Below are positions 1 through 38,422 of a DNA stretch of 38,422 bases, one piece after another. This stretch comes from a virus: IMG/VR virus record IMGVR_UViG_3300030329_001399, positions 1-38,422 of that record, one strand, 5' to 3'. The notes beneath the pieces are model-generated. The model saw nothing but the letters and a program-made list of their open reading frames with translations, searched no databases and had not been told where the DNA came from. Both the position numbers and the translations under genes were made by a program. Numbering within the stretch: the first letter of the stretch is position 1; every line of letters starts with the position of its first letter.

Positions 1-1548
1 TTGGCCGGAATAAACAAGGTCGCAGACACGGTCAAGGTGACTCTTGGGCCGAAGGCTCGCAACGTTGTCCTTGAGCAACGTACTACATTCCCCATCATCC
101 TCAACGATGGTGTGACGATTGCAGGTGCAATCCACGACGAAGACCCCTTTGTCCAAATGGGTATCAGTCTGATACAACAAGTGGCCTCCGAAGCACAGGG
201 AGTAGCCGGTGACGGCACGACCACGGCAACGGTCATTGCACAACATTTAGCCAACAAGGGCTTTGAGATGGTGACAAAGGGCGCAGACCCAATCACTCTC
301 AAGAATCAGATTGACTCGGCAGTCGAGACAGTATGTGGTACTCTTGAAGATATGGCGACACCCGTGGAATACTTCGACGAAGCAAAGGGTTCATTGAGAG
401 CCATAGCGACAATCGCGGCCAACAATGACGATGAGTTGGGCCGTCTGATTTCCGAGGTATTCAAGGAAGTTGGGGAGAAAGGGATTGTTACTTTGGAAAA
501 CGGTAACACTACTGAAACGCACTATTATACAACCGAAGGAATTGAAATCGACAGTGGCTTCCTTGCCCCTATTATGATTACAAACTTCGATACAATGACG
601 TGTGAAATGGAGCGGCCTTTGATTCTACTTACTAACGAGGCTATTGACAATTTCAATGATTTGGTTCCGGCTCTTGAGTTATCGGTGCAAAGTAACCGAC
701 CACTGTTTATCATTGGAGAGGCGTTGAGGGGCAACACATTGCCCACTCTATTGGCTAACGTGGCACAAGGTCACGTCAAGGCTTGCTTCGTTAAGGCGAC
801 AGGTTGGGGAGAGGACCAAAATGATACTCTACGTGACCTCGCGGCCTTGACCGGAGGTAAGTTTTTCGACAAGACACTGTCAATGAATATCAAAGACGCC
901 GAGGAAGATGACTACGGTTCATGTTCAAGAATTAGCGTGTCGAGCAAAAAGACTACAATTATTGCTGAACACACACCTGAAGAGCGAGAAACCTTCGACC
1001 TATATTTGGAGACATTGGCGGCGGCGGCAGATATGGCTGACCACGAATGGACCGAAGCGAAAATCAAGGGTCGTATCGCCAAACTCACAGGTGGTGTGGC
1101 AATCATCCGAGTCGGTGGTAACACGCAGGTCGAAGTGGCTGAGAAAGTAGAGCGTCTTGACGACGCACTCAACGCTACGAAGGCGGCTATCGAATCCGGT
1201 TATGTTGTTGGCGGTGGGGCCGCGTTGGCCCTCGCCGTTGACCAATCTCCGTTCGATGAGGAAGATGACTTCCCCAACGACGGGCAGAGTCTTGTCATTG
1301 AGGCGTGTGAAATCCCCGCCCGCTTAATCGCGGAGAATGCGGGTCGTAATTACCTTCGCGCATACCAAACTGAAGACGGTGGGGTGCAAGGTCTAAACGC
1401 TAAGACGAATCTGTACTGTAACTTGATTGACGCGGGTGTCATTGACCCTGTGAAAGTAACGACATCGGCTCTTCGGTCGGCGGCTTCAATCGCAGGTCTA
1501 ATCTTGATGACAGAAGCGGCAGTACCACTAAGGGAGTTGACCGAGTAG
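1..1548 (+). CDS. groL: Group I (GroEL-type) chaperonin, 5' end cut by window edge
   Basis: Hsp60-family ATP-driven folding chaperonin, probably used to fold viral (or replace host) proteins in the cytoplasm. The visible 515 residues align in order with bacterial GroEL and not with the archaeal thermosome: the N-terminal VKVTLGPKARNVV block at about residues 12-24, the nucleotide-binding GDGTTT at 70-75 (D71 corresponds to the GroEL loop Asp), the DALNATKAA...GGG block from about residue 388, and the C-terminal VIDPVKVTTSALRSAASIAG. GroEL has about 20 residues before the point where this frame starts, so the first codon (TTG) is probably internal and the true start lies left of the window. 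The usual Gly-Gly-Met tail is absent; it ends LRELTE. The next gene follows after a promoter-like element. Confidence 0.93.
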   Translation: MAGINKVADTVKVTLGPKARNVVLEQRTTFPIILNDGVTIAGAIHDEDPFVQMGISLIQQVASEAQGVAGDGTTTATVIAQHLANKGFEMVTKGADPITLKNQIDSAVETVCGTLEDMATPVEYFDEAKGSLRAIATIAANNDDELGRLISEVFKEVGEKGIVTLENGNTTETHYYTTEGIEIDSGFLAPIMITNFDTMTCEMERPLILLTNEAIDNFNDLVPALELSVQSNRPLFIIGEALRGNTLPTLLANVAQGHVKACFVKATGWGEDQNDTLRDLAALTGGKFFDKTLSMNIKDAEEDDYGSCSRISVSSKKTTIIAEHTPEERETFDLYLETLAAAADMADHEWTEAKIKGRIAKLTGGVAIIRVGGNTQVEVAEKVERLDDALNATKAAIESGYVVGGGAALALAVDQSPFDEEDDFPNDGQSLVIEACEIPARLIAENAGRNYLRAYQTEDGGVQGLNAKTNLYCNLIDAGVIDPVKVTTSALRSAASIAGLILMTEAAVPLRELTE

Positions 1549-1571
1549 TTTATATCCTAAATGCTATCAGG
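1549..1571 (+). promoter_or_regulatory. Family A promoter: TATA box plus TGCTATCAGG
   Basis: TTTATAT at 1549-1555 directly follows the chaperonin stop, with TGCTATCAGG at 1562-1571. The TATA start lies 32 nt before the GTG at 1581, close to the spacing expected for an archaeal leaderless or short-leader transcript. The same two blocks at the same spacing recur at 2763 and 7914. Confidence 0.7.
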
Positions 1572-1580
1572 AGAGAATAG

Positions 1581-2525
1581 GTGAGCAATATGTCATGGGC
1601 ATCAGCGAAAACAGAAGAAGCCGAACAGGCAACGACGAAATACGACGCGGATTTTTACCGCAACCTGTACTCACAGGGCAAGACGGCACGGGGGGCATTG
1701 CGCCCTGTTCGGTGCGCTCTTGTGGGTAAGGAAAACACGACGAAGACAGGTACGGCATTGTCCCTTGCCCGCGCAGGTGGGAATAAGGGTACAATCCACA
1801 TCTTCGACTTCGACAGTAGTGCGGAGAACACCGTAGACTATGTATGTGGTGACGACGAAGACGTCATCGTACACCGGCTCTTCGATGAGTTGGATGAGTC
1901 CATCTTCCACGAAGACAACAGTACCAATTGGGTCGCCTTGATTGACAAGGTGTCATGGTTCGTTAGTATGGTTGCTGAAGATGTCAAGGAGACGGAAGTA
2001 GCGGCAATCATCTTCGACGGTGGTTCCACGTTTATGAAGTGGTGCGAGTTTGCTATGACAGACGCGCTACTGCGCCGTGGTGTTATCAAGGAAGAAGGCG
2101 AAGGCTTCAACCAAAAGGAATGGAGAGAGCGCAACAAATTATTCAAGAATACGATTCAGCGAGTCAACGCACTCCCTGTATCTCGTATCTTCTTTACCTT
2201 CCACTTGAAGGACGTCAAGTCCTATGTGGATTTGGGTAACGGCTCAAAGGGCCTGATGAAGATTGGCGAGAAGGTCGATTGGGTCGATGGTACTCAGCGT
2301 CTCTTCTCACAACAGATTTTCCTTCAGCGTTACATGAAAGAGGAAGATGCGGCGGCAGGTGTCAAGGGTGACGATAGCCTCGGACCTAACGATTGGGTTG
2401 TCAAAGGCACAATCGAGGAGATGAAGGGTCGTTACACTGAGCATTTGGGTGAGACTCACGACGTCATTGAAGTTAGAGGCGGAAAGGTTAAGTGGAACGG
2501 GTTCCCGTTCCTCAAATGGGACTGA
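1581..2525 (+). CDS. Sak4-like / RecA-fold P-loop ATPase (AAA_24 type)
   Basis: Probable phage-type recombination ATPase of 314 residues, of the kind that promotes single-strand annealing or strand exchange next to replication genes. A P-loop-like segment VGKENTTKTG lies at residues 48-57; it keeps the Lys-Thr pair (K55, T56) but has Thr where the classic Gly precedes Lys. A Walker B strand AAIIFDGG sits near residues 141-148 (D146). An RVNALPVSRIFFTFHLK segment near 205 resembles the sensor strand of RecA-fold proteins. Start is GTG 1581, with ATG 1590 as an alternative; GGAGAG at 1570-1575 can serve as ribosome-binding site. Family assignment is by motif order only; a RadA-like or other phage nucleotide-binding protein is possible. 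Confidence 0.7.
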   Translation: MSNMSWASAKTEEAEQATTKYDADFYRNLYSQGKTARGALRPVRCALVGKENTTKTGTALSLARAGGNKGTIHIFDFDSSAENTVDYVCGDDEDVIVHRLFDELDESIFHEDNSTNWVALIDKVSWFVSMVAEDVKETEVAAIIFDGGSTFMKWCEFAMTDALLRRGVIKEEGEGFNQKEWRERNKLFKNTIQRVNALPVSRIFFTFHLKDVKSYVDLGNGSKGLMKIGEKVDWVDGTQRLFSQQIFLQRYMKEEDAAAGVKGDDSLGPNDWVVKGTIEEMKGRYTEHLGETHDVIEVRGGKVKWNGFPFLKWD

Positions 2526-2527
2526 GT

Positions 2528-2686
2528 ATGCCGATTAACCCTGTGGGTAAAAAATGGCCCCCGTGGCCTAAATGCCCCAAGTGTGAGAATGGATATTTGT
2601 TATTGGTGGGTGAATACTTTGACTGTCATTCCTGTTGGTACAAGATTCTGTACAAAGAACACGGGTTTGGTGGCGGAAGATTTTAG
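2528..2686 (+). CDS. 52-residue zinc-ribbon mini-protein
   Basis: Short protein whose centre is a CPKC ... CHSC pair of knuckles, a typical four-Cys zinc ribbon. It is preceded by a Pro/Trp/Lys segment (KKWPPWPK) and ends in a Gly-rich tail. ATG 2528 follows the ATPase stop by 2 nt, so the two are probably translated from one transcript. Its stop codon TAG shares its last G (2686) with the first base of the tRNA. One of five such mini zinc proteins in this window; role unknown. Confidence 0.75.
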   Translation: MPINPVGKKWPPWPKCPKCENGYLLLVGEYFDCHSCWYKILYKEHGFGGGRF

Positions 2687-2757
2687 GGGGCGTAGTCTAA
2701 CCGGAAGGACACCGGCATGGTTGCCGGAGAATGGTGGTTCAAGTCCACCCGCCTCCA
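2686..2757 (+). tRNA. tRNA with 6-nt anticodon loop (possibly Thr, GGU)
   Basis: The cloverleaf folds by eye. Acceptor arm 2686-2692 pairs with 2750-2756 (7 pairs, one G-U). D arm GTCT/GGAC (one G-U) has loop AACCGGAA that keeps the conserved GG. Anticodon stem CCGGC/GCCGG is perfect. Variable region is AGAAT. T arm GGTGG/CCACC is perfect with loop TTCAAGT. Discriminator is A2757 and CCA is not encoded. The anticodon loop is only ATGGTT (2717-2722), six bases where seven are normal. If T2718 is U33, the anticodon is GGU (Thr). A lost base or a decayed gene is possible, but every stem is intact. Confidence 0.75.
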
Positions 2758-2762
2758 CTATC

Positions 2763-2785
2763 TTTATATCCAAAATGCTATGAGG
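2763..2785 (+). promoter_or_regulatory. Family A promoter: TATA box plus TGCTATGAGG
   Basis: TTTATAT at 2763-2769 and TGCTATGAGG at 2776-2785, between the tRNA and the clamp gene. The TATA box starts 30 nt before ATG 2793. The GAGGG inside the second block could also be a ribosome-binding site, although transcription starting about 25 nt downstream of TATA would leave it off the mRNA. Confidence 0.72.
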
Positions 2786-2792
2786 GATTAAC

Positions 2793-3629
2793 ATGGTGAA
2801 AGTAGATGGTACTGAATTGACGTGGCTCCTCGGAGTCACGCAACGCAAGCAAAACGTGAGTGGTAAAGCACACGCACAGGTGACTTCCTGTATGCTTGAT
2901 TGTTTGGCGGGTGAAATGTCGACGACAACACTTGTAAAGGATGGGTTGACGAGTTTATCAGATTTCACAATCAATTGTGAGGGCAAGGAAGGATGGACTT
3001 CTGTCGATTACCTCCGAATCCCTGTGGCTGACATTGATATTCTTCTTGGTGCGCTCAAGTACCACGGTAACACCGTGACCTTGACGTATGACAAGAAGAC
3101 GGAAAAGTTACTCATCAAGTCAGCGAAGAAGCAGACTACACTATCGACGAGCGCGAAGGCTCTCGCTTACAGTAACGCCCGCGACACTATCGAGGCATGG
3201 TTCAAGAAAAGCACGGACCTTGCGGCCAAGTTTACCAAGGAAGGTTACATCACAAACGATGGTGACATCCTTGAGCCCGCCCACACCTATGTCGTGGATG
3301 CGGTGGACTTGTTTGAAGCCCTGCGTTGCGACGCCATGAACGGGCAGAAACTTAACAGATACACATTCCTGATGAAGAAGGAGGGACTTGATGTCGTCGT
3401 TGGTGGCGAGATGAAGGGACTGACTTCTACAACATTGATTGAGGACGACTCGGAGGTCGAGTTAGAATGGGCCTTTGAAGGCGGACTTGACAATGTACTC
3501 GTTGGACTCAAGGGTGACGTGGTCCTTGACTTCTACGATTTCAGGGAACACAACCAAGGCGTCCGCATGGTCATGTGGTTAAATGATTGCACCTCATGGG
3601 TGTATCAGGCCGGTGTTCTTAAATACTAA
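2793..3629 (+). CDS. Probable DNA sliding clamp (PCNA-like)
   Basis: Candidate processivity clamp of 278 residues for the family B polymerase encoded just downstream. Length is close to PCNA (about 250). The segment ALKYHGNTVTLTYDKKTEKL at residues 87-106 resembles the strand-turn-strand pattern of clamp domains, and the protein alternates short beta strands and acidic turns throughout. A second domain appears to begin near 160 (AHTYVVDAVDLFEAL, helix with the expected spacing). I do not see a clean match to the PCNA interdomain loop, so the call rests on fold-like pattern, length and position. ATG 2793 has its own TATA-type promoter. Confidence 0.55.
   Translation: MVKVDGTELTWLLGVTQRKQNVSGKAHAQVTSCMLDCLAGEMSTTTLVKDGLTSLSDFTINCEGKEGWTSVDYLRIPVADIDILLGALKYHGNTVTLTYDKKTEKLLIKSAKKQTTLSTSAKALAYSNARDTIEAWFKKSTDLAAKFTKEGYITNDGDILEPAHTYVVDAVDLFEALRCDAMNGQKLNRYTFLMKKEGLDVVVGGEMKGLTSTTLIEDDSEVELEWAFEGGLDNVLVGLKGDVVLDFYDFREHNQGVRMVMWLNDCTSWVYQAGVLKY
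3619..3628 (+). promoter_or_regulatory. Family B promoter-like TTAAATA element
   Basis: TTAAATACTA overlaps the last codons of the clamp gene and lies 45 nt before ATG 3664. It matches the TTAA[A/G]TA core seen at 6772 and 9134 and, on the other strand, near 23311, 31989 and 36057, but lacks the TCAGA extension. Confidence 0.45.
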
Positions 3630-3663
3630 ATCGCGTCAACAATATAACACAGGAGCAATAGAA

Positions 3664-3954
3664 ATGAGTTTGAAGACTGTATTGAAAGAGGCCCCAACTG
3701 TGAGCGACATTGTCGCCGCGGGTGGGAGAATGGAAATAACGAAAGGACGTAGCACATACTTCATCGAAGTGAAGACGGGACGTGCAGACGAAGCAAAGTC
3801 GTACCGTGACTTTGATTGGCTACACGCACACTACGTTGAGGAGGACATGACTATGCAAGAGATTGCAGATATGTTCGGTGTCACACCAATGACTATCCAA
3901 TTGTGGCTCAACAAGCACGAAATCGAAACACGACCGCGTGGACGACGAGCATGA
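3664..3954 (+). CDS. Small helix-turn-helix DNA-binding protein
   Basis: 96-residue protein with a C-terminal HTH: residues about 56-90 read WLHAHYVEED, then MTMQEIADMFGVTP, then MTIQLWLNKHEI, the classic pattern of a resolvase/sigma-4-like HTH with IADMFGV as helix 2 and TIQLWL as the recognition helix. The basic tail (RPRGRRA) would contact DNA. ATG 3664 is chosen because AGGAG (3651-3655) lies 8 nt upstream; the longer frame would overlap the clamp gene. The stop overlaps the polymerase start as ATGA (3951-3954), so its synthesis is coupled to PolB. It could be a transcriptional regulator of this arm or an origin-binding accessory. Confidence 0.75.
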   Translation: MSLKTVLKEAPTVSDIVAAGGRMEITKGRSTYFIEVKTGRADEAKSYRDFDWLHAHYVEEDMTMQEIADMFGVTPMTIQLWLNKHEIETRPRGRRA

Positions 3955-6221
3955 TTGTTGACCGTGGCAAGGGCCGTAAGGTCGTTGTCCGCTATCGTGA
4001 CCCTGAAACACGGGAGCGACAGGTCGAGACGATTGGCAACCTCTATCCATATTTCTTCGTTGAAAAGACGGAGATGCCGATAGGAGATGTTGGTTGGGAT
4101 TTGGCCCGAAGCGAAGGTGTTATCAATGTCGAAGATAGAGGCGACGTTGGAGTTTATGGCGAAGAGTTACTCAAGGTGACCTGCTCATACCCCGAAGTCG
4201 TCAGCAAAGTCCGCGACGGATTCAATCAGACATGGGAAGCAAATATCCCGTGGCCTGTGCGAGTCCTCGCGGACGCCAACATGGAAATCCCTATGTATGA
4301 CCACCGCGTGTGGACTTTGGATGCTGAATGGTTGGTGGACAGTGGTCGCATCAACATGATTACGGTTCACGATTCCTATACGGACAACCTATACACATGG
4401 TTCGTTAATTCGGAAGATGACACGGACATGATGGTGTCCTCGATGGAATGTAAGAAGCACCCCGAAGGAGTGGGGACACTCAAGTTTGAGACGAATGCCA
4501 TGCAATGCAGGGATGAGAAAACCCTGCTGACTGCGTTCGCAAAGCACATGGATAAGCACGACCCTGATGTCCTGATGGGTTGGTATCTTGTCGGTGCTGA
4601 CATCAAGCAGATAGCGATGAGAATGAGGGCCAACAAATTGAATCCGGCTATCATGTCTCCGATGAGGAAGCACAGATATGACTACGGTGATTGGGACCAA
4701 CCAATCCCCGGACGGATTTGCTTTGACCTCATGCTTGGGTTCGTCAAACTGTGGACTGTCAAAAACGGACAGTTGCCGGGGAGAAAATTGGACGACGTGG
4801 CTTACGAAGTCCTCAAGGAACGGAAGGTCGAATTGGAGGATGGACACGATACATACTACACTGACCTAGCCACTTACATTGACTACAACAGACAAGACGT
4901 GAGGCTACTGCCTCGCCTCAATGATATGCTCAATTGTCTGAATCATTATCTTACTCTGATGCACTTGTGTAAGGTGGATTTCAGAGCCACGCCACACGTC
5001 ACGAAACTGACAACGGGATTATTGCTCAATGACGACGAGTGGGTGTACCGAATCCCAACAAAACCTCAGCACGAATACGAGCCTTATGATGGGGCCGACA
5101 TTATGGAGCCGAAAGCAGGTGTGTATCAGAACGTGGGCATCCTCGATATTAGGGCTATGTACCACAGTAACGTGGACCTTCACAACATATCTTGGGACAC
5201 GCTTGCTGAATCCGGCAAGGACTGTGGCAACGGCGTCCACTTCTCACAGGAAAAGAAGGGTACGTTGGGTCGAATGATGGGTAACTTGACCAATCTTCGT
5301 AACGAATACAAGGCGAAGAAGGCACAGGCTACTGACCCATACGAAATCACAAAGTATGACGCTATGCAATACGCTACGAAGTCTCTTGTTGCATCTCTAT
5401 ATGGGGTGTGCGGTGACTCCAAATACTCCCTTTACCACCCGAAGGTGGCATCCTCTATCACATTCACAAGCAGGGAGACTCTCGCTCGTCTCCGCAGACT
5501 ATCAGAGGAGCGCGGTGCGCGTGTCATCTATGGTCACACTGATTCCGTGTTCGTCGAATCAGAAAGTGTTGATATTCTCAAGGCTATCTGTGACGATATA
5601 AACGAAGTGATGCACCCTATCGTGGTTGAGTTTGAGAAGTACGCTGAGAGTATGTTCATCAAGGCGAAGAATCGTTACGCCGGAAAGGTCGTTTGGTCTG
5701 AAGGCGAGACGCTTGAGGAGCCGGATTACTATGTCAAGGGGATTGAGTTGAAACAGTCCCGCTTGCCACCTGCCATGAAGACCACGATGATGACAATTCT
5801 CCGTGGGATTCTCGATGGCAGAACACAGGACGAAGTGTCCGATTCACTCTCCAATCTTATCGAAGATGTAGTGAACGAGCGAGTGCCATTGGAGGACTTG
5901 ATGATTAAGGGTTCACTGTCAAGACCACTCGCTAAATACTCATCCATTTCAGGCACGGCCCAAGGCGCACAGTGGGCGAACAATCACTTGGATAAGCAGT
6001 ACGGGGAAGGCGATTACTTCCACTGTATATTGACTGAAGCCGGTGATTATGTGGCCTTCGACAGTCCCGATGAAATAGACGGTATGGTCGATGTGGGTTA
6101 CATGGAAATGGCAAAGCGATTCATCGTGAAGAAGGCACAGGACCTTTACGATGTGGTCGGTTGGGATTACACTCCGTTGGAAAATGCTCTCTATGGCAAG
6201 GGGGGAATGACATGGCTTTGA
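3951..6221 (+). CDS. polB: Family B DNA polymerase with 3'-5' proofreading
   Basis: Replicative polymerase of 756 residues. Exonuclease motifs: Exo I LDAEW with D124 and E126; Exo II around MGWYLVGAD with D217; Exo III Y312..D316 (YNRQD). Polymerase motifs: A, LDIRAMYHS with catalytic D399; B, ATKSLVASLYG with K477; C, YGHTDS at 527-532 with D531. Motif C has His where most family members have Asp (YGDTDS). At 756 residues it is compact, without a long C-terminal extension. ATG 3951 is preferred to an upstream in-frame start because it forms an ATGA overlap with the HTH gene stop. With the clamp, primase and nucleases it forms a self-contained replication module. Confidence 0.96.
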   Translation: MIVDRGKGRKVVVRYRDPETRERQVETIGNLYPYFFVEKTEMPIGDVGWDLARSEGVINVEDRGDVGVYGEELLKVTCSYPEVVSKVRDGFNQTWEANIPWPVRVLADANMEIPMYDHRVWTLDAEWLVDSGRINMITVHDSYTDNLYTWFVNSEDDTDMMVSSMECKKHPEGVGTLKFETNAMQCRDEKTLLTAFAKHMDKHDPDVLMGWYLVGADIKQIAMRMRANKLNPAIMSPMRKHRYDYGDWDQPIPGRICFDLMLGFVKLWTVKNGQLPGRKLDDVAYEVLKERKVELEDGHDTYYTDLATYIDYNRQDVRLLPRLNDMLNCLNHYLTLMHLCKVDFRATPHVTKLTTGLLLNDDEWVYRIPTKPQHEYEPYDGADIMEPKAGVYQNVGILDIRAMYHSNVDLHNISWDTLAESGKDCGNGVHFSQEKKGTLGRMMGNLTNLRNEYKAKKAQATDPYEITKYDAMQYATKSLVASLYGVCGDSKYSLYHPKVASSITFTSRETLARLRRLSEERGARVIYGHTDSVFVESESVDILKAICDDINEVMHPIVVEFEKYAESMFIKAKNRYAGKVVWSEGETLEEPDYYVKGIELKQSRLPPAMKTTMMTILRGILDGRTQDEVSDSLSNLIEDVVNERVPLEDLMIKGSLSRPLAKYSSISGTAQGAQWANNHLDKQYGEGDYFHCILTEAGDYVAFDSPDEIDGMVDVGYMEMAKRFIVKKAQDLYDVVGWDYTPLENALYGKGGMTWL

Positions 6222-6445
6222 GCAAACTTCAAGTGTCACGGAACGAATGTAGTAACATGAGCGAAGGCGAACACCTTAAATACGACTTCGTGTGCTACTA
6301 CTGTTTGAGGGCAAAGGAAGCAAGCAGTCTTAGCCATTTCGACCCATTGGATGTAGCAGATGAATACAGTGAGATTGTGCCGGTGTGTATAGATTGTGTG
6401 TATAGTATGAACCTCGGAGAACAGGAGATAGAAGAAGATGAGTGA
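6212..6445 (+). CDS. 77-residue zinc-ribbon protein
   Basis: ATG 6212 lies inside the last codons of polB (10-nt overlap) and is preceded by a strong G-rich ribosome-binding site (AGGGGGGAATG, 6199-6209). Two Cys pairs, CYYC and CIDC, are separated by about 30 residues that include SHFDPLDVADEY, and the tail is acidic (EQEIEEDE). The layout is that of a four-Cys zinc ribbon. Co-translated with polB, so a replication or transcription accessory is likely, but no specific family is recognised. Confidence 0.75.
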   Translation: MALSKLQVSRNECSNMSEGEHLKYDFVCYYCLRAKEASSLSHFDPLDVADEYSEIVPVCIDCVYSMNLGEQEIEEDE

Positions 6446-6767
6446 TATTTTGAGGCCGGGGACCGGCGGTAAAAGATTCAAGAAGCAAGCGACTAAAAAT
6501 CAATTGATAGAGCAACGATTGGAAGATTTGGAAACGAACATTGGTCAATTCGCCCGTGCGGTTGGCAATGATATGCAAAGATTTCAAGCCTTAATAATGG
6601 CTTTGATGAATGATTTGGGGCGTGTCGATATTTACGACTGCCCTGAATGCAAAGAAACCGGTATTTGGGTTCCGGTTCTTTCTTCATTGGACATAGAGCC
6701 CGATTGTCCCTCTTGTGGGGCTGAATTGGGCGAAGATGATTTGGCTTCAGATGAAGAAGAAGAGTGA
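6438..6767 (+). CDS. Coiled-coil plus zinc-ribbon acidic-tail protein
   Basis: 109 residues. Residues 20-60 are predicted helical with heptad-like hydrophobics (LIEQRLEDLETNIGQFARAV), followed by CPEC ... CPSC at about 69-92 and a strongly acidic end (DEEEE). ATG 6438 overlaps the previous stop by 8 nt (ATGAGTGA). The basic N-terminus (GGKRFKKQATK) opposed to the acidic C-terminus suggests a nucleic-acid-binding adaptor. No named family recognised. Confidence 0.72.
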   Translation: MSDILRPGTGGKRFKKQATKNQLIEQRLEDLETNIGQFARAVGNDMQRFQALIMALMNDLGRVDIYDCPECKETGIWVPVLSSLDIEPDCPSCGAELGEDDLASDEEEE

Positions 6768-6771
6768 ATGC

Positions 6772-6783
6772 TTAAGTATCAGA
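6772..6783 (+). promoter_or_regulatory. Family B promoter, TTAAGTATCAGA
   Basis: TTAAGTATCAGA begins five bases after the preceding stop codon and 39 nt before ATG 6811. It is identical over 12 bases to the minus-strand elements at 23307-23318 and 31989-32000. Confidence 0.6.
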
Positions 6784-6810
6784 ACAAGTGTAGCAGGTTT
6801 AGTGATTGAT

Positions 6811-7086
6811 ATGTCCCGTGTATTGGTTGTTGGAGACGAAAAGGCATTGGGCGCGGCTTTGAAGAAGTACGGCGCAGAAAACGTTTGGTGGGCGGTCCGT
6901 GAAGGACCTGAAACCCGACCCATTGCTATGCGAGTTGGACTCGCAACCCACCACTACGCGGGCCTCCTTGAAAAAGGCGAATGCTCTGAGGAAGACTACG
7001 ATGTAGTCCTCGGATTGGAGAAGCCCGAACCAAAGAAGGAATCCAAACCTGCCGCAACCAAGAAGGCGGCGAAGAAGGATGACTGA
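6811..7086 (+). CDS. 91-residue protein of unknown function with Lys/Ala tail
   Basis: Start ATG 6811 (MSRVLVVGDEKALGAALKKY) is preferred over the longer frame at 6715 because it follows the TTAAGTATCAGA element and avoids overlap with the preceding gene. The N-terminal strand-helix (RVLVVGDEKALGAAL) resembles the first beta-alpha unit of a Rossmann-like domain, but the rest is too short to support one. The C-terminus is a low-complexity Pro/Lys/Ala tail (KKESKPAATKKAAKKDD), as in proteins that bind DNA non-specifically. The stop overlaps the nuclease start by 8 nt. Confidence 0.65.
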   Translation: MSRVLVVGDEKALGAALKKYGAENVWWAVREGPETRPIAMRVGLATHHYAGLLEKGECSEEDYDVVLGLEKPEPKKESKPAATKKAAKKDD

Positions 7087-7912
7087 AAAGGATTTGGAAT
7101 ACTACAAGGAAAAGGGGCATTACAACCCCATCGAAGCGAAAAGATTGGGTGTACCGCTTAGGGTGTCTAAATCTTCATTTATGGGCTACTTATGGTGTCC
7201 CCGACAGTTTTGGTGGTCATACGTTCAAGGCATTCGTGGTCCGGCAACACCGGAAATGGAGCGAGGTACACTCGTCCACGATAGTCTTGACGAGGCATAC
7301 GACCTATGGGAGACGGGCTCATTGATTGACCACTTCCCTGAATCAGACGACCCTGCTTTCATGGCGTTGGCTGAGTTAGAGGAAGCGCGTCTCAAACTAT
7401 GGGGTGAAGACTTGTTCGCACCGGTGGAACACGAAGTCCACCACGAAGTCTATGACCCCGAACACAACATTGTCATGGTCGGTCGCATTGACGCCGTGTT
7501 CCGTCACCCCGATGGTGGTTTGGTCATCGGTGAATTGAAGACCGGCAACATGGGTGACTCCAAACTGAGTAAGACACGCAAAGAATTGTGCTTCTACAAG
7601 CGCATGGCTGAGTTGCTCGGTTGGGATGAAGTCACGCACTTCTATTACATGACTCCTGATTGTGACAACGGTGACCTTGTTCAGAAACTCCTTGGGAAGA
7701 AGAGGAACAGGCCCGAAGTATTCCTCGGCACAACACAAGGTTTATCAATTATGGAGCCTGTATCGAAACGTTCAATAACGGCGTTTGAGAAATCCTTAAG
7801 TGTCGCAATAGACGGTATGAAAACCCACGATTGGAGCATGAAGTGGAACGATTTCACTTGCCCCGTTTGGTGCGATTTCGCGGTATCGTGTGATGAGGAG
7901 AGACTCGGTTAG
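7079..7912 (+). CDS. Cas4/AddB-like PD-(D/E)XK nuclease with Fe-S cysteines
   Basis: 277-residue nuclease of the RecB/Cas4 superfamily. First cluster Cys C40 is in LWCPRQFWW; GTLVHDSLDEA supplies the motif I His region; metal ligands are D138 (GRIDAVF) and E152/K154 (GELKTGN); the final three cluster Cys are C261, C265 and C271 (CPVWC...SC). One N-terminal plus three C-terminal cysteines is the arrangement of [4Fe-4S] nucleases such as Cas4, AddB and Dna2. Probably resects or processes DNA ends during recombination-dependent replication. No cas genes are nearby, so a CRISPR adaptation role is not indicated. Confidence 0.9.
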   Translation: MTEKDLEYYKEKGHYNPIEAKRLGVPLRVSKSSFMGYLWCPRQFWWSYVQGIRGPATPEMERGTLVHDSLDEAYDLWETGSLIDHFPESDDPAFMALAELEEARLKLWGEDLFAPVEHEVHHEVYDPEHNIVMVGRIDAVFRHPDGGLVIGELKTGNMGDSKLSKTRKELCFYKRMAELLGWDEVTHFYYMTPDCDNGDLVQKLLGKKRNRPEVFLGTTQGLSIMEPVSKRSITAFEKSLSVAIDGMKTHDWSMKWNDFTCPVWCDFAVSCDEERLG

Positions 7913-7913
7913 G

Positions 7914-7936
7914 TTTATATGCAAAGTGCTATGAGG
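7914..7936 (+). promoter_or_regulatory. Family A promoter: TATA box plus TGCTATGAGG
   Basis: TTTATAT at 7914-7920 and TGCTATGAGG at 7927-7936, right after the nuclease stop and 30 nt before ATG 7944. Third copy of the element. Confidence 0.72.
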
Positions 7937-7943
7937 TGATGAT

Positions 7944-8099
7944 ATGGGAAAGTGGAATGTAGCGTGTAGTTGTGGTTGTTCTGAGTACGAGAACGAAAGA
8001 AATGTTTATGTGGTGACGAGTGATATGGACGACCCTCATGGTGAATTGACACTCATGGGGAATTGTGTTCAGTGCGGCGCACTAATCAGTCTTATTTGA
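7944..8099 (+). CDS. 51-residue zinc-ribbon mini-protein
   Basis: Begins MGKWNVACSCGC and contains a second knuckle CVQC near residue 41-44, separated by a hairpin-like region, which fits a zinc ribbon. GAGGTGAT sits 3-10 nt before the start. First gene after a family A promoter and 9 nt before the primase, so it may be made in the same transcript. Unknown function. Confidence 0.7.
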   Translation: MGKWNVACSCGCSEYENERNVYVVTSDMDDPHGELTLMGNCVQCGALISLI

Positions 8100-8108
8100 G
8101 GGGTTACT

Positions 8109-9137
8109 ATGCTCTCATTTCCGCGTGAAATCGGACTGAAACGTCAGTTGTGTAGTAGTGAAACACAGTACACGACTTACGTTGCCGACCTTGGGCCAAG
8201 AACGGCCTGTTACACGTCCTTGTATCACTATGAGGACCTACTTCCCAATCAGCGTCGTGTGGATTACAACACGGCAGTCATGGACAGAGCATGGTGGGAT
8301 TTCGACGCGGGTGTTCGTGGTGACATCAACGCCGTCAAAGACGATGTGTTCACGTTGATTAGTCGCCTCGATGGCGACGTCCGTGTGGTTGCCACAGGGC
8401 GTGGTTTTCACGTCCATCAAATGTTCGACAAGCCCGTACAGGGGTTTGAAGCCGAGCGCAATCTCGGTGAGTATTCACGCCACATGGCGAAGGGGCTCGA
8501 CACTCTCGATGGTGTGGCCCACATGAAGAAATTGACACGGATTCCCTCGACCTTCAACCCCAAGCGTTGGCGGTGGGCCGTGAACATCGACGTGTCTGCT
8601 TTCATGGCAGACCCCCATTCCTATCAGATTCCTGAGAAGCCCGACACCTCCCTTGATTGGGCAGACCCCTTCATTGGGGACCGTGTGTATCGTGGCTTCG
8701 ATTTTACAGGGTGGATAAGCACCAATCAGAGCCTCCTGAAGCCCGACCCTATCCTTACCGCATATCAGGCCGTAGAACTGCCTGTAACGGGCCTTGGAGA
8801 CGTCCCTATCCCCCCTTGTCTTGAGAACCACATCAGGCATGAGAATCCCGCTCACCACGTCCGCGTTGCATTGGCGCAACATCTGTACGAGAACCTTCGT
8901 ATGTTCGCGCCTGTGGAAGCGTTGACTACTGCACAGAAGGACCGCATTGAGGAACAAATCGTAACCTTTATGTCGAAGTTGGGGTGGCGCGATTACAGTG
9001 AGTATCACACGCGCAAGCACGTCAAGTCCTTGCTCAAGACTTCGCGCAGTCCGTCGTGTGCATGGTTCAAGACGCGGAATATGTGTTCGGGACCTTGTTG
9101 GCGGTATGACTACACCATTCCTATGGGTGACAATTAA
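8109..9137 (+). CDS. Archaeo-eukaryotic primase with PriL-like Fe-S C-terminus
   Basis: 342-residue primase for starting DNA synthesis. The catalytic half has WWDFDA (metal ligands D64 and D66), the ATGRGFHVH motif (H101) and the RIPSTFNPKRW segment expected for the third AEP motif. The C-terminal third resembles PriL: PPC at C237, then helices with HHVRVALAQHL, then C317, C326 and C330 (SCAW, NMC, GPC), four cysteines positioned to hold a 4Fe-4S cluster. A small- and large-subunit-like fusion in one chain is a known arrangement in viral and plasmid primases. GAGGGG lies 7 nt upstream of ATG 8109. Confidence 0.88.
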   Translation: MLSFPREIGLKRQLCSSETQYTTYVADLGPRTACYTSLYHYEDLLPNQRRVDYNTAVMDRAWWDFDAGVRGDINAVKDDVFTLISRLDGDVRVVATGRGFHVHQMFDKPVQGFEAERNLGEYSRHMAKGLDTLDGVAHMKKLTRIPSTFNPKRWRWAVNIDVSAFMADPHSYQIPEKPDTSLDWADPFIGDRVYRGFDFTGWISTNQSLLKPDPILTAYQAVELPVTGLGDVPIPPCLENHIRHENPAHHVRVALAQHLYENLRMFAPVEALTTAQKDRIEEQIVTFMSKLGWRDYSEYHTRKHVKSLLKTSRSPSCAWFKTRNMCSGPCWRYDYTIPMGDN

Positions 9138-9145
9138 ATATCAGA
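9134..9145 (+). promoter_or_regulatory. Family B promoter, TTAAATATCAGA
   Basis: TTAAATATCAGA overlaps the primase stop codon and starts 29 nt before ATG 9163, the spacing expected for a leaderless archaeal mRNA. Confidence 0.62.
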
Positions 9146-9162
9146 ACGTACCGGTGGACTAT

Positions 9163-9411
9163 ATGACAACTCTATCATTACAGGAGGCTTTGAAGATGCC
9201 AAGGGTCAGGGATGAAAACGAAATCCACATGATGCTTAGGGAGGCGTTGCGGCTCAAGGGTGAGTGGAAGCGTTGGCTTGAAGACCCTGAATGCAAAGAG
9301 GACAGAAAGGCATTCGCAGAAGCCATTCGTAACTACAATGCCCTCAAAGGTGTCGTCCAAAGTCTACAATGGGTGCTACATCACCCTGCCGTGGAAGACC
9401 CTCTTTGGTGA
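9163..9411 (+). CDS. 82-residue helical protein, unknown
   Basis: Mostly alpha-helical, charged protein (SLQEALKMPRVRDENE... LKGEWKRWLEDPECKEDRKAF). No motif recognised. ATG 9163 is chosen for its spacing to the upstream TTAAATATCAGA; the longer frame from 8998 would run antisense-free through the primase gene and is unlikely. Its C-terminus (HHPAVEDPLW) ends 32 nt before the XPF-like nuclease start. Confidence 0.6.
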   Translation: MTTLSLQEALKMPRVRDENEIHMMLREALRLKGEWKRWLEDPECKEDRKAFAEAIRNYNALKGVVQSLQWVLHHPAVEDPLW

Positions 9412-9414
9412 GCC

Positions 9415-9420
9415 TTAAGC
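9415..9420 (+). promoter_or_regulatory. Weak TATA-like element, TTAAGC
   Basis: TTAAGC follows the preceding stop codon and is 29 nt from ATG 9444. It shares the TTAAG core of family B but lacks the rest, so it is listed with low confidence. Confidence 0.3.
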
Positions 9421-9443
9421 ACTACATACTTTCAGCCCATATC

Positions 9444-10187
9444 ATGGTCCTGTATGTGGACGACCGAGAAAACGACGTCCTCATCCACAAACTATATGCT
9501 CGTATGGGCAATCGTGACTTCGGACCCAACGGACAGGTTCAGGTAAAACGTCTGCAATCTGCTGATTACATCATCGGTGATTGGGGAATCGAAGCAAAGG
9601 AAATCAACGACCTGTACCACTCTATCCTCGGCCACGGTCGCTCACGGACAATCGTGGGACAGTTACAAGACCTTGAAGAGAGTTTTCAGACCCCAATGTT
9701 GGTCGTATATGGTAATGAATTGAAGCCGTTCATCCCCGGTAAAAAAATGACTCGCAAACTTTACGCAATCGAAAAGAGACGAATGGAACAAACAATCCTC
9801 AATTTCAAAATCAGTTTCCAATTGAGATTTCCCAATATCGCTTTCATGCAGTTTGACACGATGGATGAGTTTGCTCATTTCCTTGCCGTCAACCACACGC
9901 AAAAGACCCACGTCGGCGTGAGTCAACAGACCCACAATGCCAAAAAAACCGAGAAGATTCACCCACAGGTTCTCGCTCTATCCGCACTCCCCGGAATCAC
10001 TGAAGAACAAGCAGAAGATATGCTTGAGCGTATCGGTGGTCTTCGCAACATTCTCCGCTTACGCACTCGCCAAAAAGACCTCATGGAGACAAAAGGTGTC
10101 GGCAGGTCACGCGCTCGTAAAATCCTATCGCTTAGAGAGGATTACAAGTCCGATATATCTGTTATTGATGAAGAAGACCCAGAGTAA
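9444..10187 (+). CDS. XPF/ERCC4-type nuclease with helix-hairpin-helix tail
   Basis: 247-residue structure-specific endonuclease of the XPF/Mus81/Hef family, which cuts branched DNA such as forks and flaps. The N-terminus reads VLYVDDREND; the core motif appears as SADY...IEAKEINDLYHSI, with E50, K52 and D56 matching the E, K and D of the family's ERKxxxD but Ala in place of Arg. Two HhH motifs follow (LPGITEEQAEDMLERIGG near 180-200 and TKGVGRSRARKIL near 215-228). ATG 9444 is preferred over the longer frame at 9369, which overlaps the preceding gene; TTAAG at 9415 lies 29 nt upstream. Its last 46 bases overlap the end of the minus-strand tail hub gene. Confidence 0.87.
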   Translation: MVLYVDDRENDVLIHKLYARMGNRDFGPNGQVQVKRLQSADYIIGDWGIEAKEINDLYHSILGHGRSRTIVGQLQDLEESFQTPMLVVYGNELKPFIPGKKMTRKLYAIEKRRMEQTILNFKISFQLRFPNIAFMQFDTMDEFAHFLAVNHTQKTHVGVSQQTHNAKKTEKIHPQVLALSALPGITEEQAEDMLERIGGLRNILRLRTRQKDLMETKGVGRSRARKILSLREDYKSDISVIDEEDPE

Positions 10188-13100
10188 GGCTTCAAATTAC
10201 TTGCTTGTGATTCATCATCAGGAACAGATTTTCTCTTATATTGGACTTCTGTCGTATGCAACCTCACGGATGAGAAGTATAGAGTGTCATCGCCTGTACC
10301 TGCTACTCTCTTCATAGTGACTTGTAGTCTGTTGCCCGATGAGAAATCTATCTTGGAAGGGGCCACAAGTGTTACACCTTTGTTATCACTTGCGCCTCTC
10401 AAAAATGCCGTTCCCGTTTCTGTTGCTCCGGTGTCAACGCATTTAATGGTCGTTTCAATGACTGCGGTTTCGTCACTTGTACCACCTGTTGAGTAAGTAG
10501 CGTACACTCCGAACCCTCCGTTAATGGCATCGTTGGGGATTCTTACAAGCATAGAGTGTTCGTGTGTTACTACGTCTTCCCCCGACCCTCCAATGTTACC
10601 GGGGAAAACAATTCCTTCTTCTGTCATAACCGTGCTACCTATGCTTGGGCTTATGACCATATCTGTACCGTCGATAGCGTGTATTGATGTCGGGTGTTGT
10701 GTTGGTTTGTTTTGCCCTAAGATGGAAAAGTCGTTACTGAATGCCCCACCTAAATCCATAGCACCTTTCTGTTTCTTGAAAGAAGCAGTTGTAAGCATAT
10801 TGGTATTGATTGATTTTGAGGTCATAGAACCGATTCCATCGCCCATAAAGATTGTACTATTGGTGTTTTTACCCGTGTCAATCCCTGAAGAGAGTCCTGT
10901 TGGTCGATTATCACCCGACTGTTCTTCACCTGTTTTCGTGTTCGGTGCGTCACTTCCATAGGTTCCTTTAGGTGCGCGACTACCTGCGCCTTTGTAACCG
11001 GGGTCCCCTTCATCAACGGGTTTCCCTGCTACACCAGCCTGTCCGCTTCGCGGTCCTGTGGTTCTTGCTTTGTTAGGGAAAATAGATGCTCTAATCGACT
11101 GCGCGACCCTCGACATATCTTCTCCTAATTTGAATCTTACATTGTCTCTACCATCCTTATTGATTGTCCAATTGATTCTTTGGATTACCAATGTCTCATT
11201 TGTCATATTCAGAGCGTCATCGGTATAAGTAACATAGGTTCCGGGTTGGAAATTAACATCTTCGCACACATGAAGCCGAGGAGCATACCACTCTGCTCTT
11301 GTATCAGCCCACGCTCCGTAATCATATCTTCTTAGACCCAAGGGGAACAGAGAGGCCGTGTTATACGTGCCTGTAACTGTGGCTGAAGCGTGAGCGTTTC
11401 TTCGCCGGTCTGTGATATTACCTGCGGTTCTCCCATTCGCTCCATTCCGATATAACATAATGTCATACAAGTAGTCATAATTGACAGATATAATCATTTT
11501 CTTTGAACCTGCCGAAGACCAATACGTTGTGGGGATGCCCACCTCATAAAAACCATTTCCTCGACAATTGACATACGACTCCGTATTGGTTGCGTGTGAC
11601 TGACTTGCGATTTTCGGTTTTGCAGACGACCACATAGAACCTGCGGGGTTTCCGTTGCTTTTCGTATCATCGAAAGTGTAATCGACAAACTCAACACGGA
11701 ACTCAGGGTTAGTGGCCGAACCACTTCCTGTGATAGCAATATGGATTCTCAACTCTTCACCTGTTGTTTCAGATACGAGGGGCATATCCTTGGGCAGATG
11801 GACAATTTGCATGGCATAAGACACACTCTTTGCACCCCACCATGTGAAGAACTGTTGTGGGGCATAGTATCGCCCTGTTGCGTAAGCGGTTTCGTGGTCA
11901 CCTTGTCCCACGTCTTGTATAGATTCATAAAGGCTTCCGTCGAGAGCGTTTTGTGGGCCTGTGAAAATACACCCACCTTCGACCGAAGTCCACTCTTCCA
12001 TGTTTGCTCCAAATTGTCTGCAAGCGACGTCTGCAACGTAACCATAACGCCCTCCCTCAAGCATTAACTCGTTACGCCTATCGAGCGTATGTGTGTCTTT
12101 ATATCTCAGGATTTCCGCATCTACACTAACAGGTGCGCTTCGTGATTTATGGTACTCGTTACTTGCGACCGCCTTTGCTTCCTTTTGTGATTTTATGGAA
12201 GGATAATCCACGATTTTCCACCTGTGTTCTGAACCATGAGTGATGTTTTCAGGATAATCTACGAAAGATGTACCATCGTTATAATACACCCTTACTTGTG
12301 CCGCCGCCCCCTTGAAATCGTAATTTATATTGCTCAATTTCAAATTGTTAGCATTGAATACGATTCCGTTATTGTACATCGGGCGGAACTCAATACGACC
12401 ATGCCTACCTACTAAATACGAAAAGGTAGTTGGGAATAAAGTTGTTTCATTTTCTCCTACACCGGCATTTTGGGTCATCTCACTAATTATTGCTCCGGTT
12501 GTTTTCCCTGCGCCTTCAAGAATAGAACCGTAATCGTCGAAATCGCTTGCCGCAGAATAACTTTGTTGCGTCTGAGTCATATTGTTCGTCCGAGGAACAT
12601 TGTTAATATCCGATACGGCTTTCAGACCGGCTTGGCTCAACCATGTATTCGCAAGACCGTTCATTTGTAAGAATCTGATTTTATCGTGTTGGTAAAATGT
12701 CCCTTTGTTTGGGGCTTTGACGTAACCATCAACTTCCATCATTAACTTCATAGGTAATGTTGCCTGAACACCATTATAGACTTCTATGCTATCAAATAGA
12801 TTATTACTTGAAGAGTTTGTACCTCCTGAAGAACCTGTGCTTTTCACCATTATATCGTGTTTTGAACCGACACCTGTTTTCCAAATCATAGGCCAAATAG
12901 CAGAATCGGTTGCGTTACCTGCGGCAGTTGTCTTACTCAATAGAGCGACGCCCGTCAAAGTATTGGTTGCGGTAAAACCTGTCCATTCAAACGAGTCGCC
13001 GTCTATGATACCGTAACCGCGATTGTCTGTTGTTACAACACCTGCACCGCTCATAGTCCCCGTATGTCTTCCATAATTCATAAACGTATATGCGTTATTA

Positions 13101-16100
13101 TGGCTCAACACCATTGTAGTTGATGAAGACGTGACTTGTGTCGTATGATACATTTGCCCCGCGGTTGCCAATACCTGTTGCATTTCAAGACGCAACCATA
13201 CTGCTTGACGGATAGAATCGTAACGTCGTGTTTCATCAATTTCACTGTTGGGTATGTGGTCGACCCAAACCCCTTTGAGTTTGTTGTCAGATACAATCGT
13301 TCCCGTACTGTGGTCAATAGAAAGGGCCGGACCTGTGCAACCCTGTAAGTTATTTCCTGATTTAGAAGTCCATTGGAAATACAGACCATTGACAGAACCC
13401 GTTCCTGTATCATCAAATCGGGAGGCATCCGCTAAAGCAAACGTAGTACCTCCAGCAGTATAATCGGAGCCGAGTGTGCTTTGTTCTTTGTGAGTCCATG
13501 TGTAGTAATAAATAGATTCCGTGGCCTCTGCCCCACTACCTTCAATTGCTCGTATCATACCAATAAATCTCAGTTGGTCTGAACCGGTTGCTCCGGCTAT
13601 GAACGAAGAAGTCGGCCAATGATATGCGTTCCTAAGCCAAATCTCACCATCCCATTTTTTGATATATTGTTGTGAGCCGCTTCCAACATCTTCGGTAGTC
13701 GTTTCTAACGTGGTCACAACAGAAGTAAATCGGTATGCGTTAGGGTGTTCGGAGATGGGGCTTTCGCTATTTAGGAAAGACGAAGGTGCTTGCCTCCAAT
13801 AGTTATCCATTATGATTGGTATTCCCTCTACGTCCACGGAATAATCTCCCAAATCTCTGTTACCTCCTGAAATTGCTCCAGCGTGACCAAAATTAGATTC
13901 CGTATTTAGATTGAAGAAGGGCGAAGTGTCGATTAACAATAATGCACCTGCTTTGTCTTCCCAAGAATCAGCAGAGCCTAAAGACGCGAAGGAGTTGCCT
14001 GTGAATGGTTCTCTTGCGGCATCAATTTCCCACAGATGGACTTCTTCACCCACCTTCAAATCACAGAACTTAGGTCGTGGTTCAGCATTTTCACCAACAA
14101 AATGGTCTGCGTACACCAAAGATATTGAATAATTTTCATTGGCTGGATATAAACCACCCCATGTATTCTTCCTTGTTCCACCATCTGCATCTGCGTTACC
14201 ATCATTTCTCATGTCAGCAAATAAAGCCCAACAATGTTTATAGTCATTATCGTAGTAACGAACGCGAGCGATAGAACCTTCGGGGTATGTACGCCCCACC
14301 TGACCTGCCGTGTAATTCACAGTAATATCGTAGGTAGTAACATCGTGACGTTGATGGGTGGCATTCCAATCTGTTATTTTGACGAATGTAAAATCGACTG
14401 TGTGGTCAACGGAAAGATTACCTGATGGCGACGTACCCGAAGTAGGCGTAGCATAATCTATGTACCAATAAGGACTCGCTATAAAATCAATTTCTGAACC
14501 GCCCGGACCAAGAGAATTGGTTGAAAGGACCATATATTGCCCTCCTTGTGGGCGGAACCATTGCCATGCGTAGTTTTTATTCTTCCAATGATGTGCGCCC
14601 TTAATTGGTGTACCATCTGCCGTCTGAGTGTTACCCCAATTTTGTATTTTATAGACTCTACCGTCTACATCAGTATAAGACGACGGTAGCAACTTAAACG
14701 TTGTTGTATCTATCACTTTTACGAAATAGAAGTTCTCATTTTGTATTGAAATCCCATAACCATTGTCATTTGAAGCGGCCTTTGCGGTTGTCGAATAACT
14801 CATGGTTCTTTCGTTTTGGACGTTGGTCCCACTTAGACCGTAAATCATAATCGTGTCACCGTCCCCCAAGTTATGTGCTGAAGACGTGGTAAAAACGGCA
14901 CAACGCTCTGCCGCATCATGTTCTACTTTGTTGATTGTACCTGTGGTCGCGTTGGCCGCAGTAGCCGAAGTAATATGAATTGATTCATGTGGAGCCGACC
15001 TGTAAGTTTCATTTCTCATATCTGCGTTAGACCATGTGCTAGAATGGGTTGATTTATACACATCCATTACAACTACTCCTCCGTCGTTCCCGCCACCACG
15101 GTCATTGATAATCTGCAATACACCTGCGTTGACCGGTCGGTTAGACGCGCCCGCCGCAGTCCTCCCAAGGAAAGTACAAGAAGTATTGCTCGGTGTGATG
15201 GACGTACCACTACCCCACTTAATTTCCTGTAACTCAAAGTTACTTACGCCCGTTAGAGCCAATCTGTGGTTGCCAATCTTTCCGAACTTCTTTGTGAACC
15301 ATTTTGATTTGCACAAATCTCGCACCCACTCTGCATGGATTGAGCGATTTTGGATTTCTGTTCCGACGCCCGTGATACCTGAACTATACCCTGCCCATGT
15401 ATCTTCGGCGTCATTTGGGCCGTTAGTATCTTCGTTGTTGTAAATCTGAATTGGGTGTGCCGAACCCAATTGCATTCTTTGGTCGGTCGTTGTTGAGTAA
15501 GCCTGTTCTTTACCCAAACCAATTGTTTGGTTGTACGATTGTAGTTTTCTTGCGCCGAAATACATTGAAGACCTTAAGTTATTGATTTCTGATGTTCTCG
15601 ATTTCAAAATCTCATTCCTACTCACAGAGTCAGCACCAATATCCCATGAAGCGAGTTGTCTATCCAAGTCTGATAGTACATCTTCAGCAGTTAAGGTAAT
15701 CTCGGTTGTTCTTTCGTCTACGCTCTGTTTAATTTGTGCATTGCTGATAAAGCCTCTCCAAAGCATATTATAACGACCAATGGAAGTTGTGTTTAACCAC
15801 ATTACCAATTCCGAAGTACCTGCGCTATGTAGGTAGGTAAGCAAACTGTTTCTAATCTTTGAGTCGTCTGCTACTGTTATCTGCATGGAAGAAGTGCCAT
15901 TTACGCTTTTATCCATGCTCATATCAAGGACATCTACTTCTTGTTTTGTAGCATCTCCAGCACCCGAAGATGCGACACTGTCGTTCAAAGGGTGATAGCA
16001 AGCCACACGGTCGATACAAGTGAAGAACATAGAGTCTGCTTGGTCTGCGCTATTCTTCATATCTAATTGCCAACCAGCAATCATTCCGGGTTGATAACCC

Positions 16101-17449
16101 TGACCCATAAACACACCCATATCGGTCGGTCCTGATATTTTTGTACCGTCTCTATAATAGTACCATTTTTGATTTGTAAAATCTAAGGCGATTTCAATAT
16201 CACTCCATCGCTCATCAAGAGTATAGGATGAATCTGAGGAAGAAGTAGATGCAACGTATGGGTAACTGCTTTGTAGGCTCGATATGGTGAACTCAAGTGT
16301 AACCATTGGACCGTCACTTGGGTCTGCGTCGGGACTCATCGCCCAACCATCTTGACTTGTAAACACCGCCCCTTCTGCCAAGGGGTAACCAATAGTCAGT
16401 CGATATGTACCGTCTTGTCCATTTAGGGCCGCACTATCCCCACTGTTACTTACATCTAAACCATCAAGAGAAATCCTCATGTGAAATATATCCCCGTCCA
16501 TTTTCTCTCCAATACTATTTTCGTAAAAAATTACAGGTCTATATGTGTTGAAGGGCCTATATGTCTGAATACATAGGAATGGTTTTCCGGTTGGTGATTT
16601 GAGAGGGTCATATAGCGCAAGGGTTCCTTTGCCACCTAAATTACTGTCGCCGGAGTCCTTGTAGGAATGTGAACGTGTACGGGGAATAAGTTCGCCCGCA
16701 AGGACGCCTACAAGTGATGCTTGTTGGCACATGAGGCTTTCATCTGAACCCAAAGAAGGCGCGTGTTGTGGCCTCCCTTCCGAACCATCGAAATATCCGG
16801 TTGAGTGTCCCCCTCCGGTTTTTTTGTGCATTTCAGTTATATTCTTTCGTCCGTAAGTGGGGTCCCAATCACAAGTAGGGACCGTATATGTGCCTTGGTT
16901 ATTCCCTATTTCTACAAGGTTTGTCATTATATTTGGAACGTAAGCATATCCATTAGAGAACCACAGGTAAGCACCACCATTCTCGCCGTCATTTTCAGCC
17001 GTTACACCGTTTCCGTATGTAGTTGAAGAGTCGTATCTGAATCTATTGGCGTGTGCAATGGTATCAGGGTATCTTGGGTTCGCTCTTCCAATATAGGAAT
17101 CGTCACCTAATCGCATAGGGTCGTGTGTTAGCCATTCATGTATGCCGTTATTGTGCCACAAAGGTTTGTCAGCGATTGTTGTACCGCTTGAAGTACCCAC
17201 CACACCATCCTTCTTTTCGACTGTTGTTGTGTACTTGCCTGTCAATTGCGCCCTTTCAATATAGGAATAACGGTATCTTGTATTTAGTGGAGCCTCACCG
17301 TTCAAAGGATTACCATGATGTGAAGCGGCATGGGTAATGGACGTGGATGTGGGACTATTCAAATCATCAGGGACACAGTAAGATGCCATAAAGTCATCAA
17401 AATAGTGTGCTACCCAAAATGTGTATTTGCCTTTCGCATTATTATTCAC
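10142..17449 (-). CDS. Giant tail hub/baseplate protein with long domain insertion
   Basis: 2435 residues, the largest gene here, placed after the tape measure as expected for the siphovirus tail-tip hub. Residues about 316-485 look like a LamG/jelly-roll sandwich (DGTYRLTIGYPL ... WYYYRDGTKISG). Residues about 500-610 resemble a hub first half (SMQITVADDSKIRNSL, then MLWRGFISNAQIKQSVDERT and TLTAEDVLSDLDRQLASWDI). The matching second half appears only at about 1665-1815 (LFPTTFSYLVGRHGRIEFRP, MLEGGRYGYVADVACRQFG) and near 2060-2125 (LVIQRINWTINKDG). About 1050 residues of beta-rich domains lie between. A Gly/Pro-rich linker leads to a C-terminal beta domain. Start is GTG 17449 with GGGTGAG upstream. 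It probably also binds the host receptor. Confidence 0.82.
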   Translation of the reverse strand: MNNNAKGKYTFWVAHYFDDFMASYCVPDDLNSPTSTSITHAASHHGNPLNGEAPLNTRYRYSYIERAQLTGKYTTTVEKKDGVVGTSSGTTIADKPLWHNNGIHEWLTHDPMRLGDDSYIGRANPRYPDTIAHANRFRYDSSTTYGNGVTAENDGENGGAYLWFSNGYAYVPNIMTNLVEIGNNQGTYTVPTCDWDPTYGRKNITEMHKKTGGGHSTGYFDGSEGRPQHAPSLGSDESLMCQQASLVGVLAGELIPRTRSHSYKDSGDSNLGGKGTLALYDPLKSPTGKPFLCIQTYRPFNTYRPVIFYENSIGEKMDGDIFHMRISLDGLDVSNSGDSAALNGQDGTYRLTIGYPLAEGAVFTSQDGWAMSPDADPSDGPMVTLEFTISSLQSSYPYVASTSSSDSSYTLDERWSDIEIALDFTNQKWYYYRDGTKISGPTDMGVFMGQGYQPGMIAGWQLDMKNSADQADSMFFTCIDRVACYHPLNDSVASSGAGDATKQEVDVLDMSMDKSVNGTSSMQITVADDSKIRNSLLTYLHSAGTSELVMWLNTTSIGRYNMLWRGFISNAQIKQSVDERTTEITLTAEDVLSDLDRQLASWDIGADSVSRNEILKSRTSEINNLRSSMYFGARKLQSYNQTIGLGKEQAYSTTTDQRMQLGSAHPIQIYNNEDTNGPNDAEDTWAGYSSGITGVGTEIQNRSIHAEWVRDLCKSKWFTKKFGKIGNHRLALTGVSNFELQEIKWGSGTSITPSNTSCTFLGRTAAGASNRPVNAGVLQIINDRGGGNDGGVVVMDVYKSTHSSTWSNADMRNETYRSAPHESIHITSATAANATTGTINKVEHDAAERCAVFTTSSAHNLGDGDTIMIYGLSGTNVQNERTMSYSTTAKAASNDNGYGISIQNENFYFVKVIDTTTFKLLPSSYTDVDGRVYKIQNWGNTQTADGTPIKGAHHWKNKNYAWQWFRPQGGQYMVLSTNSLGPGGSEIDFIASPYWYIDYATPTSGTSPSGNLSVDHTVDFTFVKITDWNATHQRHDVTTYDITVNYTAGQVGRTYPEGSIARVRYYDNDYKHCWALFADMRNDGNADADGGTRKNTWGGLYPANENYSISLVYADHFVGENAEPRPKFCDLKVGEEVHLWEIDAAREPFTGNSFASLGSADSWEDKAGALLLIDTSPFFNLNTESNFGHAGAISGGNRDLGDYSVDVEGIPIIMDNYWRQAPSSFLNSESPISEHPNAYRFTSVVTTLETTTEDVGSGSQQYIKKWDGEIWLRNAYHWPTSSFIAGATGSDQLRFIGMIRAIEGSGAEATESIYYYTWTHKEQSTLGSDYTAGGTTFALADASRFDDTGTGSVNGLYFQWTSKSGNNLQGCTGPALSIDHSTGTIVSDNKLKGVWVDHIPNSEIDETRRYDSIRQAVWLRLEMQQVLATAGQMYHTTQVTSSSTTMVLSHNNAYTFMNYGRHTGTMSGAGVVTTDNRGYGIIDGDSFEWTGFTATNTLTGVALLSKTTAAGNATDSAIWPMIWKTGVGSKHDIMVKSTGSSGGTNSSSNNLFDSIEVYNGVQATLPMKLMMEVDGYVKAPNKGTFYQHDKIRFLQMNGLANTWLSQAGLKAVSDINNVPRTNNMTQTQQSYSAASDFDDYGSILEGAGKTTGAIISEMTQNAGVGENETTLFPTTFSYLVGRHGRIEFRPMYNNGIVFNANNLKLSNINYDFKGAAAQVRVYYNDGTSFVDYPENITHGSEHRWKIVDYPSIKSQKEAKAVASNEYHKSRSAPVSVDAEILRYKDTHTLDRRNELMLEGGRYGYVADVACRQFGANMEEWTSVEGGCIFTGPQNALDGSLYESIQDVGQGDHETAYATGRYYAPQQFFTWWGAKSVSYAMQIVHLPKDMPLVSETTGEELRIHIAITGSGSATNPEFRVEFVDYTFDDTKSNGNPAGSMWSSAKPKIASQSHATNTESYVNCRGNGFYEVGIPTTYWSSAGSKKMIISVNYDYLYDIMLYRNGANGRTAGNITDRRRNAHASATVTGTYNTASLFPLGLRRYDYGAWADTRAEWYAPRLHVCEDVNFQPGTYVTYTDDALNMTNETLVIQRINWTINKDGRDNVRFKLGEDMSRVAQSIRASIFPNKARTTGPRSGQAGVAGKPVDEGDPGYKGAGSRAPKGTYGSDAPNTKTGEEQSGDNRPTGLSSGIDTGKNTNSTIFMGDGIGSMTSKSINTNMLTTASFKKQKGAMDLGGAFSNDFSILGQNKPTQHPTSIHAIDGTDMVISPSIGSTVMTEEGIVFPGNIGGSGEDVVTHEHSMLVRIPNDAINGGFGVYATYSTGGTSDETAVIETTIKCVDTGATETGTAFLRGASDNKGVTLVAPSKIDFSSGNRLQVTMKRVAGTGDDTLYFSSVRLHTTEVQYKRKSVPDDESQASNLKPYSGSSSSITDISDL

Positions 17450-17467
17450 TTTCTCACCCTCATGCTA

Positions 17468-20400
17468 TTACTGTGTCACTCTTATTGCGGCCTTTACGTC
17501 ACCATCATTTAAGTGTGCCTCTATTGCGGCCTTAATCTTTGCGGCGGTGGAGTCTTCATTGAAGAACCCGTGGAAGTTGTTTGTGTTGTTGATTATCAAT
17601 TCTTGGTGGTTGTATAGAGTACCTACGCCTTGCTGAATAACTTGTTTGTACAGTTCGCCCGTCATTGCTTGTGTTCTTCCACCGAAGAACAATTCTTCTC
17701 GCGTACTTGCGAACTCGTTGACCAAACCAATGGCTTGTTTAATTCCGTTATTCATTCCGTTAGCCCAATCTGCGTCAGGAGCGGCCAATTTGATATAGTC
17801 TGCAAGATTACCAAAGGACGCTTGTCCCGAATCGTCAATAAACGTAAACGTTTCTTGCCATTCATCTTTCCAAATATCTGTTGTGACTTTCAAGTCTCTA
17901 CCTGTTAGACGTTTCCTTAATGATACATCTGAACCATAATTTTTTATTGATTGGTACAACCATGCGTCAAAATCTTCCGCTTCTACTTGCATATTATCAT
18001 CAAACGCATGAAAACCCGTCCCCCCCTCGCTTTTGGATTCATACCGCCCTGATGCCAGCATCATTCTACCGCTTCTAATATATTCGGCCAATATCATGCT
18101 TTCTTGATAACCAAGGCCCTCAAACATGGTGTCGACCATTTCGTCCTTAAGCGCACCTTGGACGTACATATCTCTCCAAAGGGCTAAAGTTTCTCTAATG
18201 TCTTCAGTATTTTCTGCACGGCGGCTGACAGTGTCAAAGCCGAACGAACTCGGCTCACCCTTGAGTTTCCCCGATGCTATTCCTTGATTGCGAGCCATGT
18301 CTATCATTGTAGAGACTATTTCCTTATTGGAATCAAGCATTATTTGGTCATAAGCCGCCTGTGCTTCCTTCGATTCAAGAACACGGTCTTCAAGTGCAAT
18401 TTGTTTATACAGGCTATCAAGTTTTTCCTCCATGATTTCCCTTTCTACGCCACTTGCTCTTTCAGATGCTTCATATAATTCTTCGGCTTCTTTTCTCAAT
18501 CGTTCAAGACTTTCAGCAACTTGGCCTTGTGTCCAATCCGCATAGTCATCAAATGCGTCGTTCATCTCCTGTGCGGAGAATGAAGCCTTTGCCATGTTTT
18601 CTGCCAAATCGAATGAAGCATCTGCCGCGTCTGGTAAGAACTTTGCACCGAGTAGCATTGCCGCAATAGCAACACCAACACCCGCGCCCGTGACCAACCA
18701 AAAGTTCCTCATTGTTTTCGCCGCCGCGTCGGTCATGGTGGCCGCCGTCTGCATTGCGTGCGCCGCCGCGGCAGAGTTGTATGCCATAACAAGCATTTCA
18801 ACGGACACTACGGCCATAGTAGCCGCCATAACAAGCATTTGGCCCTTTGCGGCTTCTGCTTCGTCCGCGAACAGTCCGAGTTTAACACCGAAATGACCGA
18901 TGACTTGTGAAGTAACCATAGCCGCCGCGTGTGCGCCCATTGTAGCCATTGACTGCATACCCAAAGAGTGAGACAGTTTGTCCGCTTCTTCAGATGCCCT
19001 CATGTCTGCAAACGCACCTGCCATCGTAGCCATATTTTCATCATGTTGGGCTTGGGTCAAAACATCATTTGCTAATGCAAGTTTCATTTTTTCAACCATT
19101 TGTTTTTCAATTATATCAAGAGAGAACTGACCAATCCTGACGTGTTCTGCTTCTTTTATATTCAATTGGTTTTGGATTTTTGTTAATTGACCTTCAAGAT
19201 TTGCTCTCGCGCTTTCGGCAGTATTGACTGCGCGGATAATTTTAAGTTTCGCGGCCCTTGTTGATATTCCATCTTGTTCTTTTGCGATTTCAGCGGTAAG
19301 TAGTTTAATGGCTTCTTTGAGTATTGCGTTGTTATTCTTTCTCAAAAGTGCGAGCATTTGCTCTTTCTTCAATTTTGATATTCCGCCCTTAATTTCAATA
19401 TCGCTTTCTCTCTTGACCAATTGTAATATCTCTTTCAATTGTGAGGCTTTCAATTTGTCTGCTTGACTTAAGCCTTGCTTTTGTAGTAGCAATAGATTAG
19501 CCTGTAATGTTTCACGTTGAACGATTCTTTCCTTTGCTTCATTAACTAACTTTGTTTGATTCTCAATGTTAAACCCAGCCGCCAAAAGTTTGTTTCTTGT
19601 AAATATCGCTTTTGATTGGTTTTGTAGTGTTTGAAGTTCGTCTTCCTTTATTTGTTCTATGCTCTTTGCCAAAGACAATTCCATTCTTTCAGCATCAATG
19701 ACACCTTGTTTTATTTGCTCCCTTTGTCGTTCCAAATTGATAATTGACTGTTCTATTTGCATTTGTTGTTCTTGTTCAAACACAAGCATTCTATCCCAAT
19801 TTGCTAATCGTTCTGTTGCGTGAGCGCGTAAGTTTCTTGCTTTCCATAATTCAAACTCTAAATCGAGTTGTGCTTGTGTTTGTGCAGTAGCAACTCTTCC
19901 CATGCCCGCTTGCATATTGTAAAATTGACCCAATGGCTGAATGATAGAACGGATGACAGAACCATACGCTTTCATTGCGATAATACCGGAAAGCATTCCG
20001 GTATATGCGTCGTACCAACCGGCGAACATTGTCAAATGTTCTGCTAACTTTGCCGTAAAAATTGTAATGCCTTGTACGGCTTTACCAATTGCCGTTTCAT
20101 CTTGACCTATCAAATCACGAACCGCTTCTTTGTAAGCGAGTCGTACTTCCAATTGTGCTTCGATAGCGGGAAGCAATGCTTCTGAAAGTAATCGTTCTTC
20201 GTTTTCGATTTCAACGTTCAAACGGTGGACCGAGAAGGCAAGGTCGTCTAATTTCCTTTGCTTCTCTTCTATCGCCGGGAAAATACGCCGGAATGCGTTC
20301 TCTTCCAATTGTAAGAGCCTATTGTGATTCTCCATCAATTTGATGAATCGAACATAGTGTCGGTTACCTGCAACCTGTTGAGCAAGAGCCTGTTGTTGTT

Positions 20401-21304
20401 CCTCATTCCATTTTTCCCATTGGGGGGCAAGGTCTTTCATAATTTCAGAAAGTGGTCGCATCGACTCGCCGCTTTCATCCATTACATCTACGTATTGTGC
20501 CATTGCGTCCGACGCACCACTGATATTACCACCAAGACGTGCGTAAATCATACGCAAAGCACGACCACCCTTACCCTGTTCTTCACCCGCTTCAATCAAT
20601 AATGCGGATTGAGCGGCCATTGACTCGATAGATTCACCCGTTAGGTGTGCCTGTGACGCGAAGTTATTCATTACGTTGATAATCTGTGACATCGTAGCAA
20701 CGCTTGTATTCTCAACCGAGTTAAGAGCATCCATAACCTTCATTGTCTCTTCGTACATGATGAGGTTTTTCTGACCTGCTCTCAAGGTATCGAATTGGGC
20801 TTTAGTGAAATCACCCATCATAAAGTTTGTCTGTTGTTGGAGGTTAATCATCTTCTTCATGGCCTCTTCGGTGGGCATACCACCAATCAGACCGAATGTC
20901 ATACCCAATTGTGTTCCTGTTGCCACCGATTCAGCACCGAATAATGTGGACAATTGAGCCATCTTTGAACCGGCTTGTAGTGCCGAATCAGCCGCGAACC
21001 CGAACGAGGAACCAATAGCAATAATTTGGTTTTCGACCTCTTTGGCCGAACCCCACGATTCTTGATAAAACTTTTCAAACTCGACACGGGCAAGACCGAC
21101 TTGCATACCGAGCCCCATGACTCTGTTCGATGCCGCTTGCACGACATCTGTAACCATACGTATGCTTTCCCCAATACCGCTTAGAGTGTCTAAGATAGCG
21201 GCACGAACCATCATTTGTTGTGTTTTGACGTCTTTCACAAGACGTTGTGTTTGGTAACGTACCATGACGTCGAAAAAGACACGGGATGCACCCTGACGTA
21301 CCAT
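17468..21304 (-). CDS. Tail tape measure protein
   Basis: 1278 residues. The N-terminal 400 match the TP901-type tape measure pattern: AIGSSFGFAADSALQAGSKM, LIGGMPTEEAMKKMINL, SAGEEQGKGGRALRMIYARLGGN-like repeats of the conserved core. The middle (about 430-830) is long coiled coil rich in Gln/Glu/Lys. Hydrophobic Ala/Met-rich stretches lie at about 830-910, including a likely membrane segment near 870-890, typical of tape measures that reach the host membrane. At about 79-94 bases of mRNA per nm no length is claimed, but the size fits a long flexible tail. Start ATG 21304 has GAGGTG upstream. It follows the tail chaperones, the usual order. Confidence 0.93.
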   Translation of the reverse strand: MVRQGASRVFFDVMVRYQTQRLVKDVKTQQMMVRAAILDTLSGIGESIRMVTDVVQAASNRVMGLGMQVGLARVEFEKFYQESWGSAKEVENQIIAIGSSFGFAADSALQAGSKMAQLSTLFGAESVATGTQLGMTFGLIGGMPTEEAMKKMINLQQQTNFMMGDFTKAQFDTLRAGQKNLIMYEETMKVMDALNSVENTSVATMSQIINVMNNFASQAHLTGESIESMAAQSALLIEAGEEQGKGGRALRMIYARLGGNISGASDAMAQYVDVMDESGESMRPLSEIMKDLAPQWEKWNEEQQQALAQQVAGNRHYVRFIKLMENHNRLLQLEENAFRRIFPAIEEKQRKLDDLAFSVHRLNVEIENEERLLSEALLPAIEAQLEVRLAYKEAVRDLIGQDETAIGKAVQGITIFTAKLAEHLTMFAGWYDAYTGMLSGIIAMKAYGSVIRSIIQPLGQFYNMQAGMGRVATAQTQAQLDLEFELWKARNLRAHATERLANWDRMLVFEQEQQMQIEQSIINLERQREQIKQGVIDAERMELSLAKSIEQIKEDELQTLQNQSKAIFTRNKLLAAGFNIENQTKLVNEAKERIVQRETLQANLLLLQKQGLSQADKLKASQLKEILQLVKRESDIEIKGGISKLKKEQMLALLRKNNNAILKEAIKLLTAEIAKEQDGISTRAAKLKIIRAVNTAESARANLEGQLTKIQNQLNIKEAEHVRIGQFSLDIIEKQMVEKMKLALANDVLTQAQHDENMATMAGAFADMRASEEADKLSHSLGMQSMATMGAHAAAMVTSQVIGHFGVKLGLFADEAEAAKGQMLVMAATMAVVSVEMLVMAYNSAAAAHAMQTAATMTDAAAKTMRNFWLVTGAGVGVAIAAMLLGAKFLPDAADASFDLAENMAKASFSAQEMNDAFDDYADWTQGQVAESLERLRKEAEELYEASERASGVEREIMEEKLDSLYKQIALEDRVLESKEAQAAYDQIMLDSNKEIVSTMIDMARNQGIASGKLKGEPSSFGFDTVSRRAENTEDIRETLALWRDMYVQGALKDEMVDTMFEGLGYQESMILAEYIRSGRMMLASGRYESKSEGGTGFHAFDDNMQVEAEDFDAWLYQSIKNYGSDVSLRKRLTGRDLKVTTDIWKDEWQETFTFIDDSGQASFGNLADYIKLAAPDADWANGMNNGIKQAIGLVNEFASTREELFFGGRTQAMTGELYKQVIQQGVGTLYNHQELIINNTNNFHGFFNEDSTAAKIKAAIEAHLNDGDVKAAIRVTQ

Positions 21305-21319
21305 AACAACACCTCGCTA

Positions 21320-21613
21320 TTAAGCCATGAACCCGCCGTCTTTTAACAGTTTCACCGCATCGTCGTCCGACACAGTCTGTCCACGGCTTGCACGACGTTG
21401 ATTTCGTCTTGCTACTGCGGCATTCGCGTTACCCGCGCCACCTTTTTTGTTACTATCGACTGCTTCTCTAACTTGGTCGCTTATTTCGGAAGCAACCGCT
21501 AAATCTAATTCAAGCCGTGCTTGTCCGCCCATGCCGTGATAGCGTTCATATAAATCGCTTGCCGTCAACGCCTTAAACGTTTGACAAAGGGCAGGGGCTA
21601 CTCGCATAATCAT
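21320..21613 (-). CDS. Tail assembly chaperone, downstream (gpT-like) part
   Basis: 97 residues if started at ATG 21613 (MIMRVAPALCQTF). It sits between the first chaperone and the tape measure, where lambda-type phages encode the extension of gpG. Its frame is -1 relative to the upstream gene and opens directly after a CCCTTTG heptamer, so it is probably made mainly as a fusion. Sequence is helical at first (ALTASDLYERYHGMGGQARL) and then basic and Gly/Ala-rich (GGAGNANAAVARRNQRRASRG). An ATGA overlap with the upstream stop also allows separate reinitiation. Confidence 0.72.
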   Translation of the reverse strand: MIMRVAPALCQTFKALTASDLYERYHGMGGQARLELDLAVASEISDQVREAVDSNKKGGAGNANAAVARRNQRRASRGQTVSDDDAVKLLKDGGFMA

Positions 21614-21960
21614 CCCAAAGGGATTGCACCCTCCGGGTCATCGCCTCGGATAAACGAAAGAAGCATACGGACCTCATCTGCGGTCAATGTATTCGCGTCG
21701 AAATCCGCCGGTTCAAGAATACAAACAGGTAACCATGTGGCCGCTTGTTGGTCGATACCTGCACCGGCGTCTTCCAATTTGAACATGAAGTCCAAATGTT
21801 GTTCCTCAGTCCATTCTTGAACATTCATACCGTAGTCACGGCATTGCCGAATGACACGGGCCTGAATGGCCTCTAACTTCATTTTCTCTAAACCGGATGC
21901 TTGGCGCACCATTAGTTTTGTTCCATCGTCTAACTCAAACTCTTTTTTCAATACGGGCAT
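21610..21960 (-). CDS. Tail assembly chaperone, upstream (gpG-like)
   Basis: 116-residue acidic helical protein (VLKKEFELDDGTKLMVRQAS, then LEKMKLEAIQARVIRQ, ending FIRGDDPEGAIPLG). Its length, position between tail tube and tape measure, and the C-terminal overlap with a second ORF match the G component of lambda-like tail chaperones, which coat the tape measure before tube polymerisation. GAGGAG lies 8 nt before ATG 21960. Sequence families of these proteins are very divergent, so the call rests on synteny. Confidence 0.72.
   Translation of the reverse strand: MPVLKKEFELDDGTKLMVRQASGLEKMKLEAIQARVIRQCRDYGMNVQEWTEEQHLDFMFKLEDAGAGIDQQAATWLPVCILEPADFDANTLTADEVRMLLSFIRGDDPEGAIPLG
21616..21622 (-). 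other. Probable -1 ribosomal frameshift site, CCCTTTG
   Basis: In the zero frame the upstream chaperone reads ATC CCT TTG GGA TGA, which contains the heptamer C CCT TTG (pattern X XXY YYZ). A -1 slip to CCC TTT continues as GGG ATG ATT ATG CGA, exactly the frame of the downstream 97-residue ORF. The slip site lies two codons before the zero-frame stop. Seen directly; function is inferred from the lambda gpG/gpGT precedent. Confidence 0.65.
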
Positions 21961-21997
21961 TTTTATTTCTCCTCTATACTATACTATTTTACTGAAT

Positions 21998-22195
21998 CTA
22001 TGCTACATCATACCACACTACGGTTAGTGTGATGTCGTTACTATCTTTCTTTCTGCTCGTATCGCAAGAGATGATAACATCGTTGTTTGCGATTGCCGCA
22101 CGGAACGCAGTTTGAACTGCCGCCGCCGTGCCTGTAAATTGACTGACTATAAGTTTGGTCTTGTCGCTAATGACCGTGCCACCATTGTTCGCCAT
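21998..22195 (-). CDS. 65-residue protein in tail module, unknown
   Basis: Small protein between the tail tube and chaperone genes. Begins MANNGGTVISDKTKLIVSQF, then an Ala-rich helix (AAAVQTAFRAAIANND) and a C-terminal beta hairpin (DITLTVVWYDVA). GAGGCG precedes ATG 22195 and the gap to the tail tube stop is 10 nt. No family recognised; could be a minor tail component. Confidence 0.6.
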   Translation of the reverse strand: MANNGGTVISDKTKLIVSQFTGTAAAVQTAFRAAIANNDVIISCDTSRKKDSNDITLTVVWYDVA

Positions 22196-22205
22196 CTAAA
22201 ACGCC

Positions 22206-23276
22206 TCACAGTTTGTGCATTTGGATTGTGCCATTTGCCCAATCGTTGAAGACTGTCTTTGACATTGCGTTAGCAGGGTTCGCTCCATCTGAGTCGTAAA
22301 GAGCGGTGAAGTTCATACTCATAGTCTGTGTGTCACGACTACTTACGCTCGACGTAACCGCTTCCCATCGTACCTTGTACAAGTCAATAGTGCATGGGCT
22401 TGTACCGTCTGTAATAAGAAGTTGAATTGCGTAATCATCGGATGCCGCTTCGGGGTCCATTGTTAGACCACCTGAAGTAATCATCTGTGTATATGTTGGT
22501 TCGCTTTCGACTGCCGAGTGGATGACTTTAGCAAACTCAATGCTTCCTGTAATTTCTCTCATACCGGGAGTTGGTTGACGAACGTAAGTCACACTTCCCA
22601 AAGCACACGCATTGTCTGTATCAAGATTCATATTCCAATCAATGCTGATGGACTTAACGAGTGTGCTTGCCTGAGCATCTTCGTTGAACTTCACACTACA
22701 TTGGCGGAAGTGCAAAGCGTCAACACCTGCGCCACAAAAGGTGGGCGTGGCTAACGTTGCTACGGCAGACTCACTCTTACCAACCCAATCGCTACTTACC
22801 ATAACGTATTCACCGAGGTTTGCGCTTAGACCCAATCGGTTCAAGCACATACCTTCGTATTTATGTTCTTTTTCATCACGACCTACGTGGATTGTGTAAG
22901 AAGGCAAAGATTTGTTTGTGACTTCTGTAAATGTGTGTTCCCCTGTGCTTACTGCGGGCTCTCCACCATATACACCGTAAAAATGTGCCGCCATAAACAT
23001 ATCAGGTTGCATAGCAAACGATAGACTTCCTTCTGAGTATTCCTTGCCTTGTTGGCTTTTTGCCGCTCCGAACCGCGACATATCTGCTCGATACATTACT
23101 TCAAATTGGTGACTAATTGACTCGTCGTCAACTTCACCCCCAAGATAAGTTGCGCTTTTTGCAGAGTTATATGCGTTCATTCCCGATGCGGTCCCGTATG
23201 TTGCCGTCTGATTTGTTTGGTTTGTCGTCTGTTCCGGGGTAAGGAAGACGTAACGATTTGCGAATTGGTCAGCCAT
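22206..23276 (-). CDS. Major tail tube protein
   Basis: 356 residues, beta-rich, with features of siphovirus tube proteins: an N-terminal arm (MADQFANRYVFLTPEQ), a central SISIDWNMNLD-like strand at about 215-225, REITGSIEFAKVI near 250, and a C-terminal strand set QTMSMNFTALYDSD with TIQMHKL at the end. It lies immediately upstream of the chaperones and tape measure. ATG 23276 is chosen because AGGTGA lies five bases upstream; the GTG nine bases earlier is part of that ribosome-binding site. A family B promoter lies 31-42 nt upstream, consistent with high demand for this protein. Confidence 0.85.
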   Translation of the reverse strand: MADQFANRYVFLTPEQTTNQTNQTATYGTASGMNAYNSAKSATYLGGEVDDESISHQFEVMYRADMSRFGAAKSQQGKEYSEGSLSFAMQPDMFMAAHFYGVYGGEPAVSTGEHTFTEVTNKSLPSYTIHVGRDEKEHKYEGMCLNRLGLSANLGEYVMVSSDWVGKSESAVATLATPTFCGAGVDALHFRQCSVKFNEDAQASTLVKSISIDWNMNLDTDNACALGSVTYVRQPTPGMREITGSIEFAKVIHSAVESEPTYTQMITSGGLTMDPEAASDDYAIQLLITDGTSPCTIDLYKVRWEAVTSSVSSRDTQTMSMNFTALYDSDGANPANAMSKTVFNDWANGTIQMHKL

Positions 23277-23306
23277 GCTGGTCACCTATGGTGGTTTTAG
23301 GACCCA

Positions 23307-23318
23307 TCTGATACTTAA
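23307..23318 (-). promoter_or_regulatory. Family B promoter, TTAAGTATCAGA (minus strand)
   Basis: TTAAGTATCAGA on the minus strand, in the gap of 45 bases between the terminator gene and the tail tube start, 42 nt before ATG 23276. The longer match TGCTTAAGTATCAGA is shared with 6769-6783 on the plus strand. Confidence 0.62.
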
Positions 23319-23321
23319 GCA

Positions 23322-24401
23322 TTATCGGTGGAGGAGGTTTATGCGCCGCATATACGAGAACCCAATTTGATGAATACATACAATTTCATCGTCGTCGGTC
23401 TTGGTATCTAATTGAACGTTATAGCCCTGAATACTATCCGTGGAAGCATCGACTCCTGTATTCACATACAATTCATCGAATACTTCACCTACAATGTCCA
23501 TGCCCATTCGATATGCTGACTGATATGTGCTTCCCCTTGTTACGACGTAGATTGTTATGCCGTAATTTTGTATAGCCCGCGTCCCCGATAATGTCTCAAA
23601 CTCCGGCGACGATACATTGTCCAATAGGACATGAATAGACGGTGCTGAAATCCTTGAAATCATGTCGGATGATAAATCGTATGCGTAATTGATGGCCGAA
23701 TCACTTAGGTGTGTTTTGATATACGGCTTCACGCAGTCTCGTAGAACCTGAACGATGCTTAAGCCCATTTGCATCATAGTATTCGTTGTCCAATCACTTA
23801 GGGCCATCTCATCAGGAGTGAACGCCCCTGCGTCGGTATAGTACACGTTGTGCCATGTTACAGTACCGGATGAATTGCCCCATTTTGCTTCCTTGCTTGA
23901 GCCGGATGCTCCCGCAACAGAAATGAAATTATCTGCTCCATCATCATCTTCGATAATTTCACGCATATACAGTTTGGCGTTACCTGCTGAGTCGAGTGTA
24001 AGTCTTAGAACAAGAGGAATATTATCATCACCTTCGCTTGCATCTATGTCAAGGTCCCGTGTAGTAACCGTTGTGGCCCCCACAAGGTCAAGTGTGGATG
24101 CGTTGCCCTTTGCTCGTACTTCAACCTTTTTCGTACCGTTGTCAAGAGACATAAGCACTGTTCCATTGCTTGGGAGTGCGCCGCTATTGGAGAACGTAAT
24201 AATTGCGACCATCGTATATGCGTTCGTTGTTGGTGTCTGTGTGTAGTATTCGTTTGCAGATATGACCCAATTACCGTTGACTGCGGATGATGTTCCCGTT
24301 ACGCTCTTTGTCCAATTGGTTTGTTCGTTACCCACCAATGCAGTTGGGTCTTCTCCGTTCATACGAGCGGTCCAAAAATCTGTTGTCGATGCTATTGCCA
24401 T
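23322..24401 (-). CDS. Tail terminator fused to an N-terminal LamG-like domain
   Basis: 359 residues in two parts. Residues about 1-190 form a concanavalin/LamG-like sandwich (YTMVAIITFSNSGALP, VLMSLDNGTKKVEVRAKG, LVLRLTLDSAGNAKLYM). Residues about 205-359 look like a tail terminator/completion protein: LRDCVKPYIKTHL, then APSIHVLLDNVSSPEFE, IQNYGITIYVVTRG, MDIVGEVFDELY and ending strands. Position directly before the tail tube gene is the standard place for a terminator. The start ATG overlaps the upstream stop (TAATG). The fused sandwich domain would decorate the head-tail junction; classical terminators are only 130-160 residues. Confidence 0.7.
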   Translation of the reverse strand: MAIASTTDFWTARMNGEDPTALVGNEQTNWTKSVTGTSSAVNGNWVISANEYYTQTPTTNAYTMVAIITFSNSGALPSNGTVLMSLDNGTKKVEVRAKGNASTLDLVGATTVTTRDLDIDASEGDDNIPLVLRLTLDSAGNAKLYMREIIEDDDGADNFISVAGASGSSKEAKWGNSSGTVTWHNVYYTDAGAFTPDEMALSDWTTNTMMQMGLSIVQVLRDCVKPYIKTHLSDSAINYAYDLSSDMISRISAPSIHVLLDNVSSPEFETLSGTRAIQNYGITIYVVTRGSTYQSAYRMGMDIVGEVFDELYVNTGVDASTDSIQGYNVQLDTKTDDDEIVCIHQIGFSYMRRINLLHR

Positions 24402-25732
24402 TATATCAATCCCCTATATGCTGACCTTGCTTTACTGCTCAATCCTGTGATTCTTCTCAAATGATTATCGTTCCATAATGAATTGGATGCTTGCATGGCA
24501 CTTTCCAAGGTTCTATCTCCCTGTAAAACCGACCATACTGTTTTCCAAAGGTATGCGGCAGTAGCGATTTGTGCCATGATTGCGTAGTATTCCATGTAAC
24601 GCAAAGCAGGTACAGGCCAATAACCTCTTTTTTCACTTCCTCCAATTCTCATAGAGTCAATAGCCGTGGACTTTCGATACATATACGAGAGTCGGTCATC
24701 GTGTCGTTGCTGACGTTCCTTTGCGGAACCTCTTGCCATCCTATACGAAGTTTGCGTGAAGGTCTTTTTTCGTTTTCTCCACGTTTTTGTCCCTCCTCCT
24801 TTTGTTGCGTAAGAATATGAAAACGTTGCCGTTGGACTACCCATTGTTTTCTTTCTGCCTCTACGACCACCTGTTTGCTTCCGTGTTTTTGTTCTTTCAA
24901 ATGGTAGAACATAACCTCTTCTTCCACTTCCTGTTTTGTAAGTTGTTCCTGTAAAACCTGCTCTGCCTGAAGGAATAATTACACCACCCACTTGGTTAGA
25001 TGAGCCGCGCTTTCTGACAAAACCTCTTCTGCGTTTTGCTTTCGTCCAAAAGTAGTTATCCCAAGGCACGGGAGCGTTGAGTTTATCTTTTTGCGCGTAT
25101 TCTACTTGTTTGCCGCTACCCGGTCCATGTTGCCAAGTCCCTTCATCTAACGCCATCGACATTGAAAAGATACCACCCTTTTTCCTTTTTCCACGGCCTT
25201 TGATTCCTCCTTTTCCACCCACCATCATTCTGACGTTAAGTGCGCCGCCCATATCCATATCCTTTAGTCTCAATGCCTTTGCGACTTTTTGTTTGGCTTT
25301 TTTGTATTTACTCTTGGCGTTAGGCTTACCTTTGTTTTGGTGATTAGCAACATACTTTTTTGTAGCGATAATTGCTTCTGTGGTCCCTTTTCTCAACGCT
25401 ATTTTCAAATACTTGTCTAAATCCTGAATCCTCTTTTCGACTTCATCGAACTGTAACGTATCGCTTCTTAGGTCAATTTCCGCATATCTTGTTTGAAGCA
25501 CAGTAAATGTACTTCTTGAATCTCTTTGGGTAAGATACCCTTTTCTACTTGTAGTGGCTTTCAAAGGACTTGAACCAGCCCATGTTCTGATTCCCTTCCC
25601 TATATCAGAGGGCGAAAGTCTCTTATCCCAATCTCTAACGTATGTGGGTGAGTTCGGGGTTCCCATTGGGCCTACCCAATTACCCCATTTTCTACCAGCC
25701 GCAAAGGCCGGTGCGGTTGTGGGATAGGCCAT
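24401..25732 (-). CDS. Large very basic head-tail junction protein, unknown
   Basis: 443 residues, very rich in Arg, Lys and Gly. After a Pro/Gly/Trp N-terminus there is a helical stretch (EVEKRIQDLDKYLKIALRKG at about 93-112) and then long basic segments (SKYKKAKQKVAKALRLKD, GGKGGIKGRGKRKKGG, KTRKQTGGRRGRKKT). The C-terminal 120 residues are helical with a hydrophobic stretch (YYAIMAQIATAAYLWKTVW). It occupies the slot of HK97 gp10-like tail completion proteins, and the segment KQVEYA...APVPWDNYF could be that family's conserved core with a basic insertion, but this is only a suggestion. ATG 25732 overlaps the upstream stop. Confidence 0.6.
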   Translation of the reverse strand: MAYPTTAPAFAAGRKWGNWVGPMGTPNSPTYVRDWDKRLSPSDIGKGIRTWAGSSPLKATTSRKGYLTQRDSRSTFTVLQTRYAEIDLRSDTLQFDEVEKRIQDLDKYLKIALRKGTTEAIIATKKYVANHQNKGKPNAKSKYKKAKQKVAKALRLKDMDMGGALNVRMMVGGKGGIKGRGKRKKGGIFSMSMALDEGTWQHGPGSGKQVEYAQKDKLNAPVPWDNYFWTKAKRRRGFVRKRGSSNQVGGVIIPSGRAGFTGTTYKTGSGRRGYVLPFERTKTRKQTGGRRGRKKTMGSPTATFSYSYATKGGGTKTWRKRKKTFTQTSYRMARGSAKERQQRHDDRLSYMYRKSTAIDSMRIGGSEKRGYWPVPALRYMEYYAIMAQIATAAYLWKTVWSVLQGDRTLESAMQASNSLWNDNHLRRITGLSSKARSAYRGLI

Positions 25733-26272
25733 TTAGTCCACCGTCCCAAGATGAGCAAGTCGTCGAAGATTTACGGTTCCGCGTTCACGAAGCATATTTC
25801 CGCGCATTCCACCTTCAAACATTCCGCCCTCTTGAAACGTTGATTCATCTTCAAGGTAATACCCTGCGGCAAGGTCGGCACATATTTCACGAAGAACGTG
25901 TGCAAACTCACCTTCTTGCACAGTTACCCCCGATGCGTGGTCAAATGAAAGACCCGTGACCCCTGTCAATTGATTTGAAGATTTTCCCGTCCACGCGAAT
26001 GAATCACCATCTACGTTACCGTTACCTGATGTCGCAAACGCGCTACCTGAAGCCAAATCAATAGTTGTAGCACCTGCGGCGTGTGTGCCGTCAAGTGTTG
26101 ACTCTCCTGTCTCTCGACTCGGATTTGTTCTCCCGTAGTATCTAAACTCTTGGTCTATGTCTATTGCGGCTCTGCGTATAGCAGAATTGATACGACTTGT
26201 TGCTCGGTCACGTTGTTGAGCATTAAGCCCCAATCGTGAACCAACATCAGCCGCAGTACAATAGGACACCAT
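25733..26272 (-). CDS. Head-tail connector (gp6-like) with inserted beta domain
   Basis: 179 residues. The N-terminal MVSYCTAADVGSRLGL followed by helices (RATSRINSAIRRAAIDIDQE) is the usual opening of HK97 gp6-type connectors. The chain is interrupted at about 58-120 by a beta segment (LDGTHAAGATTIDLASG ... GDSFAWTGKSSNQLTGVTG) closely similar to two segments of the tail hub. Helices resume at about 123 (FAHVLREICADLAAGYYL). ATG 26272 is used because GGGTGG precedes it; a GTG nine bases earlier is less likely. Confidence 0.72.
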   Translation of the reverse strand: MVSYCTAADVGSRLGLNAQQRDRATSRINSAIRRAAIDIDQEFRYYGRTNPSRETGESTLDGTHAAGATTIDLASGSAFATSGNGNVDGDSFAWTGKSSNQLTGVTGLSFDHASGVTVQEGEFAHVLREICADLAAGYYLEDESTFQEGGMFEGGMRGNMLRERGTVNLRRLAHLGTVD

Positions 26273-26283
26273 ATATACCACCC

Positions 26284-26478
26284 TTACTCTACGTCAGCCA
26301 AAATCTCTTTCACTTCTTCTTTGGTTTCCTTTGCCTTGTCTGCAACATCGTCAACGGTGTCAATCAATTCGTCAAGTGTTAACTTGCCATCAGCCATTAC
26401 TGCCTGATACTTCTTTACGCCCCAAACGGCGACACCAATTCCCAATACTGCCAAAGTGGCAATCATTTCAATTTCCAT
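26284..26478 (-). CDS. 64-residue single-span membrane protein (holin-like candidate)
   Basis: Residues 5-21 (MIATLAVLGIGVAVWGV) form one transmembrane helix after an acidic start (MEIE). The rest is a charged amphipathic helix (LDELIDTVDDVADKAKETKEEVKEI) rich in Glu, Asp and Lys. GGGAGG lies about 11 nt upstream of ATG 26478. Short single-span proteins of this type are found among holins and virion-associated pore proteins, but neither role is demonstrable from sequence. Confidence 0.65.
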   Translation of the reverse strand: MEIEMIATLAVLGIGVAVWGVKKYQAVMADGKLTLDELIDTVDDVADKAKETKEEVKEILADVE

Positions 26479-26481
26479 GCT

Positions 26482-26646
26482 CTATTCCTCCCTATATTCT
26501 ATTTGTTTTACCGCGCTAAACGGTATGAATGTAAATGCGTCTCTTTCGCCCTTCCGGTATATCTTATAGCCGTGGTCTGTCTCTTCAATGTTTATGTTCG
26601 TATAACATCTCTCAGGGGGCTGATACACTATTTTTCCTTTCCTCAT
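26482..26646 (-). CDS. 54-residue protein, unknown
   Basis: Starts ATG 26646, right after the preceding stop, and reads MRKGKIVYQPPERCY, then TDHGYKIYRKGERDAFTFIP and ends QIEYREE. It looks like a small beta-barrel or hairpin protein of alternating polar and hydrophobic residues. The gene that follows uses GGGAGGAA at its 3' end as ribosome-binding site. Too short to classify; supported by tight packing and clear start/stop overlaps. Confidence 0.55.
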   Translation of the reverse strand: MRKGKIVYQPPERCYTNINIEETDHGYKIYRKGERDAFTFIPFSAVKQIEYREE

Positions 26647-26647
26647 G

Positions 26648-26821
26648 TTACTCACTCATCCATGCTTGTATTTGTTCATCTGTGGGAGCAGTTCCCCACT
26701 CCGCGGGCCAATTCTGCCTTTTGAAATATACACCGTCGCCTTTGTCTTCCACAAGAACCAAGCATAACGGGTCAAAATCAGAATAGTTTTCCATCAATAC
26801 TTGCTCCATACTCTTTGTCAT
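26648..26821 (-). CDS. 57-residue fibre-associated small protein
   Basis: ATG 26821 overlaps the stop of the fibre gene (TAATG) and GAGGT lies 7 nt upstream. The end of the protein, NWPAEWGTAPTDEQIQAWMSE, resembles the W..g..PTdeqI..W pattern that I know from small phage proteins encoded next to tail fibres and may help fold or attach them. TTAAGTATCA at 26833-26842 lies just upstream, but is also fibre coding sequence. Confidence 0.58.
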   Translation of the reverse strand: MTKSMEQVLMENYSDFDPLCLVLVEDKGDGVYFKRQNWPAEWGTAPTDEQIQAWMSE

Positions 26822-28605
26822 TACAATACCTCCATGATACTTAAGAACGTTTTGTTTAACGCACTACCATCCAATTCCTTTCCTGAACCACCATTATGAT
26901 ATGCAAAAAGTTGTATATAGTCATTTTTGCTTAGATTTAACAGTATTGTTCCTGTTGAGGGCCACCCTGAATCTTTAGCGTAAGGGCCAAAGGTTATCGC
27001 AGAACCGTTAACTTGTACTTGAGCAAGTGCTATATGGGATGATGAAATAAGCCTTATGGAAGCCGAATATGCGATGAGGTATTTACCGTCACGCGGCACA
27101 GTCCATTTGTAATTTGAGCCTCCTGAAGTCCATGCGCTCGCAGTATCAAAATCTGTCGTATCAAGCGCACATAGAGTATATGCGCCACTCGCAAAACTAC
27201 TTACGCTTGATGCCAACCTAAAGTGAGCCGTGTGTGCTTGGAACTTAGAGTCCTGTGTTAATGGACTACGATAAACGCCGGGGGCTACTTGTGAGAAGTT
27301 CCATGAACCTAAAACTTTTGGTGGTTTTACACAATTTATTTCTGCCGAGTGTGTGCTTGTTGTGTAACCGGGGCCTCTCAATACGCACCCATCACCAACC
27401 TCAAGTGTCTCACAGTGAAGTACCTCGCCTTCAAGTAAATTGACTATATGCCCCGCAGTATTCGCAGTAAACTTATATTTTCTAATTGTGCATTTGAAGC
27501 GAGTCTCAGACCGACCGTAATTGTTAGAATTGTTTAGTGGGACCTTTATTGTAGTTCCGGTATCTCCTATAAATCCCCACTCAGCGTAACCGCCGTCAAA
27601 GGCATCAGTATTACAAGCAAAGGTCTTTACTTTGAACTTTTTTGCTCCGTCTGTGCTTTCATTTGTTGCGTTTGAGTTTGGTCTAAACTCAGGGGGGTTG
27701 GATGCCCTATACGCTATATTCATTGTATCGAAATACGCCACCCCGTCATCGTAGTAATCAAAGGTAGTAGAAGAAGGAGCAACATATTCGGGGGAAAACA
27801 CAACTGATGAACCCGACGCCGCATTTAATTTAGTATGAGGGTGTGGGCCATCATCAAACTTCAACGGGCTTTGTGTTTGGGCAAAAACATATTGTAAGGC
27901 GTTTAAGTCACCTGTTATTTGTGCGTATTGTCCGTTGAGAACCATTCGGGTGCTATATGCCAAAGCGGAACCATAAAGCCCTCCTGAAGCAAAATCACCT
28001 TTTGCAGACGTGTTCGTAGCAGGGGTTGTAGTAAATGTAATTGAACTTGAATCACCTTCGATATTTCCATTTAGATACAAACCTTGCCTAATGGTTATTG
28101 CGGCACTTTGGAGAAATAAAGTCCCCGCGAATGTGCTATGGACTTCAATGGATGATACGTCAAATCCATCGGGGGGCATACAATATGTGACTTTACGTAT
28201 TTTTATTGTGCCTGAACCGCCATCTGTTATATCAATTGCCGTACCTGCGGCGGCATTAACGGCATTTGTCGCTAACTTAATTCTATGTGTGCTTGCATTT
28301 ATGACATAATATGTTGTTCGTTCGGAAAAAGGAATAGGCACACTACCTTTTTCTCCGTCTAATGATGCTTCATTGGCACATTCAATCCATACGGGGTCTT
28401 CTGTTGAGAATCCGTGGCTTGTAATGGCAAGTTCGTTGCTACTTACGCTCACCGCGGTTACACTTTCTAATTTTGTTCCACCGTCTAAAATTGCAGTATC
28501 ACTTGTCCCCGGTGCGGAACCACCACTCCCTCCCGAAGAAGTTGACCAATTGGCCGCATCTGAAGCATCTGCGCTTGTTCCGCCAACCCAATATCTGACT
28601 GCCAT
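26821..28605 (-). CDS. Virion fibre/spike protein with C1q-like tip
   Basis: 594 residues. The start MAVRYWVGGTSADASDAANW, with GGSGGSAPGTSDTAILDGG, is a recurrent N-terminal module of phage appendage proteins (RYWVGG..). A beta-helix-like middle follows, with many short Ser/Thr/Gly-rich strands. The last about 140 residues (HFRLASSVSSFASGAY, then YKWTVPRDGKYLIAYSAS, VQVNGSAITF and NKTFLSIMEVL) have the layout of a C1q/TNF-like trimeric jelly roll. It is probably a head fibre or neck appendage, since it is encoded among head-tail connector genes and not by the tail tip. Confidence 0.75.
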   Translation of the reverse strand: MAVRYWVGGTSADASDAANWSTSSGGSGGSAPGTSDTAILDGGTKLESVTAVSVSSNELAITSHGFSTEDPVWIECANEASLDGEKGSVPIPFSERTTYYVINASTHRIKLATNAVNAAAGTAIDITDGGSGTIKIRKVTYCMPPDGFDVSSIEVHSTFAGTLFLQSAAITIRQGLYLNGNIEGDSSSITFTTTPATNTSAKGDFASGGLYGSALAYSTRMVLNGQYAQITGDLNALQYVFAQTQSPLKFDDGPHPHTKLNAASGSSVVFSPEYVAPSSTTFDYYDDGVAYFDTMNIAYRASNPPEFRPNSNATNESTDGAKKFKVKTFACNTDAFDGGYAEWGFIGDTGTTIKVPLNNSNNYGRSETRFKCTIRKYKFTANTAGHIVNLLEGEVLHCETLEVGDGCVLRGPGYTTSTHSAEINCVKPPKVLGSWNFSQVAPGVYRSPLTQDSKFQAHTAHFRLASSVSSFASGAYTLCALDTTDFDTASAWTSGGSNYKWTVPRDGKYLIAYSASIRLISSSHIALAQVQVNGSAITFGPYAKDSGWPSTGTILLNLSKNDYIQLFAYHNGGSGKELDGSALNKTFLSIMEVL

Positions 28606-28609
28606 ACTC

Positions 28610-29002
28610 TCACTCTTCTAATCTTGTACTTGTGGACTTCTTGTAGAAAGCCGCCCCACCCTTTTCTGATACGAGAGCCAAAGCCTCGTTTGCTTGTTTT
28701 TGGAACCGAGCCAATTGGTCACGGTATCTTTGGTCATTAGCACCCTGTTCTTTTTCAGGATAATACATAGGAACAGTATCAATAAGCACATTGAGACAGT
28801 CAACACAAACCATCATTTTGATTGCACTTTCCGTAAGTGCGGTAGTAGGTGTGTTATCCGAATCCGCTCCGAATAATGTGGAGGAACGGACTACTTTGTT
28901 AACCTGAGCAGTTCTAATGGTAATGTACTCTGTGATTGTAGCCTCTGTCAGACCGCGTGGTCTGTTCAATAGGTCACGGATATTATCATTCGTTACTGCC
29001 AT
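28610..29002 (-). CDS. Probable head-tail adaptor, 130 residues
   Basis: Starts MAVTNDNIRDLLNRPRGLTE at ATG 29002, which overlaps the previous gene's end by 17 nt. All-helical, with AIKMMVCVDCLNVLIDTVP in the centre and a charged last helix (QRYRDQLARFQKQANEALAL). The pattern (short helix with DLLNRP..LTEATI, long helical hairpin) and its place after the capsid gene fit an adaptor/stopper of the gp6 or gp15 kind. The longer frame starting 54 nt upstream is not used. Confidence 0.6.
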   Translation of the reverse strand: MAVTNDNIRDLLNRPRGLTEATITEYITIRTAQVNKVVRSSTLFGADSDNTPTTALTESAIKMMVCVDCLNVLIDTVPMYYPEKEQGANDQRYRDQLARFQKQANEALALVSEKGGAAFYKKSTSTRLEE

Positions 29003-29360
29003 GTTCTGCACCATCCCAACCCAAAGGCCAACGCTTATTGTAGTCTGATGGAACATCCATGACTATTGCGTCTTTTGGAGGTTTCGGTGTTCGACCCATG
29101 ACAAACACTAATTGTGTCTTGACTACGTCCGAAGCCATTCGGCTATTTGGAATCCAATAAGTCTTACCCTTTTCAAAGAGAGTAATCGGTGTGTGTGGTT
29201 TCAAAGAAGGTTGACGTATCAATCTGATAATCCAACCGGGACCTGCTCGCCAATTACGAAGCCTATGACGCAATGCGTCAATTTTGTCCTCTTCGGGAAT
29301 GGGAATCCCGACCTCTTTGAGTGCGGCAATGATACCTGCTTTTGAAGTACGAGTAGTCAC
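28986..29360 (-). CDS. 124-residue neck-region protein with SAP/HeH-like N-terminus
   Basis: Residues 5-32 (SKAGIIAALKEVGIPIPEED, then KIDALRHRLRNW) resemble a SAP/HeH helix-extended-helix DNA-binding motif. The rest is beta-rich (PHTPITLFEKGKTYWIPN, TQLVFVMGRTPKPP). The start is GTG 29360 with GAGGG upstream. It could be a minor head or neck component that touches the genome end. No family is firmly recognised. Confidence 0.6.
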   Translation of the reverse strand: MTTRTSKAGIIAALKEVGIPIPEEDKIDALRHRLRNWRAGPGWIIRLIRQPSLKPHTPITLFEKGKTYWIPNSRMASDVVKTQLVFVMGRTPKPPKDAIVMDVPSDYNKRWPLGWDGAEHGSNE

Positions 29361-29369
29361 TTAGAACCC

Positions 29370-29528
29370 TCATTCCTTCTTTGCGCCCTTCTTGGACTTC
29401 TTTTTAGGCTTTGCTTTGGGCTTTGCGCCAATGCAGACCCAATGCTTACCGTCAATTTCGACAGTAATGCCGGATGGTTCTGTTGCCAACTGATATAGTT
29501 TACCTTCGTGTTCTAACTCTTCAGTCAA
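29370..29528 (-). CDS. 52-residue Lys-rich tailed protein, TTG start
   Basis: Reads MTEELEHEGKLYQLATEPSG, then a short beta part (ITVEIDGKHWVCIGA) and a tail of Lys, Pro and Ala (PKAKPKKKSKKGAKKE). TTG 29528 is the only sensible start, with GAGGTG 7 nt upstream. The gap between flanking genes is filled exactly by this ORF. The basic tail suggests binding to packaged DNA or to the acidic scaffold. Confidence 0.6.
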   Translation of the reverse strand: MTEELEHEGKLYQLATEPSGITVEIDGKHWVCIGAKPKAKPKKKSKKGAKKE

Positions 29529-29538
29529 TTAAAACACC

Positions 29539-30000
29539 TCAAGCACCCTTGTAACCTTGAACAATAACAATCATTGGGTTCAGGTCGTTGCCCGTGTCCC
29601 CATCAACAGTAGTTACTCGTAGAGTAGCACCTGCCGCAAGGGTAATGTTTGCGGTTGTTAGGTTACCCGCACGAACAATGTCACCTGCGCTACCTGATAC
29701 ATCAAGAGCGGCGGTGATGTGGTCACTTCCTGTTCCGTTGGTTACACGGACTGTATCGCTTGATGCACCTGCGCCGGTCATAATGACGTGAACATCTGTA
29801 ACGACCATCTTCTCTTGAATGGTCGTGTCAAGGTTAGCGGCCGCACCTGCGGCGGTTACAATCTCAAGCATAATGGGAATATACTGTTGCCCGCTTGTAG
29901 TAACCACCGTGCGAGGCTTGATGTGCGCCTCAAGTTGGATTTGGTCGTCCTTGATGTATTTGTCTTCAATTAGGTCTTGTAGTTTTCGGTTTTGTGCCAT
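29539..30000 (-). CDS. 153-residue structural protein after the major capsid gene
   Basis: A basic/acidic helical N-terminus (KLQDLIEDKYIKDDQIQL) precedes a beta domain rich in Thr, Ala, Gly and Val (KMVVTDVHVIMTGAGAS, VRVTNGTGSD, ITLAAGATLRVTTVDG). The domain has the look of a jelly-roll or Ig-like decoration domain. It directly follows the capsid gene and is probably present in many copies. Not assigned to a named family. Confidence 0.65.
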   Translation of the reverse strand: MAQNRKLQDLIEDKYIKDDQIQLEAHIKPRTVVTTSGQQYIPIMLEIVTAAGAAANLDTTIQEKMVVTDVHVIMTGAGASSDTVRVTNGTGSDHITAALDVSGSAGDIVRAGNLTTANITLAAGATLRVTTVDGDTGNDLNPMIVIVQGYKGA

Positions 30001-30038
30001 GCTTTCACTCTCCTAAATCATATCCTCGGAGAATGACC

Positions 30039-30950
30039 TCACGAACGCACACCCGTCAACTTGTAAATCCTATTGCTTGTGTTAGCCGAAGCACCATCTT
30101 GGTGTTCGTGGACAACAGTACCCCAATACGAAGTTAGAAGCCATGAGTAACCGACACCTTCGATTCGGGTCAATTCTGTTTCCATGAAGCCCTCTCCATT
30201 GTATTGGAAGTATTCAGCAGTCTCTCCGCCGGGAATCATAAGTAGTGCATCGTTACCGATTGCACTTGATGTACCGTAGTCACGGGTGTACTTGATGCTG
30301 ATTTTACCGATTCGTGCCATGTGGTCGCTTAGTGATTCAACAACGTTTCCGTAAAGTTGTGTGTTCAACATTGCACTTCGCTTGTCAGCAGGTAGAACAA
30401 GAGCAAGGCCCTCGTCACCGCTTACACGGGCGTTAGCAAAGATAGCGTCCATTGCGGTTAGCAAGTCGCTCTCTTCGTCAGCAGTTGCGCTACCGAATGT
30501 TGCGGTTGCGGCTCCTGATTGACCTGCACCTGCGTAAACTGCGGACAAAACGTTGTTGTCGATTGCATCTGCGCGAGCGCGGACAATTGCCATCTGTTGG
30601 CGGTCAAGGTTTTCCCATGACTCACCGCGTAGGCGTACTGAATCGAGGAATACACATCGACCCTGTCCCTTCTGCAATTGGCATAGGTAGGATTCGCTTC
30701 CAACCTTGGTTGGGTCGACAACTGCGTTGTCATCAATTGGGTAGGTGAATGTTCCATTAACACCGGTGTACCACTTGTAGGTCATCCACGGAACGGTGCG
30801 AACACCGACGAGGTCTGTTGCGATAGCAATGGTGGTTGATTGTAGTTGGACGAAGTCACGGAGCGTCTGCTCAAGGACTGCGTCACCGGTTCCGAAAGGA
30901 CCGTCAACCGCTTGCACGTTCATAATTTGTTCTAATGATTGATTGCTCAT
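30039..30950 (-). CDS. Major capsid protein (HK97 fold)
   Basis: 303 residues, placed between the scaffold/decoration genes and the head completion genes. The N-arm helix MSNQSLEQIMNVQAVDG leads into E-loop-like strands (VPWMTYKWYTGVNGTFTYPI). The spine-helix region RGESWENLDRQQMAIVRARADAIDNN is followed by the P- and A-domain sequence (GLALVLPADKRSAMLNTQLY, IGNDALLMIPGGETAEYF). Start ATG 30950 with GGAAGTGAG upstream is preferred over the in-frame ATG 30971. The ending WLLTSYWGTVVHEHQDG... RIYKLTG is typical of the closing beta strands. Identification by position, size and pattern. Confidence 0.83.
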   Translation of the reverse strand: MSNQSLEQIMNVQAVDGPFGTGDAVLEQTLRDFVQLQSTTIAIATDLVGVRTVPWMTYKWYTGVNGTFTYPIDDNAVVDPTKVGSESYLCQLQKGQGRCVFLDSVRLRGESWENLDRQQMAIVRARADAIDNNVLSAVYAGAGQSGAATATFGSATADEESDLLTAMDAIFANARVSGDEGLALVLPADKRSAMLNTQLYGNVVESLSDHMARIGKISIKYTRDYGTSSAIGNDALLMIPGGETAEYFQYNGEGFMETELTRIEGVGYSWLLTSYWGTVVHEHQDGASANTSNRIYKLTGVRS

Positions 30951-30981
30951 TTTCTCACTTCCTATTTTCATTTATTCAGTA

Positions 30982-31446
30982 TCAGGCGTTCTCCCCGATT
31001 TCTGCGCTATTGGTGGCAATGGCAATCATCATACCCTGTGTCGCACCTGTGTCGCCCGCTTCGTTTGCGTCAACGAGCGCAGGTGTGGCTGAGGACATAG
31101 TTGGTCCGACATAGATTCCGATTTTCTTGTCGGAACCCGCGGTTTTTGTCACAAGGCCATTTGCTCCGGCGTATGCGAGTTCGCCGGTTTTCCATGTTTC
31201 GCCGTTTAGTGCCTGAATCATTAGGACACCACCCAACGGGTAGAAAGCGACGGTTGCTCCTGTCGCTTCGTAAGCGTTATCTTCTCCTCTTGAGCCTTCA
31301 CCGGCTGATACGCCGAGTGCAAACTTAGCGGAGGTTCCGAGCAATGCTCGGTCGTCAGATTGGTCGAAATAAATAATCTTTCCGGGTCCTTTGACGTATT
31401 CGCCATCTTTCAATGCTACGTTTCTTGGTTGTGTGTAACTTGTCAT
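30982..31446 (-). CDS. Capsid decoration/stabilisation protein (DUF2190-like)
   Basis: 154 residues with alternating short strands (VALKDGEYVKGPGKIIYFDQ, FALGVSAGEG, ATVAFYPLGGVLMIQALNGE, TGELAYAGANGLVTKTAGSD). This pattern of G-rich repeats with one YAGANG..T block resembles small capsid cement proteins such as those of the DUF2190 group. It lies between scaffold and major capsid genes, where decoration proteins are usual. GAGGAAGTGA precedes ATG 31446. Confidence 0.68.
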   Translation of the reverse strand: MTSYTQPRNVALKDGEYVKGPGKIIYFDQSDDRALLGTSAKFALGVSAGEGSRGEDNAYEATGATVAFYPLGGVLMIQALNGETWKTGELAYAGANGLVTKTAGSDKKIGIYVGPTMSSATPALVDANEAGDTGATQGMMIAIATNSAEIGENA

Positions 31447-31458
31447 TTAATCACTTCC

Positions 31459-31950
31459 TCATAGGTTTTCCTTTACTTTTTCGTATGGTTCTGCCTTCAT
31501 GCCTTCAGCGACTTCAAGACCCGATAGTGTTCGGTTCCATGCTGAAGCCCAAGCATTGTAAGCGCGAGCGTAAAGAGTCTCGTCGCTTTCAACAAGTGTG
31601 CCGTTGAGGTAATTAGCGACAACGGCCTTTGGCTCTTCGCTTGCTTCAACGGTTGTAGTTGGTTCGGAGGTCGCGGGTACTGCGGCCTCAAAAGTTGGTC
31701 GTGAGGATTCCCAAGATGCAATCATGGTGTTTAGAGTTTCGCTACTGAACTCTTCGTGTCCCTTTAGGCCCATCTCTGAAGCCTTTTGGACGAGATTCAT
31801 GCGCTCTTCTTCTGCGCGAGCGTCTTCAGCCGCCTTAAACTCAGCGATTGTTGCCTCTTGCAGAACCATTGATGCCTTGAGAGCCTCGATTTCAGCCACA
31901 AGGGCCTCGCTCTCATCATTATTCATTTCGATTTCATTTTCGTCGGACAT
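31459..31950 (-). CDS. Nested in-frame scaffold protein
   Basis: 163 residues starting at the internal ATG 31950 (MSDENEIEMNNDESEAL), in the same frame as the protease. AAGGAGGC at 31958-31965 lies 7 nt upstream, which is the strongest ribosome-binding site in this neighbourhood and would be pointless inside an ordinary coding region. A TTAAGTATCAGA element is 50 nt upstream. The product is an acidic coiled-coil scaffold, as lambda Nu3 is to C. The 3' end is shared with the full-length gene. Confidence 0.68.
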   Translation of the reverse strand: MSDENEIEMNNDESEALVAEIEALKASMVLQEATIAEFKAAEDARAEEERMNLVQKASEMGLKGHEEFSSETLNTMIASWESSRPTFEAAVPATSEPTTTVEASEEPKAVVANYLNGTLVESDETLYARAYNAWASAWNRTLSGLEVAEGMKAEPYEKVKENL

Positions 31951-32781
31951 TTTATTCGCCTCCTTGCGGCAGTCAGCCTTAGCAACGGTCTGATACTTAA
32001 ATGTTATTTCCTCCTCGGCTAACTGAACATTCTCTTCAGGAATCTCTTGTTCCTCGACCGCGACCTCAATTTTCCGCACCTCCTCTATATTCGCCCGCGT
32101 ATAGGCGGGTCGATAGACGATTGCCAAATGGTCAAATGTGAAATCGGAACCGAAGACAACACCTTCTTCCGACTCTACGTCGGGAACGCCGTAGCCCCCA
32201 ATGGAGACACCGAAGTCTCCGCGAGTCCAAAGACCGGATTCAAGAGCCTCAAATAATTCTGCCCGCACAACGTGTGCGACATACCGAACATTCCATCCGG
32301 CTTCTACTTCTTCAACCCATGCTTCTTTGATTGTGCCGACTACTGCTTCTTCAACACCACCATCCATGTTTCGTGAAAACCCAAAGGTATCGGGTTCAGG
32401 ATGGTGTAGTGTCAGGTCCGCACCAACCATTTGGTTAACAACATTCTGAACACCTGCGCGAGAAATTGCCCAATTGTTCTTGTTGAATCCTTCATGGAAT
32501 GCAATGCCACTAATTTCGATAATGGTTTTGCCTGTTGATGCTTCAACGACCGTGCGGGCTTCGTCCACATCTAATTCGATAGTAACGGAAATGGCTTGGC
32601 ACTTTCCGTCCTTAAACTCTTCACCGGGACCACAAGAAGGTCTGTTTTCTTCGACGTATGCTTTTGCATAACATTCACCTGCCTTTTCACATTTAGCCGC
32701 AGTCTTACAAGTAGGACAGACTGAAAACTCAGCCTCTTCTGCCTTTTCGGCTTCTAAAGAACCTTCGCAATCGCATGACAT
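31459..32781 (-). CDS. Prohead protease-scaffold fusion with Cys-rich N-terminus
   Basis: 440 residues. Residues 1-62 have eight Cys (C3, C5, C22, C25, C31, C37, C50, C61), including CPTC and a CGPGEEFKDGKC block, unusual for a maturation protease and possibly metal-binding. Residues about 65-235 form an HK97-type serine protease: LTLHH at 123-127 (catalytic His among them) and FGVSIGG with S193. The C-terminal part is an acidic, helical scaffold (SEALVAEIEALKASMVLQEA) that begins at M278. The start is ATG 32781; the ribosome-binding site is weak. The protease would remove the scaffold once the prohead is built. Confidence 0.82.
   Translation of the reverse strand: MSCDCEGSLEAEKAEEAEFSVCPTCKTAAKCEKAGECYAKAYVEENRPSCGPGEEFKDGKCQAISVTIELDVDEARTVVEASTGKTIIEISGIAFHEGFNKNNWAISRAGVQNVVNQMVGADLTLHHPEPDTFGFSRNMDGGVEEAVVGTIKEAWVEEVEAGWNVRYVAHVVRAELFEALESGLWTRGDFGVSIGGYGVPDVESEEGVVFGSDFTFDHLAIVYRPAYTRANIEEVRKIEVAVEEQEIPEENVQLAEEEITFKYQTVAKADCRKEANKMSDENEIEMNNDESEALVAEIEALKASMVLQEATIAEFKAAEDARAEEERMNLVQKASEMGLKGHEEFSSETLNTMIASWESSRPTFEAAVPATSEPTTTVEASEEPKAVVANYLNGTLVESDETLYARAYNAWASAWNRTLSGLEVAEGMKAEPYEKVKENL
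31989..32000 (-). promoter_or_regulatory. Family B promoter inside the protease gene
   Basis: TTAAGTATCAGA on the minus strand, within the codons for FKYQT of the protease linker. The TATA-like part starts 50 nt before the internal scaffold ATG 31950, so a transcript beginning about 26 nt downstream would carry the AAGGAGGC site and then scaffold, decoration and capsid genes. Confidence 0.62.
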
Positions 32782-32814
32782 AGCATATTGCAGTTAACAC
32801 GCGACTTATCAAGG

Positions 32815-33126
32815 TTACTTCTTGAGTTTGATACGTTTCAAATCATCTTCTGTTTTTGATATACGACGCATGGCTTCTACACGTTCTTCCTGTTCTGCAT
32901 TCCATCGGTCGAAGAATCGAGAGATTGCCATATAGGAAGGACCCGATAGAATACCGAGGACTGCGATATAGGATTCAATATCCTCTCTTACTTCGGGATT
33001 TACGAACGCTTGATTGATTAGTTGGTAGGACAGAATGAAAAAGATGAATACCATAGGTAGTGATACAACCGCCACGAAAATATCGTTTAGCGTAATTCTT
33101 ACGTCCCAATTCCCATTATCTTTCAT
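32815..33126 (-). CDS. 103-residue two-span membrane protein (holin-like candidate)
   Basis: Residues about 15-37 (DIFVAVVSLPMVFIFFILSY) form a clear transmembrane helix and about 52-68 (YIAVLGILSGPSYMAIS) a probable second. The C-terminal half is charged and helical (NAEQEERVEAMRRISKTEDD). AGGTGA precedes ATG 33126. Two helices followed by a basic coiled tail is a shape common in holins, but also in envelope or injection proteins; archaeal virus lysis proteins are poorly known. Confidence 0.62.
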   Translation of the reverse strand: MKDNGNWDVRITLNDIFVAVVSLPMVFIFFILSYQLINQAFVNPEVREDIESYIAVLGILSGPSYMAISRFFDRWNAEQEERVEAMRRISKTEDDLKRIKLKK

Positions 33127-33130
33127 AGTA

Positions 33131-33550
33131 TCACCTGTAAATGAACATTGGTAAGCACGACAAATTATTGTAAGTTTTTTCTGTCATAATATCACAAACC
33201 TGAGTGTAACAATAAATCCGTACTCCCCCTTGTTTTGCTACTTGCGCGTGTAGTAACTCTTCTTGTGTATCGTCGAGCGGATTGGCTAAGGTCACTTTTG
33301 GTTTGTCATTTAGATGTTTGTTTCTACGCTTAAGCAATTCTCCGTAATAACCATTACCCCTATGTTTTGGAAGGATATACGTGTTACCTACAAAATAAAA
33401 ATCACCCATATCTGAAAACGATGTATAACCAATAATCTCAGGGTAACACGCACCAACAAAATAGGTTACAGGGTTTATGATTGAAGGGTAACCCTTATCC
33501 TGTGGACACGTCTTATCAACAAGATTTTCTGTTGAGACGAAGGTTATCAC
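33131..33550 (-). CDS. GNAT-like acetyltransferase, 139 residues
   Basis: The segment FYFVGNTYILPKHRGNGYYGELLKRRNKHL contains the GNAT acetyl-CoA loop (R..G.GY..LL) after a beta strand. It is preceded by strands 2-3 (YFVGACYPEIIGYTSFSDMG) and followed by a helix-strand pair (VTLANPLDDTQEELLHAQVAKQGG). The start is GTG 33550, overlapping the preceding stop by one base, with GAGGGATG upstream. Substrate unknown. It is an odd gene to find within the head module. Confidence 0.7.
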   Translation of the reverse strand: MITFVSTENLVDKTCPQDKGYPSIINPVTYFVGACYPEIIGYTSFSDMGDFYFVGNTYILPKHRGNGYYGELLKRRNKHLNDKPKVTLANPLDDTQEELLHAQVAKQGGVRIYCYTQVCDIMTEKTYNNLSCLPMFIYR

Positions 33551-34662
33551 TACTCATCCCTCGCTTTTAATTCTACGTTGAACCATTTAGATTCCTTAAT
33601 CATATCTCCATGTTCGTTAATGAGATAAGCGTATATGTCGTATGTCCCATTTACGAAATCACCCAAATAAACTGTTCGGCTATCCCAATCTTGGTAAGAC
33701 GTATTGTAAATATCTGAAGTCCAATTGTAGGGTGCATCGTTATGTGCGCTTCCGTTCACATAGGCAAGGAATTGGACTTCCACATTCTGTGTTTCATCAC
33801 ATGAAATATCTACATCGTAGGTAAATTGTAATCCTGTTGTATTGTTATCGGTATATGATACATGGTAATCGTAGTATTCCGGTTCGCATTCAGGCTCAGG
33901 TTCGGGTTCCGGCTCATCGTTTTGAAGAATGATGGGTGGGAATGTTTCGTCATCCATCAATTCGCCTTCAGGATAATATGCACGGATTCGGACAACCCAT
34001 TCGCCATCTTCTAAGTCACTCCAATACTCTTCGACGTGTCCGGTATCTCCCGCATATTCTTCGGTATGTCGGTCCAAATGGGATTGGTGTTCTCCGTCAT
34101 GTTGGACAGACCACCATAGTCCAATATCATCTTCAAAGTGACCACTGACGACAAGATACATTTCCATTTTCATATCGCCATCAGGTGTAAGTGAGGATTC
34201 TATCTGTGTAATGTCAACGTGTGGCTCACCGTGATGTTGGGGGTAAGTACAGGAACCATCATCTTCTTCTGCCGTTTCATCGTAGTTGTCCGCTTCGTAA
34301 TCTGTACAACCATAACGCACAGGTTCGGGGTAATAATGAGGGTCGTCTTCCCACATCCAACCTTCGTCGCCATCACCCGCAGGTGTAACGTCGATAACAC
34401 CACCGAGTTCCAAACCGCTACCTGCGATAAGAACAAGAATTGGAATAATAGCAGTCAGAAGTTTCTGTAACTTCTGTGCGGTTTCTGTGGCTCGCTCGAT
34501 AACGTCTTGTGTTTCACCGTTAGACTCAATGAGCCGTTCGGTTGAACCGAGAAGGTGACTGTTGTTTAGCAGACCATCGTCCGCAAGGTCTTTAGCAATA
34601 TCTTCATGGCTACGACCGGACGCTAATGCCCGCTTGATTGCTTCCTCATTCCCATCACTCAT
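33550..34662 (-). CDS. Membrane-anchored acidic surface protein with GCTD...DDGSC motif
   Basis: 370 residues. Residues 1-66 are helical and charged (AIKRALASGRSHEDIAKDLA, EVIERATETAQKL-like heptads). A hydrophobic segment at about 69-85 (LTAIIPILVLIAGSG) is the only membrane span. After it come a Pro/Asp/Tyr stretch, GCTDYEADNY...EEDDGSCTY at about 118-140, an Ig-like region (VDITQIESSLTPDGDMKMEM), a PEPEPEPE linker and a second Ig-like domain (FTYDVDISCDETQNVEVQFL). The GCTD...DDGSC block is frequent in secreted proteins of marine microbes. ATG 34662 overlaps the portal stop. It could be an exposed virion or host-envelope protein. Confidence 0.7.
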   Translation of the reverse strand: MSDGNEEAIKRALASGRSHEDIAKDLADDGLLNNSHLLGSTERLIESNGETQDVIERATETAQKLQKLLTAIIPILVLIAGSGLELGGVIDVTPAGDGDEGWMWEDDPHYYPEPVRYGCTDYEADNYDETAEEDDGSCTYPQHHGEPHVDITQIESSLTPDGDMKMEMYLVVSGHFEDDIGLWWSVQHDGEHQSHLDRHTEEYAGDTGHVEEYWSDLEDGEWVVRIRAYYPEGELMDDETFPPIILQNDEPEPEPEPECEPEYYDYHVSYTDNNTTGLQFTYDVDISCDETQNVEVQFLAYVNGSAHNDAPYNWTSDIYNTSYQDWDSRTVYLGDFVNGTYDIYAYLINEHGDMIKESKWFNVELKARDE

Positions 34663-36037
34663 TGCCACCACCCGAACTGTTATCCTTTTTGTCATTCTTA
34701 GGCTTATCGGTCACATTATCCTCTTGTTCGTTTTGACGAGGCAATTCTCCCTGTTCCGCGTTACCTTCTGTCTTGCGTTCTTCGCCTTCTTTACCGATGG
34801 GTGGGAAATCAAGCATTTCAAGGGCTTGGTTCAGTGTGAGAACACCTGAATCGTAACCCATTGTTGCTCGACGCATCTTGTCGAATCGTGATTCATCTTC
34901 GATTGGGTGGAACATAAGTCGTGGGATTTGGCGTGGTTCAGCCGCAATACCCTGAAGCGCAAGATGTCGCATGAATAATTCGTGGATGCCTTGCTCAACA
35001 ACACCTTGTAGTCTCTTCATGGCTGATACCGACCACATATTTGCATTGAAGGTTGCCGCGAATGTTGACCCCTTCTCTTGACCTGCCGCTACACGCGGTA
35101 CGTTTAGAACCGCCGCAATATCGGCGTTAACACTGTCAAGGAATCCTGAATTGTCAGGAATTGTGTTCTTAAGGTCAACGTGGTGCATTTCAACATAGTG
35201 AGGTAGGATTGGGATTTGGTCGCCACGTAGCCCACCAAGTAGTGAAGCAACTTCGTCCATAATGTACACAAGTCGGTCACGTTGTTCGTTGGGGTCTGTG
35301 ATGTGTTCAACTGCTTCAGCACCAATCGTGATAAACTGCTTTGTTAAACTGTCTTCAAGCGCGGTTCTGTTGTTAATCGAATTATATTTCGCTCGGATTG
35401 GTTGCTTTAGACTGCTGAATCGGGATGCACCCCAAATACCGTATGTCCATCGTAGTTTCTTGTCTTTGTACCAATTGGAGCGGTAATCAATTTTGACGTG
35501 AAGGATTTCATTTGCAGGGAACGACATTGGGTCACGCTTATCTTCTCTTAACCAATACCACTTTGCTTCCATTACGGGATTATCCTTATCTGCCGCAAAA
35601 GGCGGTTTCCTTTCATCTACAATTGTCATTTGTGTAATAGGAAGGCTTTGGACTGCGGTAATACCGACACCTGCTTTTCCAATCAATTTGTTTATGTCGT
35701 TTCCATATACCATTAAATTACGCATAGCATTGATGAGAACGTCATCAAAATCAATCGTGTCAACAAGGTCACGGATGCTATTTCGGATTCGTGCGTTTTT
35801 GCCGGGGCGATAGTCGATTTCCCAATTGTTAGCCGTTAGACTTACGGAACGAACTGCACCATTCAATTCAGGGTCGAATCTAACCATGTCATCGTAAAGG
35901 TCGAATACTGTGTCGTAGTGTGCGTCCTTTCTCATGTCTTCGGTATCGTCAACAATAGACGGAATACCTGTGGCCGCCTGAAAGGCGTTTTTGGGCATAT
36001 TTGTAGCAGTCGCAATGCGATACTTTTTCTTGCTCAT
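34655..36037 (-). CDS. Portal protein
   Basis: 460 residues with portal hallmarks: FDPELNGAVRSVSLTANNWEI at the N-terminus, LINAMRNLMVYGND in the wing region, FPANEILHVKIDYRS, the clip/stem region with GASRFSSLKQPIRAKYNSIN, and DIAAVLNVPRVAAGQEKGST followed by the crown helix (VSAMKRLQGVVEQGIHELF). The C-terminus is a long charged, low-complexity tail (NEQEDNVTDKPKNDKKDN). ATG 36037 is used; TTAAATA at 36059-36065 lies about 28 nt upstream, with no ribosome-binding site, fitting leaderless translation. Directly downstream of terminase. Confidence 0.92.
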   Translation of the reverse strand: MSKKKYRIATATNMPKNAFQAATGIPSIVDDTEDMRKDAHYDTVFDLYDDMVRFDPELNGAVRSVSLTANNWEIDYRPGKNARIRNSIRDLVDTIDFDDVLINAMRNLMVYGNDINKLIGKAGVGITAVQSLPITQMTIVDERKPPFAADKDNPVMEAKWYWLREDKRDPMSFPANEILHVKIDYRSNWYKDKKLRWTYGIWGASRFSSLKQPIRAKYNSINNRTALEDSLTKQFITIGAEAVEHITDPNEQRDRLVYIMDEVASLLGGLRGDQIPILPHYVEMHHVDLKNTIPDNSGFLDSVNADIAAVLNVPRVAAGQEKGSTFAATFNANMWSVSAMKRLQGVVEQGIHELFMRHLALQGIAAEPRQIPRLMFHPIEDESRFDKMRRATMGYDSGVLTLNQALEMLDFPPIGKEGEERKTEGNAEQGELPRQNEQEDNVTDKPKNDKKDNSSGGGNE

Positions 36038-36056
36038 GGTAATACGATAAAGCAAG

Positions 36057-36066
36057 TGGTATTTAA
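36057..36066 (-). promoter_or_regulatory. Family B-like promoter upstream of portal gene
   Basis: GTTAAATACC on the minus strand just after the terminase stop codon. The TTAAATA begins 28 nt before the portal ATG 36037. It lacks the CAGA extension. Confidence 0.5.
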
Positions 36067-36067
36067 C

Positions 36068-37558
36068 CTATCCGCCGAAAGTAACAAACTTTCCTCTACT
36101 TTTGGAAGATTTTTTGCTTTTTTCGCCTTTTCCCCAATTATTCATCGTTGTTGTGCCGGTTGAGAAAGCCGCGAAGTTTTCTTGGAATGAAAATTGGTCA
36201 ACTGCGTGGGCTAAAGCCATCGTTGTATCGTTGTGTCTTCCGATGTCTGTAATTTCTCCCTCTTTCCAAACGTGATTCTCTAATTCTTCAAGGATGATTT
36301 CAATTTGCTTGCGGGTATTGTCATCACCGTATGGGAATTGAATCTTATCTTGCTCAAACCATACTCGTAAGCGATTTAGTAACCCTTGTTTTAATCCTTT
36401 GTTGCTAACTTTGCTTGGTTGGAAGTCAACTGCGCCATTCCTTTGGTTAATCAATTGTTCATACAATCTTTGGAAGCCGACTTCTTCACACGCGAACGCG
36501 GGCATTTTGTATGCGTGGTTCCAACGGAGTATTTCATCAACCTGTTTTGCGGGCGGGAAGTCGTTACGCCGCCATAGATTGACAACGTGGAGAATGCCAT
36601 CTTCATCCTGTCTAACAACAATCATTACAGAATAGTCCTGTTTCAAACCGTGGGCGGGGTCGAACCCAATAGCGTATTTACCGCCGTGCATTTTTTCAGG
36701 CTCTAACACCGATTCCATATTCAAATGCTTACGAATCACGCTACGGGGATAAACTTGAGCGTCGTCATCGACTACTTTACACAGATATTCCTGAATAAAC
36801 GCCAAATCGCCCATAGCCTCTCGTTGTTCCATGATAAATCGCTCAGAGCGGTGTTCCGGCCATAAACATTCCAATTTTACATTGTCGGGGTCTGCTCTAT
36901 GAGCGTCCCAATTGGGGAATGCTGACCATGTGCCGGATTTCCATGTGGGATTCTCAAGCATTTCAGTATGGTATATGTCCATTTTTGACATAGGTGTTCC
37001 CACACAATAGAAATCGGTTCCGGGGGATAGCATAGGTGTTACGACTTTTCGCATCCATTGTTGTACGGTGTCCATTGATGTGTCGCCTAAATCGACAAGA
37101 ACGTCGTCAAACGCGATACAAGCAGGGTGTTCACCACGAATAGCGGAACCAACCGACGTCGCTTTAATCCATGCGCCATTTGTGAAGCGCAATTCCATTT
37201 TTCCACCCCGCCTTTCGTCAATCATTTTCCGTAAATCGGGATGACGTGTTAAATCGGCACGTATTTCAGCCAATCTGTTCGACGCCGTGTCCTTTGAAGC
37301 CGAAAATAACCAAACTGTATAAGGTTTGTCTCGCCATTTTTTGAACAGGCAGTTATGGGCGAGTACAATACGGAGGGTCGTGGACTTTGAGTGGTCACGC
37401 GGGGCAATAATGCAGACACGATGGACTTCGGATTCACCACGATTACGGTATAGGTCCATCCATTCACCTATATGGTTTCCCCATGAGTAACCGAGCCATT
37501 CGTAAAAATGCCTAACGTCTTTCCGCGACCTCTGAAAGTGGAACGCGGACATATCCAT
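36068..37558 (-). CDS. Terminase large subunit (ATPase-nuclease)
   Basis: 496-residue DNA packaging motor. The P-loop variant IAPRDHSKST has K58; Walker B HPACIAFDDV has D151 and D152 with the motor coupling segment after it; the RNase H-like nuclease shows GFDPAHG (D300), FACEEVGF and GRHNDTTMALAHAV (D444). ATG 37558 is chosen, since the preceding gene's stop lies 5 nt upstream and GGTGA is present; a TTG further upstream would overlap it. No small terminase is recognisable nearby; the adjacent mini zinc ribbon or a gene beyond the window could supply DNA recognition. Confidence 0.95.
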   Translation of the reverse strand: MDMSAFHFQRSRKDVRHFYEWLGYSWGNHIGEWMDLYRNRGESEVHRVCIIAPRDHSKSTTLRIVLAHNCLFKKWRDKPYTVWLFSASKDTASNRLAEIRADLTRHPDLRKMIDERRGGKMELRFTNGAWIKATSVGSAIRGEHPACIAFDDVLVDLGDTSMDTVQQWMRKVVTPMLSPGTDFYCVGTPMSKMDIYHTEMLENPTWKSGTWSAFPNWDAHRADPDNVKLECLWPEHRSERFIMEQREAMGDLAFIQEYLCKVVDDDAQVYPRSVIRKHLNMESVLEPEKMHGGKYAIGFDPAHGLKQDYSVMIVVRQDEDGILHVVNLWRRNDFPPAKQVDEILRWNHAYKMPAFACEEVGFQRLYEQLINQRNGAVDFQPSKVSNKGLKQGLLNRLRVWFEQDKIQFPYGDDNTRKQIEIILEELENHVWKEGEITDIGRHNDTTMALAHAVDQFSFQENFAAFSTGTTTMNNWGKGEKSKKSSKSRGKFVTFGG

Positions 37559-37563
37559 GCGAA

Positions 37564-37704
37564 TCACCCATAAATCCAAGGAACAAGTTTTTTCTTGTTA
37601 CAAAATGGACAAATACGAGTCTCGGCGGTCTTGACGGCAAGATATTTTGTAGCCCAACCACAGGATGTGCATTTCACGGCTTGTCTATCGAGGGGGTCCG
37701 ACAT
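37564..37704 (-). CDS. 46-residue zinc-ribbon mini-protein
   Basis: Reads MSDPLDRQAVKCTSCGWATK, then CPFC within TRICPFCNKKKLVPW. Two CxxC knuckles about 15 residues apart make a rubredoxin-like zinc ribbon. ATG 37704 overlaps the metallophosphoesterase stop (TAATG) and its own stop is 5 nt before the terminase ATG, so it is coupled to both. Position before terminase is where small terminase subunits are usually encoded; this protein is much shorter than those. Confidence 0.68.
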   Translation of the reverse strand: MSDPLDRQAVKCTSCGWATKYLAVKTAETRICPFCNKKKLVPWIYG

Positions 37705-38420
37705 TACTCATCACCGTTTAAGATTTTTAGTGTGCGAACGCCTTGCCTCAAATCCGTAAATACTTGTATCTCTCTTGTATCAGGATTGAGGATTGCCAAG
37801 GGACAAGTAGGTCGGTCTGAAGCAAACCCAATCATTTCTGCGAACTTGTCGATTACTTTGTAGGAGCCGGGGCGAATAGCCCAACGCTCGACGCCGTGTC
37901 GTGTAAATGGGGCAGTAATCGGTACGTGGTTGTGACAAACGACACCGATGTCGAAATCGGACTCTCCATCTTCCCACATCTTCTTTACTACACGCGCAGG
38001 GTCAATCTGTGAGTTACCTCGACGCTTGTGACGCACGGCTATATGGTATGGTTGTTTCCCAAGGAAAACGCGCACGTTTAATTCGTCTGTTTGGTATAGC
38101 ATATCGCGGTCTTCCATAATATCGGCTAATGGGTCGATACCGGCATACTTCTTTGTCCATTGGTCGTGATTACCCGCGACGACGGCCAAAATGTCCCCAT
38201 CGAACATATCAATATAGTGTTCCATCAAGGTCCATTGTTTATCGGGAAGGATAGTGGCTTTTGCGGCGGGGAACGCTTTGTCAGCGGGAAGGAAATTATC
38301 AATGAAATCCCCACCCATAATCGCATAGCAGTTTGGTGTCGCGGCAACCATTTCAGCATCTTCGCGCATACGCTTCATGTCACAGAACGTACTTCCAATG
38401 TGTTGGTCTGCGGCGAACGC
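37704..38420 (-). CDS. Calcineurin-like metallophosphoesterase, 5' end cut by window edge
   Basis: Reads to the right edge in frame: the codons upstream of ATG 38378 give AFAADQHIGSTFCDMKRM, and DQH is the D-x-H metal motif that opens this family. The remaining motifs follow: GGDFIDNFL, AGNHDQWTKKYAG, and HNHVPI near the C-terminus. So ATG 38378 is not the start; the gene continues beyond the window by perhaps a few residues to tens. Likely a phosphodiesterase or phosphatase (2H-like or Mre11-like class cannot be told apart). Co-directional with the packaging genes. Confidence 0.88.
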   Translation of the reverse strand, partial: AFAADQHIGSTFCDMKRMREDAEMVAATPNCYAIMGGDFIDNFLPADKAFPAAKATILPDKQWTLMEHYIDMFDGDILAVVAGNHDQWTKKYAGIDPLADIMEDRDMLYQTDELNVRVFLGKQPYHIAVRHKRRGNSQIDPARVVKKMWEDGESDFDIGVVCHNHVPITAPFTRHGVERWAIRPGSYKVIDKFAEMIGFASDRPTCPLAILNPDTREIQVFTDLRQGVRTLKILNGDE

Positions 38421-38422
38421 GA

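What the first reader, a model, noticed from the sequence alone, without database searches (positions are those of the whole stretch)
1549..7936. A two-part promoter element repeated three times, unlike a plain archaeal TATA box
TTTATAT followed by [C/G]C[A/T]AA[A/G], then TGCTAT[C/G]AGG occurs at 1549, 2763 and 7914, always right before a gene and with 30, 30 or 32 nt from the T of TATA to the start codon. TATA plus about 25 nt places transcription start at the start codon (leaderless). The conserved TGCTAT..AGG block is therefore in a region that ordinary archaeal promoters do not conserve. It could be an operator for a viral factor (the HTH protein at 3664 is a candidate) or an initiator. 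I saw none on the minus strand.
Basis: partly seen in the sequence, partly recalled or inferred. Interest (0 to 1): 0.72.

Follow-up and report, generated by a model that had tools for sequence, protein, structure and literature searches.

The report
Genome-specific viral promoter code beside TATA
In marine tailed viruses that probably infect Marine Group II archaea, the switches in front of DNA-replication genes carry a short sequence just after the TATA box that is shared within each virus genome but differs between virus lineages, as expected if each lineage's own (still unidentified) factor reads it.

Summary
In detail: three TTTATAT-N6-TGCTAT-N-AGG elements, only on the + strand, against 0.01 expected. 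Close relatives keep them and have a fourth. They sit in front of replication genes: Sak4-like, sliding clamp (fold confirmed), zinc ribbon/primase and, in relatives, an OB-fold protein. About 26 magrovirus-like contigs carry TATA cassettes at orthologous genes, but the block after TATA differs between lineages. It is shared between genes of one genome (85% identity over +6..+16) and not between the same gene of different genomes (47%; different gene 48%). The shared stretch is limited to -4..-1 and about +6..+16 around TTTATA. The 'AGG' is a family-wide G at +21/+22, partly Shine-Dalgarno. The block is absent or at chance level in Poseidoniales genomes. The HTH protein is an unlikely reader: a 68-kb relative with four cassettes lacks it. 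Best reading: a replication-gene promoter class read by a co-evolving, probably viral, factor not yet identified. Precedents: HF2 repeats, SIRV GTC, Sulfolobales virus early promoters.

The parts
1549..1554 (+). Element 1 TATA box TTTATA, upstream of the Sak4-like gene, right after the chaperonin stop codon
   Evidence: alignment with G001/G002
1555..1567 (+). Element 1 lineage-specific block TCCTAAATGCTAT (offsets +6..+18; the family-wide within-genome excess covers about +6..+16)
   Evidence: family map
1570..1571 (+). Element 1 GG at +21/+22, a family-wide promoter-like feature
1579..1579 (+). Predicted transcription start (+30, A preceded by T), giving an 11-nt leader with GGTGA before ATG 1590
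   Evidence: inferred from the TTTATA-ATG peak and +29 T/+30 A in leadered cassettes
1590..2525 (+). Sak4-like ATPase gene, start conserved as M-S/T-W
   Evidence: PHROG 124, E 2e-4; start conservation
2763..2768 (+). Element 2 TATA box TTTATA, upstream of the sliding clamp and 4 nt after a tRNA-like gene
2769..2781 (+). Element 2 lineage-specific block TCCAAAATGCTAT
2784..2785 (+). Element 2 GG at +21/+22
2793..3629 (+). PCNA-like sliding clamp; ATG is 30 nt from TTTATA (leaderless)
   Evidence: AlphaFold model pLDDT 90; Foldseek hits are sliding clamps, E about 1e-10
7914..7919 (+). Element 3 TATA box TTTATA
7920..7932 (+). Element 3 lineage-specific block TGCAAAGTGCTAT (G001: TGCAAAATGCTGT)
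7935..7936 (+). Element 3 GG at +21/+22, here within GAGGTGAT, also a good Shine-Dalgarno
   Evidence: sequence
7944..8099 (+). 51-aa CxC...CxxC zinc-ribbon-like protein, upstream of the primase-like gene; ATG is 30 nt from TTTATA
   Evidence: function inferred from sequence
8109..9137 (+). Primase-like protein (DFD and GRGFHVH motifs), probably in the same transcript as 7944-8099
   Evidence: function inferred from motifs, not from a family match
3664..3954 (+).

Best explanation
These elements are the promoter class of the virus's replication genes. The host basal machinery (TBP/TFB) binds TTTATA and starts RNA about 30 nt after its first T: at the start codon for the clamp and zinc-ribbon genes, and 11 nt before it for the Sak4-like gene. 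The bases beside TATA (about -4..-1 and +6..+16, here including TGCTAT) are a recognition site for a sequence-specific trans factor, most likely virus-encoded, that switches these promoters as a group. Because site and factor co-evolve, all copies in one genome change together and differ from those of other lineages. Shown: the element, its repetition, its confinement to the replication arm, its within-genome sharing and between-genome divergence, its near-absence from candidate host genomes. Inferred: TSS position, a trans factor, its viral origin, the temporal class. Unknown: which protein it is and whether it activates or represses (position downstream of TATA slightly favours repression or licensing of initiation).
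For: Three exact copies against 0.01 expected; same sites and a fourth in relatives G001/G002. Ten lineages: elt4 (OB-fold protein) and sak4 promoter blocks match 9.8/12 within a genome vs 5.56/12 between genomes, permutation p=1e-5. Same genome/different gene 0.85, different genome/same gene 0.47, different genome/different gene 0.48: genome, not gene, sets the block. 26 contigs, 74 cassettes: excess within-genome identity at -4..-1 and about +6..+16 only (z 6.0, 10.6, 7.7; flanks z -0.5 to 0.4), so not copied DNA or base composition. All exact copies in four 68-74 kb contigs lie on the replication strand, expected 0-0.04. TTTATA-to-ATG peaks at 29-30 (86 of 264). Early-region promoters of the same genomes carry other surroundings (G001 TTTATAGGGTAACAAG; G183 ACAAAAAAACCTTATAA). 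The window block gives no match in 170 Poseidoniaceae genomes; 21 one-mismatch and no exact matches in 292 Poseidoniales, not above control; another lineage's block 1/292.
Against: No cognate factor found. The HTH protein fails; a conserved winged-HTH/zinc-finger protein (G001:58161-58553 and relatives) has a nearly constant recognition helix across lineages with different blocks. No TFB over cut-off in 29 contigs. No transcript data. The host is assumed from gene content and literature, not shown. +11 is mostly A in all classes, so part of the block may be basal promoter. The permutation test uses 10 lineages that are themselves related (this makes it conservative).
Confidence: 0.66

Rival explanations
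1. The block is a host-lineage core-promoter preference: each virus lineage infects a different host whose TFB paralogue or RNA polymerase prefers a particular BRE and downstream sequence, so no viral factor is needed.
For: The covarying positions flank TATA on both sides (-4..-1 and +6..+16), where TFB contacts DNA; TFB multiplicity is known in archaea (general knowledge).
Against: The window block is absent or at chance level in candidate host genomes, as is a second lineage's block. The same viruses use other surroundings at early promoters. Host upstream regions show little TTTATA. Limits: host not proven, block searches are strict.
Confidence: 0.2
2. One reading: the HTH protein encoded at 3664-3954 binds TGCTAT.AGG as an operator.
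For: It is a small HTH protein beside the clamp gene and conserved in the window lineage.
Against: G187 (68.5 kb) has four exact cassettes and no copy; in L056/L068/L069/L076 the syntenic protein lacks the HTH half; between G180 and L033 (different block) it is 63% identical, between G180 and L038 (same block) 56%.
Confidence: 0.07
3. The conserved downstream part is a Shine-Dalgarno/translation signal, not a promoter element.
For: GAGG/GAGGTGAT lies 8-14 nt before ATG in elements 2 and 3; candidate hosts use TGAGGTGA at that distance; cassettes with ATG at 30 have somewhat more SD-like matches than shuffles.
Against: It could explain only AGG, not TGCTAT; G at +21/+22 is also present where ATG is 36 nt or more away (0.53/0.80, n=15); the leaderless spacing would leave the SD out of the mRNA except in read-through transcripts.
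Confidence: 0.04
4. The copies are similar only because of recent duplication or gene conversion, without regulatory function.
For: Short shared stretches in one genome can arise by recombination (general knowledge).
Against: Flanks outside -4..+16 show no excess similarity; copies sit at conserved, unrelated single-copy genes; similar cassettes recur in many lineages with different sequence.
Confidence: 0.03

Closest known systems
Halovirus HF2 intergenic repeats (class I and II), Haloferacalesvirus (PMC8707807)
   Same: Archaeal tailed virus; repeated promoter cassettes of distinct classes for gene modules; TATA about 26 nt before the TSS; conserved sequence outside TATA; class-specific viral factors proposed
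   Different: HF2 repeats are 58 and 29 bp, well conserved across the genus and tested in reporters; here the unit is about 20 bp around TATA, its sequence is replaced between lineages while staying uniform within a genome, and transcripts are mostly predicted leaderless
SIRV1/SIRV2 GTC element downstream of TATA (Kessler et al. 2004, as cited in PMC5569661)
   Same: Virus-specific conserved element between TATA and TSS in an archaeal virus
   Different: Only three bases, in the majority of SIRV promoters; here a longer block confined to replication genes and lineage-specific
Early (anti-defence) gene regulatory sequences of Sulfolobales viruses, Aca8 type (PMC11065993)
   Same: Sequences around TATA/BRE shared by many promoters of one virus and varying between viruses, read as different viral regulators
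   Different: Those are early genes with a strong constant BRE and, in some, inverted repeats; here the promoters are of conserved replication genes, allowing an orthologue-by-orthologue test and a base-resolved map

Membership tests
Archaeal TATA-dependent (TBP/TFB) promoter | TATA box at a fixed distance before the transcript start | tested here: met
   TTTATA-to-ATG peak at 29-30 in virus contigs, absent for control hexamers; the TSS itself not measured
Archaeal TATA-dependent (TBP/TFB) promoter | Purine-rich BRE just upstream of TATA | tested here: inconclusive
   -4..-1 is shared within genomes but not purine-rich in all (e.g. cacc, gtag)
HF2-type intergenic repeat promoters | Several near-identical intergenic promoter copies per genome, class tied to a gene module | tested here: met
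   4-6 copies, replication strand only, in four long contigs
HF2-type intergenic repeat promoters | Sequence homology to the class I (58 bp) or class II (29 bp) repeats | not tested
   HF2 repeats were not aligned to these elements
HF2-type intergenic repeat promoters | Measured promoter activity | not testable with these tools
   needs a reporter assay
SIRV GTC element | GTC just downstream of TATA | tested here: not met
   No GTC in the window blocks and not a shared feature of the family blocks
Magrovirales / magrovirus (Poseidoniales tailed viruses) | Tailed virus with its own replisome (PolB, clamp, clamp loader, primase) and GroEL, replication and structural genes in opposite orientation | tested here: met
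   description in PMC10768690
Magrovirales / magrovirus (Poseidoniales tailed viruses) | Sequence relationship of MCP/PolB to named magroviruses | not testable with these tools
   ON649702, OR863078 and PP497040 are not held; the protein at 30039-30971 (likely MCP) has no match in 'phages'; best PolB match is a halovirus at 24%
Virus-encoded TFB directing its own promoters | TFB gene in the virus | tested here: not met
   PF00382 over cut-off in 0 of 29 contigs; some contigs incomplete

The most novel reading that the evidence does not exclude
Magrovirus-like viruses encode a fast-evolving, sequence-specific initiation factor, outside known families, that recognises DNA on both sides of TATA and partners the host TBP/RNA polymerase, so each virus lineage has a private promoter code for its replication genes.
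Probability: 0.25. Interest if true: 0.85.

Novelty: new variant of a known kind. Interest (0 to 1): 0.6.

Why it matters
Magroviruses are abundant, uncultured viruses of some of the commonest surface-ocean archaea, and no promoter study of them was found in the held literature. The covarying block gives a defined 20-bp bait for the unknown regulator, lets replication, early and other genes be assigned to regulatory classes from sequence alone, and is a natural experiment in co-evolution of a site and its reader across many lineages. The early-class cassettes found alongside could be used, as in Sulfolobales viruses, to pick out anti-defence gene candidates.

Tried and rejected
HTH protein 3664 as cognate factor: rejected as a general explanation. 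Viral TFB: none found. Winged-HTH/zinc-finger protein as specificity factor: conserved in all lineages seen, but its recognition helix is nearly constant where blocks differ. Block as general host promoter: not seen. SD as explanation of AGG: only partial. Replication-module protein with unusual divergence tracking the block: none. Primase search of genome contigs for misbinned relatives: no relative found; a 16S probe pattern was then used to reach Poseidoniales genomes. Pfam/PHROG scans of conserved unknown proteins of G187: no regulator found. Sequence search of PDB with clamp and elt4 profiles: nothing for the clamp, only weak hits for elt4; fold search gave sliding clamp and weak OB-fold matches. 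Named magrovirus records: not held.
Full report
WHAT IS THERE. TGCTATSAGG alone is not enriched, so the unit is TATA plus a fixed-distance block. The window is a fragment of a tailed virus: + strand genes 1-10187 are chaperonin, Sak4-like ATPase, sliding clamp, HTH protein, family B polymerase, PD-(D/E)XK nuclease, primase-like protein and ERCC4 nuclease; the rest is a structural module on the other strand with terminase, portal and tape measure.

RELATIVES. An exact-pattern scan of IMG/VR found two near relatives, G001 (73.8 kb) and G002 (11.4 kb) (polymerase about 90% identical). G001 keeps all three elements; G002, whose contig ends before the third site, keeps the first two. Both have a fourth, TTTATAGCCAAACTGCTAT, in front of a gene that follows the clamp loader. 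In these copies the core TTTATA-N7-TGCT[AG]T holds, but AGG does not always (TTGG, GCGG). The Sak4-like gene starts at ATG 1590 by conservation of M-S/T-W, so element 1 is 41 nt, not 32, from its start codon. A primase alignment then brought in 80 loci, most of them more distant. In L023 (68%) the corresponding block reads AAATACT in two promoters, where the window lineage has AAATGCT, AAGTGCT or AACTGCT (inspection). In L024 (63%) TGCTAT is kept before the zinc-ribbon gene.

THE MAIN RESULT. Magrovirus-like contigs carry TATA cassettes at orthologous genes, but with a different block in each lineage: TTTATAACCGTAATCA (L063), TTTATATGCGGATAG (L031, L038), TTTATAAGCAAAGAAGTA (L033), TTTATATGTGTAAT (L069, L076), TTTATATGRACATGG (L095, L099). 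In ten dereplicated lineages the elt4 and sak4 promoters of one genome match at 9.8 of 12 positions (+6..+17), against 5.56 between genomes (p=1e-5). Identity over +6..+16 is 0.85 for same genome/different gene, 0.47 for different genome/same gene and 0.48 for different genome/different gene. A base-by-base map over 74 cassettes from 26 contigs puts the within-genome excess at -4..-1 and about +6..+16 and nowhere else. Flanks are unrelated, which speaks against copied DNA and base composition. In four 68-74 kb contigs all exact copies (4, 4, 6 and 4) are on the replication strand.

START SITE. TTTATA-to-ATG distances peak sharply at 29-30 in virus contigs (86 of 264), not for control hexamers. 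Cassettes with more distant start codons keep T/A at +29/+30 and G at +21/+22, so transcription probably starts near +30 in both kinds: leaderless for elements 2 and 3, an 11-nt leader for element 1. It can double as a Shine-Dalgarno in read-through messages, since candidate hosts use TGAGGTGA.

HOST OR VIRUS. The window block is not found in 170 Poseidoniaceae genomes (up to one mismatch). A looser form gave 21 one-mismatch hits, none exact, in 292 Poseidoniales genomes, not above the reversed-pattern control. A second lineage's block gave one hit in 292. Early-region promoters of the same viruses have other surroundings: G001 TTTATAG[GT]GTAACAA, about ten copies; G183 ACAAAAAAACCTTATAA, five copies. 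The basal machinery therefore does not seem to demand this block, and a promoter-class-specific factor is the simplest reading. It is not the HTH protein at 3664 in general: G187 (68.5 kb, four exact cassettes) has none, four contigs of another lineage kept the gene without its HTH half, and its divergence runs against the block. No TFB was found. A winged-HTH/zinc-finger protein just upstream of the clamp loader is present wherever that region is visible, but its recognition helix hardly varies. The factor stays unidentified.

COMPARISON WITH THE KNOWN. It works like HF2 intergenic-repeat promoters (PMC8707807), the SIRV GTC element (PMC5569661), and Sulfolobales virus early promoters, whose sequence around TATA/BRE differs between viruses (PMC11065993). 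It differs in being tied to conserved replication genes, in position and width, and in the demonstrated concerted change. Assignment of the virus to Magrovirales rests on gene content (PMC10768690); named magrovirus genomes were not available for comparison.

LIMITS. No transcript or binding data; host assumed; many contigs incomplete; the number of independent lineages is moderate; primase, zinc-ribbon and OB-fold assignments are inferred or weak.

Noticed in passing
window 2686-2758 (+): tRNA-like gene directly before element 2; ARAGORN cannot assign an anticodon and the fold has a 6-bp stem with a 4-nt loop in its place. G001/G002 have an intact tRNA-Ala(TGC) at the same spot.
   Followed up: partly
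window 6772 and 9134 (+), 23318 and 32000 (-); L023:8662: Another recurring TATA cassette, TTAA[AG]TATCAGA, before other genes on both strands; partly kept in G001 and L023.
   Followed up: partly
G001:43436-51815 (L019): About ten copies of an early-region cassette (AAGG/AACC)TTTATAG[GT]GTAACAA before small genes, with Shine-Dalgarno leaders in most; includes an ArdC-like anti-restriction gene at 45024.
   Followed up: partly
G183:47539-51264 (L197): Five copies of ACAAAAAAACCTTATAA before small ORFs: an early promoter class conserved upstream of TATA instead; these ORFs are candidate anti-defence genes.
   Followed up: no
G001:1-3962 versus 65248-71473: The two ends of this contig carry diverged versions (about 33-55% identical) of the same replication genes, suggesting a chimeric assembly or two related viruses.
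   Followed up: no
G001:58161-58553, G187:53211-53609, G183:32619-33014, G180:49740-50135, G178:15199-15675: Conserved winged-HTH plus C-terminal zinc-finger protein just upstream of the clamp loader, no Pfam or PHROG match; a likely viral transcription regulator.
   Followed up: partly
window 36066 (-), G001:30452 (-): TTAAATACCACTTGCTTTATC, a conserved TATA-like cassette 29 nt before the portal gene, probably a structural-gene promoter.
   Followed up: no
L022:415-1623 (G001:59809-61017): The gene behind the fourth element encodes a protein whose model has weak Foldseek matches to SSB/RPA/POT1 OB folds (best E 1e-4), suggesting a viral ssDNA-binding protein.
   Followed up: partly

Follow-up and report, generated by a model that had tools for sequence, protein, structure and literature searches.

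In bacteriophage lambda, C is a ClpP/S49-type protease, the scaffold Nu3 is set by translation, and the genes run in the order protease/scaffold, decoration, and capsid; the main scaffold of T4 is encoded by a separate gene. In herpesviruses, UL26.5 begins inside UL26 and shares its C-terminus (PMC12474303, PMC4498786), and it has its own internal promoter according to Liu and Roizman 1991, as cited in PMC4498786; in Marek's disease virus, a TATA motif lies 24 bp before the mapped start (PMC10284419). Magroviruses (Magrovirales, viruses of Poseidoniales) carry PolB, GroEL, HK97-type head genes, and opposing clusters of replication and virion genes (PMC10768690). One magrovirus survey lists just a prohead serine protease, and neither a promoter nor a nested scaffold was found described for magroviruses in the literature searched. 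Nested protease/scaffold genes are already known; what we add, on strong comparative evidence, is a conserved internal promoter-like element in uncultured tailed viruses that are probably archaeal. To our knowledge, an internal promoter for a nested scaffold was previously known only from herpesviruses.

We analyzed the window, a stretch of 38,422 nucleotides of viral DNA (IMG/VR record IMGVR_UViG_3300030329_001399, positions 1 to 38,422), for which a sequence-only reading had proposed a scaffold nested in the protease gene with transcriptional and translational signals of its own. The claimed signals and frame were located on the minus strand, with TTAAGTATCAGA at 31989-32000, the ribosome-binding site at 31958-31965, the ATG at 31950, and the shared stop at 31459.

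Predicted protease-scaffold frame and neighboring genes

The coding features considered here are the following.

32781..31459, minus strand: full-length protease-scaffold ORF, 440 aa, stop common to the nested product
31459..31950, minus strand: nested acidic product, 163 aa, 17.9 kDa, pI 4.25, beginning MSDENE
31948..31950, minus strand: internal ATG (Met278 of the full-length frame), Met in 152/152 relatives
30982..31446, minus strand: head decoration protein (phrog_122, E 1.6e-5), directly downstream, with its own Shine-Dalgarno (SD) sequence
30039..30950, minus strand: major capsid protein, HK97 fold, SD present, promoter element absent upstream
22206..23276, minus strand: tail tube (major tail) protein (PF18906 Phage_tube_2, E 4.5e-17)

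Judged from predicted models, the N-terminal domain is a capsid maturation protease with the T4 gp21/herpes assemblin fold. In an AlphaFold model built on 45 family members, this domain was confidently placed at about residues 83-240 of the 440-aa ORF, followed by a disordered linker at about 260-286 (full-length numbering, pLDDT <50) and a C-terminal part made of a 49-residue helix (288-336) and a small terminal domain. T4 gp21 was the best solved-structure match of the predicted protease domain (Foldseek probability 1.00, VIA Z 11.5), and the proteases of VZV, PRV, EBV, HCMV, and KSHV matched with Z of ~8-10.9. S193, H127, D217, and H218 were invariant (n = 45 sequences) and provide the candidate Ser/His of a prohead protease. 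At the sequence level, the 440-aa protein of the window had no match in Pfam or PHROGs, a few relatives weakly matched head maturation protease families, and the herpesvirus protease family was absent from the Pfam matches of the 45 members at E 0.1. No protease homologues were found in the GTDB genomes searched, and neither the protease nor the capsid protein had a match in the annotated phage collection. All complete relative ORFs formed one fused protease-scaffold frame. Extra N-terminal modules preceded the protease in L001, L002, L005, and L007-L009 (e.g., KVTLNKPFRT...GDPNMEIKRDDP...RKNFRSRHNCD), and the window protein had none of these. From position, charge, and structure, we infer that the acidic coiled-coil C-terminal part is the scaffold.

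The decoration protein also matched Phage_cement_2, with an E of 6.5e-4 that is below the family's cut-off, and the predicted capsid fold matched encapsulins, T4, HK97, and HFTV1. Window genes further included PolB, an ERCC4 nuclease, and a chaperonin of the Cpn60/TCP-1 family, a content consistent with a magrovirus; among the PolB matches listed, the best were haloarchaeal tailed viruses at ~24%. The virus is probably archaeal and magrovirus-like, sharing with magroviruses PolB, a GroEL-type chaperonin, HK97-type head genes, and opposing gene clusters.

The nested start and its Shine-Dalgarno sequence

31958..31965, minus strand: AAGGAGGC, SD of the nested start, anti-SD duplex -12.0 kcal/mol

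We aligned 152 ORFs from 2 viral-contig scans, some of them sharing a contig (mean pairwise identity 52%; 72 non-redundant ORFs at 90%; 20 clusters below 60% identity). The search for a homologue lacking the internal ATG, which would have spoken against the nested start, returned none, all 152 retaining it, whereas at most neighboring linker positions the commonest residue occurred in only 17-70% of sequences. The residues after this Met were typically [ST][DE][DE], and the nested products of relatives were 149-177 aa long with a pI of 4.12-4.78.

At the nested start, the gap from AAGGAGG to the ATG is 8 nt. This motif alone is unremarkable in the window (6 found vs 3.8 expected). Across 45 non-redundant sequences, anti-SD pairing with the 16S 3' end averaged -7.96 kcal/mol at the internal Met, compared with -2.86 kcal/mol in a synonymous-codon null (replicate sd 0.29) and -2.96 kcal/mol at 833 other in-frame Met codons, and pairing of -5 kcal/mol or lower was found at 96% of internal Mets vs 19% of the other Met codons. 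In 52 further distinct sequences the mean was -7.77 kcal/mol, with 98% at or below -5. The SD region encodes KEA, KET, KVS, or TVN, while its nucleotides stay AAGGAG, GGAG, or GGTGA; because the encoded amino acids differ, it is the nucleotide signal that is conserved, and the Val codon at the site was GTG in 30/32 cases vs a background of 12%. The expectation that the SD would be conserved beyond amino acid constraint was thus borne out, and by these sequence comparisons conservation of the internal start far exceeds chance.

The TATA-like element inside the gene and elsewhere

32802..32812, minus strand: TTGATAAGTCG, TATA-like element, 31 nt before the ATG of the full-length protease
31991..32001, minus strand: TTTAAGTATCA, putative internal TATA-like promoter element, with the nested ATG 51 nt downstream
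31970..31973, minus strand: predicted transcription start of the nested message, inferred from the spacing at protease starts, leader ~21 nt
23309..23319, minus strand: CTTAAGTATCA, intergenic element copy, 43 nt upstream of the tail-tube start

In relatives, the internal element was found ~48-57 nt upstream of the internal ATG with the consensus TTTAWRDVTCA, preceded by a G-A/C-A-A-C stretch, and it often departs from the canonical archaeal TATA box, as does TTTAAGTATCA. Its codons (TTTATA/TTTAAGTAT + TCA) are constrained at the nucleotide level, with Phe as TTT in 28/29, Ile as ATA in 20/22 (29% background), Lys as AAG in 18/19, and Tyr as TAT in 22/23 cases, and in the extended set Phe as TTT in 50/51, Ile as ATA in 25/29, and Asn as AAT in 15/16. 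The encoded peptide differs by clade (FKYQT, FIGHS, FISHS, FNSH) and the nucleotide pattern persists. Columns 275 (SD) and 262 (TATA) ranked 1 and 3 of 364 in codon bias, a rank that by itself is no proof because some invariant protease residues (e.g., D217) are biased too. A matrix built from tail-tube sites scored 10.25 on the internal element vs 6.32 after synonymous resampling (0/2000 as high), with an excess also in 18 divergent clusters (<65% identity), in a test that is partly circular, since the tail-tube sites were those that scored highest with the internal matrix. For this reason, a purely positional matrix from 30 nt upstream of protease starts was also applied; it gave 4.87 vs 3.78 (2/2000 as high), a weaker yet supportive result, and in all such tests the relatives are non-independent by kinship, so that test sizes are inflated. 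Conservation of the TATA-like codons beyond the amino acids, the other expectation of the sequence-only reading, held against the synonymous null and in the preference for Ile ATA. The proposal that the internal product has signals of its own stands in that the element is kept in relatives, and it is corrected in that the element is longer (TTTAWRDVTCA) and is shared by the upstream regions of the tail-tube gene and of the full-length protease. On these patterns, the conserved element looks like a separate promoter inside the protease ORF.

The full-length protease ATG of the window has no SD. Among protease starts of the M[SG]C type in relatives, the element was located at 30-34 nt in 18/21, 10 of them at exactly 30, and at starts carrying it the SD was mostly weak or absent. 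In the gene calls of 7 records, 6/7 element matches at SD-less genes fell at 27-32 nt, whereas those at SD genes of the same records were spread, with the largest share at 39-50. With a spacing of 30-34 nt, transcription would begin on the protease ATG or no more than a few nt from it, which suggests that the full-length message is leaderless, as messages commonly are in archaea. The protease starts of L061 and L067 depart from this pattern, having a strong SD (AAAGGAG) but lacking the element at 30 nt. Leaderless messages are also suggested for low-copy late proteins of this virus family. Applied to the internal element, the 30-nt spacing predicts a start at ~31971 and a leader of ~21 nt containing the SD.

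Within the window, the 10-mer TTAAGTATCA occurred 4 times vs 0.12 expected, a number reached in 0/100 shuffles. One copy, at 23309-23318 (minus), is the intergenic one ahead of the tail-tube start. Upstream of the tail-tube gene, an element score of at least 8 was found in 16/20 genomes (mean 9.98 over all 20), and the best site was at -43 to -49 in 19/20; exceptions were L115 (best site -30) and the low-scoring L110 and L114 (only 3.1). The element variant sometimes tracks the internal one within a genome, e.g., TTGATAAGTCA with TTGATAAGACA (L028/L100). Regions upstream of capsid genes had no element (mean score -0.40, n = 80; random stretches 0.22). On the plus strand, GCTTAAGTATCAG at 6771-6783 directly follows the stop of the gene at 6438-6767 and contains a 10-mer copy (6772-6781); the ORF listed at 6715-7086 (plus) probably starts at the ATG at 6811, ~40 nt past this copy. 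The 10-mer copy at 26835-26844 (minus) overlaps the end of a 594-aa gene and is unclear as a promoter. Each genome's own element showed no excess in the 4-kb flanks (0.20 per locus vs 0.21 for control elements), a matrix scan of the whole window showed no excess over the Markov background, and the gapped pattern TTWAWRDVTCA...ATG in 12 records had few non-internal sites; the loose motif alone fails to predict promoters because these gapped-pattern counts were similar to those of controls. In these sequence scans, only the exact 10-mer and the location of a site with respect to starts are informative. A different box, TTTATATCC, was observed at ~1545-1580 (plus) and 2755-2792 (plus), upstream of the replication-side genes 1581/1590 and 2793, and possibly marks early promoters as a class of their own, apart from the late TTTAWRDVTCA element.

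Phages are known to nest products by translation, and nesting of this kind alone, as in lambda C/Nu3, would have the SD and ATG used on the long message and the TATA-like stretch serving as peptide coding. The SD and ATG are indeed the strongest signals at the locus, but the codon choice of the element is constrained beyond its amino acids, the peptide changes among clades while the nucleotide pattern stays, and the element recurs in intergenic DNA ahead of the tail-tube gene and near protease starts of the leaderless type, which makes this account unlikely. The conservation could instead lie at the protein level, with the TFKYQT-like peptide being a release (R-type) site at which the scaffold is cut from the protease; the peptide sits in the linker, where herpesviruses have their R site, and Thr260 and position 264 are partly conserved as protein. 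Against this, the amino acids vary at every position, the codons are biased toward TTTATA/TTTAAGTAT, and the intergenic tail-tube copies lie outside any protease frame. We regard a release site as the explanation of the element as improbable, although release-site and promoter roles in the linker could coexist. A third account, in which a purine-rich stretch happens by chance to precede an internal Met that is never used, would agree with the near-chance frequency of AAGGAGG in the window, and it is extremely hard to reconcile with a Met in 152/152 sequences and SD pairing in >95% of the non-redundant ones. We consider it highly probable, from the sequence patterns, that the locus combines a weak leaderless message for the fusion with a strong one, started internally, for the scaffold, decoration, and major capsid proteins.

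Proposed expression and comparison with known systems

With 2 promoters, one gene would yield 2 co-C-terminal proteins. A TATA-type late promoter just upstream of 32781 would give a leaderless or near-leaderless, SD-less, low-output message for the protease-scaffold fusion, and the codons of the disordered linker (32001-31991) would contain another late promoter of this type. Its message would begin at ~31971 and have a ~21-nt leader whose strong SD directs free scaffold from the ATG at 31950. Beyond the scaffold, this internal message would also cover the decoration and major capsid genes, each with an SD but with no promoter element of its own; the high-copy shell proteins (scaffold, decoration, and capsid) would thus be produced in larger amounts than terminase, portal, and protease. 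As part of the fusion, a few protease molecules would enter the scaffold core, and the protease would later cleave the scaffold.

The suggested parallel to lambda C/Nu3 applies to the in-frame nesting of a scaffold with an SD, sharing the C-terminus of the protease, and to the gene order; it does not extend to the protease, whose predicted fold is that of T4 gp21/assemblin and not ClpP/S49, or to the promoter element present here. T4 gp21 is alike in protease fold and differs in its separate, not fused, scaffold. Herpesvirus UL26/UL26.5 (UL80/UL80.5) is the closer parallel because it combines the T4 gp21/assemblin fold with an internal TATA promoter. Common to both are an assemblin-type fold, a C-terminal in-frame scaffold, a shared stop, and an internal Met; the internal promoter from which herpesviruses make their more abundant scaffold would have its counterpart in the one predicted here from sequence. 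Unlike the herpesvirus system, this locus belongs to a probable archaeal virus, with SD-driven initiation and an apparently leaderless full-length start, and its internal message seems to continue into the decoration and capsid genes. Sequence similarity between the herpesvirus proteins and the window protein was undetectable, and since the herpesvirus protease family of Pfam was unmatched, we describe the locus as working like UL26/UL26.5 and do not file it as a member. In the haloarchaeal virus HVTV-1, the protease (gene 119, L194:7934-9847) likewise ends in a long acidic C-terminal extension, with MGDNESES as an internal sequence, for which a comparable SD or element was not established.

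That archaeal tailed viruses and herpesviruses inherited an internal TATA promoter and nested scaffold in common is doubtful; if true, UL26/UL26.5-style scaffold transcription would be older than herpesviruses and would have its origin in transcription of the archaeal type. Deep conservation of a promoter-like element at the corresponding place in a probable archaeal tailed virus family offers a testable link between the 2 branches of HK97-fold viruses, and it opens a view on how the ratios of capsid proteins are set in archaeal viruses. For uncultured marine viruses, it also gives a calibrated late-promoter motif with which transcription units may be predicted.
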